Assembly (NCBI RefSeq): GCF_000485595.1
Contig: NW_014577236.1
Span: 240,185-304,184, forward strand
Direction of reading: 5' to 3'
Length of the DNA: 64,000 bases
DNA from: Priapulus caudatus
Taxonomy: Eukaryota > Priapulida > Priapulimorpha > Priapulimorphida > Priapulidae
This document shows positions 1 to 64,000 of this stretch, piece by piece. The notes under the pieces are model-generated. The model was given only the letters and a program-made list of their open reading frames with translations. It did not search any database and was not told where the DNA came from. Both the position numbers and the translations under genes were made by a program. How positions within the stretch are numbered: the stretch's first letter is position 1; the number at the start of each line of letters is the position of its first letter.

Positions 1-777
1 CGCCGATAAAACGTCTATATTAGAGTAAAGTTTTACAAAACATGTCGTAACGCAGCATAACCTATTTATTTAGAACGCCATTGCTAAGAAACGTCAAAGC
101 GGGTATAGCGCCATCTACCGTCACAAATTGTGATTCATTTTGGTTTATAAATTATTATTGCGATATACAGATGGCAACCGTGTGCTACCGCCTAGAAAAA
201 CTCATACGAAGTAAACACTTCCCTACAACCAATTAACCTTTGACAAAAGTTGTGTTATGGGCAGGGAAACACCATTGTCACCTGGTATATAGCAGCTACG
301 TGGAATAAGCGTATCCTCTCAATCTTACACGTTACACATCGGGAGCTCCGCTTTTAGGCAGTGCCTAAATCTGAATATTATAAAAACGTTAAATGGCGAT
401 CATTTAGGTGTAACGCCATCACTCGCCCACATCTCAGACTTTCACATCTCAAACATTTATTTTCATATAAAATATTACACATATAATTATCAAGAGTATA
501 ATCATAATGGGAGTTCTCCCATATATACTCTTCGTTTCTATAATGTACGTCGATGGTTGCTCAATTAAAACTGACTTCTTCTCACTCACTCATTTGTGTC
601 CTTTTTCGTGGTGAGCTACAGTGTCATTGACACTTTCATCTATAAAAACCTTAGTGTAAAAAGGCATTTTACATAACATTCAAACAATGATTTGTTATTC
701 ATGATTGCACATTTAGGTTTGTTTGGAAATACTGTTATGCTAGGACTTTTTGTAATGCTGTTCCTGTACTATTTCAG

Positions 778-3700
778 ATGATCCTTCTGTGGTAATGCCC
801 TACCGGTTCCAGGAAACGGGTTCAACGTACACATTCATCAATTCTAACATAATGCATCCTGGTGACAATACTCAGGTTACATCAAGGTACGTTGGGTGTC
901 AGAATACAGGTCGTGTGTAAGCCTCGGTCACATATCTTGTTAGTGAGTCCTTATTGGTACAGAATCCTATGTAACAAACAAACCAAGGACAGGTAGTGAG
1001 GATGAACTAGTGCAAAGGTAAGGAAGAACTATATTAGCAAGGTTTATATATGCCAAAATATATGGTACCATTTATAGTAATTTCTATTTAATGTAAAGTG
1101 TCTTCCCAAACTGGTTTAAGCTCTGTGAGATTGCCCTTCAGTATCTTTCAGTAGGATTTGCATAGCAGTACACTTTGTTTCTTGGTATAAAATTTATAAT
1201 AGATGTTACTTTTGTTTTGCTTATTTCTTTAAGTTTTCACTTCATATTGCACGTAGTAGTTTGTTTTTGCCTGATCACTTTTGTGTATTTACATAGCACA
1301 TTCACCCAGGACAGCATTTACGTTGTTTGTTCAGTATATCATGTGATGGAAAACTTTCATAATGCTCAGCTATATTTAGGTTTGTAGTCATGGAGGTTTT
1401 AAAGTAGGCCTAATTATCTTTTAATTAATTTGGGTGAGGGTCTCTTGGAAACTAAAATTGTAGCTGTTAGATAATATGCTGCGAATATTTAGCTCATCTG
1501 ACATAGTCAGATGCAGCTTGTAGAATCGCATGAGCGTGCGTCCGTCCGTCCGTCCGTCCGGCCGTGCGTCTCTGCGGCCGTGCGTCCGTCCGGCCGTGCG
1601 TCCGTCTGTGCGTCAACAGTTGGGCACAAATCTTAACCGTTTGACGTACGGTCACGATATTCGGGACGTGGGGGGGTAATCCGGAAACGAGTTGGTATGT
1701 CGAAGCTGGGGGTCAAAGGTCAAGAGGTGTAAAAGAAGGGGGAACATTCCCTCCTTAACTTAAGGTATAGGGAGGAAATGCAGAATTGCGGCACAAATCT
1801 AAACGGCTCGACCTAGGCTCGTGATAGTCGGTGTATAGCATCATGGTAGGAAAAGCCATCACTGTGCCGAAATTGGAGGTCACAGGTCAAAGGTCAATGG
1901 GGCACAGGGCAGATTTTAGACATTTTCTGCGGACATGGTCGGACGGAGCGGTGGAAAACTTTTTTGTTCAGCGGTGACCTACCATTTTCATGGCTTTATT
2001 GAAAGGACCATGAATGTACTTCCGCTGACATGCGAAGAGTAAAGTTCGGATAACTTTTTGACCCTCAAAGAGGAGGCGTTAAACATTGATTTGTTGACTG
2101 CTTAAACAAAAGGATGAACTGCTTTTGTTGCTATTATTAGAGCCCATACCTGTGGTGAATTGGGAGGCTACAGTTGCACAGTTTTAATTGGCAAAGTCAA
2201 ATGTTTGTTGGAACAAGCGTTTACGCTCCTTAAATCATATTATTTTCTAAAGCAGTCTGTCATTAGTACCCTGAAGGTGAATTCAGTGAATCTTCGCGTG
2301 GGTATGCAAAACACGGGGCAGCCATGGCTGGCACGCCTTTTCTAATCATAATTTGTTTGCTTAGTCCAACCTGCAATGCATAGAGATTAGGTGCGTGCGA
2401 AAGTGTAGCTGATATATTTGTTCCAATTGGCTACGAAAGTCAAACAAGAATAAAGAAGACTTATGTATAAGACGTCTTGCTATGCACAAATGAATTTATC
2501 AGCAGAACACCAGACACCAGATGAGCCCTGTCGCACTGCAGCACTTGTTTATATATCAGGATCGAGTAACATCGCATCTGATGTTATGTTACATTTTCGC
2601 TATTCCTATAATTGCTCACCTTGATATCAGCAGCGTTAATCTTCTATAGCTCACTGTAATGCCACTCACTATCTATGGACTAAATGGTTGTTGGCTTCAT
2701 AACCAGATTTTAATTAATATAGCAGATGATCCAATACAGATCCCATATATCTTCCAATACATGTATTTGAGACTTGGGGCTTTTTTAGCTTCTTTTCAGC
2801 TGGCTTTATTTACCTTTTGTTGCTTGTTCAGTAGAGATGTGATCAGTCGAATAGACCTGCCTTTCTACAATACATGCCAGCTTGCTACTACCAGCTCTCT
2901 AACGAACTCATCATCACACGCCTACAGGTACACACTCACCTGTCAGCGACACATGACACATGACTAGTAACATGACGAATGGCAATAACTGTGTTTATCT
3001 ACCCTCTAACTCACCGTAATATCTGACTAATGATACTCACTTAAAATAATACTAACTATAACAGGTATAGAACTAATACTCTAACATGCTTAACTTTGTT
3101 GTAATATAGCAGGTTTTCACAGATAATTAATTTTAAAATAAGGTACCTCACATCACACAGTACTGGACATTGACTCTCCTCACTATAATATCTGGATTAA
3201 TAAACGTGCTCATATTGAATTAGCTCTATATAGTGGAATCATCTAGCTCATGGCACTCATACCCAGAGGGTGCCAGATAAATAAATATTCCTATAGCCGC
3301 CTCAAGTTATTGATCATTCCAACCATTACTTTGGGGGGTTTGTTATTTTGAGGAAGTTATATTTTAGTTTGGTTAATGTTTTGATGGCTTGTGTGGAACA
3401 GCAATGCTCCACTGAGGACTCTATGCAAATACTCGAAAATGTGATTCTTGACGTTAGTTGTGTAATTTATCCTCACAAATCGTTATAACAATAATAAGCT
3501 CAATACACTGAGCTATTTCATACCAGCTCATGAAAAACACATTTGTTTTCAGTGCAAGGTGAACGAACGGTAGGCAAACGTCTGTGGTTATTTTTCTAAC
3601 GGTGAAAGCACTGCAAGAGCTTACATGATTAATTTAGAAAAAAAATGTGTGCAGTGTCATTCAGATAGCTATTTAAGTCCCATCGGCTAATCTTAATCAT

Positions 3701-6700
3701 GAGTTGAATGAATTTGATTAACTATATGCTTTGCTGTCTGCTCTTATGCCATGCGCATGGCAAGGGAAAAACTGGGAATCGGTCATGAATTTCTACTCAT
3801 AAGTGAATGTCAATGTCAACATCGTTTTGGAATAGGTAATTGCATGAATATGTGAGGGTCATACCTGTGAAGGAATTATGTAAGCCTGAATTAGTAATTA
3901 ATTTCAAGTTTTAACTCTCAATTATTACCTTTATATACCACAAGTTTATGCACATTTTTGCATGCCATGTTTGCACGCCGTGGTTGTGCAGTTCATTCTG
4001 CATGTGAATGCATTAAATTACAACCACACTTCGGTGTTGCTTTGGCTGAACTCTCGTCTGGTTTTGTTCTAATCGTTTGGCTTGTTCCATTACAGTTCTG
4101 GTTTGCAAAGTGTATCTGCCACCCCCGAGAAAGTATCAGTAAGGTGATCATTTGACCTGCCGTTTATGCAGTGCTGCATTGTCTATCTATCCAGGCTTAA
4201 GGGCTGGACACACTAGGCGATTAAATCGGGCGACTAAATCGGGCAACTAAATCGCCCGATTCTATCGCGCGAGTCGAGTGGACACACTAGGCGATTAAAT
4301 CGGGCGATTAAATCGCCGGTGAAATCGCCTAGTCGTGCATGCATGTGCACGTAGACGTGCGTGCGTGCGTGCGTGCGTGTGCACGTACACCTGCGTGCAT
4401 TCATGCATGCGTGCATGTGTATGTAAACGTCCGTGCATGCGTGCGTGTGTGCGTGCGTGCGTGTGTGCGTGTGCACGTATAAGTGCGTGCGTGCGTACAC
4501 GTGCATGCATGTGTGCGTGTGTACGTACACGTGCGTGCGTGCGTGCGTGCGTGCGTGTGCAAGTACACGTGTGTGCGTGCGTGCGTGTGCAAGTACACGT
4601 GTGTGCATGCGTGTATACGTACACGTGCGTTCGTGCGTGCGTGCGTGCTTGTGCACTTACACGTGCGTTCGTGCATGCGTGCGTGCGTGCGAACGTACAC
4701 GTGCGTGCCTGCGTGCGTGTGCACGTTCACCTGCGTGCGTGCGTGTGCACGTTCACCTGCGTGCGTGCGTACGTGCCTGCGTGCGTGTGCACGTTCACCT
4801 GCGTGCATGCGTGCGTGCGTACGTGCCTGCGTTCGTGTGCAGGTACACGTTCGTGCGTGCGTGCATGCGTGCGTGTGTGCGTGTGCAGGTACATGTGTGT
4901 GCATGTGTGCGTTCGTGCGTACGTGCGTGTGTGTGCAGGTACACGTGCGTGCGTGCGTGCATGCATGTGCACGTAGACATGCGTGCGTGCGTGTGCACGT
5001 ACACGTGCGTGCATGCGTGCGTGCGTGTGCACGTACACGTGCGTGCATGAGTGTGTGCGTGCGTGCGTGCGTGCATCGCTATTACATGACATGACATACT
5101 AAACATGAAACATCGCTATTACGTCAGTCCATTTGTCCCTATTAGTAGTGTACACGCATTATGAATGCAGTTGGTTCCGAAATTTCATCCTGAAGTCAAA
5201 TGTTCAGAACTTAATTGGTTTAAGCTCAGTTTGATTTGTCTCTGGGTTCTAATTCTTAAATCCTGTTTGTAAATATCCATGTACAAAATTAGGCTGGGCA
5301 CATATTGTATTTGTTTCAGATTTATTATTATGGTCTATAGAGTAAATATAGCATTCTTACATATTTATTTCAGTGTGGGCCTACAATCTCAGAGAGGGTG
5401 TGTGGCAGACAGTCCGCGTTGCTATGGCACCAGTACTTATAGCATGACTGCAAGTTTATCCCGATTACTAAAAGAGCGAGGTATGAATAGTTAGAAAAAT
5501 AGTTGATGTTGAAAGGGACTATTTTGTTGTTAATATCAGCTTCACTGCAATTACTCTATTTCAGCCTGTCATACTTCCATTGGATGACCTCTAGAATGAA
5601 CCTGTAGAACTACTAGAATGTCTCCTCTCGTATGATTCTGGGCAAAATACTCAACACATTGATTCTACCTACTATTACATTTTTTTCCATCCATTATTAC
5701 CATATAAACTCCTGGCATCATTAATGATTTTGTATCAACGTTCAGTGAGTGAGTCGATCTTTGTCTTTGTCTAGTTAAATTAATGTAAAGATTAAAAATA
5801 ATAAATATAACTGAAAAATCATAATAAATAATATTTTTAATAAATATTTCACAATAAATTAATAAAGGCTGTTTGTCTCCACCTAGTTGCTAGCCTTTCT
5901 TTATTGCCTCGAAGTCTTTTATGACAGCCAGATCATATAAATCTTCTCTTTGATCCTTAAGCATACCTGACTTATATTAACGATTATACGCAATATAATG
6001 CTTTGTAGATTGCTTGAGTTGCCCTGTACGTTGATTTTATATATTCACAAATATACATATTTGGCATCCGATTTGGATGATGTGGAAATTGTCATGATTA
6101 GGCTTCGCACATTATAGCTCCAGAGTCGTTCTTGATGTTATTGTTCACCGTACTAGACTGGCCTGTATCAAATGCGAAACGTTTCCACGTAGATTTCGGT
6201 ACGGCTACGCTAGAGCAACTAATAGCTGGCAACGAGATGGATGAGATCTCGCGCCAGTACCCGCAGTATGCAGCCCAGTTTGCAGCTCAATTTGCGGACC
6301 TGATGCCGCTGCAGCGACCGCAGCAACCAGCGCAGCAACCAGCGCAGCAACCCGCCAGCGCCACATCAACGTACGTTGCCTCGTTCACGTCGCGAAGAGC
6401 GGCGATGAGTTTGTCGCTAGCCTGGCTCACACCGTCGTGTACTGATTGCCGTTATGTGTGGGCAGCGTCCCCTAGGTTTTATCGTTATTGTGGTTTTTAT
6501 CTGGGGGAAGACTAGAATGATTGTAGGTTGTGGCTAAAGGATGGTGGGCAAGTGGTAGTACAGTTTCTGAATCCGAATTTTAGGGGAGTGCTTGTACATG
6601 TGGGCTTGTGAGGGAAATGATTTGGTGTGCTGGGTCGGAGTATAGGAATAAGTCAGAGTGCATTGCAGGACAAATAGTTGTGTGGAAAGGTAATGGTAAA

Positions 6701-7783
6701 CGGAAATGGCTGTTAGAATATACTTTGATCTTGCCATCTGCATTATTTAATCAATTATATCTTCCTGTTAGTAGATAGGGTCATATATCATGATGTTTTA
6801 ACCCTACAGTGTGCTATCATGCAGTGGAGTCAAGCTGCCGTACTTGCCACCACCTAGTGGACCTGGGGGCATGACGACCTGGACAGTGTCGTCACTATCA
6901 TCTTCACAGGTCTCCGTCCGCCCCACTCCTGCAGCAGCCATCACAGATGCAACACTGACCGACAGGTAACACCCACCTTACCTGATTGAATTGCATTAAC
7001 ACATTAGAATCGATCTCCTGTCTTACCTCGGTCTTCACGCAACATTACATACACGGACGTGTGGTCCTCTCTCGCGAACGATTTTCACTTTGCTTTCCTA
7101 TCGTGTCCATCCATACCAAAGTCATATCATGTTCATCCAGTGCTTTGCGCAGCTAACTGAACATTTGTTGGCCTCTGTGAGGTATCTTCAGTGCATGGAG
7201 CTTGGAGTTGTGGGCAGATAAGAAGATGTTGCATTGTCTGCCTTTCACCGCAGTCGCAGGTAGTGAAGTAACTGGTATATCCCCACTTTGCCATGTTGTC
7301 TTTAGATCTGCTAACCTGGGTACGACGTCTGTTGAGACCTTTCCAGATGCACCAGCTGTTCTCAGCTCCCTTGTGGAGTTGCTGTGCAGGTGTCAGACCC
7401 ATGTGTGGTAGTTCTTGCATGCAAAATCTCTATAGCACTTCCCGCCTGAGCGTTGCTGTTGTTTCTAGAGGTGCAGTACAAGCACAGCTCTTTCTTGGAA
7501 CGATTTTCGCTGCGTTCGCAGGCTGGTGCCAGTCGGAATGAAGGACATTCGCACGGGCGACAACCTGGTTCCCATCACAACCACCCCGTCGGAGTTTAGG
7601 ACGAGTACCTCCTGCGTCACCGGACTCACGCCGTCCTTTCCCGCTGTCTCGATGTCTCTGCCGTTGGACCCACTGATGCGGATCGCGCCGGCTCCACTTG
7701 TACCACCACCCGCTTCATCCATTTCGCCAGTCGGGTGCCTGAGCGTACTGCCTGGCGCGAGAAAGGGAGGGTACCTGCTTTGA
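778..7783 (+). CDS. TRAK/Milton-like mitochondrial trafficking adaptor, 3' part (partial)
   Basis: Exons I support: 778-886, 5374-5480, 6157-6370, 6810-6965, 7522-7783 (stop). All junctions are AG/GT with consistent codon phase, giving 281 residues. The first two exons carry the signature: a segment beginning STYTFINSNIMHPGDN and one reading STYSMTASLSRLLKERG correspond, as I remember them, to the STFTF...ILHPSDE and STTTMSTSLGLVWLLKERG blocks in the C-terminal half of vertebrate TRAK1. TRAK/Milton proteins link kinesin and dynein to Miro on mitochondria. The HAP1-type coiled coil would be encoded left of the window. Exon 3 is Gln/Pro/Ala-rich with a QQPA repeat; exons 4 and 5 are Pro/Ser/Thr-rich and poorly conserved, ending GARKGGYLL. 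The exon 3 start could also be 6193 (same phase). Intron 1 (4.5 kb) holds a 1-kb repeat copy and the GTGC array. The first three exons are less certain to belong with the last two than the phase agreement suggests. Confidence 0.62.
1488..2550 (+). repeat. 1-kb interspersed repeat, copy 1
   Basis: Begins TTAGCTCATCTGACATAG, where CATCTGAC/GTCAGATG forms a short hairpin, followed by a CCGT-rich stretch, GTCAAAGGTCAAGAGG, and an end GTCGCACTGCAGCACTTGTT. The same order of landmarks recurs in 16355-17416 (opposite strand) and 32294-34156. No coding capacity is seen. It lies in intron 1 of the TRAK-like gene. Confidence 0.85.
4196..4336 (+). repeat. Short MITE-like remnant
   Basis: GGACACACTAGGCGATTAAA occurs twice, with internal copies of AAATCGGGCGA and an inverted end AATCGCCTAG. 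It looks like a small terminal-inverted-repeat element whose 3' side runs into the GTGC array. The motif CGGGCGATTAAA is shared with the element at 10630-11066. Confidence 0.5.
4340..5078 (+). repeat. GTGC-type simple-repeat array
   Basis: About 740 bp of irregular CGTG/TGCG units with interspersed GTACACGTGCGTG blocks of roughly 28-40 bp, so it is partly a minisatellite. All six frames stay open because the unit has no stop codons; the resulting Cys-Val-Arg-Ala or His-Ala-Arg-Thr frames are artefacts. It lies in intron 1 of the TRAK-like gene. Confidence 0.95.
7133..7420 (-). pseudogene. Fragment of a non-LTR retrotransposon reverse-transcriptase C-terminus
   Basis: A 95-codon antisense frame in the last intron of the TRAK-like gene contains the pattern CDCGERQTMQHLLICP followed by PCTED. 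This Cys-Asp-Cys-Gly...Gln-Thr-Met-x-His-Leu-Leu...Cys-Pro block is typical of the region just after the reverse-transcriptase domain in many animal LINE ORF2 proteins. No RT catalytic motif, endonuclease or 3' tail is recognisable next to it, so it looks like a short dead fragment rather than a full element. The name rests on motif memory; the exact LINE clade cannot be given. Confidence 0.55.
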
Positions 7784-9944
7784 GGTGCTACGCACAAGTC
7801 TGTGATCCGGTGTTCACGAGGGCTAAAGCCTGTGTTTTCTCTCGCCGAATATTGAGATAATCTCGCACTTACTGGTATTTGCATGCATCGTGTTAGCTAG
7901 TGATCTGGAAGTATGAGCCATGCCAGTATTCACAGGTTGTGTGATATCTTCAGCAGTACACAGTATCATTAAGACGTTATTTACTGCTGAAATCTTGAGG
8001 CAGGCAAGCCTCACACAGTAGCAGCTATTTTAAACGAGATTCTCCTACCTGTGAACAGAGTATTCTAATGCACAGATATAAACAAACACATGGAACATCT
8101 GGTATAATGGTGGTGGGACTGACACCTTAACCAAGAAGGTTTAAGGAGAATGTTTGTGATTAAGACTTGCACTGTTGCTCTCAAATGTAACTGCTTTTAA
8201 CCTACCAGCCATTTACAGCAACGTGTTGATATGTTATCACATTCTTCTTCATATCTCATGACTATAGATAACCAAAGTATCTGAAGAGTGAAATCTGCCG
8301 AGTTTGCTTAAAGTTATACTTGGGAACATTCATCAATTTTGTTTAAAGTACCTTTAGTATTGGGAAACAGGAATCCTGTTGACATCTAGTATATTAGCAT
8401 TTGGTATAACTCCAAATTTCCAACGATGTATTATGCATATGGCATAAGGTTCACGACTAAAGGTTTTTCGTTATCATTGAAGTACCGAGTATTGAAAGGT
8501 TCAGACTGTGAGGAAACTTTTATCATGTGAAAACAGCCGTGACTGTGGCACTGCGAAGTACTACTTGCAGTGATTCTATTAATCAAACTCTTTTTGTGAT
8601 GAATAACGAAGCGTAATGAATTTTTTTGACCAAGAAAACGAAAATTGGTGATACGCTGAAAAAGTTTTTTTTTCAATGTTTTCCGGTGCCATCTCATGAT
8701 CTTATATGTGGTTTTTAATAATTATTCGAATTTATTGTAATGATTTGTGACCATACTCTATTTTAAACTGTGATTCTCTGAAATAGAACACTTTGCCTGC
8801 TAAACTTCCTTGATCCAAAATTGTCCAATATGCAATTTAATCAAAAATTGTTTACACAGGAGGCCTAGGCTATCACTATGGAGTGTGATTCCCCATTTCA
8901 ATTTGTACTGAACTTGAATCGTGTTTTGGGTTTACCAAGGAATTTTCATTGTAAACTTTTTTCGCAATGCATTGCTTAATGCAGATTTACCCAAATAAAA
9001 TGAAAATGGTGCCTGCAAGCATAGCTACTAGAAATGTATAAACTACACGTAAGTTAACCTAGGTGCTTATTGGGTTATCACGCCTTTAACTTATTCATTG
9101 TTTTAGTCATTGATATTGGTATCAAATATGCTAGTTCATTCGTGTTAGATAGAAGTGTAATATATGCAATGGTAATTCACAACGTTCCGTTAGGTGCTCA
9201 CATTGCGCTTATTTGTAAAACAAATCATCAGTGGTTTTTGGAAGAGGAAAATGCAACATAAGTATCTCGTGTCTCACTTGGTGTTTACTGCGCCAGTTTT
9301 AACAGTAAATGTACATTTATTTATGAACATCACACACGTGCATGTCGCATGTTTCTGATACTGGTATTGCTATATTCTGACACGCACATTATATGATATA
9401 GATATTATTTTCACTTGTGATAACCTTGGATGCTGTAGGCAGTTCCATGGGCCAACCATTTCGTAGACAATCTGCAAATGCGTTGGCTAACCGACGTGAG
9501 CCATTTTAGGGCCCACATGTAGAGTGTGCCAAATGATCTGGCCGAAATGATGTATTATTGACAGTACTTGTTGGAATGGTTGTTATTGATCTGGTTGTGG
9601 AGACCGTAAAATGAAAAGCTCAATTAAGTTCTGTCCCATTTCCGTTAATCAGTTTGTCAGTTACATGCGTTTTTGCCTGCAGTGAGTACGGCAAATTACC
9701 CACAAACATGCATAGGGGAGTGTGAAACGTAAATAACATGCTCACCGCTCCCATCTAGATTTGTCCAATCTGTATCCAGCAAAAGAAGTGCTAGCTATCG
9801 TATAATATGTGTTTTGGCTTCAACATCTAGAGGCTGCATATAACCAAATGAGGTATGCGCTCTGTATTTACATACACATTTACGAGTGAAGATCTGTCAA
9901 TTATAGAACTGAGTGTAGATGTGTGTAGACAATTATGCATGAGT

Positions 9945-10232
9945 CAGGGTTCTCTCCAGGAATTTATGGGCGAATGGGGTGGTCCCGGGAGGGGTTGTAC
10001 AAATTAAACTTTGTATGTCATAAGCTGCCCCAATATACAGGTAAACTATCAGTTCGGAAACGTATGCATCAAGCTGTGAAAACACATCATGACTGTGTTG
10101 AGATTGTCAAAAGAGGCAAGTTGGGCTTTTGTAGCCAAGGCATGTTGGAGGATTAATGGGATGTCGCAAACTAGCTTAGGTTTCAAAGGCATATCGGATC
10201 CAACATACGTTTACGGCCTGTAGAGAACCCTA
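9945..10232 (+). mobile_element. MITE-like element, GGGTTCTC family, copy 1
   Basis: Ends are CAGGGTTCTCTCCAGGAATT and GTAGAGAACCCT, an inverted terminal repeat. Internal blocks, including ATGCATCAAGCTGTGAAA, are shared with 15922-16178. The 73-codon frame inside is not conserved in the other copy. Confidence 0.65.
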
Positions 10233-10629
10233 TGTATGCACACCTTTTTCACCTGTTGATTGACATGCTGCATCCACCATTGTCCAGGACTTGAATTTAC
10301 ATGTTATACTGAAATTGGTAATTCTGTTGTTTTGTAGTATTATCTCGTGTAGATCTAACTGCTATTCCTACAAATATTGGGAGTGCAGTTCATGAGCCCA
10401 CCGCTGATGATGGCAGAAAATTATCTACTCACTCTTCCCATGAAGTTTGAGAACATTGTGGAGGGGTATTCTATATTCTAAGTACATGCCTGTGTTTCGC
10501 TCATTCCTTACAGATACATTGTATCTTTGACTTTTCACAAAAATGTTGCCAAAACTCTCACTAACAACCTGAAACTTGGACAAATAGCATTTCATGCATG
10601 TAGCAAAAATAGTCAGGTTCTATTAAGGT

Positions 10630-11066
10630 AGGGGCACACGAGTGATTTTTATCGCCCGATCGCCGCGAATTTTAAAATCGCTCGAAAAATTCGCCCGTGT
10701 GCCCGTTCACGTCGACGCCGATTTTAATCGCCCGCACGAATCGCCCGTATCCAAAATGTTAGATATTTTCGGGCGATTATTTACGCTGGCAAATTCGCTC
10801 GTGTGCCCGTGTCCGGCGTATTTTGTCGCCCGATCGATTTTTCTAAACCAATCGGACGTGTTGTTGATATCATGTGATGTTAAAATCGGGCGATTAAATT
10901 CGCTATGTGTGCCCCTTCGTGATCGGGCGATTAAATTCGCTACGTGTGCCCCTTCGTGATCGGGCGATTAAATTCGCTACGTGTGCCCCTTCGTGATCGG
11001 GCGATTAAATTCGCTGGCGATTTTAATCGCCGCGATCGGGCGATAAAATACGCTCGTGTGCCCCTA
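10630..11066 (+). mobile_element. MITE-like element with internal 37-bp tandem repeats
   Basis: Terminal inverted repeats AGGGGCACACGAGTG and CGCTCGTGTGCCCCTA flank a core rich in ATCGCCCG/CGGGCGAT. Between 10885 and about 11020 a 37-bp unit containing ATCGGGCGATTAAATTCGCT repeats about 3.5 times. No protein is encoded. Confidence 0.75.
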
Positions 11067-13416
11067 GCATTAGACAGCTTGATACACCTGCACTTTCTTA
11101 TATTATACAATTAGGTCTTATACTATAAATATCACGTTTGGCATACTTCAAGATGATAGTAAAATAATATGCGTGAACATTTCTTCTGGGTAGGCTAATA
11201 ATGGATCGATGCAAAAAAAATCCATTGCAGTTAATTGACATGTTAAGATTTTACGGTCACCATTTAACAAAGTGTACTTATCCATAGAAGTGTGTATTTA
11301 TATGCAGGGTGGTTTTCTGCGTGCGTATTTGATAGAAAAATCATGTAAACATGATAAACAGTCATTGCCAATTCTGCTGCTGTTCGAGCAAATGTTTAAT
11401 AAATATAGTAGTATGTGTAGTTATTTTGCATTGCAAGAACTACAGTTACCAGGTTACCAAATGTGCAATGGGAATCAGTGGTGAGAATTAAGATTGTATG
11501 CTGTTAATGCTTGCCGAGGTGTTTTATACTAGTCAAAATACTGTAAATTGTTGTTGTGGTTATTTAAAAATCTCAAATTGAAGTTAAATTACGTCATATA
11601 TGGAGATAGAAATTCTCCGATGGAAATGTATCGGTTTACAAGCAGTACAAATTTTAATTATCTTTCATTTGCAATGGTAAGAGTATACTTTATTATTAGG
11701 TTTACTCGGGTCTGGTGGGTTGTTACAAGGATAACGGTTTCAATATTTAAAAGATTGTACTCCTATACTATGCATTGTGTAGCATATAAGCCGCTTAGTA
11801 GTGTAGATACAAAACTATGACATATAAAATAATGGGCTTTTATAACGGTATGGCTGTAAATAACAATAGTCAAATTCTGCTATTAATAATAAATTCATGC
11901 TACTGCTAGTTCATATAATTGCAGTTTGTTTTTGTTTATACAGAATATTACATATGGGGTGCATGCACTCATGTATGCAGAAGTGAAGTAAACGTCTTCC
12001 TCTGTAGAAATTGAAAGGTTCTTTTGCATAGTATCTTATGTGTACAGTAGTGATGAACTTATTAGGAAGATGTGGCCAGAATACATTAATAGTAACCATG
12101 TTTTAAAGCTCAGAATTTTAATTTGAAAAAAGATTGTGTACCGTATTCACAATTCTGCACAAAGTGAAAAAGTAATAAATGTGTGCTTTCATGTTATTAT
12201 GAATAAAACATTTTATTGGATAATGTCATTCACCATCAGACTAGAAAGGAATGCGCCTAGGTCATGGTTCAAACCAGTATGAGGATCTTTAGTGAACAAC
12301 CATAGCTCATTAATGTGATAAAAACATGTTATGATAGAAAAGTGCCTTGTGAAGTTGGAATAAATGGTAAAGAATATATAAAAGGTTCATAAAAGCCACA
12401 TATTAAACCACTTGGGGGTGTATACATTGAACCCAAAACCCCACTACTTCGTGACTACCACATGGTTGGAAAAAGTGGCATAAAATATCCTAGTATGGGT
12501 TTCTATTCACTGCAATCACGAGCAATGTGCATACACAGTGTGGAAATAGTGCTATAAGTGTGTACACTACCTTTGTATGTCCTATGTAACTTTGACAAAC
12601 AAAGGTAATGTACATGTCAATGAGATACCAGAAGTTGGTTAAACAAGCCAACCCCATGCTAAAATTAGCCTTACTCTAGTAAGGGCTTTTGTGTTATTTT
12701 CATATTATTTTCATATTCTTTTAATTTCAAACATCTTTGATTCACTGGATCCAAAAACTCACTTTACCTTTTACAACCAAATAATCAAACCGTGCCATAA
12801 TTTATTGAGAATCTGGCCTTTGAAGGTTGAAAGCTAACAACAGGGAAAGTGGAAAAAAGTAATTGTGAATTTACAGCTCCTCTTACAGCATATAGTCCGT
12901 ACTATGAAATCAATCCGAAAGCACGTCTAGTTGAGATTGCATAATTCCAACTGCGTGTCCAAAACATATATATGGAAGTTCATGTATATACTGGAAGTTC
13001 ACAGTTCAATAACACCCAAGTATGCATCCTGTAGAAGAATAACGAAATTTCATGGACTGTTAATACAAGTTCCAGGGCTGTTAACAATGCTTTATACAAA
13101 TGCCACAACAGTGTGCACACTACAAGCAGTTTCCTCAGTTTTGGCAATTTCATGTAAAGGTGGGGGCAGATCTATAGGCCTAATACCCCACAAACGCCTT
13201 AAACTCATATTTACAGAGTATGGATATTCTTTTGTTGGATGCTAACTTGATATAATTGTAATGGTTTATCTTATATCAGGTACTTCATATTTTTAATTGA
13301 TGCCATGTGCCCATTGATTTGGCTAGTACTTTCACTTATTTTAATCTACAAATGGAACTGTCAGTAAGAACTTTGGAGCCGATTACGTGCAAATTAATAT
13401 TTTCAAACCTGTCACC

Positions 13417-16400
13417 TCATGCATATCTATGCATATTATGTACATCATATGTATCGTCTTTGACTTTGTTGCGTTTTGCTCTTCGAATTTTGATCTTTGA
13501 CAGTGTTTCGTATGCTTCCTGGATCTCCATGAACTTCTGAGTGGCAGCTTGCTTAGCCTCAGGCTCCTTGTGTCTGTCTGGATGCCACTGCTTCGCAAGT
13601 TTGCGGTAACTCGAAGTGACGTCCATCTCACTAGCACCCCTCTCCAAACCAAGCACCTGCAAAACCACACATTCACACTTGGTCGCATCTAGTTATCTAT
13701 AATACGTGCAAAAAAACAGGCACTCAGGGTAGACGTGTACACAGAGCTCTCCTTGGATACAAAACTCACGGATGCAGCAGACATCAAACAGAGAGAATCA
13801 CCCAAACTAAATCACACAACCTCGCATAATGGATGGTATAGGATATATATTCATACTGCATAAGCCAAATTCTGTCACTTACACTAGTGGTAGGATGTTA
13901 CTGCAAATATTAAAGGGTTCATTACTTTAATCAAACTAACTAACCTCGTATGCATGAATTTCTCCTAAAGGATCCAGCATGTCTGTGAACCTGTCACCAG
14001 CTGCCCACCAACCATGTTTCCATCCGTCGGAAAGCATATCCTTCACAGAATGCTTCATATTGTTCCACAATGGTGAGCTGTAAATTAATGTCAGATTACG
14101 AAATATTGTCACAGCTCACTTGATGTACAAAGACTACAGGGGAAATAATTACTCATCAAGAGGTTTACTAAACGTGCAGATGGTAGTAATTGTTTACGAA
14201 TTGACGGTTGGGGATGCATTAATAGGCACACATGCTTACTAGGTAAAAAAAATCATCAGGACCACTTACTTGAAGAAATGCTTCAGTGCTTCATGTACCT
14301 TGACAGTTTCACCATCATGGTACGTAATGCTTGTATTCCAAAATAGAAATGAACCCCACATGGACAGATAGAGCAAACCACAGAAGGAAAGCACACAAAA
14401 TCTGCATAGAAATACAAGGGGTTTTATTAAACACAACAGAATAGCATGGTCAAAACTTTTATATTTAAAAGAAAAATCCGAATCAAGACGTGAATTATAA
14501 AATGACTGTTTTTTAATGAAATTATCTTACAATGTATCGAAAATGAACCAAGTTGGGGGGAACAGCAGACGTAATCAAAATAGTTGTTGATACAGCCATA
14601 GTGAATGTGGTTATTTGTAGTATCACAAACTCCAACTTTAATCATACAATTTGCAATTATACTTGCTTATAATTCAAGTTTGATGCTACTGCAGCTTAGG
14701 ACGTACCTTTTACATAAACTGGATTTTCTTCTTGGCTTGCGTCTCCATTCTTTTCCCAACCAATTGAATAATACTGTAGAGACTACAGCTGATAGAGAGA
14801 TCACATTGTGGTTTTTGCTGAAAATCACAATTGGTTCAGTCTCATGCGTTTGTTTACCCAATAATGGCTTAGATTAATAAACAATTCATTATACACTTTT
14901 ACACCACATACAACTTACACATAAACTAGGTAGGGATGTCATCATTAGTTTTTCACATAAACACATCATTACTAAATATGTACAATTTCCTTAACATTAA
15001 ACCTTTACATTTTAAAAGCTTCTATTTGCTTAGCCAGCTCAACGCTGTATGAAAGCTTCTGAGCTCCCATACCAATGAAGACCGAACAGGGGAACAGTTC
15101 AGCCAATGGCCATTTGGAATCTAAAATTATGGTGTAGCGAAAGGTTCTAACAGTCATAAGGAGGTGATGTATTTTACAGGTGACATCAGAACCGCTAGCA
15201 GTAGTATAACCATTGAACGTAATCTGCCCAAAATGCCACACCCCCTGCCCAAAACACACATCAAAGTAAACAGCACATTCTGCTACATATGCTGCAGTTT
15301 CCAACTATTGCCTTAAGCCCGCGCACACATGAGTAATTTTACTCAAGTAAAATGATGCATGCATCAAAATACTCACGTGTGCGCCGCATTTTCGTTGAGT
15401 TTTCTGACGCATGCATCAAGAAACTCAATATCAAACATGTTTGATCATTTTTGACCCATGCGTCAAAATACTCAACGTGTGCGCGCTAGCTGCGTAAATT
15501 TACTCAACACTGGTGCTCACAGCTCATGCATTTAAATCATTTTAAAGATGACTGTGCCCAGTATTGGCTGTGCACAGTCACGTGATCTACATTAGCACTT
15601 ATACCTTGAGTAATTTTACTCACGTGTGCGGCGAACGCTGAAAATATTTTGCGTGAGTATTTTGACGCATGCATAATTTTACTTGAGTAAAATTACTCAC
15701 GTGTGTGCCGGGCTTCAGATATATAATATTCTATTCACACATACTTTATATCCCGGTAAAGTGGAAATGTTATATATGCTCCGATGAGGGAAAACCAAAC
15801 GTTTCCAGATTCCCTGCCTATATTCCCAACACAATGAACACCTAAAAAGACAGATATGTTTACTTATACATAAAAAATTATCACAACATTTATTGAAATC
15901 AACTTCACAGTTTTCTCACTTCGGAGTTCTTCCCAGGAATTTCAGAAGACATGTCATTTATAGATAGATGGGGAAGGAATTGGGAGGGAGTTGAACCGAT
16001 CGGAGTCAATTACACATCCCATAATTGGCCCCAATATTTAGCTAAACTTGCTCAGTTTGGAGACGTATACATCAAGCTGTGAAATCACAGCCTGACTTTG
16101 TTGTGTTGTCCCAAATTAGCCTTATAGCTTTGAAGGCATGTCAGACCCCATGCATTAAAGGCATAGGGAGAACCCTGTACTTGATAAAAAGCAATTATTT
16201 TATTTCCAAATAGAAATTACAACAGTAGAATCGGGTAGTTTGTAGTTCAAAGCAAAAAAACATCCTCACTCATATATCCAAAGTAGGAGCTTGTTTATGT
16301 TGAATAAATCTTGGAGTAATCATTCTGATGATCAGTCAGAATGATAACTCCAAGAACAAGTGCCGCAGTGCCGCAGTGCGACAGGGCTCATCTGGTGTCT

Positions 16401-18530
16401 GGTGTTCTGCTGATAAATTCATTTGTGCATAGCAAGACGTCTTATACATAAGTCTTCTTTATTCTTGTTTGACTTTCGTAGCCAATTGGAACAAATATAT
16501 CAGCTACACTTTTGCACCCACCTAATCCCTATGCATTGCAGACACATGTGCATTGCAGGTTGGCAGGCAACAATTATGATTAGAAGCGTGCCAGCCATGG
16601 GCTGCCCTCCTGTTTTTCCCTACCCACACGAGCATTCACTGATTCAGCCTTCAGGGTGCTATAGACAGACTGCTTTAGAAAAAATATGATTAAGGAGCGT
16701 AAACCTTGTTCAACAAACATTTGCCTTTGCAATTAAACTGTGCAACTGTAGCCTCACATTCACACAGGTATGGGCTCTAATAATAGCAAAAGCAGTTCAG
16801 TCCTTTGTTAACAGTCAACAAATCAATGTTTAACCCTCCTCTTGAGGGTCAAAAGGTTATCCGACACTTACTCTTCGCATGTCAGCGGAAAGTACATTTC
16901 ATGGTACTTTCAATAAAGCCATGAAAAATGGTAGGTCACCGCTGAAACAAAAATGTTTTTCAATCGCTCCGTTAGACCATGTCCTCAGAAAATGTCTAAA
17001 ATCTGCCCTGTACCCCATTGACCTTTGACCTGTGACCTCCAATTCCGGCTCAGTGATGGCATTTCCTACCATGATGCTATACACAGACTATCACGAGCCT
17101 AGGTCAAGCCGTTTAGATTTGTGCCGCAATTCTGCATTTCCTCCCTATACCTTAAGTTAAGGAGGGAATGTTCCCCCTTCTTTTACACCTCTTGACCTTT
17201 GACCTTTGATCCCCAGCTTCGACATCCCAACTAGTTTTCGGATTACCCCCCTCCCCCCTCCCCCCCTCTCCACGTCCCAAATATCGTGACCGTACGTCGA
17301 GCGGTTAAGATTTGTGCCCAACTGTTGACGGACGCACGAACGCACGGACGGCCGGACGGACGGACGGACAATCATGCAATTCTACAAGCTGCACCTGACT
17401 ATGTCAGATGAGCTAATAAATACACTTTAAACTAATTTTCCATATTTCTACATTCACAACATTTCTTTAGCAAGCCTAAACAGCCTGACAGTAGTACTAT
17501 TGCAATATTAAAGATACATAATACATAAAATCATGTGTTTGAAAATATAGTCCTAGTTGAGTCTTAGTCTTAGTCTTAGTTGAAGTCTATATAGTCTTAG
17601 TTGAAAATAAAATATAGTTTGAAATATGTCTTATCCGTGGCACTTTAGCAAGGTGTGAATTAGCTCTATTACTATAGCCCGCGTACAGTTGCCGCAGGGC
17701 CTGCGGCAACTGTACGCGGGCTATAGTACTAGAGCTAGGTGTGAATATGCTATAAATATACCATAAGCTGGCAATCGGTCAAGTAATACCCCATGACAAT
17801 AAGTGCCCAACAAATTGAGCATGAAATCTATCCAATTCAGTAATAAAATCACGTTATGCATGTTACAATCAGAAAACTGGATGGGAGCTTATTTTAATTT
17901 TTGTTGAAATGAGGGGTGTACCCATTAACATTTCCACCCATCTGCTGGTTAGATAGGTATGTGGTCATTTTACACGGCAGAAAGACAGGGAACATGTAAA
18001 ATGGCACTGCCTGTTCTTGAAGGGTGAGTGCCATATGTTACAAAGTTTATTGGATTAGATGAAAAGGTAGTGGACCCAACATTTTCTATATTGGTGTTAT
18101 CTAAGACATGCCTCATGCATTATTAAACTGTGACTTCTTACTTACCTAGTGCAACTCCATAAGGCACGAACACTATCAATGCACGGTAAAAACTATGTTT
18201 CAAGAGATTTTCCGGTAGCGCTAGCAATGTCAAGTAGCCGAACAATGATCCTAATATCAGCTGACCAGCGAATCGTGTCACATTAAATGGCGGTTTTTCA
18301 TATGAACGAAACTTGCTAACTAAATATGTGACATATTCAGGTCTTTCATTTGCATCATCAACATATTCTGGTATCCTTGATAGATCTCGAAGCCATCCCA
18401 TTCCAAAAACACCGCCCATCGTGCACCACCAAACAAATGCATGTCTGTCACGTCCAAGATATAAATGGTGAAGGCCAAACCAGCCGCCAATTAGCCACAA
18501 TATGTAAGTTGTAAGAACACTTTTTGCCAT
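13417..18530 (-). CDS. DNAJC22: DNAJC22-like (Wurst) multi-pass membrane J-domain protein
   Basis: Complete six-exon gene on the minus strand: 18530-18146, 15841-15745, 14817-14707, 14401-14270, 14077-13945, 13656-13417; 1,098 coding bases, 365 residues (human protein about 341). All codon phases fit. The start MAKSVLTTYILWLIGGWFG, followed by LHHLYLGRD, matches the TM2-type N-terminus of DNAJC22, and exon 2 keeps the VGN segment. Exons 3 and 4 encode the middle membrane helices. The last exon encodes a J domain beginning VLGLERGASEMDV, with the Hsp70-activating HPD in QWHPDRHK. DNAJC22/Wurst proteins couple Hsp70 chaperoning to membrane traffic; Drosophila Wurst works in clathrin-mediated endocytosis. 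Having the J domain at the C-terminus after the membrane helices is characteristic. The start codon lies in a good context (ACCATGGCA). Intron 1 carries a 1-kb repeat copy, a 77-bp palindromic insertion and a MITE; intron 2 carries a 400-bp MITE. Confidence 0.92.
15316..15715. mobile_element. 400-bp MITE in DNAJC22 intron 2
   Basis: Near-perfect terminal inverted repeats: AAGCCCGCGCACACATGAGT and, at the far end, ACTCACGTGTGTGCCGGGCTT as its complement. Subterminal GAGTAATTTTACT and GACGCATGCATC motifs are repeated in both orientations. No coding capacity. Confidence 0.8.
15922..16178 (+). mobile_element. MITE-like element, GGGTTCTC family, copy 2
   Basis: Related to 9945-10232: begins GGAGTTCTTCCCAGGAATTT, ends GGGAGAACCCTG, and shares GACGTATACATCAAGCTGTG with the first copy apart from scattered substitutions. 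It sits in intron 1 of the DNAJC22-like gene. Confidence 0.6.
16355..17416 (-). repeat. 1-kb interspersed repeat, copy 2 (inverted)
   Basis: Same element as 1488-2550 in reverse orientation, ending on the plus strand in GACTATGTCAGATGAGCTAA. It is inside intron 1 of the DNAJC22-like gene. Read in this direction, a hairpin followed by CTAA resembles a Helitron 3' end, but the other end does not begin with TC, so the class is open. Confidence 0.85.
17661..17737. mobile_element. 77-bp palindromic mini-element with 9-bp target duplication (family B)
   Basis: The whole element is one hairpin: left arm TAGCTCTATTACTATAGCCC then GCGTACAGTTGCCGCAGG, right arm its complement, ending CTATAGTACTAGAGCTA. 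GGTGTGAAT flanks it on both sides (17652-17660 and 17738-17746), which is direct evidence of insertion. It lies in intron 1 of the DNAJC22-like gene, and its ends recur in the long foldback at 20349-20927. Confidence 0.85.
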
Positions 18531-19591
18531 GGTGTATGCCTAGTTGATGTCACGTACTGTAGCACAATACAAATGTGTGGCTAAGATATGCCTGTGGTCA
18601 ATGACTCAATGGTAGACATACCATTGCACGTGTTCAACTGCCACATGCACTCTACAGTATGTACGTCCTCTATTCCACACCTACGCTTAGTTGGCTGTGT
18701 TACACGGAAACGATACAAGCCACTCAAGTCAATAACATGTTCATCTCATTTTATGACTGCCACCAGCATCCACCACAGGCTCTCACACCGTCGCACGCAC
18801 CTAGAAACCCGCATCAGAGAACACAGCGTCTGAACGTGCAAGCTGCAGCGACAAGAAACACGAATACTACTGACTAAGGTTCTGCCAAAAAATGAAGCAC
18901 GAGATAAATTATAGATGGGTGGCTACATGTTTTGGAAATTGGATCAAGGATAGTTTGGGACCCCGCAATATGTTTTCACTGCCTGTGCCGTGAAATCGAC
19001 TTGTTTACACTTTTTCTTGAACTGAATAGGCCCTACATCATGTAGATTGTAGGCTAGTTTCAAGCCTTATTTGTCGGTAGACCGTAGAGCTATATTTATA
19101 TAATATATAGAAATATTGGATTCGTATCACACAAGAATGGCAACTTTCTCACGGGACGTTAAACTTATTCATTGTTTTGGCTATCATACGTATAAAATTT
19201 TGCAGTCGCTTTTCTAAAATGAAGAATAACAACAATCACGAGAAAAGCAAGGAGTTCTCAGAACCGATCCTAACGCCACCGCTACGCCATGTAATAGACG
19301 GGTACCTATCTCCTTTACTCCTAACTCCTATCGATTTACACTATGAAGAGAATGATAGAAACGAAGTAGTTCCTATCTACTCCGTACTAGGCTACTATCC
19401 ACGCCCACGGCACGTCTAACCTGATTCTTGTTTTGAGTTTTTCTCTAAAGATTGCTTTAGGTATTGAAAATTTGTAAGCAAGATACTATTGTCACTCACC
19501 AGATTAACCGAAGATAGATAAATATATAAATAAGAATCATATGTTACTTATCTCATTGAAGTAAACTGTAATATATTCACTTTCTGCGTCT
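18531..19591. other. 5' flank of the DNAJC22-like gene
   Basis: About 1 kb between the DNAJC22-like start codon and the tRNA. Apart from the small frame at 19177-19419 I see no exon, CpG island or repeat. The DNAJC22-like promoter should lie just right of 18530; no TATA box is obvious. Confidence 0.4.
19177..19419 (+). CDS. Small open reading frame, unknown
   Basis: An 80-codon open frame; from its second Met (19219) it reads MKNNNNHEKSKEFSEP and ends GYYPRPRHV. Composition is less biased than most random frames here (many Glu, Leu and Pro, few low-complexity runs), but I recognise no family, signal peptide or membrane segment. It lies between the DNAJC22-like gene and the tRNA, with no clear splice sites or poly(A) signal. 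It could be a small protein, an exon of a longer gene or chance. Confidence 0.15.
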   Translation: MAIIRIKFCSRFSKMKNNNNHEKSKEFSEPILTPPLRHVIDGYLSPLLLTPIDLHYEENDRNEVVPIYSVLGYYPRPRHV

Positions 19592-19673
19592 GTCGTGGTG
19601 GCCGAGTGGTTAAGGCGTTTGACTCGAAATCAAATGGGCTATGCCCGCACAGGTTCGAATCCTGTCCACGACG
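19592..19673 (+). tRNA. tRNA-Ser (anticodon CGA)
   Basis: Full cloverleaf read by eye: acceptor stem GTCGTGG pairs with CCACGAC (19666-19672), discriminator G at 19673. The D-arm carries the A-box-like TGGCCGAGTGGTTAAGG. The anticodon arm is TTTGA-CTCGAAA-TCAAA, so the anticodon is CGA (Ser, UCG). A long variable arm (about TGGGCTATGCCCGC) is typical of serine tRNAs, and the T-arm contains GGTTCGAATCC. There is no intron. CCA is not encoded, as expected in eukaryotes. Confidence 0.95.
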
Positions 19674-20348
19674 GTCTACATTTTGCTGAAATTCTGTGTA
19701 ATACATAGTAAATGTACTTGCGAAAAAGAAAAACAATTTAGTGCCATGTCTAGTATAGCGAGAGATTTCCGCACTGATCCTCATTACAGTAATTTGAGTA
19801 AATTATACAATGGCCCATTGTCAATGACAATATTGTAAAATTATAAACACTAATCATATCATATGACATTTTTGAGGACAAGATCGAGATGTAAAATTGG
19901 CACGTAACATTTTGAATAAAACGAATGCTTATAATGACAAATAAAATTAGCAAATAATCTTTCTAACAAAATATAAGATATATAGAGCAGTGTTTTTTTC
20001 CAGTCTTTCACTTTTCTATCTTCACAAATTGCGGCCAGGTGGCGCTGTATTTGCAATGGCAATGGTTGCGCCCATGTGTTAGGGCTTGTTATTGATGAAC
20101 TTTATTGTATTATTGCGTCATTTTATTCTTAAGTAATGAACATGTCGATGATACTTCAAAATTGGAAGATGCTAGGCCGTCTGTATCGTAAAGGCTGTTC
20201 GTAAGTCTTGAAACTTGTCGCTAAAATTATCTTGCAAGGGACTCGTTTAGTCGTTACGTTAGACGTTACAACTTACACTACAGTTACTGACGTTAGTCGT
20301 TACTTCTGAAGTTCTGTAATTATATAAATTAGTATCAGTAATTGAGTA

Positions 20349-20927
20349 TAGCTCGTGAGTAACTTATAGCCGTGCGCGATTCGTCTCCGCAGGGCTATAG
20401 CACATTCTGCCATAGATGTAATCTAAGCAAGATGGTCCAACTGATGCTCGACCAAAAATTTATCCCCAAACGTAAAATGATGCGGGCTTATTTCTAAACA
20501 CTTATCTGTCAACATGGACATCTCACCAATCTTTTTTGAACGCTTCCACAACTTTACACCAGGATTTAATGCTGTTTATTGCCTAAAGTCTAGCAGCTAC
20601 TGTGTTTTTTTTATTTTGATTTTTCAAATGCGGTTGCTCTGCTTATGTGTGCACGCGTGACTCTTCAGTGCCTAAGACTATTGAGGAATAACAGCATAAA
20701 GTTACCTGGCTGTAAAGTTGTGGAAGTGTTCAAAAGATAGGTGAGATTGATCAAGAGGATGATTATAGATAAGTGTTAAAAAGCGCACCGTACATTTAAC
20801 GTATTTGGGGATTAAATTTTTTGGTCACATCAAGTTGTACGCATTGACTTAGATTACATCTGTGGCAGATATGTGCTATATAGCCTCATTGGCACGCGAT
20901 CGCCGCGGGCCTATAGTACTAGAGCTA
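20349..20927. mobile_element. Long foldback element, family B
   Basis: Imperfect inverted repeat of about 580 bp. Left arm landmarks: TAGCTCGTGAGTAACTTATAG, GGGCTATAGCACA, CATAGATGTAATCTAAGCAA. The right arm holds their complements: TTGACTTAGATTACATCTGTG, TGTGCTATATAGCC, CTATAGTACTAGAGCTA. Flanks AGTAATTGAGTA and AGTAATAAGTA may be a decayed target duplication. Termini match the 77-bp palindrome at 17661-17737. Confidence 0.7.
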
Positions 20928-20990
20928 AGTAATAAGTAATACCTATACTACTACTACTAGTAGTAGTAGCACTAGTAGATATAATTACAA

Positions 20991-21334
20991 AATCAATCAT
21001 GTATTACAGTAGTAGTAATTAACATGTATGTCATTGACATACAATACGTTATACATGTAACATGGCAATACTATTACTATGGTCAATAATATTAATAATT
21101 CGCAGTGGTTACGCGTCCGGAACGCGAGTTTTTAAATCGTAGGATGGCGACTGAAGGATAGGACAATCAATCATGTATTACAGTATTAGTAATTAACATG
21201 TATGTCATTGATAATATACAATACGTTATACATGTAACATGGCAATACAATGGTCAATAATATTAATAATTCGCAGTGGTTACGCATCCGGAACGCGAGT
21301 TTTTAAATCGTAGGATGGCGACTGAAGGATAGGA
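20991..21334 (+). repeat. Tandem duplication of about 170 bp
   Basis: Two nearly identical units, 20991-21164 and 21165-21334, both running from AATCAATCATGTATTACAGT to GGCGACTGAAGGATAGGA, with small indels in between. High identity implies a recent duplication. Confidence 0.9.
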
Positions 21335-21444
21335 CGGTAACTGATGGTGCGTAGGATCGGTGACTGATTAGGGTTTAGCGGGCAGGGTATTAAAGCACGA
21401 ATAATTTATCAATCCTTCAGTGTGCATCTTACGATTTAAAAACT

Positions 21445-22981
21445 CGGCGTCTGGAACCGGTCGCCTGCTCCAGGCTCAGCATCGGCTAGCTCCACTCACA
21501 CAGTGATCTTGCGACGTGCGTACCAGTGTTGAGGTCTCGAGACCGCTGTGATCCGTTGGCTCGGCCGGTCTCGAGGACCGTTTTCCTTGCGTCTCGGTCT
21601 CGGTCTCGGCCTCGGAGTGCAATGACTCGGACTCGGACTCGGACTGCGAGCCTTCCGGACTCGAGGACAATGGGTCGAGGACCGCGCTCGAGGCCAACTA
21701 CATAATCATAGTAGTCATAGATGCTCGTTGACATGTGACCTTTCAGTGCACCTGGGTTGCACGCTGGGTTAACGGCTAGACACTGACAGGTATTGTTTTA
21801 ACTTTACACGAACCCGTAATAAAGATTCGATGTTTTGCCTTGCACTGACATTGTGAAAATTGTGCATTTTGTATTACAAATGTGAATTATAAGGCAGAAA
21901 GGTGTGAAATGATGTCATGAAACCTATGTGCGAGTACTAGTAGGTACTACTATATGACTCTACCACTTTGAAGGTAGTAGGTACTAGGTGGTAGGTACTT
22001 AAGTACTAGCACTCTCTATCTTGGTTCAACAAGCCGCGTCATTCGCATAAAACAGAAATGGATCCGTTACTTTGACACGTTTCGTATGACTCTTGTCTCT
22101 GTGTTTTCGGCTGACTATACACTTTCGAATGTCTATCGATGCACGGTTGCGCTTTTTTCCCAGATCAATCTCATAAGCCAAGTCGGATGATTGCCACTAA
22201 TCTACATTCTACATACAATAGAAATGTTCGTAGCGTAAACAATGCATAATGCACAATGCCGCTAGACGTGCGCGCGCGGCTATACTAGCATGCGTTTTCG
22301 CACCAAGAAAAACCGCATGCTAATCGCGATGGAAATACCGGGTAGTTATTTTCCTAAGTCGACACAAATATGTGCGTCCCAAAAGTGTCGACTTATGCAA
22401 GTTTTATGTACTTTTCTTATTTATGACAACAAGTGACAGATCCGGGGACAGGAAACCCCCCCCCCATTTTTGAACAAACACATACATAGAAGTGAGTGGC
22501 CTTGTCGGTCTGTGCCCCTTTTTTTATCAAACTGGACTCGACTCGGACTCGGACTCGGACTCGGGTGTGTGGACTCGGACTCGGGTGGCGCGGACTCGGA
22601 CTCGGACTCGGACTCGGGGGTGCGGACTCGGGACTCGGACTCGGACTCGGGGGGTGCGCGACTCGACTACAACACTGGTGCGTACACGCATGATTGCGCA
22701 GCAGGACACTCTGCTGGTTGACGTAAATATACAAGATATGCACTGCTGCTGTCTATCCTTTCATCCGTCCTTTCTCGCGCTCTCTCTCTCTCTTTCACAC
22801 ACACATGCGCACAGCTCTCTCTCCTCTCTCTTCTCTTTCTCTCTCTCACACACACACACACCTCTAGCTCTGGATCTGGATCGGGATAGTTTTTTGCGTA
22901 GCCCACGATTACATGGATAATAACGCAGGCACCGCCATTTTGAGTGGTCATCCGAGCCACGGGAGATTCACAGTCTCCAAG

Positions 22982-23017
<36 letters not shown>

Positions 23018-23057
23018 ACACACACACACCACACACACACACACCACACACTTCTAG

Positions 23058-23088
<31 letters not shown>

Positions 23089-23190
23089 TCTCTCTCTCTC
23101 TCTCTTCTCTCTGTCTCTGTCTCTGTCTCTGTCTCTGTCTCTGTCTCCTGTCTCTGTCTCTGTCTCTGTCTCTGTCTCTGTCTCTGTCTG

Positions 23191-23251
<61 letters not shown>

Positions 23252-23525
23252 TTCTCTTACACACACACACCACCATACACACACACACACGTGCACACAC
23301 ACACACACACACACCTCTAGCTCGCTCTCTCTCTCACTCATGCATACACACACACATACACATTCCCTCTCTTTCTCTCTCTCACGCACACACACACACA
23401 CACACTCGGCAATCAGCAGAGCATCCCGTTGCGCAATCATGCGTGTACGTGTCACAAGATCACTGTGTGAGATGGATGTCCGGACGCGTAGCCTAGCGGC
23501 TCCTCGTCCAGAACCGGTCGCGTAG
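21445..23525. repeat. Inverted-repeat-flanked block of simple repeats
   Basis: GGAACCGGTCG and TCACACAGTGATCTTG near 21453-21515 recur inverted at about 23450-23520, and GCGTACACGCATGATTGCGC at 22680 recurs inverted at 23430. Between them lie ACTCGG hexamers (21595-21650 and 22536-22660), CT and CA runs (22775-22860, 22980-23400) and TGTCTC hexamers (23105-23190). Long frames across these arrays are artefacts. Confidence 0.6.
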
Positions 23526-23713
23526 CCACGGCCTTAATAATTAGTTTCAGTCTCTGCAGACACTAAAGCAATGCCAATGGTACAACTTCAAGTATGACAC
23601 TATAGTTCACCGTTAAATATATTATTAATATTATGTAGCGCTGGCAGTGTGCTGACTCTTGCATGATTTTCTCAACGAAGAATTACGCTTTATTCTTGCC
23701 AGGTAGTGGGTCG

Positions 23714-24179
23714 TGTGTTATATCCTGCACATAACCTACCTAATTTAGTACTCCTAATTTTGTTGACCTCCAACAAACTCAGTTTCCTGAAGAAGTGGCA
23801 CGGGGTTAATGTTAGAAAAACCTAGTGGGGTAAAATAGATTAACTACACATTTTTATCAAATAACTTCATGTACACCTATGCATGAGTTACAGAGAGTTT
23901 CCCACCATCATGCCACCAGATGTGATTTTAGGGGATGCAATCTAAGCTGTTGGCCGCAAGAAATGAGGACGAAATCTCTCTTCAATGTGTGCATAGGTGT
24001 AAAGTTATTGAATATAAATACTCAGTTAACACATATATTTGTCTGAACTATTTCACTCTTCAATGAAAGCCCTTCCAATGGAAGTTCCGATGGAAGTTCC
24101 ATTTCTGCAGGAACTTCAGTGCAGATGGAAGTTCAGCTGGCATAGTTGATTAGGTAGGCTGTGTGCAGGATGTTACACA
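23714..24179. mobile_element. TIR element, TGTGTTATATCCTGCACA family, copy 1
   Basis: Left end TGTGTTATATCCTGCACATA then ACCTACCTAAT; the right end, ATTAGGTAGGCTGTGTGCAG then GATGTTACACA, is its near-complement over about 31 bp. A second copy is at 55009-55361. No protein coded. Confidence 0.75.
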
Positions 24180-24232
24180 ATGCAATTAGGCTTACTTGCC
24201 TTCAGTATGCTTGTAGGAAAATTTTTCATGAT

Positions 24233-24564
24233 GGGGCCATAATAAAAGTATTGTTTGTTTGCCCTCACCCGACCGACCCGCCGAAAAGGGGCTGACTCAA
24301 ACATTTTCATTGATCTTTTCCATTATTTTTTTTACAAATTGTATCGCTTTACATTTTATAAATATGTAAGCAATACATTATAATTTTATGTACCAAGCAA
24401 AACAAACGTTCAACGTAAAAGGTATCTCCACACAAGCACACCCGAGCATGTAGACACCATGCTGAATTTGTAAAAGACCCACCTAAAAAAAAAAGCCTAC
24501 CTACCTACCGAAACTTTTCAGCCTAGGTCGGGTGAGGACAAACAAAGATTTTTTAATTGTGGCC
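24233..24564. mobile_element. MITE, GGGGCCATAATAAAAGTA / CTCACCCGACC family
   Basis: Left end GGGGCCATAATAAAAGTATT, followed by GTTTGTTTGCCCTCACCCGA. The right end contains TCGGGTGAGGACAAACAAAG then ATTTTTTAATTGTGGCC, its complement with a few mismatches. The total is 332 bp, with no coding capacity. Confidence 0.75.
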
Positions 24565-24904
24565 TGAACTTAAATATAAATGTTTCCTCGGTGCTGGGCA
24601 GAGCATAGCAATGGCAGTGGTTGTTAGATGAGCAGCACGAGTTGAACTCTGGAGCATTTTTGCACTGTAATAACCAATAAGTTTCTGTAAGTATTCTGCC
24701 TATAGTGAGCACAGTACATTCCCGTAATACCGATCTGGATATTCATTCATTTATCTACTTTGAATTAACCAAGTAGACACTAGGAATCTTTACTAACTGA
24801 TACTTCAGTTGGTAAACAAGCAAGCTTCATCTCAATGCTCATGGATCGTTGTCACCTCTATTCAGCAAATACTGAATTTGCTTGTTTCCAATCTACTACG
24901 TAAA

Positions 24905-25540
24905 TGGGGGAATCTGTCTGTCACTCTGTCCGTCTATCTTCTCAAGTCCCGTATGAGGTCTCCCCCAACACCATATATATTCTGAATCAGCATGACGCGA
25001 CGACCATTTTAAGCCAAAAAAATTTGCAAATTAAGCCAACAAAATATGCAAAAAAAACAAAAACACAAAAAACGAGGGTATATGTACCTTAACTATCTAT
25101 TGTGTCATGTCACACCGGGTGCTATAGTTATTTATTAAATCTTACCATTTCTTTAATTCGTTGTCAAATGTTATCAAATTCTCATGTTCTCATATGATTC
25201 CTATGTTTATTATGTAATTATGTCTTTCTTCCATGACCCGAGAGGGGCATACAAGAAATATAATTAATTCAATCCAATGCATAAAATCTCATTGGACGGT
25301 GGCGCCCCCTGCGAATGAGCGGTACATTTTCGAACGAGTTTGGACAGATTTCCCCATTTATGCAGTAGATTTATGTATGTAATAAGGGGAAAATAAGGGG
25401 AAAAAAGAGAAAAAGGGAGGGGGGAGGGAGAGGGGGAAAAAGGGAAAGGGAGGGAGAGGGATGGATGTACAGCCGTGATGGCAGACTAAATTCTAGCTCT
25501 TTTCTCCTTTATCCCGGGCATCGCCGGGTAGCCCAGCTAG
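24905..25540 (+). mobile_element. Possible Helitron-like non-autonomous element
   Basis: The right end has a GC-rich hairpin (CCCGG-GCATCG-CCGGG at 25513-25528) followed by GCCCAGCTAG and host T, resembling the hairpin-plus-CTRR end of Helitrons. A CTGTCTGTCACTCTGTCCGT stretch at 24915 could be its 5' side (preceded by AATC). A purine-rich tract lies at 25380-25470. Boundaries are weak. Confidence 0.35.
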
Positions 25541-26586
25541 TAATACTATATAGGCATACTCTGCTTATAACTGCTTAATTAGTGGTGTGTAGTGTTTGCT
25601 ACATGGACCTTATTCCTCCAATTGTTTAGTTACTATATCTGTTAAGTCGTCTGTACGCAAACATAGTACTGTGTATCTTAAATTATTATAACCTAAAACC
25701 TAAAAACTATATATATTAATAATATGCCATTGTGACAGCACACATTTTGCGATTTATTTAAGTGGCGTTGTAGTTTCAGAACCTGATTTTTGACAAAACT
25801 TAGGGCCAATCATAAACCATATTGGTAAACAGAAATGGTGATTACAAATATTGCCAGTCTCCAATTGGAATTTTTAAATGATTTTGGTGTCATTGTGCTT
25901 CTTGATGTCTCAGTTTGGGTAACATTAGGTTGGCTCAGTGCTTTTGATTTAGTTTAAAACCATTTTTACTTTATGCATTTTGTCATACCTTCAAATAACC
26001 ATTCTATGTGAAAAACTGAAATTTGATCAAATTCGAGTCAGGGCAGTAAATAAAACCATATCGTTTGTCAATGGAAATGAATGTTGGAAAGATAACTATT
26101 CTCCACTTGGCAATTTTGAAGCCGATAAAATTATATTTCTGACTGTTTACAAATTAAATATACTTCCCCACATGAAAACATCATCCTACTATTTTTAATA
26201 ATTTAGTTTTTCAAAATTACAGTCATTGTTGAAGAAAGTGATTAAACCGTGTGAGACTTTAAACACTACAAAACCAGAATGCATTGGATAACTATATGGC
26301 CATTGGACCATTTCCACCTGTTGGGCCGTAGCCTAGGCATAAAATATATTGGTGTTTCATGGCACATTGATCATTTAATAGAAAATCAAGTAAATAATGC
26401 CAATGAAATATTATATAATACAGTTGAGTCGGGATTATTCCACCTAACCAAGGCCTATAGTTGGTTGGATAATCCAACAATTCATATAATATGGAAATTG
26501 GGGGTTGGGTTTGATCTTCATTCCATGCCGGATGAAATGGAAATGCAGTATGAAAATTATATTTAACTGAAATTATTTCCTTTCAG

Positions 26587-29500
26587 GGCCAATAGGCATT
26601 TTTGCTCTCGTGCGGTTCAAACTGCAAAAAAGTATGAAGCAGGACAGTGTATTCATGGTTATCGAGTAGAGAAGGTATTGTATTTCTGTGTGTTTTTATG
26701 CATTTGTTTAAAATAACGTCAAGAGCTAATGATACCTATACCTAGTTATTACTAGCAGGGCTTGAAACTAATGCTTGCCGAATTGCCCGAGGTTACTAGA
26801 TATCTGTAGCGGCTAGTAGCATGTCTTGGCAGACCATCCTTGTTGGCGAGTGTTGGTAATACTTGAATCCGTAGCTACTTTTTGTGCAACTGTTTTCATC
26901 TGGTTTAAGTATAAAATTTGTGTGCACAAATGTAAATTTCATCACTAGATTTCAGCAGGCTTCCTAATATTGATTTAAATTAGGTCCCATTACCAAAGTA
27001 GCAAGACTTGGAATGCATCTCAGATAGTCTAAAATAAAAATTGTTCTGGGGAGCCCACCCCCCTTCCCAAGACCCACGTGATCATACTCACCTCCTGTGC
27101 ACAGCTAACTGCTTGCCGTGGTGCTAGGTTAGTTTCAAGCCGTACTAATAGATATTATTAGCTATTAATAACGTGCAAAGACGTATTCACATGGTATTTG
27201 TAATATTTGTGTTATGTTTAAACAGTGTGGCAATTAACGTACATTGATGAGATTAGAACTGATATCTATGTTGACCATCTATTCAATTAATAAATAAATC
27301 ATAAGTGACATTGATAATGAGATATGTGTACTTATTTCAGGTTGAGCCTATTCCAGAACTGTACTTAACGGCTGTGAAATTAGAGCACGAGGGAACAGCT
27401 GCACAGCACATTCACATTGCCCGAGAAGACCGTAACAATGTTTTTAGGTGAAACTAATCTAACCTTTTCATTTTCTTGTGTGGTTCACACTCTTCAATAC
27501 TGTTTATCTGAATCCATAGTATCAGGATACCTCATAGAGAGTAATAATTTATAGTACAGTGAAGAGACAATAATTTTACTATAATTTTACATAATTTTAA
27601 TAATATTATGTTATTATATACTTGTGCTCAATAGTCATCTTGACCTTCCAGCTGTTAATGAAACATCTAGCTGGCATCTGTATTTATTAAATAAATATTA
27701 AAAAGCTCTATAAACATGCTAGATGTTAAATACGTGATGTCAAATTTTCTTGCAGTGTCTCGTCTGTCTAATTATAAAATGATAAGTTTGTTTGTCTTCC
27801 CTTTTCTGATTATTATTAATCTTTTTGCAAGATATCATATTATCTGGAGTGTATAATATAGATCTATATTATACACTCCTAATATTATCCACCCTATTTT
27901 GGTGGTGTCTGATGCATTTATTGTTGTATTACAGTGTTGGGTTAAGAACCACTCCACTAGACAGCACAGGTGTGCCCCACATTTTAGAACACACGACATT
28001 ATGTGGGTCTGAAAAGTTTCCATGCAGAGATCCCTTCTTTAAAATGTTGACCCGGTCTCTTTCAACATTTATGAATGCATTTACTGGTAGGTTCTAGTAT
28101 ATCCTAAATAAATATCTTGCTAATGTCTGTAAAAATTTACTCGCATGGTAACTTTTGTACTTTATCTTATATTATTACTTTATATTTACCTAACATTTAT
28201 TCTAGTTAAATTCAAAAAAGAATATCTTGCCTAAAATACAGAGCATGTGAGCTTCTAAATAGTAATGTAAGGTAGTTAATGATCATCAGAAAACATGTAT
28301 CGAAATTCTGAACTATTCAGTGTATTATTTTTAGCTAGTGATTGGACCATGTACCCATTTTCAACCCAGAATGCTCAGGACTTCGAAAATTTGCTGTCAG
28401 TTTACCTAGATGCAGTCTTCTATCCACAACTCAGAGAACTTGACTTTATGTAAGTTCACTTGAGGTCATGGTACTATTAATATGAAATCTACGTGTCAGT
28501 ATGTATATATCAGTTAGATACATCATATTAAAGGGACAGTAGCCTCTAGGATTTTACTGCATACAACTGTACTTACTGTGTAACAAATCGTCTATACCCA
28601 CATGTATTTATTACCAGATACCTAATTTAATTGTTATAATTATTTACACATCAACGCTACGATATTTGAACGGCGCCATGACACCCGCGACCGTGCTGCC
28701 ACCCCGAAAAAGTTGCGTATTTGACAATTTATTTTGCAGGTTACAGACCGAGGGCTAATCACAAAAGTGCAATTATATTTATACCTAAATGCTATTTAAC
28801 CGAACGATATTCATTTTAGGGCAAATTTATCCATATTATAACTGAAACTATATGTCGTTTATAAGATATTACAATTCTTTTGTTTTTAAATGAATAAATA
28901 AGAAACACCCTCGTCTGTAGCCCTTGGCTGGAAAGTGGTTTTGTGCAACTTATCAGATCGTGCACTTTGAGTGGCGCCACCGTCGTTGTAATCAAACTGT
29001 AGTCGTTAGTTTTAAAACATTTTTTAATAATATTTCTAATGGTGATTGAACCATGAAACTTTTTATGTAGCATAATTATAACCTAAATTAGCTGAAAATA
29101 ACCCTAGAACCTAGAGTAAACTCTCCCTTTAAGCAAATGTTTGAATGATTTGATTTGAATGCAGGCAAGAAGGGTGGAGACTGGAGCATCAAGTTGTGAA
29201 TGACCATGGCTCACCTATAGTTTTTAAAGGAGTTGTCTTCAATGAGATGAAAGGAGCATTTGTAAGCATGGAACCTTGGATATCCTAATTAACATTATGC
29301 TTATCTTTTGTTTTTCTTAATATATGCTATTTATAACTAGTGACACATTAGTAAGGATTAGTAAGTACATGAAATTCGTTTGGATTGAATGACATTTCTT
29401 TTAATCGAATTATTTCTAATTATTAGGCAAGTCCAGAACAAGTGTATGCACAGCACCTACAAAACAGTCTTTATCCTAGTCACACGTACTCACATGTCAG

Positions 29501-32500
29501 TGGAGGCCAACCACTGTCCATTCCTGATCTCACATGGGAAAAACTGCGGCAATTTCATGCAGCCCACTACCATCCTAGCAATGCAAGGTTTGTTACATGT
29601 CTTTAATTATGTGCATTTAGCTACATTCTATTTATGCAACCATGTCACCAGGAATGTAGAAACATTGTTTATAGAAGAGCGAATATAGAGTATGACAAAG
29701 TAAATGAGGAAAATCTATGGGAAACCCAGTGAAACTTTGGAGCTTCTCTGTCATACAGGTTCTACACTTACGGCAACCTGCCACTGGAGAGGCATCTGGA
29801 GTTGATTGACTCACTAGTCCTGAGTCGATTTAGCAGGGTCAACACAGACACCAGTGTTCCTGATCAACAGCGATGGAGCAAGCCTGTAGGTTTATCACTA
29901 AGTTGCATGGTACACTATTGATACAGCTTCGTGCTCTGCCCTTACTCCAACTTGGAGGTTATATATATATATATATATATATATGTATTTATTTATTTAT
30001 TTATTTTTATTTATTTACCTGATTGGATACTATGAGTTACTTCTACGAGTTCTTTCCTTACTGTTGTTGTTATAACATTCTTGTCGATTTTGTTATAGAA
30101 TTTATAGTTAAATATACGAAATGTACTTGTCACATATTAATGTACCACAATAATATTAGTAGAAGTGCTTGAGGTAATATTGCACTATCCTTTCTATCCA
30201 TTGAGTGCAGTAGAGATACAATGGATCTGGTGTATTGGACAATAATTAATGATATAACATGACTGATTGTGTGATGGTTATGATCTTTCATAGAGGACAG
30301 TGACGGTTAACTGCGCACCTGATAACATGGCACCAAACCCGGACAGGCAGACAACAGTATCTGTTAGCTACCTACTTTCAGGGTAAAGCATTTTAGGTGA
30401 CTTGGCATTGTTTTGTTGTGATCCTGAGCTACAATACATGTCCAACAACATTGCCATGCATATTATATAGGATGATATTAATTTATGTAATCATATAGTC
30501 TTAATTTATAATGCTATGTACCATAAAAGGTACTAGGTTTTCTATTGGTGAATTTGCAGTATCACTGATACATTTGAAGACTGTACATTGAGCATCATAG
30601 GCAGTCTTCTCACAAGTGGGCCAACTTCACCTTTCTACCAGTCACTGATAGAGCCAGGCATCGGTGCCGACTTCTCACCAAGTACAGGGTACCTCATCTT
30701 TTGCTTATAAGTGTTTCAAGTCGAGACTACATTTGATTGATTGAATTGCACTCCCTGCGGTAAAGTGGTAATTAAATTAAGGGTGAGAATAATCACTTTT
30801 CTATTTACGTGTTTATGAATGGAACTTCAGGTGTACAGTAGTGAACTGAGGTAAAGGGTGTTTTTAACGTTTTCTTACCAAATTTCATTTTTCAATGTTT
30901 TCAGTTTATATATTTGTATCTGTTGATGTCAGGTCACATACACGAAACATACATTTATGTAAATTTATAACTGGGGCATGTGTTTCTGTTTATCAACAGA
31001 TATAGTGGAGATTTAAAGGAAGGTGCATTCTCTATTGGTTTGCAAGGAATAGCAGAGGATGATGTGCCAATAGTGGAAGACATCATAAGAGAGACCTTTG
31101 ACAAAGTCATCGAGTAAGCTTCATTGATCCAGGATTAGCATATACTTTATGGGGATATTATATTCTAATAATAATCATATTACTGCATGGGGGCAGTTTA
31201 CATTTCTGCCTGCCTTTTAGCTTTGGCAAAGTTGAATAGTCTGTTTAGCGAGTAACTTCCATCATAGACATTCATAAATTAGCTAGTTATTCATATTAAT
31301 GGATTAGCTTCCTGGTCATCATTTTCCAACTTAACATTTAGAATTGAGAAACCATGTTTTGTGTTAATTACAGGGAGGGTTTTCCACAGGAGAGAATAGA
31401 CGCACTTTTGCACAACATTGAGCTATCACTGCGTCATCAAACATCCAACTTTGGTCTGGGCCTTGCAGTGGTAAAACATATACAGTGTGATAATTACTTC
31501 CAATACATCCCTAATTATGAATAATTAATTTACTTCATGATTTTTATTATCAGAATCTAAATTTTTTGCCCTTACTATTAAAAATGTTAATTATGCACCT
31601 GAATGATAACTGAATTTCATTAAATAGTGGTTATAAACTTATGATCAATCCTATGCTGGTCACTTGTTGTGCAAGCCAACTACGACTGTGTTTGATGTAT
31701 TCATGTGCATTTTTATGTTGATTGCAAATCCAGATCATTACGCACATATCTCAGCATGTTGTCTTTCATTGATAGAGCATTGCAGCAGTGTGGAATCATG
31801 ATGGCAGTGCGCTTGATGCACTTAAGGTCACCAAAAACGTGGAAAAATTTAAGCAGCATGTCAAGGAAGATCCAAAGTTCTTACAAAACAAAGTCAAGCA
31901 ATACTTCAAGGTAGAGAAATCTGTGCAATTTTAATGATTATTCAAATATTATTCATTAATGCAGAGCTATTTGGGGAAAATCACGCAGCCTTTGTCAAAC
32001 GAACAACATTTTTGTCATCTGTATAGGCTATTCTTAGTATCTCAGATTTTTATCTATGGATGCAGCTTCATTTAGGTAACTTTAATTGGTCCCCAGGAAA
32101 ACACGCACAAATTGAATTTGATCATGGTTCCTAAAGAAAAATACAAGTTAGAGGTGGAGAAGAAAGAAGATGAAAAACTTCAGCAAATGGTTTCCATACT
32201 CACAGATGATGAAAAACAAAAAATATATAATAAAGGTATGTCATTAATTGTCATAATGTGAGTTCATTGTATATTAGCTAGAATGTAATGTTTTAGCTCA
32301 TCTGACATAGTGAGATGCAGCTTGTAGAATCGCATGAGCATGCATCCGTCCGGCCGTGCGTGCGTCCGTCAACAGTTGGGCACAAATCTAAACGGCTCGA
32401 CGTACGGTCACGATATTCGGGACGTGGGGGGGTAATCCTAAAACGAGTTGGGATTTTGAAGCTGGGGGTCAAAGGTCAAGAGGTGTAAAAGAAGGGGGAA

Positions 32501-35500
32501 CATTCCCTCCTTAACTTGAGGTATAGGGAGGAAATGCAGAATTGCGGCACAAATCTAAACGGCTCGACCTATGCTCATGATAGTCGGTGTATAGCATCAT
32601 GGTAGGAAAAGCCATCACTGTGGCGAAATTGGAGGTCACAGGTCAAAGGTCAATGGGGCACAGGGCAGATTTTAGACATTTTCTGAGGACATGGTCTGAC
32701 GGAGCGATTGGAAAACTTTTTTGTTTCAGCGGTGACCTACCATCTTTATGGCTTTATTGAAAGGACCATGAAATGTATTTTCTGCTGACATGCGAAGAGT
32801 AAGTGTCGGATAACCTTTTGACCCTCAAGAGGAGGGTTAAATATTGATTTGTTGAGTGTTAACAAAGGACTGAACTGCTTTTGCTATTATTAGAGCCCAT
32901 ACCTGTGTGAATGTGAGGCTACAGTTGCACAGTTTAATTGCAAAGGCAAATGTTTGTTGAACAAGGTCAACAATGCTCCTTAAATCATATTATTTTCTAA
33001 AGCAGTCTGTCTATAGCACCCTGAAGGCTGAATCAGTGAATGCTCGCGTGGGTAGGCAAAAACACGGGGCAGCCCATGGCTGGCACTATTCTAATCATAA
33101 TTGTTGCCTGCCAACCTGCAGTGCACATGTGATTATCGCCTGCCTGAATATACTTACTTGGATTTTAGCCTGTAGGATTTCAGCAACTCCCCAGGGAGCT
33201 AGTTAGGGTATCTCAAGAAGGGCGATGCCATCTTTGATTATTGATTACACTTGCACGCGCCATCTCGCGGCAACTATAGTCCTAGTTTAAATTAGATTTT
33301 ATTCTCATGTAACTTTGTTAAACGAATAAATAATATCTAGTACCATATAATATATATTTACTTTTCATCTTGAATCTTAACATGTATCATGTAGCTATGG
33401 CCGTGCGTATCCATTTACCAGTTATGCAAACATAAGCTGTTACCATATAAATATTAGAGACACTATATATTATTATTTCTATGGCTGTTACACTCAGGGG
33501 CATAGGAACGAAGTATTATTGAGGGGGCAGTAAAAGGCATCATCGCTGGGTTTTTACATTTTTTTATATAATTAAGAGAGAGAGAAAGTCTAAGATAAAG
33601 AGAGAGAGAGAGCGTAGTAAATTGAGACGGGGACAGGAAAACGGTGATACGGTGTGTATGCGAGCAGGAAACGGGGTACAATTAGGTCGTGCGAGATGGT
33701 GTGCAAGGGGATGGGAGGTGGGAGGCAAGGGGAGGGAGATGGGAGGTAAGGGGGTGGAAGTGAGAGGCAAGAGGAGTGAAGTGGGAGGCAGGGGGAGAGA
33801 GGTGAGAGGCAGGAGGGAGGGAGGTGGGATGCAGTGGGGAGGGAGGTGGGAGAGAAGGACCCCCCGCCCCCTCTAATTAAACTTGGAGATCCATGCTCAT
33901 ATGTTGAAATCTTTTATGTCAACGTCAATGTCATTCATTAACTTGTATTTGAATTGTTATTATTGTTCTTGTTATTATAATTAGCCCATAGAGATTAGGT
34001 GGGTGCGAAAGTGTAGCTGATATTTCTTCGAATTGGCTACGAAAGTCAAACAAGACTAAAGAAGACTTATGTATAAGACGTCTTGCTATGCACAAATGAA
34101 TTTATCAGCAGCACACCAGACACCAGATGAGCCCTGTCGCACTGCGGCACTTGTTATGTTAATAGTATGGTGGTGAGTTGATTTAATTAGTGTGGGTGGA
34201 GGTTCCTGATTTTTTTAAACTAGAAGTCTTTTCTCATTTATGCACAGGCCTGGAGTTAGCAGAGAAGCAGAATGAGCCTGAAGACCTTTCTTGTCTGCCA
34301 ACACTAAGGATTTCCGACATCGAGAAGAGAGGAGAGTTTATACAAGTCTCACATAGCACGCCATGTGTGTATTAATCAATAGATCTCAATGGATGTGGTT
34401 ATACCTATGTACACAGTGATGCAAAGCTGCAAGTTGGCAAATCGCACTTAATTTTCTTCATAACATTCTAACATTCTTAAAATTCTACTAACCAGAAATG
34501 AGGAAGAAAAAATACATGTAATATTCTCATGGTCATGGTAACATGCAGTTTGGCACATTAGCTATGATATTTATATCTGATGAATAATTGTTGGCGTTAC
34601 AAATTTATTATATGTAAGACATTTATGCTATGCATTATTTGTTGCAGTAAATGTACCAGTACAGCTATGTGAGCAGCCCACTAATGGAGTGACGTACTTC
34701 AAAGCAGTTGCCGATGCTAGCAATCTTGATACAGCACTGTTGCCATATTTGCCAATATTCTGCAATGTTCTGGCTCAGTAGGTCATATTCTATGAGAAAA
34801 TGCAAAAGCTGATCATGTTTTCTGCATATCAGCACTTTACTAACTAGCACATTTATGCTAATTGTTGATTTTTGTATTGTGTGCACCAATAGTAAAATCG
34901 TTGTCTTTAATTCAAGAATGGGAGCGGGTCAGATGGATTTCCGGGAGTTGAGCCAGGAGATACAACTGAAAACTGGTGGGATGTCTGCGGCCAGCCTTGT
35001 AACGAACAGTCACACTGACCCTCTTAGCTATGAGCAGGTGAGTATTTATATTGTGTTCTATATTGCAGTTTTGTTATTATAATTAGTATTATAATTGGTG
35101 AATAATAGTTAGTAGTATTAATAATATTGTGTTTCATGCTGCTATCATATATATGTATAACATGAAACATACATTACAGGTGCTGTTGATATTATTGATC
35201 ATGTCCATGTACATTGCCAGAACTGTATACCATTACAATTGATTAATGAAGTGAAAGGGTGTTTATAATGCTACATCTTACTGTGCCATGCTATTGTATC
35301 AATGTGCATATTTTTATACAAAATTAATGTAACTAGAGTACGTTCAATCAGATTTTCTTCCACATTTTAGGGCATCCTATTCTCCTCATACTGCCTTGAC
35401 AGAAACACAAGTGATATGTTTTCCATTTGGTCGGAAATCTTTAATGGGTTAGTGACATTGGTGGTAATTTATGTACTTTTCTTATCGGTGATACAAACAA

Positions 35501-38500
35501 TTTGATCATGCAGTTTTTCATGTTTTAAATTGTGTCCATTTTGCTTAATCATATTTATTTCATTCTTCAACATCTATTGCTTTACATTACTGGGTAATAT
35601 ATGAATGTATGGATCAGGTATGCGCTCAAATATAAAAAGCGGCTTTTTTGGTAACCAATAAGGTTTTGAATATAGGGGCAAGCTCTTGCTTGTAAAGTGC
35701 GTGCCTGTGATACCAATGATTAATATCTAATTCTACATGTCTTTTTGTTTGTGATCACCAAGGGTGAAATTGACAGCCATAGATCGGCTTTCAACTCTAG
35801 TAAAAATGGCTGCCAATGAGCTGGCAATGAGCGTGGCACAGAGCGGCCACAGCTATGCCATGACGCATGCCAGCAGCTTCTTAACGCCTGCGGCTCATAT
35901 GAAGGAGAGGCTTGGTGGAATTTCTCAGGTATGTATACTTGCCCATAGATCATTGAACACTGAGAAACGGGGTGGAAATCGTATGTCCCTTGCAAATCGT
36001 GCAATCGTTGCTGCTTCAGCCTTCCACCACTACCGTTTTCTTTCCTCCTTTCCCAATTTACAGTTGTGGTTGTCAGCTACTAAACTCTAGCATTTAAGTA
36101 TTTACCAGCGTCGTCACTCTCCAGCCATATCATGATATTTTTCATTGTAAACTTAAATATTAAAAGGAATACTACTTCCAAATTCTATATTATATTGTTA
36201 CTGAGTAGATTACGTGACAGCATTTGTGGAACACAGTTCTGCCTTTTTATATTAAGGCCCTGTCCCTGCCAACTGCATTTTTACTAACCGGCCCTTTTGA
36301 GAACGTAAGCCCTGTGGTTGGTGTGGGACGACTGGACTTTAAGATAAAATAAAATATCAAAGGTAAAGTAATGAGGGTTATGGTAAAGGCGGCATTCAAT
36401 GGTTGGTTTAATCATCTATAATTTCTTTTGTACTTGCTCATATGCTTACAATAATGTGTAAACGAGATTAGCATAATTACTCAATTAATAGGACTTCTCA
36501 TAAATATAAGCAATCGTAACCTGGAATGCACAGGTGAGATTGACCACCAAGTGTGATTATTTCCCTGTGCATCATCATGTTGGGTGTTTGATAAGTTAAC
36601 ACAGGATAACTCCTGATAGAGGACAAGATCATTGAAACGTGTCATATTATCAGGTGAGGCATATGAAGCAAATTGCCGAGATGCAGGATGTCTCACCTGT
36701 CCTGGAGAAACTTGCTCTCATTGCCAAGCAACTACTCAACAAGAATAGCATCCGGTACTATGCAGTTTGAACCCATGCTTCAGTCAATAATTAATTGGCT
36801 GAAAGACTTCAGTAAATTCTGAATGTGTTCATAGAAAATTTGAAATGTTATAAGCATTTTATTGCCATCAACTATAGGAATTTCTTTTTACTTGTATCTG
36901 CCTACACAGAGATTTACATGATTATGGAGTATATTCACCACTTTTTAGAGTGCAGGGTTTATGCAACACGTTCATTATTCATCCTCAGATGTTCCATTAA
37001 TGCAAGCCCAGAACATGCACAGAAGAGTGTCAATCACTTGGAGACATTCCTCGCATCTCTGTCTGGCAGCTCTCGGGGTGCTGGACGAATTCTAATCCAG
37101 GTAAAGCTACCTTCCACTCAACCTGGTTTCTTGTTCAGTGTATATGAGTTTGACACGTTATTATGTTTGTAACCTTGTGTATACTGTATGTTACATCCAG
37201 AATTACTGAAGTTGTCTGTGCGATCTTTACCATGATCTGTTGTTTGGTAGCGACATGTGAATGTCGCTTCGTGAATTGGCAACAATACTGAATGTCATTA
37301 ACGTGTCATTACGGATTTGAGGTAGCTATAAAAATATTCATAAAAAATTAGAAGCTTACTCAGATGGATTAAATATTTGATTAAATAATGATGTATGTAA
37401 ATATATTTGCTCTAATATCTGTAAGCAAGTAACTAATGTGTGCATCCTTAGAAGAGCGACTTCACAGCGACTTGCGAGAAGACTCATGTTGAGCTACCCT
37501 TCCCTGTGAATTACGTTAGCAAGTGTTTGGAGACAGTGCCCTACACACATCCTGACTCTGCTGTTCTATCTGTACTTGCGACCCTGCTGAAGTGGAAGTA
37601 CCTACACAAGGAAATCAGGTACAACTGTAAACACCCCCACAATGGTGCTAGAATTGTAAATTATTATGTGGTGTTTCTAATAGTCATGGGAATCATATGA
37701 TTATAGTGTATACAAATAGTGTTTAGACAGACATAGCCAAATTCTGAAGTGTAAAATGTTTGTGCATAATGCTCAGGTCATCTGTTTCATTGACTTTGAT
37801 TTGCCACAGGTGCACTGACAATTTTCTCCGTATGGTAGGTAATATTAGTTCTGTGCCTGTTCACAGGGAGAAAGGGGGAGCCTATGGTGGAGGGGCAAAT
37901 ATGGGAGGTGGACTTCTCACCTACTACTCATACAGAGACCCACACGTCATGCAGACATTAGAACAGTTTGACAAGTCTGCAGATTGGGCCAGGAGTGGGC
38001 AATTCTCTGACAGTGATGTCAATGAAGCAAAGCTCTTCGTCTTTCAAGGGGTGCGAAACAAATTTGCTAATACAGTTGTTGATAATCTAAGTTCTCCAAA
38101 GATATACATGGCTAAAAGCTGTAAAAGCTGACTTTATCATTTTATTTGACAGCATGGATATTTTGAGTTATTGGCATTGCTTAGTAACTTATTTCCATCT
38201 ATATTTTATTGCACTGAAATTTTGCTTGGTTGTTAATACAAATTAATGTATAAATCACAGGACTTGGTTATTATAGATTTTCAAGTGCTTAGCTTATTAT
38301 CTGACAGGAATATAAATTCGTCACTAGTAGCTAGGATTTCGTATCTCCGCCATATTTCAAATAAATCACTTTATCTTATTACTTGTGTTTGGTAGGTTGA
38401 CGGGCCCATATCGCCTGGTGAGAAAGGTGTAGACCTGTTTCTGCAGGCACTAACTGACGAAGCTAAGCAAGTGCATCGCGAACAGTTTTTTGATGTTCAG

Positions 38501-39099
38501 AAAAATGACATTATACAAGCAGCACACAGGTCAGTTCATGCTGTATGAAACACTGCAATAAATTGAGTGTCAGTACATTTATATTTTTCAGCTTGCTAAG
38601 TCATGAGATTTGATCGGTCTTCCACTGATACAAAGGTCTATTTTCTGTTGTAGTGGACGTGCACATCTTATCGGTCTCAATACCTTTACCATAAATTTCC
38701 CTTAACCAACCAGCAATGTGTTGTTAGTCTTTGTGTACTTCATTTACCACACTTCCTCACTTTATTGCTAATAACTATTTCCAAAAACAAACACTATTAT
38801 ATTATCAGCATATTAACAATCATATCAAAATACATCAAACATACTTCAATTATTACATAACGTGTGATATTGAAACCCATTATTCATGTGAATGCAAAGT
38901 TTGCCTTCACTCATGTTGCACATTGCCGTCGGCTCATGGTAGCTATCCGATCTGTTGCAGGTACCTCACACCTGGCAACCGACCAAGCGCAATCACCTTC
39001 ATAGGGCCAGAGAACCCAGCTACTGTGACCGACTCATCGTGGGTCCGTGTGAGTGAGACGGAATCATCTGACATGCCCTCACAGCAGGGGGTCGTCTAA
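26587..39099 (+). CDS. PITRM1: Presequence protease, mitochondrial (PITRM1/PreP), 5' end missing
   Basis: M16C zinc metallopeptidase of the mitochondrial matrix that degrades cleaved presequences and other short peptides. Exons: 26587-26674, 27341-27447, 27935-28086, 28335-28449, 29165-29261, 29427-29587, 29759-29885, 30294-30382, 30560-30688, 31000-31113, 31374-31470, 31776-31910, 32097-32235, 34248-34364, 34648-34777, 34917-35037, 35371-35447, 35763-35928, 36654-36754, 36989-37100, 37452-37618, 37867-38050, 38396-38529, 38961-39099 (stop): 998 residues, phases consistent throughout. The inverted zinc motif HxxEH is HILEH in exon 3 (after TPLDSTGVP), with FNEMKGAF in exon 5 supplying the distal Glu region. 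The C-terminal half has [11 protein letters not shown] and [11 protein letters not shown]. The human protein is 1,037 residues; the initiator Met and transit peptide lie in an upstream exon I could not fix. Exon 14 uses donor CCAT/GTGTGT and exon 22 a GGG/GTGCGA donor, both forced by frame. Introns host at least four transposon-like insertions. Confidence 0.95.
26758..27141. mobile_element. MITE in the intron after the first PITRM1 exon found
   Basis: Ends GGGCTTGAAACTAATGCTTG and TTAGTTTCAAGCC are inverted complements over about 14-15 bp; GCTTGCCG motifs recur near both ends. It is 384 bp and non-coding. Confidence 0.6.
27844..27881. mobile_element. Palindromic mini-element, family A (PITRM1 intron)
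   Basis: A 38-bp hairpin: CTGGAGTGTATAATATAGA followed by its complement, ending ACACTCCTA. The inner 34 bp are a perfect palindrome. Direct repeat ATATTAT flanks it (27837-27843, 27882-27888). Same half-sequence as 61256-61347. Confidence 0.8.
28528..29132. mobile_element. TTAA-flanked TIR element in a PITRM1 intron
   Basis: TTAAAGGGACAGTAGCCTCT at the left and CCTAGAGTAAACTCTCCCTT then TAA at the right are inverted ends, each abutting TTAA. TTAA target duplication is typical of piggyBac and Kolobok superfamilies; the AGGGA start would fit Kolobok-type MITEs, but that is inference. The element fills most of the intron between 28450 and 29164. Confidence 0.65.
32294..34156 (+). repeat. 1-kb interspersed repeat, copy 3, split by an insertion
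   Basis: Same element in PITRM1 intron 13. It is interrupted after CAACCTGCAGTGCACATGTG (about 33131) and resumes at the segment AGAGATTAGGTGGGTGCG (about 33986), so roughly 850 bp of foreign DNA sits inside. That insert has a purine-rich GGGAGGTGGGAGG-type tract at 33620-33870. Confidence 0.85.
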
Positions 39100-39357
39100 C
39101 AGCACCATATAAGCCGTTTTACTACGAACTGGTTTCACTGTGGGATGACGTAGGCATGCATGCGTTCTTGTTTGTAACGCTTTCACTGCGTAGTAATGAA
39201 TTGATAATCACTTTGGAAAGTGCTTGGATTCTGCATACACTGTCCAATCGTAGTCAAAAGAAACATTTATTTCGTGATTTTATAGATTTATTCTGTGTAA
39301 CACCACCATGCATAACAAATTGTAAGTCAAATCATAGGCACATCTAGACACTATCAT

Positions 39358-39363
39358 AATAAA
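39358..39363 (+). terminator. Candidate PITRM1 poly(A) signal
   Basis: AATAAA lies about 260 bases after the PITRM1 stop codon, on the coding strand, in AT-rich DNA. It is the first canonical signal I see downstream. It is read from sequence only. Confidence 0.4.
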
Positions 39364-40429
39364 ATGGTTGTTTGAGCCCTCTTAGCATATGTAAAATAGG
39401 ATATCTTTCTTACGTCAAAATTATACATGGTGTAATTGACCTCATCCTGTCATCTACCTTTTATATTGTAACAAGCAGGTACGCACAATGTTCTAAAGTA
39501 CCAGATTGGTTTATTTGTTTATTTGCTAATCTGCTCTAAAAGCTTTATTGAGTAGAACCTCTTAGTCAGAACCATTAGGTATAGGTTTCATAGTTACTTA
39601 TAACAAAAGTGAGTTAAAGCCATGTCTTTTGTATATATATTATCATAGTATATCATATGTTAATTAATGTATGTGCTTAAAACTGTTTATTTTCATTCAT
39701 AAGAAAGGTTATATTACATATCGTGTCAAAAAATTCAAAAGGAATGTATCTTCATTTATATTATGAAAGTTGATGTAAGAATTCTCGTGTTAGAGAAAAT
39801 AATTAGCGAACACACCACTTTCAAGAACACATCACTAACATTTAATACCCAGGATTACTGTGAAGTTTTCAAACTGGATTTCACTTGTAGAGGGGAAAAT
39901 GGAAAGACCATGGCACAAAAGCGCAATGTCTAACCATAACAAAAGTGCAGAACTGCATTTTAGATGATAAAGGCATAATCAGCTCCACTGTTTATATTTT
40001 AGTCAGTTTAAATAATCTCCAGCAAACATCTGAGTATTTTTACACTATTTATTCGCTTTTCATCTGGAACTAGTTGATTTACTAAAAATCCTAATTTATC
40101 ACTAAAATCACTTTTAGTGCTAATAAAATAATACTGTGCTGATGAAATAATACTCATGCGTAGATTTAGAAATGTAGAAAGTTAACTCTTTAAGTTATAT
40201 AGTAAAAAATAGGCACATCGATTAAAATAGGCATCAGTAACATTATATTTGTACACCTGTAAATAATACATAAATATCGATCTTATTTACATAATTATAA
40301 TGGTAACAGCTATAACAACAAGACAAATGCATAACAAATAAATTGCTAATAACAAGTGCTATGGGAACTACGGAGTTATAAACAAGTGCTAGTACAGACA
40401 TTACTCCTCTGTAGCTTAATGTGACTGTT

Positions 40430-40640
40430 GCTGCTACTGTTATACTACACTGCTACTGTTATACTACACTGCTACTGTTATACTACACTGCTACTGTTAT
40501 ACTANNNNNNNNNNTACACTGCTACTGTTATACTACACTGCTACTGTTATACTACACTGCTACTGTTATACTACACTGCTACTGTTATACTACACTGCTA
40601 CTGTTATACTACACTGCTACTGTTATACTACACTGCTACA
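40430..40640 (+). repeat. 19-bp minisatellite with assembly gap
   Basis: TGCTACTGTTATACTACAC repeats about ten times or more in tandem, broken by ten Ns at 40505-40514. The unit is almost invariant, so the true copy number is unknown and the array is probably collapsed. It lies 1.3 kb downstream of PITRM1. Confidence 0.95.
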
Positions 40641-41045
40641 CCCTTCATGGACGCGTATCCTGGATCACGTCTCCCTGAACATTACGGGCCTCACTAACCT
40701 TGATAATTTTTACCCCTCTTACTGTAGGCATTGGACTTGTTCCTCGTATATTTCCATAGTAAAGATGACCATGAACCTATCTAACCAACATGAGGTACAA
40801 CATGCTAGGTTGTAAATGCTAATGGGAACAGCCCTTCTTTAGCATAAAAACCGTGTAGGTTAAGCAAATTAAATTTGCTCCACTATAAGTACACATGCAC
40901 ACCCTTGAAACCTTGACCTTCTCTTAATCTTTCAATAACTCAAAAAAATATCACATATGATTGGTCCACAACATTACCTTCGAACGTAAATGCAGATAGA
41001 TTCCCTTGTAGTTGTAGTAGCAGTTATCTGCATAGGGCCTATTAA

Positions 41046-41707
41046 GTCAGCTCAGTGAAGTTAGCTCCCGGTTCCCAGTTCCCAGTTCTTTATTCGAATA
41101 AGGAACTAATAACTAGGCAAAGCAGTTACCAGTTCCCACTTCCCAGTTCCTTATTCGAATAAGGAACTAGTAACTAGGCAAAGCAGTTACCAGTTCCCAG
41201 TTCACAGTTCCTTTTTCGAATAAGGAACTAGTAACTAGGCAAAGCAGTTACCAGTTCCCAGTTCAAAATGCAACATTGAATTGGGAACTGGTAACTAGGC
41301 AAAATAGTTACTAGTTACTTATTCGGCCAAATTAACCCTTTGGCACACATTTATTTAATCAGTTACCAGTTTGATACCCAGGTACTTATTCAGTTACCAT
41401 GCAGTTCGAATTACCAGTTCGAATAAATGTGTGCCAAAGGGTTAATTTGGCCGAATAAGTAACTAGTAACTATTTTGCCTAGTTACTATATCCCAATTCA
41501 ATGTTGCATTTTGAACTGGGAACTGATAACTGCTTTGCCTAGTTACTAGTTCCTTATTCGAATAAATAACTGGAAACTGGGAACTGGTAACTGATTTGCC
41601 TAGTTACTAGTTCCTTATTCGAATAAGGAACTGGTAACTGCTTTGCCTAGTTATTATAGTTCCTTATTCGAATAAGGAACTGGGAACTGGGAGATAACTT
41701 CACTGAC
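41046..41707. mobile_element. 662-bp foldback element with 8-bp target duplication
   Basis: Both arms are tandem runs of a unit containing AGTTCCTTATTCGAATAAGG and AACTAGGCAAAGCAGTTACC, in opposite orientation left and right of about 41400. Ends GTCAGCTCAGTGAAGTTA and TAACTTCACTGAC are inverted, and CCTATTAA flanks both sides (41038-41045, 41708-41715). An 8-bp duplication with CAGTG-type ends is compatible with the hAT superfamily. Confidence 0.8.
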
Positions 41708-41873
41708 CCTATTAAGGCCTATATATTAACACAAACCTTCATGCAGTGCCACTGAACATAAGGAATGGTCTTGGCAGCACTAGCGGTAGTGGGAATGCTA
41801 TATACATGTCATATATTCCCTCTGCTTCAGGATAGGCTGCAAACACATCTCGAATGATCAGAATGACAAACTG

Positions 41874-44800
41874 TCACTTCTTTTGTAGAGACTTCTTAAG
41901 AGCAACGAATCTGTTGTTCAACTTCTCAAAGTCGATGCTTGACCCACCCACAGTGCTGGCTGACACAGAGGGAGAGGGTGAGGGGAGCCTGCAGCGAAAA
42001 GAGAATTACAATGCATGAAATCGCGATGCCACCATGCACTAGATGCCGGAATGCGTTACAACTTCGTGTGTAAAATCATTTACAGAGACTATAACGTTGA
42101 CATAGACATTACACGAGAATTTCTGTTGAAGATTTGCTTGGAAACTCACCGCAGTTTACAGCAAGTTATTACGAGCTTGCTACAAATTCAATTCAAAAGG
42201 ATCACTCTAAACATCAATATGAAAGCCTACCATGAATACCGTTAATAATATACTTACGACGACATGAGGTCCGAGTCCATTTCTCTAGCTTTTCGTACGA
42301 GTCTAATCATACCCTTATTGTTGGTCATTTCCTCTGGAAGCTTGCCGTCAAGAGTTCTTAGATTGAGGTCAATGTATGGAAGTGACTGTATGAATGGGAA
42401 AATATGTTTAATTTTTTAGATGAGAGTAAAATCACAAAAATTATCTAATTTCATTTCTGCTAGTCATTAAAAAATAATCTAAAACACCAGGTTATTCGGA
42501 TCGGGGTCTGATTGCATCTGTCTCAGCCACACGTTTCTGCACACGAGGTAAACGAAGACACTACGTTGTTGGAGTGGACAAGTTGATGATGGTGTCCACG
42601 TACTGTAAGTTTTTCGGTGACCCGCTTGCGGTCGAGTCTGCAAGCCATATGCAGTGCTGTCAAGCCTTCCTTGTTCTGAATGTTGACGCAGCTTGGGTCT
42701 GCTTGTAGTAGCGCATTGAGGATCTGCACTGAGTCCCTGTACTCCAGCATGCGTTGCAGCGGCGTGCAGCCGTCGCGCGGGTTTGCTCCGCACACATGCG
42801 ATATCCTATCTCCTAACACGACACAATACCACTGTTTACGCTCACACATTTATATACGACTAACTAATATGTACTACTATCAAGACTACTACTACTACTA
42901 CTACCTGTCCTGGTTAAATATAAATTGATAATATTATACCGGTTATATACATTGCAGCTAATGTGTATAAGCAATAGTTAGTGAACTCAAAGTCACACAT
43001 AACTATATATATTTCCACATTACACATAATGACTCTAACCAGTCAGTAGGGTCCCATCAATACTGACACTAGGAACATCTGATGTGCTCTTATTAGTTGC
43101 TTAGAAGTCTCACCTCTACAGAATATTGAGGAGTTCAGATGGCTGATGTTGGGGAAGTAGCCGGATAGATTGTACATCGCACTCCTCGCCACCGTGCTCT
43201 GGCTCCTGCACACCACATTCTCCGCGGCATCGCGATCGCTAAAGCTGTCGTCTACGAAAAACCTCGGCTGGTACTGCTTCGGGTTCCACATCCACGACGC
43301 CTCGACGGCCGCTCCTCGAGCCGCCGGTTGCCTCGCCGGGCGTCTGTCTCGCTCGGGAACGTAGTCCCTGCAGACGACGCGACGGCCTCGCGCATTCGAT
43401 CCCACGCTGACGGGCAACGACAGCATGAACTCCTGTCGCTTGTTCTTCGATGCCGGACCCGCCGTCTCCGCGGCGAGAGCTCGACGGGGCGGATCCGCGT
43501 CGCCGGCGCCGCCACCGCCCGTGGAGCAATGATCACGGTGATCGCGCGGACCCTCGTCCGTGTCGCTGCTGCGAAAGCTCACGTTTCGCAGACCCTGCGT
43601 CAGCACCTGCAGCCTGGAGGGCGCGGGCCCGCTGTACTCGGGCGTGCTCGTCATGAAGTCCTTCCTGACGTTGGCGGGAATCGCGGTGGGCCTATAACCG
43701 CACCGCGAGCCCCTCGTGCTCTGACTAAACCGCGCCGGCATGTCCGTCGCGGCGGCGGGGTCGGGCCGGCCGCGCGTCTCAGGTCGATAGATCAGCGACT
43801 CGTGGAAGGAGGATTTCACGGGTTTCGACGTTGCGTCGGGACCGCTGTCCGACGAGCTGCCGTCGTCGACGATCGCGCTGCGGCGTGCGTGCAGCCAGTG
43901 TGGGGAGTGACTGGTGAGCGTGTGACCGCCGTCCACCACCATGCCGGAGTCACTACACAGAGCCTCGTCTTCATCTTCCCACAGTGTCCTGCTAAAATAG
44001 GAAGCGTCGGTGACCAAGATGCACACATCACTGCCTGCTAGTGGTTAACCATTTGTTAAAAGCAATTATTCCTGAAATGCGGAACAAACAATTCATGCTG
44101 ACACACTATAGTAGGTGCAAATTGTAATTATGCCTTTCACCTAACTTTTTAAGAAAGAACTAAAGATGAAATCAATAATTACTACTTAAAGCAATCGGAT
44201 TCATTAACGTTAGATTTACCATATATATTATTACTTAAATAATATATTAATTGTAGATATACCATCTATCAGTCATAATTTAAATTCATATTTTTGTAAG
44301 TTCATAGCAAAATGATATATTGATAAACAGTGTCACACAAGTATACAGTGTCCACAGTATCACATTAACATATAAGCATATAAGTAGTACACACAGTATG
44401 GCTAGAAAAATTGCCTGCACATGGTAATCATGCTGATAAAGAGAAGTGATAAATAACCACAAGTTTTGAATCTGGCGTCGACGGTAGTAGCGAACGTTGT
44501 AAATGGGTACCTGGAAAAATCACTGCCATCCTCATCACGGACGTCATACACGGCATTGCCCAACAAAAACTTGATGATCTCCAGCGAGGACATTGCGCAC
44601 GCAACCATTAGTGGAGTGTCGCCCTTCCTGTCTCGCAGGTTGTGGTCAAACCGCGTCTGCAACATCGCGATGACGACTAACGCCAAATCCTCGACTGAAC
44701 TATCTAACCACCAAATGGAACGGCCCTAACATGCCTAATGGCAACGTTAAAACCGTAGTTCGAAACATACATAAGAAGGTTAGAATACATATATATAATA

Positions 44801-47800
44801 TAGAATATATATAAGAAAGATACATGCAAAAGCACACAACTATTGTAATTGAAGACAATACGTTTAATTAGCTTGCCAGCCTCCAGCAGAGAGATGGTCT
44901 GGCATAAAGATTTTAGTGGCCACGTCTCAAACAAATATTAATGGAAGACGATGTAACCAACTGATATCTGGTCAGTCCCTCCAATATACTGGTCAGTGGT
45001 CATCCTGATGGCACTCACCTGCCATATTCTGCTGAGCTGGCGCAGAGCCTGTCGGTCACGAATGCAGCTCATAACTTCATCGCTGTGCCTCTTTCGAAAT
45101 GTCTCAATCAGCACCTGCCAACGGCGAGTGACAACGCAGCGTGAAACCGCATTCTCACTGACATTCGGTCTCAAGGACCGATTTTAGTCCCAGTTAGATC
45201 GTGTTCGTGTGGTCATGGGCCGGACATGCGACCATGCACTCACTGTACGCCCAGTCTCATATCATCGTCTAATGTGGGCAGTTACAGTACGACTACATTC
45301 ACATTATAGCATACATAGATGTAACACGTTGTTTAAACATAGAACACGACATTGCGACAGACCCCAGGCTAGGTTAATGAGATACGTGAGTGGAAAAGAT
45401 CGCTATGGAAGAACGTATTTAAGGGCAGGAGCAAGGTGAGAGCAAAGTGTCACCCAGTATGCTGGCTATACCCTGCCAGAGTTAGGAGTTGATATAACTT
45501 ACCTGTACGCCTTGATACTCGTTACAAGCATACAGATTTCCCGATCGATCTAAAAGAGCTGTCGTTGTACCTGCCACAAGCAGAGGCTTCACTATCTTGC
45601 TGTAACCTGGAAGGTTACCATTGATCAGGTGACACGTAAATATATATACAATTAATTTATATTGCGGACGAAAAAACGTTCTGACAATTCCAGGATCATT
45701 TATGCTAAGAATGTCCGTCTATCTCTTACAGATATTACACATACAGCCGGACATTGTATAATGATGGTATTGGATTTCATGATAACAACCATAATACGAA
45801 ATTAGTGAAGTATAAAAATTTCATTTTAAAAGTTTAATCCCTTCCTAAACAATAAGAAATTATAGTGACCTAGAGTAATTAACGACTGTCTGCCATGGTC
45901 TACGTAACATCTCTGCCCAAATCAAGAAGCCCAGCAACACACAAAGATCAACTACGCAAAATAAAGTCTGGTCGCAATGCACATGTCTAGTAGACAGTGT
46001 GAGTCGTTTCGCACACTGAGAAAATCTGAACTCATAACGCTGCAGAGATAAAAATTCGCACCCGGGAGTGGTGACAAGAATGCTGTTAATTACTGCACAG
46101 GTAATAATACATAATTTTCATTATTTACATGTATAAACTATGTCACATACAGCGCAAAGAGCCATCGTAATATTATATATCGCAAAACAAATACATTATC
46201 ATACAAGATCCTCTAGACTCTACCTTGACAACAGACATGCCATTTTTACAAAGGGTTACTGTTACTCGACCACCCACAATTCTAAAGTCTCTTTGTAACA
46301 ACTGATTCAGAGGCATGCAAGCAAGCCTGCGCGCGTGCTCTCGCAAGGTACCTTTTTCTGCAGCCAGCTGCATTGCGGTGAAACCCTGGCTGTTCCTGGC
46401 ATTGATGTTGAGCTCACGGGCGTGGCCCTGATGGTGAGTCACCTGGCTTCCGCGGCGGCTGTCACCGTACAGCTGCAGCATGTAGCGTACAACCTCCAGG
46501 TGGCCGCGTGCGCATGCGACGTGCAGCGGAGTGCATCGCGTAGACGCATGCGCAGACGCAACATCGCCCCCTCGCTGCGCAGCAACAAATACACACGCAA
46601 AGATGACAATAAGCAACACGCTTACATAACTTCACAAACTGAGTAAGAGTAAGTACGCGTTTTCTTATGATAGTGGCAGATCGTGTGAATACGGTCTCAT
46701 TACGTCAGTCTGGAGGTTAGCCTGACCTCGTAGAGTAGTTTCATGACTTCGATGTGGCCATTTTCAGCAGCGAGGTACATGGGCCAGTCGCCGACCCCAC
46801 TGCGAGGGTTCACGTTGTCACCGTCTTCCAGTAAGCAGTAGAGCGACTCTGCATCGCCGACCATCGAACACCTGAACAGCTTCGGTGTGACGATCTCCAA
46901 CTGTCTCCTGTATTAAATGGCTAACGTTACACCAGAAAGCCATAACAGTTTGTGCTTTGAGTAAACTAGGCACACGTAACAGCCTTTGTGGATTGCTTCT
47001 TTACCATCAATTATTCTATTATCATCTATCACAAACCATCTGCAGCCTGATGAATCGAGAAAGAAGTTTAGACAAGATTCTAAATTACTGATTAATCTAA
47101 ATATATGGCAAAACACATAGCTTACAAACTACAGTGGACCCTCGAGATACGAACGGCTCAACATACAAATTTTCGAGATACGAATGACCTCTCGTTGAAT
47201 GTAAATGTATTCGACAAAACGAATAAAATACAACATACGAACGTCTTACGAATCAGCCAAATCGGAGCATAAGCCTAGCGCGCGCTCTTTCGCTGAGTCA
47301 GTTTAAGTACGTGACTAACAGAATGTGGTTGTGCTCTCATTGAATTGCACTTTGCTCGTATGTATATTGCTGTATTGTCCTATATAGGGTTTTGAGATAC
47401 GGTAATTTTCGAGATAACAAAACAAAATCTCTTGGAACGAATTAAATTCGGTATCTCGGGGGTTCTCACCTGAAATGATTTACACACATTCTGGTGTCAA
47501 CAACTGCATCGCTTGACACGATATTAACAGCGATGTACCTCTCAATTGGTCATAGCGATTGTGGCCTGTATAGACGAGTAGGGTGTTGGGCGGACCAGCT
47601 GGAAGGGCCCGTTGGGGCAAAGCCAGTAAGACACTTAGAAAACTGAAGCATGGTCTCCACAACCTCCAGATGCATGTTCTCCACAGCATGCCACAATGCA
47701 ATGTAGCCACCAACATCGCCAATACTGGCATCCGCTCCGTATCTACATTCCACAATACCACGATAGCAAATTAGTGGTGTAATTTTGCATGCAAAGGTAT

Positions 47801-50800
47801 TTGATACCATGCAACTAAATTAATATAGATGAATGCTATGATCATTATAATATTTATTGATTAATTATTTACATATGTATAATTTTTAGTATTAGCCAGA
47901 GTGACAATACCTGAGCAAGATTTTGACTGGTTCCACATGGCCCTCATTAGCAGCTATCACTAGTGCAGTGCGTCCAGTCTTTGGGTGTTGAGCATTAATC
48001 GGACAGTTGTCCATCTCCAACAGGATGCGTAGGTTGGCACACCTATAATATGTTAACATGAACCACAGAATCATCAAATGCCACATGGAACAAGTGAGAA
48101 TCACTGCTTACATCAGACACATAACATGTAACAACAGACTTGAAACTACATTCCCTGACGAAAAACTGTCATAAATGTTCGTAGACACACTACCAGTTCT
48201 TGATTGCCATATCAAAATGTTCCAAAAAGGCCACGTTTTGCACAAACTATCCTTGTGAAGTGATGAAGGTAATTTACAATATGTAAACAAACAGTTCATT
48301 TAACACTTACTTGAACGTGCGCATGCGGCCTAGTGAAGGATAGTAGTTTTGTACAACAATGAAAAAACCAAGTTTAAAAAAATAAAATAATAAACTAGCA
48401 TTGACTTTGTGCATATGTACAAATTTACTATAGTTTACACTAATATGACACCATTGGCACATGGAGTGTCATGTCTGTTCAACAATAGTTTATTGTGTAA
48501 CAATAGATTGGTAAAGCGCATTCAGATGTGAGCGACATGACTATTGTACTACCTGTTAAATATGACTGCAACCATAATTAGGGTTCTACCATGCTGGTCC
48601 ACAGAAAACAGATCTGTTGTTTTCACAATTCCTGGCTTCAGATCTTCCTACAATAAAAGCATGGATACAAAGTCACTACTTTGGTATCATTGCTAGAGGG
48701 TAGTCATCGAAGAAGTACACACACGCACACACTCGCACACACACTCGCGCACACGCACGCACGCACGCACATACACATACACGCACACACTCATGCAAGC
48801 ACACACGCACGCACGCACACACGCACGCACGCACACACTCATGCAAGCACACACTCACGCAAGCACACACGCACACATGCACGCACACGTGCACGCACGC
48901 ACGCACACATACCTGTGTGACAAGGCGCATTAAGCTCTGCACACGATGCAGCCGGTGAGACTCGATGAGCTCTCTGGAGTCCGACGCCCGGCTCTTCGCA
49001 GCCACGTCTTCTGCCATGGCCCCGTTCTCATCCTCGATGTTTGCGTCGGCTCCTCTAGTCAGCAGCACACTGCAGCAGTAACCATACAGGTCTCCTTAAC
49101 AACAGACTGTGGTTACTTCAGCTAGAGAGGAGACATCATTTATTATTATGTACAATCAGCTACTGATTACACGCAATGATTTAGTTTGGTTTTGTCACAA
49201 TGCAATGTTTTTGATAATATGAAATTATGTTACATGTTACAAAAACTTGCATTGAGTTTACATATTTTAATACTTCAATATTTTAATTAGTATAATTACA
49301 CTGTTGTATATAGCCCATTAATTTTCAGTTATGACTAATGAATGTGTAAAGTTACCTGGTAACATCTACGTGGTTCATACTAGCTGCATAGTGTAATGCT
49401 GTCCAGTTGTTGTGAGGATTGAATCTATTAGGATCCACACCGAACACACAGAGCAACAAGTCGACCAATATGCTGTCACCTGATTTAACAGTTAATAACT
49501 CAGAATCATTCGTCTCAAACTGCATAGCTAGATTATTTCTTACAATAGGAGCTTAAACTATAAATCTATACACACTCAAATGTGCCAACGTTTCATAGAT
49601 TAGCATTTACCTACACAAAATTAAATTTGCCATATAGTATTTACTAAGTATTTACTTTATAACTAAACACACATTACACAAAGTTTCCGCTAATCAAAAA
49701 CATACTATTGACACACTATGATGCTGGCTAGAAAAGTGTAAAACGATTAAAAAGTTAAAATTATGTAAATGATAAGTACACTACTAACCTGAACAGGCAG
49801 CAATAGCAACAGGAGTCAGTCCGTCAGAGTTACAGATGTCGACGTTCACATCAAACATCTCAACCAAGTTCAAAAGAAGAGCAAGCTGTGCCAGACCTGA
49901 CCAGTATATATAGTTACTATGTATTACATTACTTTAGCATGACAAGTCAATTAGTTTGAATATTGATTTACTCTGATGCTGTCTGATCATACACAATTTT
50001 AACCACTTGTCTTATATGGCAACAAATATCAATATAAAACTTACTATTTTTGCACCTGCCACCTGAACAATATTATATTCATAACTTGCATTCAAGCTTG
50101 AAAAGGCAAAGCTTTATATTTTGTATAATTATTTTACATGTTTTTATCTCTAAACGCCCATACCTTGCCTGGTAATGGTATGTATCATACAATCACCTAC
50201 TCCGTCTTTCTCTGAATTGATATTGAACTCATACATCTGAAACACAGCATGCACCAAAAAAAATTAGTCTGATTTCACTAGTTACTCTTGAGTTATAAAA
50301 TTTGGAATTGCTTACTGTTATCATAATGTAGCTAATCCTTTACCACTAGAGGTTTTTATACTAATCGCAACATATATGTTACTACTGTATGTCTGAATAA
50401 ACATGGTAGCATCAGGAGTAAATGAATAGCCTCTTAGTGACATGACAGCACACAGATTAACCAACCATACTAACAATATCTCATTGCAACATTTTGTAAA
50501 TCAACACGAGTTGCTCTAATACCATATAGCAGTATTACCTGCAGCCTATATAGTAGCTCATCACAGCATTCTGGTTTGGCAGCCATACTGAACAACGAAT
50601 CCCTTTCTTGAAGGCTTGGAATGGACTTCTGCTGGATCTTGTCTTTTGGTGGTGTCTTCAGCACATACTTATACAGCAATGCCCTCCGAACACGAGGACA
50701 AAAACACACATCTTCAGCTTTCCTTCCTAACAAATCAATAATGGTTATGTGCATTAATAAACCTACGAGATGGAAAAGATTTTCAAGACAGGGCAAGTTA

Positions 50801-51957
50801 TTTCAGACAGCTATAGCACAGATGTAATATTGTGCTAATATATAATATATAAGCTTATGATACACTGATTTTGCAGTAGGCATATTTGTACATAGCATTT
50901 TCTGCATCAGATCAATGTGGGCCTCTGCATGAAATTTTTTAAATTTATATTTGTTAATTCAAATCTGTATGAACTGACAAGAATAGAACCAACTAATTTT
51001 GGCTTACCTAACCGGTCATTCAACTTTGTAGAAATTTTTCTCTGCATGAGAAATACAACAGCATCGAGGTTTCTGGATATGCAAGCCACATGCAACATGC
51101 TGACCGCATTGTAAAATCGTTGATTAATATCTGAAACAAACATATTATATGGCATATAAGTGATAGTGTGTGCGCGTGCATGATTCAGTTCAAATGAGTA
51201 CAACTGCACACATCCAAAGGTGAGCATAAGGAACTTATTGACAATACAAGACTAATGTGTGACCATAAGCACTCTTATAGTTGCCAACTTATGTACTAAT
51301 ATGTTGCAAAAATTCAAGTGATGTAAAGCTACTCTGCAAATCTTATATCTATAGCCTTGTACATTTCTAGCAGACACTATTTATGATATTGTATTACTTG
51401 TGCAGTAAAACGAACAACCTGCAAACACTAGGGTTGTAAACTATACATATACATGAGACTACAGCAAATACACTGAGACTACATATATAACGGTCTAACA
51501 TACATACCTAAAATCTTCCCATCAATTAGTATCTTTAGAACATCAACTGGTCCACATCGCAGCACTAGTAGACAAAGGTCTAGCACAGACTGCCTCAGAT
51601 CAGTAGAAAAGACAGACTCTAGCAGCAGAGGTGTTAACTTATTTCCTTTGGGCCACAGATCCTGAAAGCAGACTCGAGGGTCACCATGCATGTATGCATG
51701 AAAGCTCAAGCTCGACCGCCAGAAAATATTGGCTATCGTCTCGTGCACTGGAACTGCTGCCATTGGTGGAGGTTCCTCCATCAGTTCTGACCTGGGAGTG
51801 CTGCATTGGGAGTTCACCCTCAAATTGCTGCGCTTCTTGCTGACGATGGGTGAGTGCTCACGATAGTCTAATTCAGCCTGCTCACCGAAATTGTACACGA
51901 GGCTAGCAACACTCCACGCCCGAGTACCCATGTTTAGCATGAATTCATCGCTGATAC
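41874..51957 (-). CDS. Large multi-ankyrin-repeat protein, 5' end missing
   Basis: Nineteen exons, all phase-consistent, 1,211 residues plus stop: 51957-51508, 51130-51008, 50726-50539, 50236-50164, 49896-49789, 49479-49356, 49069-48913, 48647-48553, 48042-47911, 47742-47635, 46907-46727, 46574-46352, 45606-45503, 45114-45019, 44656-44511, 43991-43114, 42812-42604, 42385-42258, 41988-41874. Ankyrin repeats are plain in many exons, for example NWTALHYAASMNHVDVTSVL, TGRTALVIAANEGHVEPVKI, GDWPMYLAAENGHIEVMKLL, CTPLHVACARGHLEVVRYML, KGDTPLMVACAMSSLEIIKF and EGLTALHMACRLDRKRVTEK. Exon 16 (878 bp, GC-rich) encodes a Ser/Arg/Pro-rich, probably disordered linker between two ankyrin blocks. The C-terminus is a short Ser/Pro stretch followed by a charged helix ending LKKSLQKK. 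No membrane, kinase, death or SAM domain is visible, so a cytosolic or nuclear scaffold is inferred. The first exon shown begins in mid-codon, so the N-terminus lies further right. The exon 10 donor (CTAA/GTGTCT) is the weakest call. Confidence 0.8.
47132..47472. mobile_element. pogo/Tigger-like MITE in an ankyrin-gene intron
   Basis: The left end CAGTGGACCCTCGAGATACG and right end GGTATCTCGGGGGTTCTCAC then CTG are inverted relatives, and TTTTCGAGATA recurs inside. CAGTGGNCCCTCGAGATACGAA-type termini are characteristic of Tc1/mariner-pogo derivatives. TA precedes the left end; the right TA is lost. It is 341 bp and non-coding. Confidence 0.7.
48715..48912 (+). repeat. CA/GCAC microsatellite abutting an exon donor
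   Basis: A CACACGCACGCACG-type array fills the first ~200 bases of an ankyrin-gene intron (minus strand GTGT/GCGT), starting at the donor GTATGTGTGCG of the exon ending at 48913. Reading through it makes spurious Cys-Val or His-Thr frames. Confidence 0.9.
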
Positions 51958-52360
51958 CTGTAGACAAATTGCAAATGTTACCCAACTAATAGAACTGTAT
52001 ACATAATAATTAAGTTATTTTATTTTTTCCTGAATCTCACTCTCTCTCTCTCTCTCTCTCTGAGTCTATGGGAGAATCACAAATTTAGATTGCATTGGAT
52101 GCAGACCACATTATACTAATTTAGCATGCATCTTTAGCACCGCCTACTGGGCATTATGCTAGACATCTTTTATTCGATATCTAGATGGTTTTTTGCAAAG
52201 GCAATTTAGGCTTTCCAATTTCTTACATTTTTTTCATACATATATTTCCAGACAAAACAGGAAAGCAGCAGCTACATAGTAGGCGCATTCATACAAAGTT
52301 GATTGTGATTTTATTATCATGAATATAATATGTATATCTGTATTAAATATACATGTTCAT

Positions 52361-52943
52361 CAGGAGTAGATAATAGGAAAGGAGTGTGACTTCAATAAAC
52401 AAGGAAAATTCGTTATTTACTAGCCTTAGAATACCTATGATTTACTATGCGTAACTCAACCAACTTGAGCTCAAATCGTACACAGTACATTCGCCTAGCA
52501 TCGTGCGAAATCGTTTCCTCGTATACACCCGCAATCCGGAGATACAGACTAAAACGTACGACACGATTTTCCATTATGTTGCCAGCAAACTGAATGTATA
52601 AACCGCCTAACTTAAAACAAAAAGCAGCTACTAGCGAGCCAAACCGCATCGCCGAGGGAGCAAGAGTGCGCAAGAGCTGCCTTTTGCTTCAAGTTAGGTG
52701 GTTTATACATTCAGTTTGCTGGCAACATAATGGAAAATCGTGTCCTACGTTTTAGTCTGTATCTCCGGATTGCGGGTGTATACGATGAAACGATTTTGCA
52801 CGATGCTAGGCGAATGTACTGTGCACGATTTGAGCTCAAGTTGGTTGAGTTACGCATAGTAACTCGTAGGTATTCTAAGGCTAGTAAATGACAAATTTCC
52901 CTTGTTTATTGAAGTCACACTCCTTCCCTATTATCTACTTCTG
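52361..52943. mobile_element. Long foldback element, family A, with 8-bp target duplication
   Basis: The left arm starts CAGGAGTAGATAATAGGAAA; the right arm ends TTCCCTATTATCTACTTCTG. The arms are about 255 bp each, around a ~75-bp GC-richer centre (52616-52690). ATGTTCAT flanks it exactly (52353-52360, 52944-52951). In about 195 bases compared by eye the arms differ at eight positions. Each arm carries an outward 60-plus-codon frame, but seven of the eight differences alter the codon product or the stop, so purifying selection is not supported. Confidence 0.85.
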
Positions 52944-53611
52944 ATGTTCATGTTATTAACTACCTACAAAATGTGCATTTTAACTTCATAACAGCCCAGC
53001 AAATTAGTAGTGATTGCTGTGAGTTAATTGTTGTGAAGCGCTGTGATGTCACCTGTGCACCAACCGACAGCATCACCTGCCGTAGCCACCTGATATAGTA
53101 ATTAAGAAGTGACTTCCATGTTATAATATGTTCTAGCCATTTTCTTAGGTTTACAGATTTATTTTCACAGCTGGTAATATTATCTGCAAATTATATTCAT
53201 TTATTTATTTATTTTATGACGGTACATCACTAAAAGATATATCAACATGAGCTTGCAAGTTCTTCTCCATCAGAAGCATGTTATGGTATCTTTAATTATA
53301 GTATTGTATGGTATTGTATAGTATTTTATTGTATTGTATTGTATGTAGTTTTTATGGTAATGTGTAGGGGTACCACATTGCTCCAAGCTTATCCATTATC
53401 GCCACAGCCCACAGGCACCTGCATGTGCACCTAGTATAGATGTCAAATCACCCTGGCAGGTCAATCACTACATTATACATATTCCATGTAAGGGATTTGA
53501 ACATCATAATGTGTAGGAACATACTAGCATAACCTTGGCATTTAGCTACGATAAGTAACATTTATAGCCACCTGAACAGGATTTATGGTAACATGCGATT
53601 TTCCACTATTT

Positions 53612-53665
53612 CGTGCTTTATCAATCGTGCTTTATCAATCGTGCTTTATCAATCGTGCTTTATAA
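53612..53665 (+). repeat. Short tandem repeat
   Basis: CGTGCTTTATCAAT repeats about four times (14-bp unit) just left of the foldback at 53699. Confidence 0.85.
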
Positions 53666-53698
53666 TGAGGCGGGCCTAAACAGTGTCAGTATTGCTGA

Positions 53699-53942
53699 GA
53701 GGGTCTATGTCCCCCAGGGTACTGCCGGAACGTACCCTGGGCACGGTCCGGTATACCGGAATGTACCCTGGTACTATCTAATATGCCGGACCGTACCTCG
53801 CCTACTCCACTAGAGTCTAGGGAGTCGCCTACGCCTAATCCCTAACCCTAACCATATCAAATAATTACCAGGGTACGTTCCGGTATACCGGACCGTACCC
53901 AGGGTACGTTCCGGCAGTACGCTGGAGGACATATAGACCCTA
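53699..53942. mobile_element. Foldback element rich in GGTACGTTCCGG motifs
   Basis: Ends AGGGTCTATGTCC and GGACATATAGACCCT are inverted, with subterminal CCAGGGTACTGCCGGAACGT and its complement, and several GTACCCTGG / CCGGTATACCGG palindromes. It is about 244 bp. No clear target duplication. Confidence 0.65.
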
Positions 53943-55008
53943 TGACTATGACTATGAGCGTCAGTATTTGCACATTTCGAAACAGAACATACTTTCGCAG
54001 CTGTAGCCCTTCAATCACTACACTACAACCTTGTGACGGAATGAAGGGCTAGAGGATAGCATAGCTACTGGCTACATGGGTAAAAACGTTCGCGGGCTAC
54101 GTAAGTAGAGCTATGTATTTGTATTTCGTCATTTTGTGGTTAAATGCGCATATTCTGTGTAGCGGGCCTACCGCTTACACTATGTCTATTGCCAGCGCCA
54201 TGTAGCCCTGGAGACCTTGAGGCTTTCAACCACCGTGCCAAGTCCTGTGTGCTGCAGTGGCTGGGCCGAGTGTAGTGTAGTGACCCGAGATTAAGAAGAG
54301 TGGGCGAGAAGAAGAAGACCGCGTACACTGTCACTGTGACTGTGACTGTTTTACTAAAAGTTTTAGTGTTTATCATTCATGTTTATCATGCTAACGACGT
54401 TACGTTACCGTTTCCGGTCCTGGTAATCGTTCTGATTGTATCACTGCTTTTACTGGTTAGTGAAGCATGCTACATATTAGTTTTAGTTTTATTACATATC
54501 CTCCAGATTCTTCCTTGACGAATCTTTTGACGACTGTCGAATCTTATGACGACAAAATAATTTGAGATGGTACAGCTAACTTGAGGGCTTGAGCATTGTG
54601 ACCGAAAATTGACCTTTCGATGAATGTGCTGTTGTTTAGTTTGTTGAGGTGAGATCTCGCGAGGCATGCCGCAAATGCAAAGAAGATTTGTCAACTGGAG
54701 GTATGTATGAAAGCTCTTTTCAATATTTTTATCGATAAAATCTGTTCTTAAATATATGTGACTAATGACTTTAAAGTTATGTTTGATTTCGTTATCTCCC
54801 AATGACTATTTATTTTACGTAATTGCGCACGATTTATTTTGGATTCGGTTGTAATGAATTATGAAGCACAACGCGTAGGAATAATAACTATAGACTACCA
54901 ATACCATGAACACATCGGTTCAAGCCTACTTTACTTAGTCTTTAGGACTCCGAATTTTAATGATGGTGAGTGATAGGCTTATGTCATCAAGTCAGGCTTA
55001 GGGGGTAT

Positions 55009-55361
55009 TGTGTTAGTTCCTGCACACAATCTACCTAATAAGCTACACCACTTGATTACCTCCAAAAATATAAGTGGCACTGGCAGGGCAGTAAAATAAA
55101 GTTTTAAAAAGTGGATTGACTTGGCATTTTTAGTGTTTTACCCAATAATTTTACACCTATGCACAAATTGCAGAGAGTGTTTCGGTGCCAAATGTGATTT
55201 GGGAGATGTGATCCTAGCTGTTTGCCACATATCAAGTTGAGACATTTTTGATCCAACTATTTTACTTTGCAATGCGAGCTCATCCATTTCTGTAGTAAAT
55301 GTGGTGTAGGTAGAATGTGGAGGTGGTATAGGTTGAAGGGAGGCTGTGTGCAGGATATAAG
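55009..55361. mobile_element. TIR element, TGTGTTATATCCTGCACA family, copy 2
   Basis: Left end TTGTGTTAGTTCCTGCACAC, right end AGGCTGTGTGCAGGATATAA, with inner blocks (CACCTATGCA, CAGAGAGT, ATGTGATTT, AGCTGTTTGCC) in the same order as 23714-24179. Confidence 0.65.
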
Positions 55362-56656
55362 ACTCTACCCGGATTAGGTTTAGGTTAGGGCTAGGATCGT
55401 GGGTTATGGTTACGGATGGGGTGATGATGATACTGATTTACGTATCAGGGTCCCAAATTGGGCTTGAGGATGAGCTAACATGTTTATGGTAGCACAGATA
55501 CACCACCGATTTTCGAGCAGTCGATGATCCAGCATCTATTTTAGTCCGGTCAAAATTACAAAAGGGCACTTGAAATTTACACGACTGCCAGGCCAGTTTA
55601 ATACGCGACCACAGGTGGCGTTGTATGTAGCACATGCTAGACTTGTTTACAGTAAATATTTTGGTCATGACCTGACGTTGATTGATACCTGTACCTGTAC
55701 ATTTAATATTTGTTTAATTTAAGTTTCTAGCCATCCATGATGCTTTAGAGACATGGGAGGAGTATAATTAGTGGGTCCAGATTGTATTGTTGACTATACT
55801 ATAATATATACTACATGACCTTTGTTGATTCGGCAAGAATTTGGAACCAAGAGTGCCGAAAAGTCGGTGGTATACCTGTACTTGTAGTACATGTACCATT
55901 ATGACTCTCGAGTACATTGTATGCACACAGGTTACAGTGAGTAGTCTCCCGTTCAATGTACATCTAGCATCACAACAGCAAATGTAAACATGATGAGAAT
56001 GTGTGATGCGTAAATTGCGTCGTGATGAAAGATATGGCTCTGTAATTAGTAATTAGTCCGAAGAAATCATTTTCGTTGAGCTAGCACTTTTATCGCTATT
56101 ACTTACAGCTTACAAGTATCTGTTACATGCCACGTTCAACCACATGATTAAGTTCATGGCTTGGTTAGATTCATTGGCGGATGCTGGAATGGGTAAAAGG
56201 GGGAGTGGGTACTTGGGTCCTGTCACAAATTTGAGTGCTTCAGATGACTTCACTGGCCTCCAGCGAATACTAAATTTGGGGGAGGGGGAAACAAGTAAGG
56301 TGGAGGTTTAAAATGTTTAAATAACTACTTTGGATTTTTCCCCACTTTTTCTGATATTGATTCTTGGATGGAAGCAGGGAACCTGATAGCGCCCTAGATC
56401 TGCCATTGGATAGAGCATGGGAATTTGGTACACCTTGATATACTTGTTATAATTCTCTCACCTCTGTTATTTACAAATTGCAACTCTGTGAATTTGGTAC
56501 ATGATGTTATGTCATGCATTATTACACGCAAGCTCATACCTGTACAAAATTATCACCCATAATTTCCATCCTAATGACAATGTAATGTTGACAGTACTCA
56601 TTATGTTTCTTATTATTAATTGGAAGGTCACTATTAATATTCACTGTACATAGTAT

Positions 56657-56692
56657 CAAGAGCGTATTAAGAAGCTTCTTAATACGCTCTTG
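56657..56692. mobile_element. Palindromic mini-element, family A
   Basis: A perfect 36-bp palindrome with left arm CAAGAGCGTATTAAGAAG. ATAGTAT flanks both sides (56650-56656, 56693-56699). Confidence 0.85.
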
Positions 56693-56715
56693 ATAGTATA
56701 CTGGCATGATAGGAT

Positions 56716-56761
56716 CAGGAGTGAATAATAGAGATATAATAATCTCTATTATTCACTCCTG
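56716..56761. mobile_element. Palindromic mini-element, family A
   Basis: 46-bp hairpin, left arm CAGGAGTGAATAATAGAGAT, loop ATAATA. ATAGGAT flanks both sides (56709-56715, 56762-56768). Confidence 0.85.
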
Positions 56762-59330
56762 ATAGGATGTACAATAATTTCTGTTAAATGCAGTAATACA
56801 GCACATTACAAGGTAAGGCATTCTATAAAAACCATTGATAATGAGAAAATCTGTAACATGAATCATGTATTCCTATTGACTTCTATTATAAAATTGGATA
56901 TATGGTTTCTTATGGAAAATTATTTACATAACTAATGAAGTAGAAGAACAAAAATTTTATGAATGCAAAAAAACAAGATTTTTGGTATATATTGATTATT
57001 CAATGATGTACCAAGGTACCATGCTAAGACTGGGAGGGAGGAGTTTGTAATACGAATTACTGGGAGAGAGCGGGAGGAGTACTGCTGGCTAGAGGATACC
57101 AGCTGGCTTGCTTTTGTTATCAATATTATTGTAGGGCTTGGGTGTTTTAGACTCTTACCTGCAGGCCAAAGATTATCTAATGTCGGCTGCCGATGGGGAC
57201 TCCCTTTGTACAGCTCCTTGAAGCAGCTGTGATCTGCTCTTGAACATGTATCTATGTAACATATATACCTGTGGCATATACTGGATGCAGGGAGATGGAT
57301 GATTGAAGGAACAGGTGCATTTTATAAACATTGCACGTATATATAGCAAACTGCCTATTAGGGTAACAGTATGTTACGTGTCAGAGTTGATGCCTCCTGT
57401 GTTGGCAGCTGGCTGCATATTTATTACATTTAAATAAGGTTACTGTATAGCAATCGAGCATGTACCACTTTTTGAGTAAAAAATTTCTACCCATTCTTTT
57501 GAAAAATTACGTAAGAGCGAATTTTCGTTTCGTATCACAAGTAAATGGCCATCATTTTCAAATTACGTATGTGCAAATTTATGCACTCCCGTTGTTGTAA
57601 CGTGAGGTATTACTGTACTGGAGTAACATTGTCGTGCTACTGCAGCCAGTGTGGCCATTAAAAATACATTCAAAGCGCTAGCTATAAGCCTATAATATCT
57701 CTGCAATTTTTGCATTTATAGTACAGTTTGGCCGCAGAGTTCTGCTGCTATTATTTGCTATTATTGAGCAACAAGTTTTGGTAGCATTCTGACCATATTG
57801 GTTTTTAATATTTATAATGTGGCTTGTAAGGCAACCCGCAGTGAAATCTGACACAAGTCTATTAAAAGTTAGTATACATATTAAAATGTGTGCTGACATT
57901 TTCATAAGGTTGCTATACAATGGCACTAGTTTCAAGCTCATTGCAGCTGACTATGTCTTTGCCAATAACTTTTTTACTCGGTCAAATTTATGATTTGCTA
58001 GTTTAGCTAGCTGATCTAGGTGATATTCTTAAATTTTAAAATGAGCTCCCTGCTGGTGTCTTTATTGACTCTGCGGAAATGCCCAAAACGATTGGCCACA
58101 AATGCTTACTTATAAATTACAGTGGGGTTGTTGTAGCTTGTGATATTCAAAAAGTAAAAATTCCTTTCTGTTCATCATTGTAATTAGTTGCAGCACGGTT
58201 CATGCACACATGTATCGGGTTCCTCTTCAAGGTAGTGTAATAATGCCTACTATCGGCGACTCCCTTTTGCTGCAGGCAATTCGCTAGTCTAGTGGAAGAA
58301 GGGTAAGCTTTCTTTCTATAGATGCAACATCTGCAATGCTGGTATGAACAGGCAGCGAAAGTTACTCTTTTGTGGTGCAACAATTTCCCTGCTATGCTTG
58401 CTTTTATCAGTAATTCTTTTCTAAGATAACATCATTCAGGTTATAGATTTTGTGGAATTTTCATAATTTCGTCATGCAAAAAATTATCAGTAGTCAAATG
58501 GATGAAAGAAAATATGTTGCTTAGCCCACGTTTGTAGCTACTAACTATATAAGATTAGCTTTATGCTAAGCATAAAATATGGTATGTTTCGTCAAGCAGT
58601 TGTTAATTAATACAAGATAGGTTAGTTAAAGTATAGAAGTGCCTTACTGCCTGGTGTATACATATGGCGATCTTATTTAAATATGCATTGATGGAGGAAA
58701 TTCGAGCGCGTCATAAATCAAGCAGAATTTTTTGGAAATAATACGATTAGCTTATGTTTTGAAAGCATTGTTGCATAATTTAGGAATACTATGAGAACAA
58801 CTATCCTGGAAAACGAAAAGGTCTGAGGTGGTCGTTGCTATATTTTTTCTGCCATCTAACATTATTACCCACGTTGTTTTGCTCTCGTTCCTGCCTGGGG
58901 TTTCGTTTGGGAAAAGGGCGTTTTTTTGTTTAGAAATATCAGCTGTGAACGCCCGAATGTGACAGATCCACAGTCCAGTGGCGAGTGAAAATACGCCGAG
59001 CTAATATTTGTCTAACAGCTCCGTCTGTCTTATCGCGGCCACAGGTCGGCATCTTTGTCTGTTCATTCATCGGACAAAACTAAGCGAGCGATTTGTGTCG
59101 TGTCGTGTGGGGTTGCTTCAGCACAGCCAATTCATTTTATCTGTGTCAGGCTTTTTTTCTCAGCAAGTTTTTTTTTGCTTTAAGTATCCTTCCTTGTGAA
59201 GAGAGGATCACCCCAGTTCACTAGCCTCTGAACCACCCAACTAAACTATAATGCTTGGTATAGAATATACTGTGCATATTTTGAAGGGTGGATCAATATT
59301 TGATATATATATTGTATATATACGTTATAT

Positions 59331-59362
59331 CAAGAGCTAATAATAGGTATTATTAGCTCTTG
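59331..59362. mobile_element. Palindromic mini-element, family A
   Basis: 32-bp hairpin, left arm CAAGAGCTAATAATA, two-base loop GG. Flanks GTTATAT and GTTATAA differ in one base. Confidence 0.75.
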
Positions 59363-59742
59363 GTTATAATATATATATATATATATAGCGAGTCAGCCAG
59401 ACCTCCGCAAATACGAGCGGAAATTGTGGTAAACTGACTTGTGTGTTTTAAAATTAGCTGAGGTGGTCCACCCAGCTAGCTATCTATAATATTTTAATGC
59501 CCCTGTTTGCTGTGAATTGCTCTGCACGCGCGGCGTCGGCCATCGGAAATTCTCGGCTGCGTTCTGCTGGCAATCCGCGTGCAGCAACGCAGACCGAGTG
59601 CACATCATATAGATTAGAACGCGCGTTGTTGAGGTATACGCCCTGCCTTGAATGTAAATATGGGCTTTGGGTGTGGTTGCAACTAGGCGTTGTGGAGACA
59701 ATGAATGAACTTTGTCCCTGTGTGTACACACTGTACGCAGTA

Positions 59743-59773
<31 letters not shown>

Positions 59774-60237
59774 CTCATAACCTGTGTTATGGAGTATGTA
59801 TGTATATTGCTATCTTAGTTTGAACGCTGACCAATGACTGATAGGAGTGATCGATGAACTGTGAAGTTTTGTGTACAGAAAAACCTACTAGTGCCCCGCC
59901 CTAGCTCGTTTATTACTGCTGTTGGTCATAGATCGTAAACGTTCGCACACGCACAGAATATTTTTTCATGCGTTCATGTTATATGTACTGCACAATTTAT
60001 ATGCAGTGAGTCTATGGAATTTGACTATGAGTATTTCTTATTCAGTTTGCTGATGTCTTACATTTCTCCCAAAGATGTTGTTTATACGATAACATAAGTT
60101 TCAGGCAGGAAGAAGTTGGTAAATTGTACCACACGTGAATGGTTGGTGCCTGTACATTTGTTGTTGTTTTTTAAACAAAATATTGAGTAGTACGTTTGCA
60201 ATGCAAGATTTCGTGTTCGTGCTTGGGTGTGTGCGGG

Positions 60238-60294
<57 letters not shown>

Positions 60295-61255
60295 TGCGTG
60301 TAAATTGCGACAAATTCATCACGTATTTTGATGTTATACGCAAACAAGACCTAGATTGCACATTATCAACGCTGACTGAATGACCCCAGTGATTAACGCG
60401 TGCGTTCGCAGCGCATCCTTTCACTTTAGACTGCTTCTGGCTACGGACATGCCAGCTCGCTGCCCGTGGAGTTTCCTTGTGGCTTGTTGGCAGTCTAACG
60501 CGTGATCTCCGTACGGGCGTCTGCTCTCGAGGCGCTCGCTGGCTTCGGCTTGAATTCAGGGTGGGGGCTCCACTTAACACCAGCGCGTAGCGTCTGGCAG
60601 GTTGCGTGCGCTCGGCAGATGGTTGGCTGTGTGCGCCGCCCGCCGCTTGGCAGTCCCGTCCCCCCTTCGCTGGCATCTGCGTGCTTCCAAGCGTTAGATG
60701 AACGCGCGCACGTGGGTCAACACAGGCGCCTTCTTTGTAGGGCGAATAGCACGCAGGCGATAGCATTCGCCGGCTCGTGGCCGTTGGAGATACCGGCAAG
60801 TGTCACATGAAATACGAGATTCTCGGCTGCTCCCGGGGAAGGTCTATTTGGCGTCGTTCGCCGTGCCCGTTCGTTTGTAAAATCTACACGTGTGGCAGGA
60901 GATCACGCTTTGACGAATTAACCGACTAGTGAAGAATCGATGAGCCAGTATGTACACATGTGGCGGTGCTTGCACGTTTTTTTGTCTTTGAATTGCGTGT
61001 GTGACATTTCGAAGCAACATTTAAATCCAGCGTAAAATGCTATTAACAACTTATCATGTTGTAAATGTATAACATATGATACAGTGTAAATACTGAGTAT
61101 TGATACATAATGTCAGCTTGCGTGTTTTTCTTGCAGGTAATGCTTCTTTAATCGCAATATTAGCCTGGTACCATTTATATGTACTATAGTTATTAGTTAA
61201 ATATACATACTATAGTATATTCTGGTATATAGTATAGTATGATATGGTATGGTAT

Positions 61256-61347
61256 CAGGAGTGTATAATATAGATTCTATCTAAGATGTATATATTATAC
61301 TGTAGTCTGTATATAACAATGTAATATAGATATGTTATACATTCCTG
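61256..61347. mobile_element. Palindromic mini-element, family A, decayed
   Basis: 92 bp. It starts CAGGAGTGTATAATATAGAT and ends ATGTTATACATTCCTG; flanks are ATGGTAT and GTGGTAT. The arms have several mismatches, so this copy is older. It sits among TATGG-type pentamer repeats (61225-61420). Confidence 0.7.
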
Positions 61348-62566
61348 GTGGTATCGTATGATATGGTATGGTATGGCATGGCATGGCATAGCATAGCTTA
61401 GCATAGTGTAGAAGTTATGTTGCGTAGTACTAGATATAATAAACTGTGATAAACCGTGAGAGCAAGGGTAACCTTGCTTACGGGGCTGCGTCATATATTT
61501 TCTATGGGGTTTGTTGGTGTTCTGAACACAAATTAAACAAATTATTAATATCATATAGCGCCAAGAAATGGTCAGACATCGAAAGACCGTGTGCATTTGC
61601 GTTAGTCTCGTAGCCCGATTATACTACATAGCATAGCTAGTACTGCGTAAATTGTTTCGAGATTCTGTTATCACTCAGTGATTCTGCGAGAATTAATTCT
61701 ATTTTAAGAATTCAGGTAACTGTTTGTAGGTCTAGGATTGTCTGTATATCACGACCACACGAAGCTGTCTACGGCAATTGTTATTGGTCTCTAATACCCA
61801 AATTTATTATTATAGGTTTAGGAACAAATGAATGTTGCCAGCGATGCAACAATCAATTCCTTTATCGTAAACGCGGATAATGTGCCTACTGACTGATTGA
61901 GAATGAATGCTTTCCCATTCTCGTTGCTCTATTTTTCTCATTCTTACTCTGTTATGCGTAAGTTGGACAGCCAATCACAGCTAATGCAGGCGAGAAATAT
62001 GACTTATTTGTAAACTCGTGCCACAACAATTTGTAGAGGGGGGTGGCTGTTAAGTATAACGAATTTTTTAGATCGGATATAATAAAATTGTGTATTCTAA
62101 GCTCGAGTGAACCTTTTAAGATCGTAAAATTGAAAGGCGTAACCGACAGTATTACATAATCTGTCATGTGTTAAATTATCTCCTAAATGCCTAGATGTAT
62201 AACCGCCGGATATTGGAAAAATAGATATTTGACTCGGGTGGTCGCATATATTCCACGCCTGTTAAAGCACTCATTTAGGATTTCTTATATCTACTTTGTA
62301 TGGGAGTGATCACGAGGGGGGGGACGCTTGGTTTTGAAATGAAGTAAGTCTTGCGTGTTTTGACCTTTCCGGTATGGCGTCAAATAGAGACGCGTAGTGA
62401 AATTTCTCTGAAATATTCGTGCATGCTAATGCTACGTTTTCTCCATGAACGGTCTTACATCGAAAGACCATAATTGTGCATTGAAGCTATAGTCTCGCAG
62501 CCTGTCTGCATGGCTACTGATACGTGTGATTTCTAGCTGCTATTGTCACGATAAACAAGATATCAC

Positions 62567-62603
62567 CAGGAGTAGATAATAGAGTCTCTATTATCTACTC
62601 CTG
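62567..62603. mobile_element. Palindromic mini-element, family A
   Basis: 37-bp hairpin, left arm CAGGAGTAGATAATAGAG, complement ending CTACTCCTG. ATATCAC flanks both sides (62560-62566, 62604-62610). Confidence 0.85.
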
Positions 62604-62663
62604 ATATCACTGTGCGTGGCATTTTACGCGTCACACTATAGTATAGATTTATAATACATATAA

Positions 62664-62695
<32 letters not shown>

Positions 62696-63104
62696 AATAC
62701 ATAATAAGTGTGTGTGTGCGTGAGTGCGTGCGTGTGTGGTATCTAGATTGACTCCATAAGTCGTTGATTGTATCAACCAGTTACCTTTGTGGCACTTGTT
62801 CGTGGCGGAAGCTATAGGGAGCCAGTTTGTCAGGCACTTATAGATTCTTAGTGTATACATTCCTTATCAGCTCTGAATAGCGAGTTCTCAAGTTGTATTT
62901 ATTCGTAGGGTCACCGGAACCATTATTGCTCTAGTATATGCGCTATTTTAGGCATATGAAATATCAGGTCATCTAATTTTACGATGGGCATTATCAGTTT
63001 TATCACCTAGTTGATTTACGCATGATAGTGATGATATGTTAGTACAATAGTTTCGTAGTTCACGCGCTCGTCAGAATGACACTTGCCAGTGTTATTGTTA
63101 AGAT

Positions 63105-63169
63105 CAAGAGCTAATAATAGCAAGATAATACCTAGGTATATTAAAGGTACACTGTATTATTAGCTCTTG
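63105..63169. mobile_element. Palindromic mini-element, family A
   Basis: 65 bp with arms CAAGAGCTAATAATAG and TATTATTAGCTCTTG around an AT-rich centre. TTAAGAT (or GTTAAGAT) flanks both sides (63098-63104, 63170-63176). Confidence 0.8.
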
Positions 63170-63564
63170 TTAAGATTATAGTGTAAAGATTATAATACGT
63201 TCCGCGGCTGTACTTCTAAAGACTGAGCGGCTGTACTGTCACTGTGGACTTCTCCCTCCCGGATCTGCCCCCATCAGCAAAAAACACTTACACATTTTTT
63301 ACGTCTTGCCTAATCATCGTCTTATCTAGAATTCACTGCTGAAGAGAGCGTGGCTGGTGAGAAGATCGCTGACTTGAGATGGTTGTTGGGCGGCTGCCAG
63401 GTCCCATATACGTGCTCACAATGCAGCCACATCCTCCCTCTAGCTCTGTTAACATGGTGAACCCTGTTTTGCATGGTTCTGGATCCGCCCTGATATAGAG
63501 ATAGATATTGATACATAGTGTAGAAATGAGGATGTGAGGTCTCTACATTTCCATACTATATTAT

Positions 63565-63631
63565 CAGGAGTTAATGAGACAAACACCCTCAACATCCTCA
63601 ACATCAATTAAGTTTGTCTCATTAACTCCTG
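63565..63631. mobile_element. Palindromic mini-element, family A
   Basis: 67 bp, left arm CAGGAGTTAATGAGACAAAC, complementary right arm, loop containing a CAACATCCT repeat. ATATTAT flanks both sides, and the right copy is shared with the next element. Confidence 0.85.
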
Positions 63632-63638
63632 ATATTAT

Positions 63639-63682
63639 CAGGAGTAGATATAATAGGGAAAATTCCCTATTATCTACTCCTG
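63639..63682. mobile_element. Palindromic mini-element, family A, adjacent copy
   Basis: 44-bp hairpin starting CAGGAGTAGATATAATAGGG. ATATTAT flanks it (63632-63638, 63683-63689). It is inserted directly beside 63565-63631, giving three ATATTAT copies alternating with two elements. Confidence 0.85.
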
Positions 63683-64000
63683 ATATTATCCAAATAATAA
63701 TATGGTGTGTAAATATCGGGCACTTTGTAACACTCGATACACAGTCATGGTGGCAACGTTTCCTGCGTTAGGAACATAGCACGGGCACGTTTTTCTGCGG
63801 TTTTTTTTATCACTTCCTTCCCGCTCGCCTAGTATTTAGCCTATACGGTTCAGGGGCAGTCAGTTGTGAGTTGCATAGCGGCTGATGACTGAGGCGCGTA
63901 GGTATTTCATACGCGTGCATCATCGTTGCGCTGTACAGTAGTGTGCCAGTGGGCGGAGGGTGATGGGGAACTTCAGTTGAAATGTTATTAGACACACATG

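Follow-up and report, generated by a model that had tools for sequence, protein, structure and literature searches.

The short palindromic elements of the 64-kb stretch of Priapulus caudatus DNA analyzed here (the window) are probably non-autonomous DNA transposons that retain just their two terminal inverted repeats (TIR-only MITEs) and are moved in trans by a transposase that prefers the target ATNNNAT. Nine such elements lie where a preliminary description of the window had put them, with the lengths of 32–92 bp given there. They are listed by window position together with the flanking target-site duplication (TSD); no strand is assigned to any of them.

27844..27881: tiny palindromic element, 38 bp, with mutated ends (CTGGAG..CTCCTA); exact TSD ATATTAT
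56657..56692: tiny palindromic element, 36 bp, CAAGAGCGT subfamily, a perfect palindrome; exact TSD ATAGTAT
56716..56761: tiny palindromic element, 46 bp, with perfect 20-bp arms; exact TSD ATAGGAT
59331..59362: tiny palindromic element, 32 bp, CAAGAGCTAATAATA subfamily; TSD GTTATAT/GTTATAA (6/7)
61256..61347: degenerate member, 92 bp; TSD ATGGTAT/GTGGTAT (6/7) within a GGTAT-repeat flank
62567..62603: tiny palindromic element, 37 bp, with perfect 18-bp arms; exact TSD ATATCAC
63105..63169: 65-bp member with perfect 15-bp arms and a 35-nt middle; exact TSD TTAAGAT
63565..63631: 67-bp member with perfect 20-bp arms and a 27-nt middle; exact TSD ATATTAT
63639..63682: 44-bp member in tandem with 63565..63631, in the order TSD-element-TSD-element-TSD, every TSD being ATATTAT

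The flanking duplications are exact over 7 bp in seven of the nine elements and match in 6 of 7 bases in the other two (59331 and 61256). Other window positions compared at these spacings show an exact 7-mer match in 0.075% and a 6/7 match in 0.35% of cases. When the nine right flanks are permuted, 1.4 of them match exactly on average, and the observed seven is reached in a fraction of 5e-5 of the permutations. The palindrome of 61256–61347 is degenerate, with 16 of 24 arm positions paired, and its flank is a GGTAT-repeat tract, so the TSD there is weak evidence; by BLAST, its arm sequence is also that of 27844–27881. The copies of 32–46 bp do consist of two arms alone, as described earlier, but 63105 and 63565 do not, having 35- and 27-nt middles. 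Relatives of the window elements are found elsewhere: a 37-bp relative of 56657–56692 with the TSD GTGTAAT lies on a different contig (L058), and relatives of 63639–63682 are present genome-wide.

Across the 385-Mb host assembly, the pattern CAGGAGT..ACTCCTG (18–54 bp) occurs at 2180 places, as opposed to 7 for the reversed pattern, and ATATTAT flanks are found 305 times in direct orientation against 4 times in one inverted arrangement. Extrapolation from 7 copies in 200 kb gives a copy number of ~13500, with a 95% Poisson range of about 5400–27800. Exact pattern scans of viral contigs and of prokaryote genomes for the element returned 0 and 0 matches, and an ankyrin ORF tried as a marker of the host gave no hits at E 0.001. 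We examined TSDs in the first 44 of the 50 copies listed among the strict-pattern matches: an exact duplication of 7 or 8 bp flanks 35 of them, compared with a mean of 2.3 and a maximum of 9 in 20000 permutations of the right flanks, while three of the other nine match in 6/7 bases only and six have no clear TSD. As in MITEs and TIR DNA transposons generally, the copies thus carry TSDs (35/44 exact; direct flanks 305 against 4), and different copies have terminal inverted repeats in common. Many copies are only about 24–70 bp long; those sampled mostly have little or no sequence besides the two ends, and a few lie within TA or GGTAT repeats. The exact duplications are 7 bp long in 29 of 35 cases and 8 bp in six; those of 7 bp have T at position 2 in 29/29 and A at position 6 in 28/29. 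A 3-bp TSD around a longer ATCAGG..CCTGAT element was considered and excluded: in TSDs such as TTAACAA, ATCACTT and GTATAAT, the outer bases are part of the duplication as well. The duplications beside these hairpins are therefore far above chance in the host genome, contrary to one of the two outcomes named as refuting the original proposal that they are mobile insertions, and the proposal is supported.

The tiny unit appears to move as such. One identical 40-bp palindrome is present at 10 loci, with an exact TSD in 10/10, and satisfies the description of a MITE or TIR element as a dispersed multi-copy unit of one sequence. The loci show nine different TSD strings (seven if reverse complements are merged), and their flanks are unrelated, with no pair exceeding 53% identity in both 15-bp flanks. 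The recurrence of the same palindrome with exact TSDs at unrelated loci indicates that the unit itself is mobile, and together with four 24-bp copies that also have exact TSDs it strengthens the suggestion that the elements are close to a minimal transposable unit. At one locus (L011), a CAGGAG element with the TSD ATAATAT is nested inside a CAAGAG element with the outer TSD ATATTAT; this is the sole evidence resembling an empty site. No second haplotype of 62300–63800 that might provide an empty site was found in the host assembly, and a comparison of the joined flanks of 58 TSD entries with the loci retrieved gave no clean paralogous empty site. The latter search produced 14 spanning matches, nine to the locus of origin and five to other loci, of which two are AT-rich sequence at 80–81% and three resemble further copies of the family.

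We propose that the transposase would be supplied in trans by an as yet unseen autonomous element and would recognize an end of about 12–20 bp starting with CARGAGY. It would cut out or copy the tiny unit and insert it preferably at ATNNNAT, with a 7-bp stagger, or at ATNNNNAT, with an 8-bp stagger, and repair would convert the staggered targets into TSDs. The palindrome may be kept by quasipalindrome template-switch correction, by a requirement that both ends match, or by the two together. Arms do agree within elements: among ten window elements the mean number of arm differences over 15 positions is 0.7 within an element versus 4.0 between elements, and 55 elements comprise 23 arm types with the arms agreeing inside each element. 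In the 41 tiny copies, however, 17 departures affect one arm and 19 affect both; one-arm departures being about as common, arm correction is not demonstrated. The centers of the same copies vary around fixed arms (AATT in 13, T, ATT and AAT in three each, and others). An unlikely but conceivable reading makes the palindrome itself the working part, with an extruded cruciform or single-strand hairpin holding both ends side by side as the substrate of a transposase family that recognizes folded DNA. Straight DNA of 24–40 bp would be too stiff to join its ends, which speaks for such a substrate, and selection that favored pairing, whatever the arm sequence, would explain the 23 arm types with matching arms.

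Under the preferred reading of TIR-only MITEs moved in trans, the tiny units would have originated by internal deletion of longer elements. Two longer relatives that share the end type of the tiny elements lie in the window, again with no strand assigned; neither appears in the preliminary description.

26720..27167: longer relative, 448 bp, with ends CAAGAGCTAATGATA../TAATAGCTAATAATA.., the right one mutated; exact TSD ATAACGT
52361..52943: longer relative, 583 bp, with 279-nt arms that are 94% complementary; 8-bp TSD ATGTTCAT

Further copies of the 583-bp type exist elsewhere in the genome, and 6 of the 12 retrieved have exact 7- or 8-bp TSDs. Two ORFs in the 583-bp element matched no families in a Pfam scan. 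Such long foldback relatives, and the variable centers of the 41 tiny copies, would also suit shrinkage in situ: the insertions that made the TSDs would have been those of long foldback elements, whose middles later disappeared as the tip of the cruciform was cleaved or gave rise to slippage, so that the short palindromes never moved as such. We consider this improbable, given that the 40-mer recurs, identical to the base, at 10 loci whose flanks are unrelated. Moreover, a scan of 264 kb (limit 3 kb) for elements longer than 130 bp that combine intact CARGAG/CTCYTG ends with an exact TSD found none; when one end mismatch was permitted and the limit raised to 5 kb, the 583-bp copy alone was recovered, the 448-bp copy having more end mutations. 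The fourth base of the ends also differs, with CAGAAG in most 583-bp relatives and CAGGAG in most of the 41 tiny copies, which indicates that simple deletion of the long copies observed did not give rise to the tiny ones.

Less probable again is a one-ended process, in which the free 3' strand of a single end snaps back and is copied, remaking the palindrome at every insertion. Matching arms within elements of 23 arm types and the varying centers would follow from it, but the 10 identical 40-mers demand the same snap-back point each time, and one-arm changes exist (17 beside 19 both-arm departures). Chance hairpins beside chance repeats in AT-rich DNA, an idea to which a few copies within TA or GGTAT repeats might lend themselves, are refuted by the counts (2180 against 7, 305 against 4, 35 against 2.3).

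The elements resemble MITEs in having no recognized coding sequence, matching inverted ends, a TSD, high copy number and longer relatives with like ends. MITEs are usually about 100–600 bp long, whereas the copies sampled here are mostly 24–67 bp, with little or nothing beyond the two ends. Tandem arrangement is shared with the coral CMITEs, described as forming tandem arrays and measuring about 100 bp (PMC2872659). In Anopheles gambiae, transposon-like repeats are themselves palindromes in 6 of 32 clusters, and such repeats are cited for C. elegans too; the Anopheles set is longer, at 430–1678 nt in total (PMC3212995). Our literature search, mostly of titles and abstract openings and with many journals uncovered, found no paper on palindromic transposons this short, which is weak evidence of absence.

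The TSDs, with T as the second and A as the penultimate base, would also fit the targets of hAT elements and of hAT MITEs. hAT TSDs are normally 8 bp, however, and 29 of 35 exact TSDs here are 7 bp; nor do the ends CAGGA/CAAGA fit the hAT terminus YARNG. In target and TSD pattern the family seems most like Galileo of Drosophila, a member of the P superfamily, for which TSDs of 7 bp, sometimes 8, and an AT-rich palindromic target with the consensus GTATTAC or GTAGTAC are described (PMC4168063, PMC2775673). The elements studied here likewise have 7–8 bp TSDs and a palindromic AT-rich target, which reads ATA(A/T)TAT. Some Galileo copies consist of two inverted repeats only (PMC4168063, PMC2775673), the one described being 9021 bp long, unlike the tiny units here; the likeness is one of TSD and target. 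P-type cutting, as reported, leaves a 17-nt stagger (PMC7776569), which may not apply to every member of the P superfamily. Such cuts at both ends would leave no duplex in units below 34 bp, and so the copies of 24–32 bp with exact TSDs fit P-type cutting badly. PF21787 (P-type) has 64 matches in the genome; around the one examined (C1414), no CARGAG-type end pair with a TSD was found in the sequence on either side (1780 bp, up to the contig end, and 1801 bp). Among the loci examined, no autonomous element or transposase gene with CARGAG-type ends was found either, the relatives seen being 448–751 bp long with no recognized gene.

If units of 24–40 bp move as such, ~12–20 bp at each end, separated by hardly any spacer, would satisfy all the cis requirements of the transposase. 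Since DNA of this length could hardly be bent, models of end recognition and end pairing would be constrained, and the question arises how the enzyme grips two ends that all but overlap. Repeat annotation that sets its minimum length near 80 bp, which we take to be common practice, would miss mobile DNA of this kind. The family also amounts to a genome-scale natural library on the making and keeping of perfect palindromes.

The tiny palindromic insertions reported in a preliminary description of the window are confirmed here, and the finding is widened. All nine are in place, and the claimed 7-bp flanking repeats are exact in seven of them and agree at 6 of 7 bases in the other two. In the rest of the window, 7-mers at these spacings match with a frequency of 0.075%, and when the nine right flanks are permuted, a fraction of 5e-5 of the trials attains seven matches. 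The element at 61256-61347 adds little to the evidence for target-site duplications (TSDs), since it is degenerate and flanked by a GGTAT repeat. When variation in the ends is permitted, the window has 633 candidate pairs, which yield 10 TSD-flanked spans (nine elements and one composite), against 0.25 matches per offset in shifted controls. A search for arms and TSDs also reveals two longer members absent from the preliminary description:

52361-52943: longer member, 583 bp, with 279-nt arms and the 8-bp TSD ATGTTCAT
26720-27167: longer member, 448 bp, with the 7-bp TSD ATAACGT

The window also carries a DnaJ exon, a PreP-like exon, a minisatellite of 61-bp units at 41071-41691 that forms a large inverted repeat centred on TTCGAA, and the following coding feature:

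18141-18539, minus strand: TM2-domain exon, with relatives that include proteins named DNAJC22

The TM2-domain, DnaJ and PreP-like exons mark the host as most likely an animal. The host assembly, of which the window is part, comprises 385,217,808 bases in 2952 contigs. The genome search for short inverted repeats with flanking duplications, suggested in the preliminary description, finds the pattern to be abundant, with TSDs far above permuted flanks. The assembly has 2180 places where 4-40 bases separate CAGGAGT from ACTCCTG, whereas the reversed control pattern has 7. For the first 44 of the 50 places listed, out of the 2180, the flanking sequence displays an exact 7-bp TSD in 29 cases and an exact 8-bp TSD in 6, three of the latter within TA repeats. 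Three more retrieved stretches (L015, L040 and L043) agree at 6 of 7 bases, and six elements lack a clear TSD: L017, L008 and L041 (6 of 8), L039 (5 of 7), and L037 and the second element of L038 (each 4 of 7). The two elements of L034 are one duplicated insertion, as their flanks are near-identical. With right flanks permuted, exact TSDs number 2.3 on average and 9 at most, compared with the 35 of 44 observed; as the flanks are shuffled among elements, strong target preference is retained in this control. The permutation result agrees with an assembly-wide count that needs no sampling: ATATTAT stands in direct orientation on both sides of an element at 305 places (162 on one strand and 143 on the other), against 4 for ATATTAT..ATAATAT, the one of two inverted arrangements counted. 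The preferred target is ATNNNAT. Among the exact 7-bp TSDs, 29 in number, A stands at position 1 in 25, T at position 2 in 29, A at position 6 in 28 and T at position 7 in 27; AT both starts and ends 8/8 of the 8-bp TSDs, in a set of 58 entries including two composite spans and some places retrieved twice.

The tiny units are themselves mobile and move as such. An identical 40-bp perfect palindrome is found at 10 loci, every one with an exact TSD. The TSDs represent nine different strings (seven with reverse complements merged), and across both 15-bp outer flanks no pair of loci exceeds 53% identity; because the TSD strings differ and the outer flanks are unlike, the ten loci are separate insertions. 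Exact TSDs also flank 36 of the 41 copies in the CAGGAGTAGATAATAGGG subfamily set (30-60 bp, at most 3 mismatches per arm), a rate biased upward since the 20 stretches added to the set all come from BLAST matches, nearly all to the part of the query that includes the TSD ATATTAT; the identity of the 40-bp unit is unaffected by this bias. A 37-bp relative of the 36-bp element at 56657 lies on a different contig (L058) and is flanked by a different TSD. In L011, a CAGGAG element (TSD ATAATAT) lies within the loop of a CAAGAG element with its own TSD ATATTAT, and subtraction of the inner insert restores a paired CAAGAG element. Adjacent copies with a common TSD recur (63565/63639 in the window, spanning 63565-63682, and L043, L046 and L050), forming tandem chains (element-TSD-element-TSD) that look as though the duplicated target had been used again.

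Over 15 positions, the arms differ by 0.7 within elements and by 4.0 between them in the ten window elements tested, and arm permutation over positions 7-15 of ten window elements gives a fraction of 1e-5. At positions 7-14, the 55 TSD-flanked entries (one composite included) fall into 23 arm types; 36 of the entries have perfect arms over the first 16 positions or half-length. Departures from the reference in the large CAGGAGTAGATAATAGGG subfamily affect one arm in 17 cases and both arms in 19. Template-switch correction of quasipalindromes, as described in PMC7202029, results in matched changes in both arms and could be one source of the both-arm departures, which are no proof of correction because inherited subfamilies yield them too.

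CAGGAG and CTCCTG separated by 0-12 bases occur at 229 places in the assembly, against 33 for the reversed pattern. A length of exactly 24 bp accounts for 20 of the 50 places listed, every other length for 5 or fewer, and many of the 30 listed places shorter than 24 bp may be due to chance. Exact 7-bp TSDs are known for at least 4 of the 20 listed 24-bp places: one at C1:114631 (contig and position; TSD TTAACAA), and three assigned by coordinate match to listed ATATTAT-flanked places. Among 7 listed 24-bp places compared by sequence, four are identical (C1:114631, C4:97405, C14:294604 and C14:758340). A 200-kb sample, drawn from fixed positions in 20 contigs, contained 7 tiny members with exact TSDs; scaled to the whole assembly, this makes about 13500, with a Poisson range of about 5400-27800. 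Scans up to 3 kb of this sample and the window found no members longer than 130 bp whose ends are intact and whose TSD is exact; the 583-bp copy surfaces once one end mismatch is tolerated. A tiny element at 8519-8581 of L065 has an expanded AAT microsatellite for its middle, which looks as though the hairpin loop had seeded repeat growth.

Queried with the 583-bp element, the genome yielded 101 match rows from 40 scored candidates out of 891. Both ends could be placed in 10 of the 12 retrieved copies (488-751 bp), and 6 of the 12 have exact 7- or 8-bp TSDs. L075 shows a 10-bp match in TA repeats, L079, L083 and L086 agree at 6 of 7 TSD bases, and L078 and L085, with poorly matched left ends, have no TSD. 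The prevailing ends of these copies are CAGAAGTAGATAATAGGGAAGGAGTG, so most tiny copies, which have CAGGAG, are not simple deletions of them. Neither of two ORFs in the window copy matches a Pfam family.

Other palindromic or terminal inverted repeat (TIR) elements were also seen. At 17661-17737 lies a near-perfect palindrome of 77 bp that is unrelated in sequence and has the 9-bp direct repeat GGTGTGAAT on either side, with its end found again at 20904-20927; it represents a second palindromic insertion family, perhaps of Mutator type, as we would guess from the TSD length. Two 39-bp palindromes of L073 (6381-6419 and 7228-7266; TAGGGTCCC..GGGACCCTA, 8-bp repeats CACACGAC), some 850 bp apart, are probably one duplicated segment and possibly a third tiny palindromic type. 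The 1154-bp element at 21524-22677 (ends CAGTGTTG..CAACACTG, 8-bp TSD GTGCGTAC) appears hAT-like, judged from its ends and TSD length. A weak case is the 40-bp imperfect palindrome at 33444-33483, with the 8-bp repeat GCTGTTAC on either side.

Among the systems compared, Galileo of the P superfamily is closest to the tiny elements in TSD and target. As described in PMC4168063 and PMC2775673, its TSDs are 7 bp, sometimes 8 bp; they follow the consensus GTATTAC or GTAGTAC and lie within an AT-rich palindromic target. Some Galileo copies are two inverted repeats alone. The P-type RNase H domain PF21787 has 64 matches in the host genome against none in 14 control genomes; P-type transposase-like genes, which may be host genes or transposons, lie at 70730-71137 of C1414 and at 63 further locations, and long reading frames (827, 787 and 716 aa) are present in some of them. 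Around the C1414 gene, one of the 64, no CARGAG-type end pair with a TSD is found in the 1780 bp that reach to the end of the contig or in 1801 bp on its other flank. P transposase is described as cutting with a 17-nt stagger (PMC7776569), and units under 34 bp would therefore be left without duplex; copies of 24-32 bp thus count against P chemistry of exactly this kind. Because the TSD and target are Galileo-like but the 24-32 bp copies count against the 17-nt stagger, we classify the elements as TIR-only MITEs whose target and TSD most resemble those of Galileo, and withhold a superfamily placement. They are a new extreme within the known TIR transposons, in that hardly anything separates the two ends, and raise the question of how two ends 24-40 bp apart are paired.
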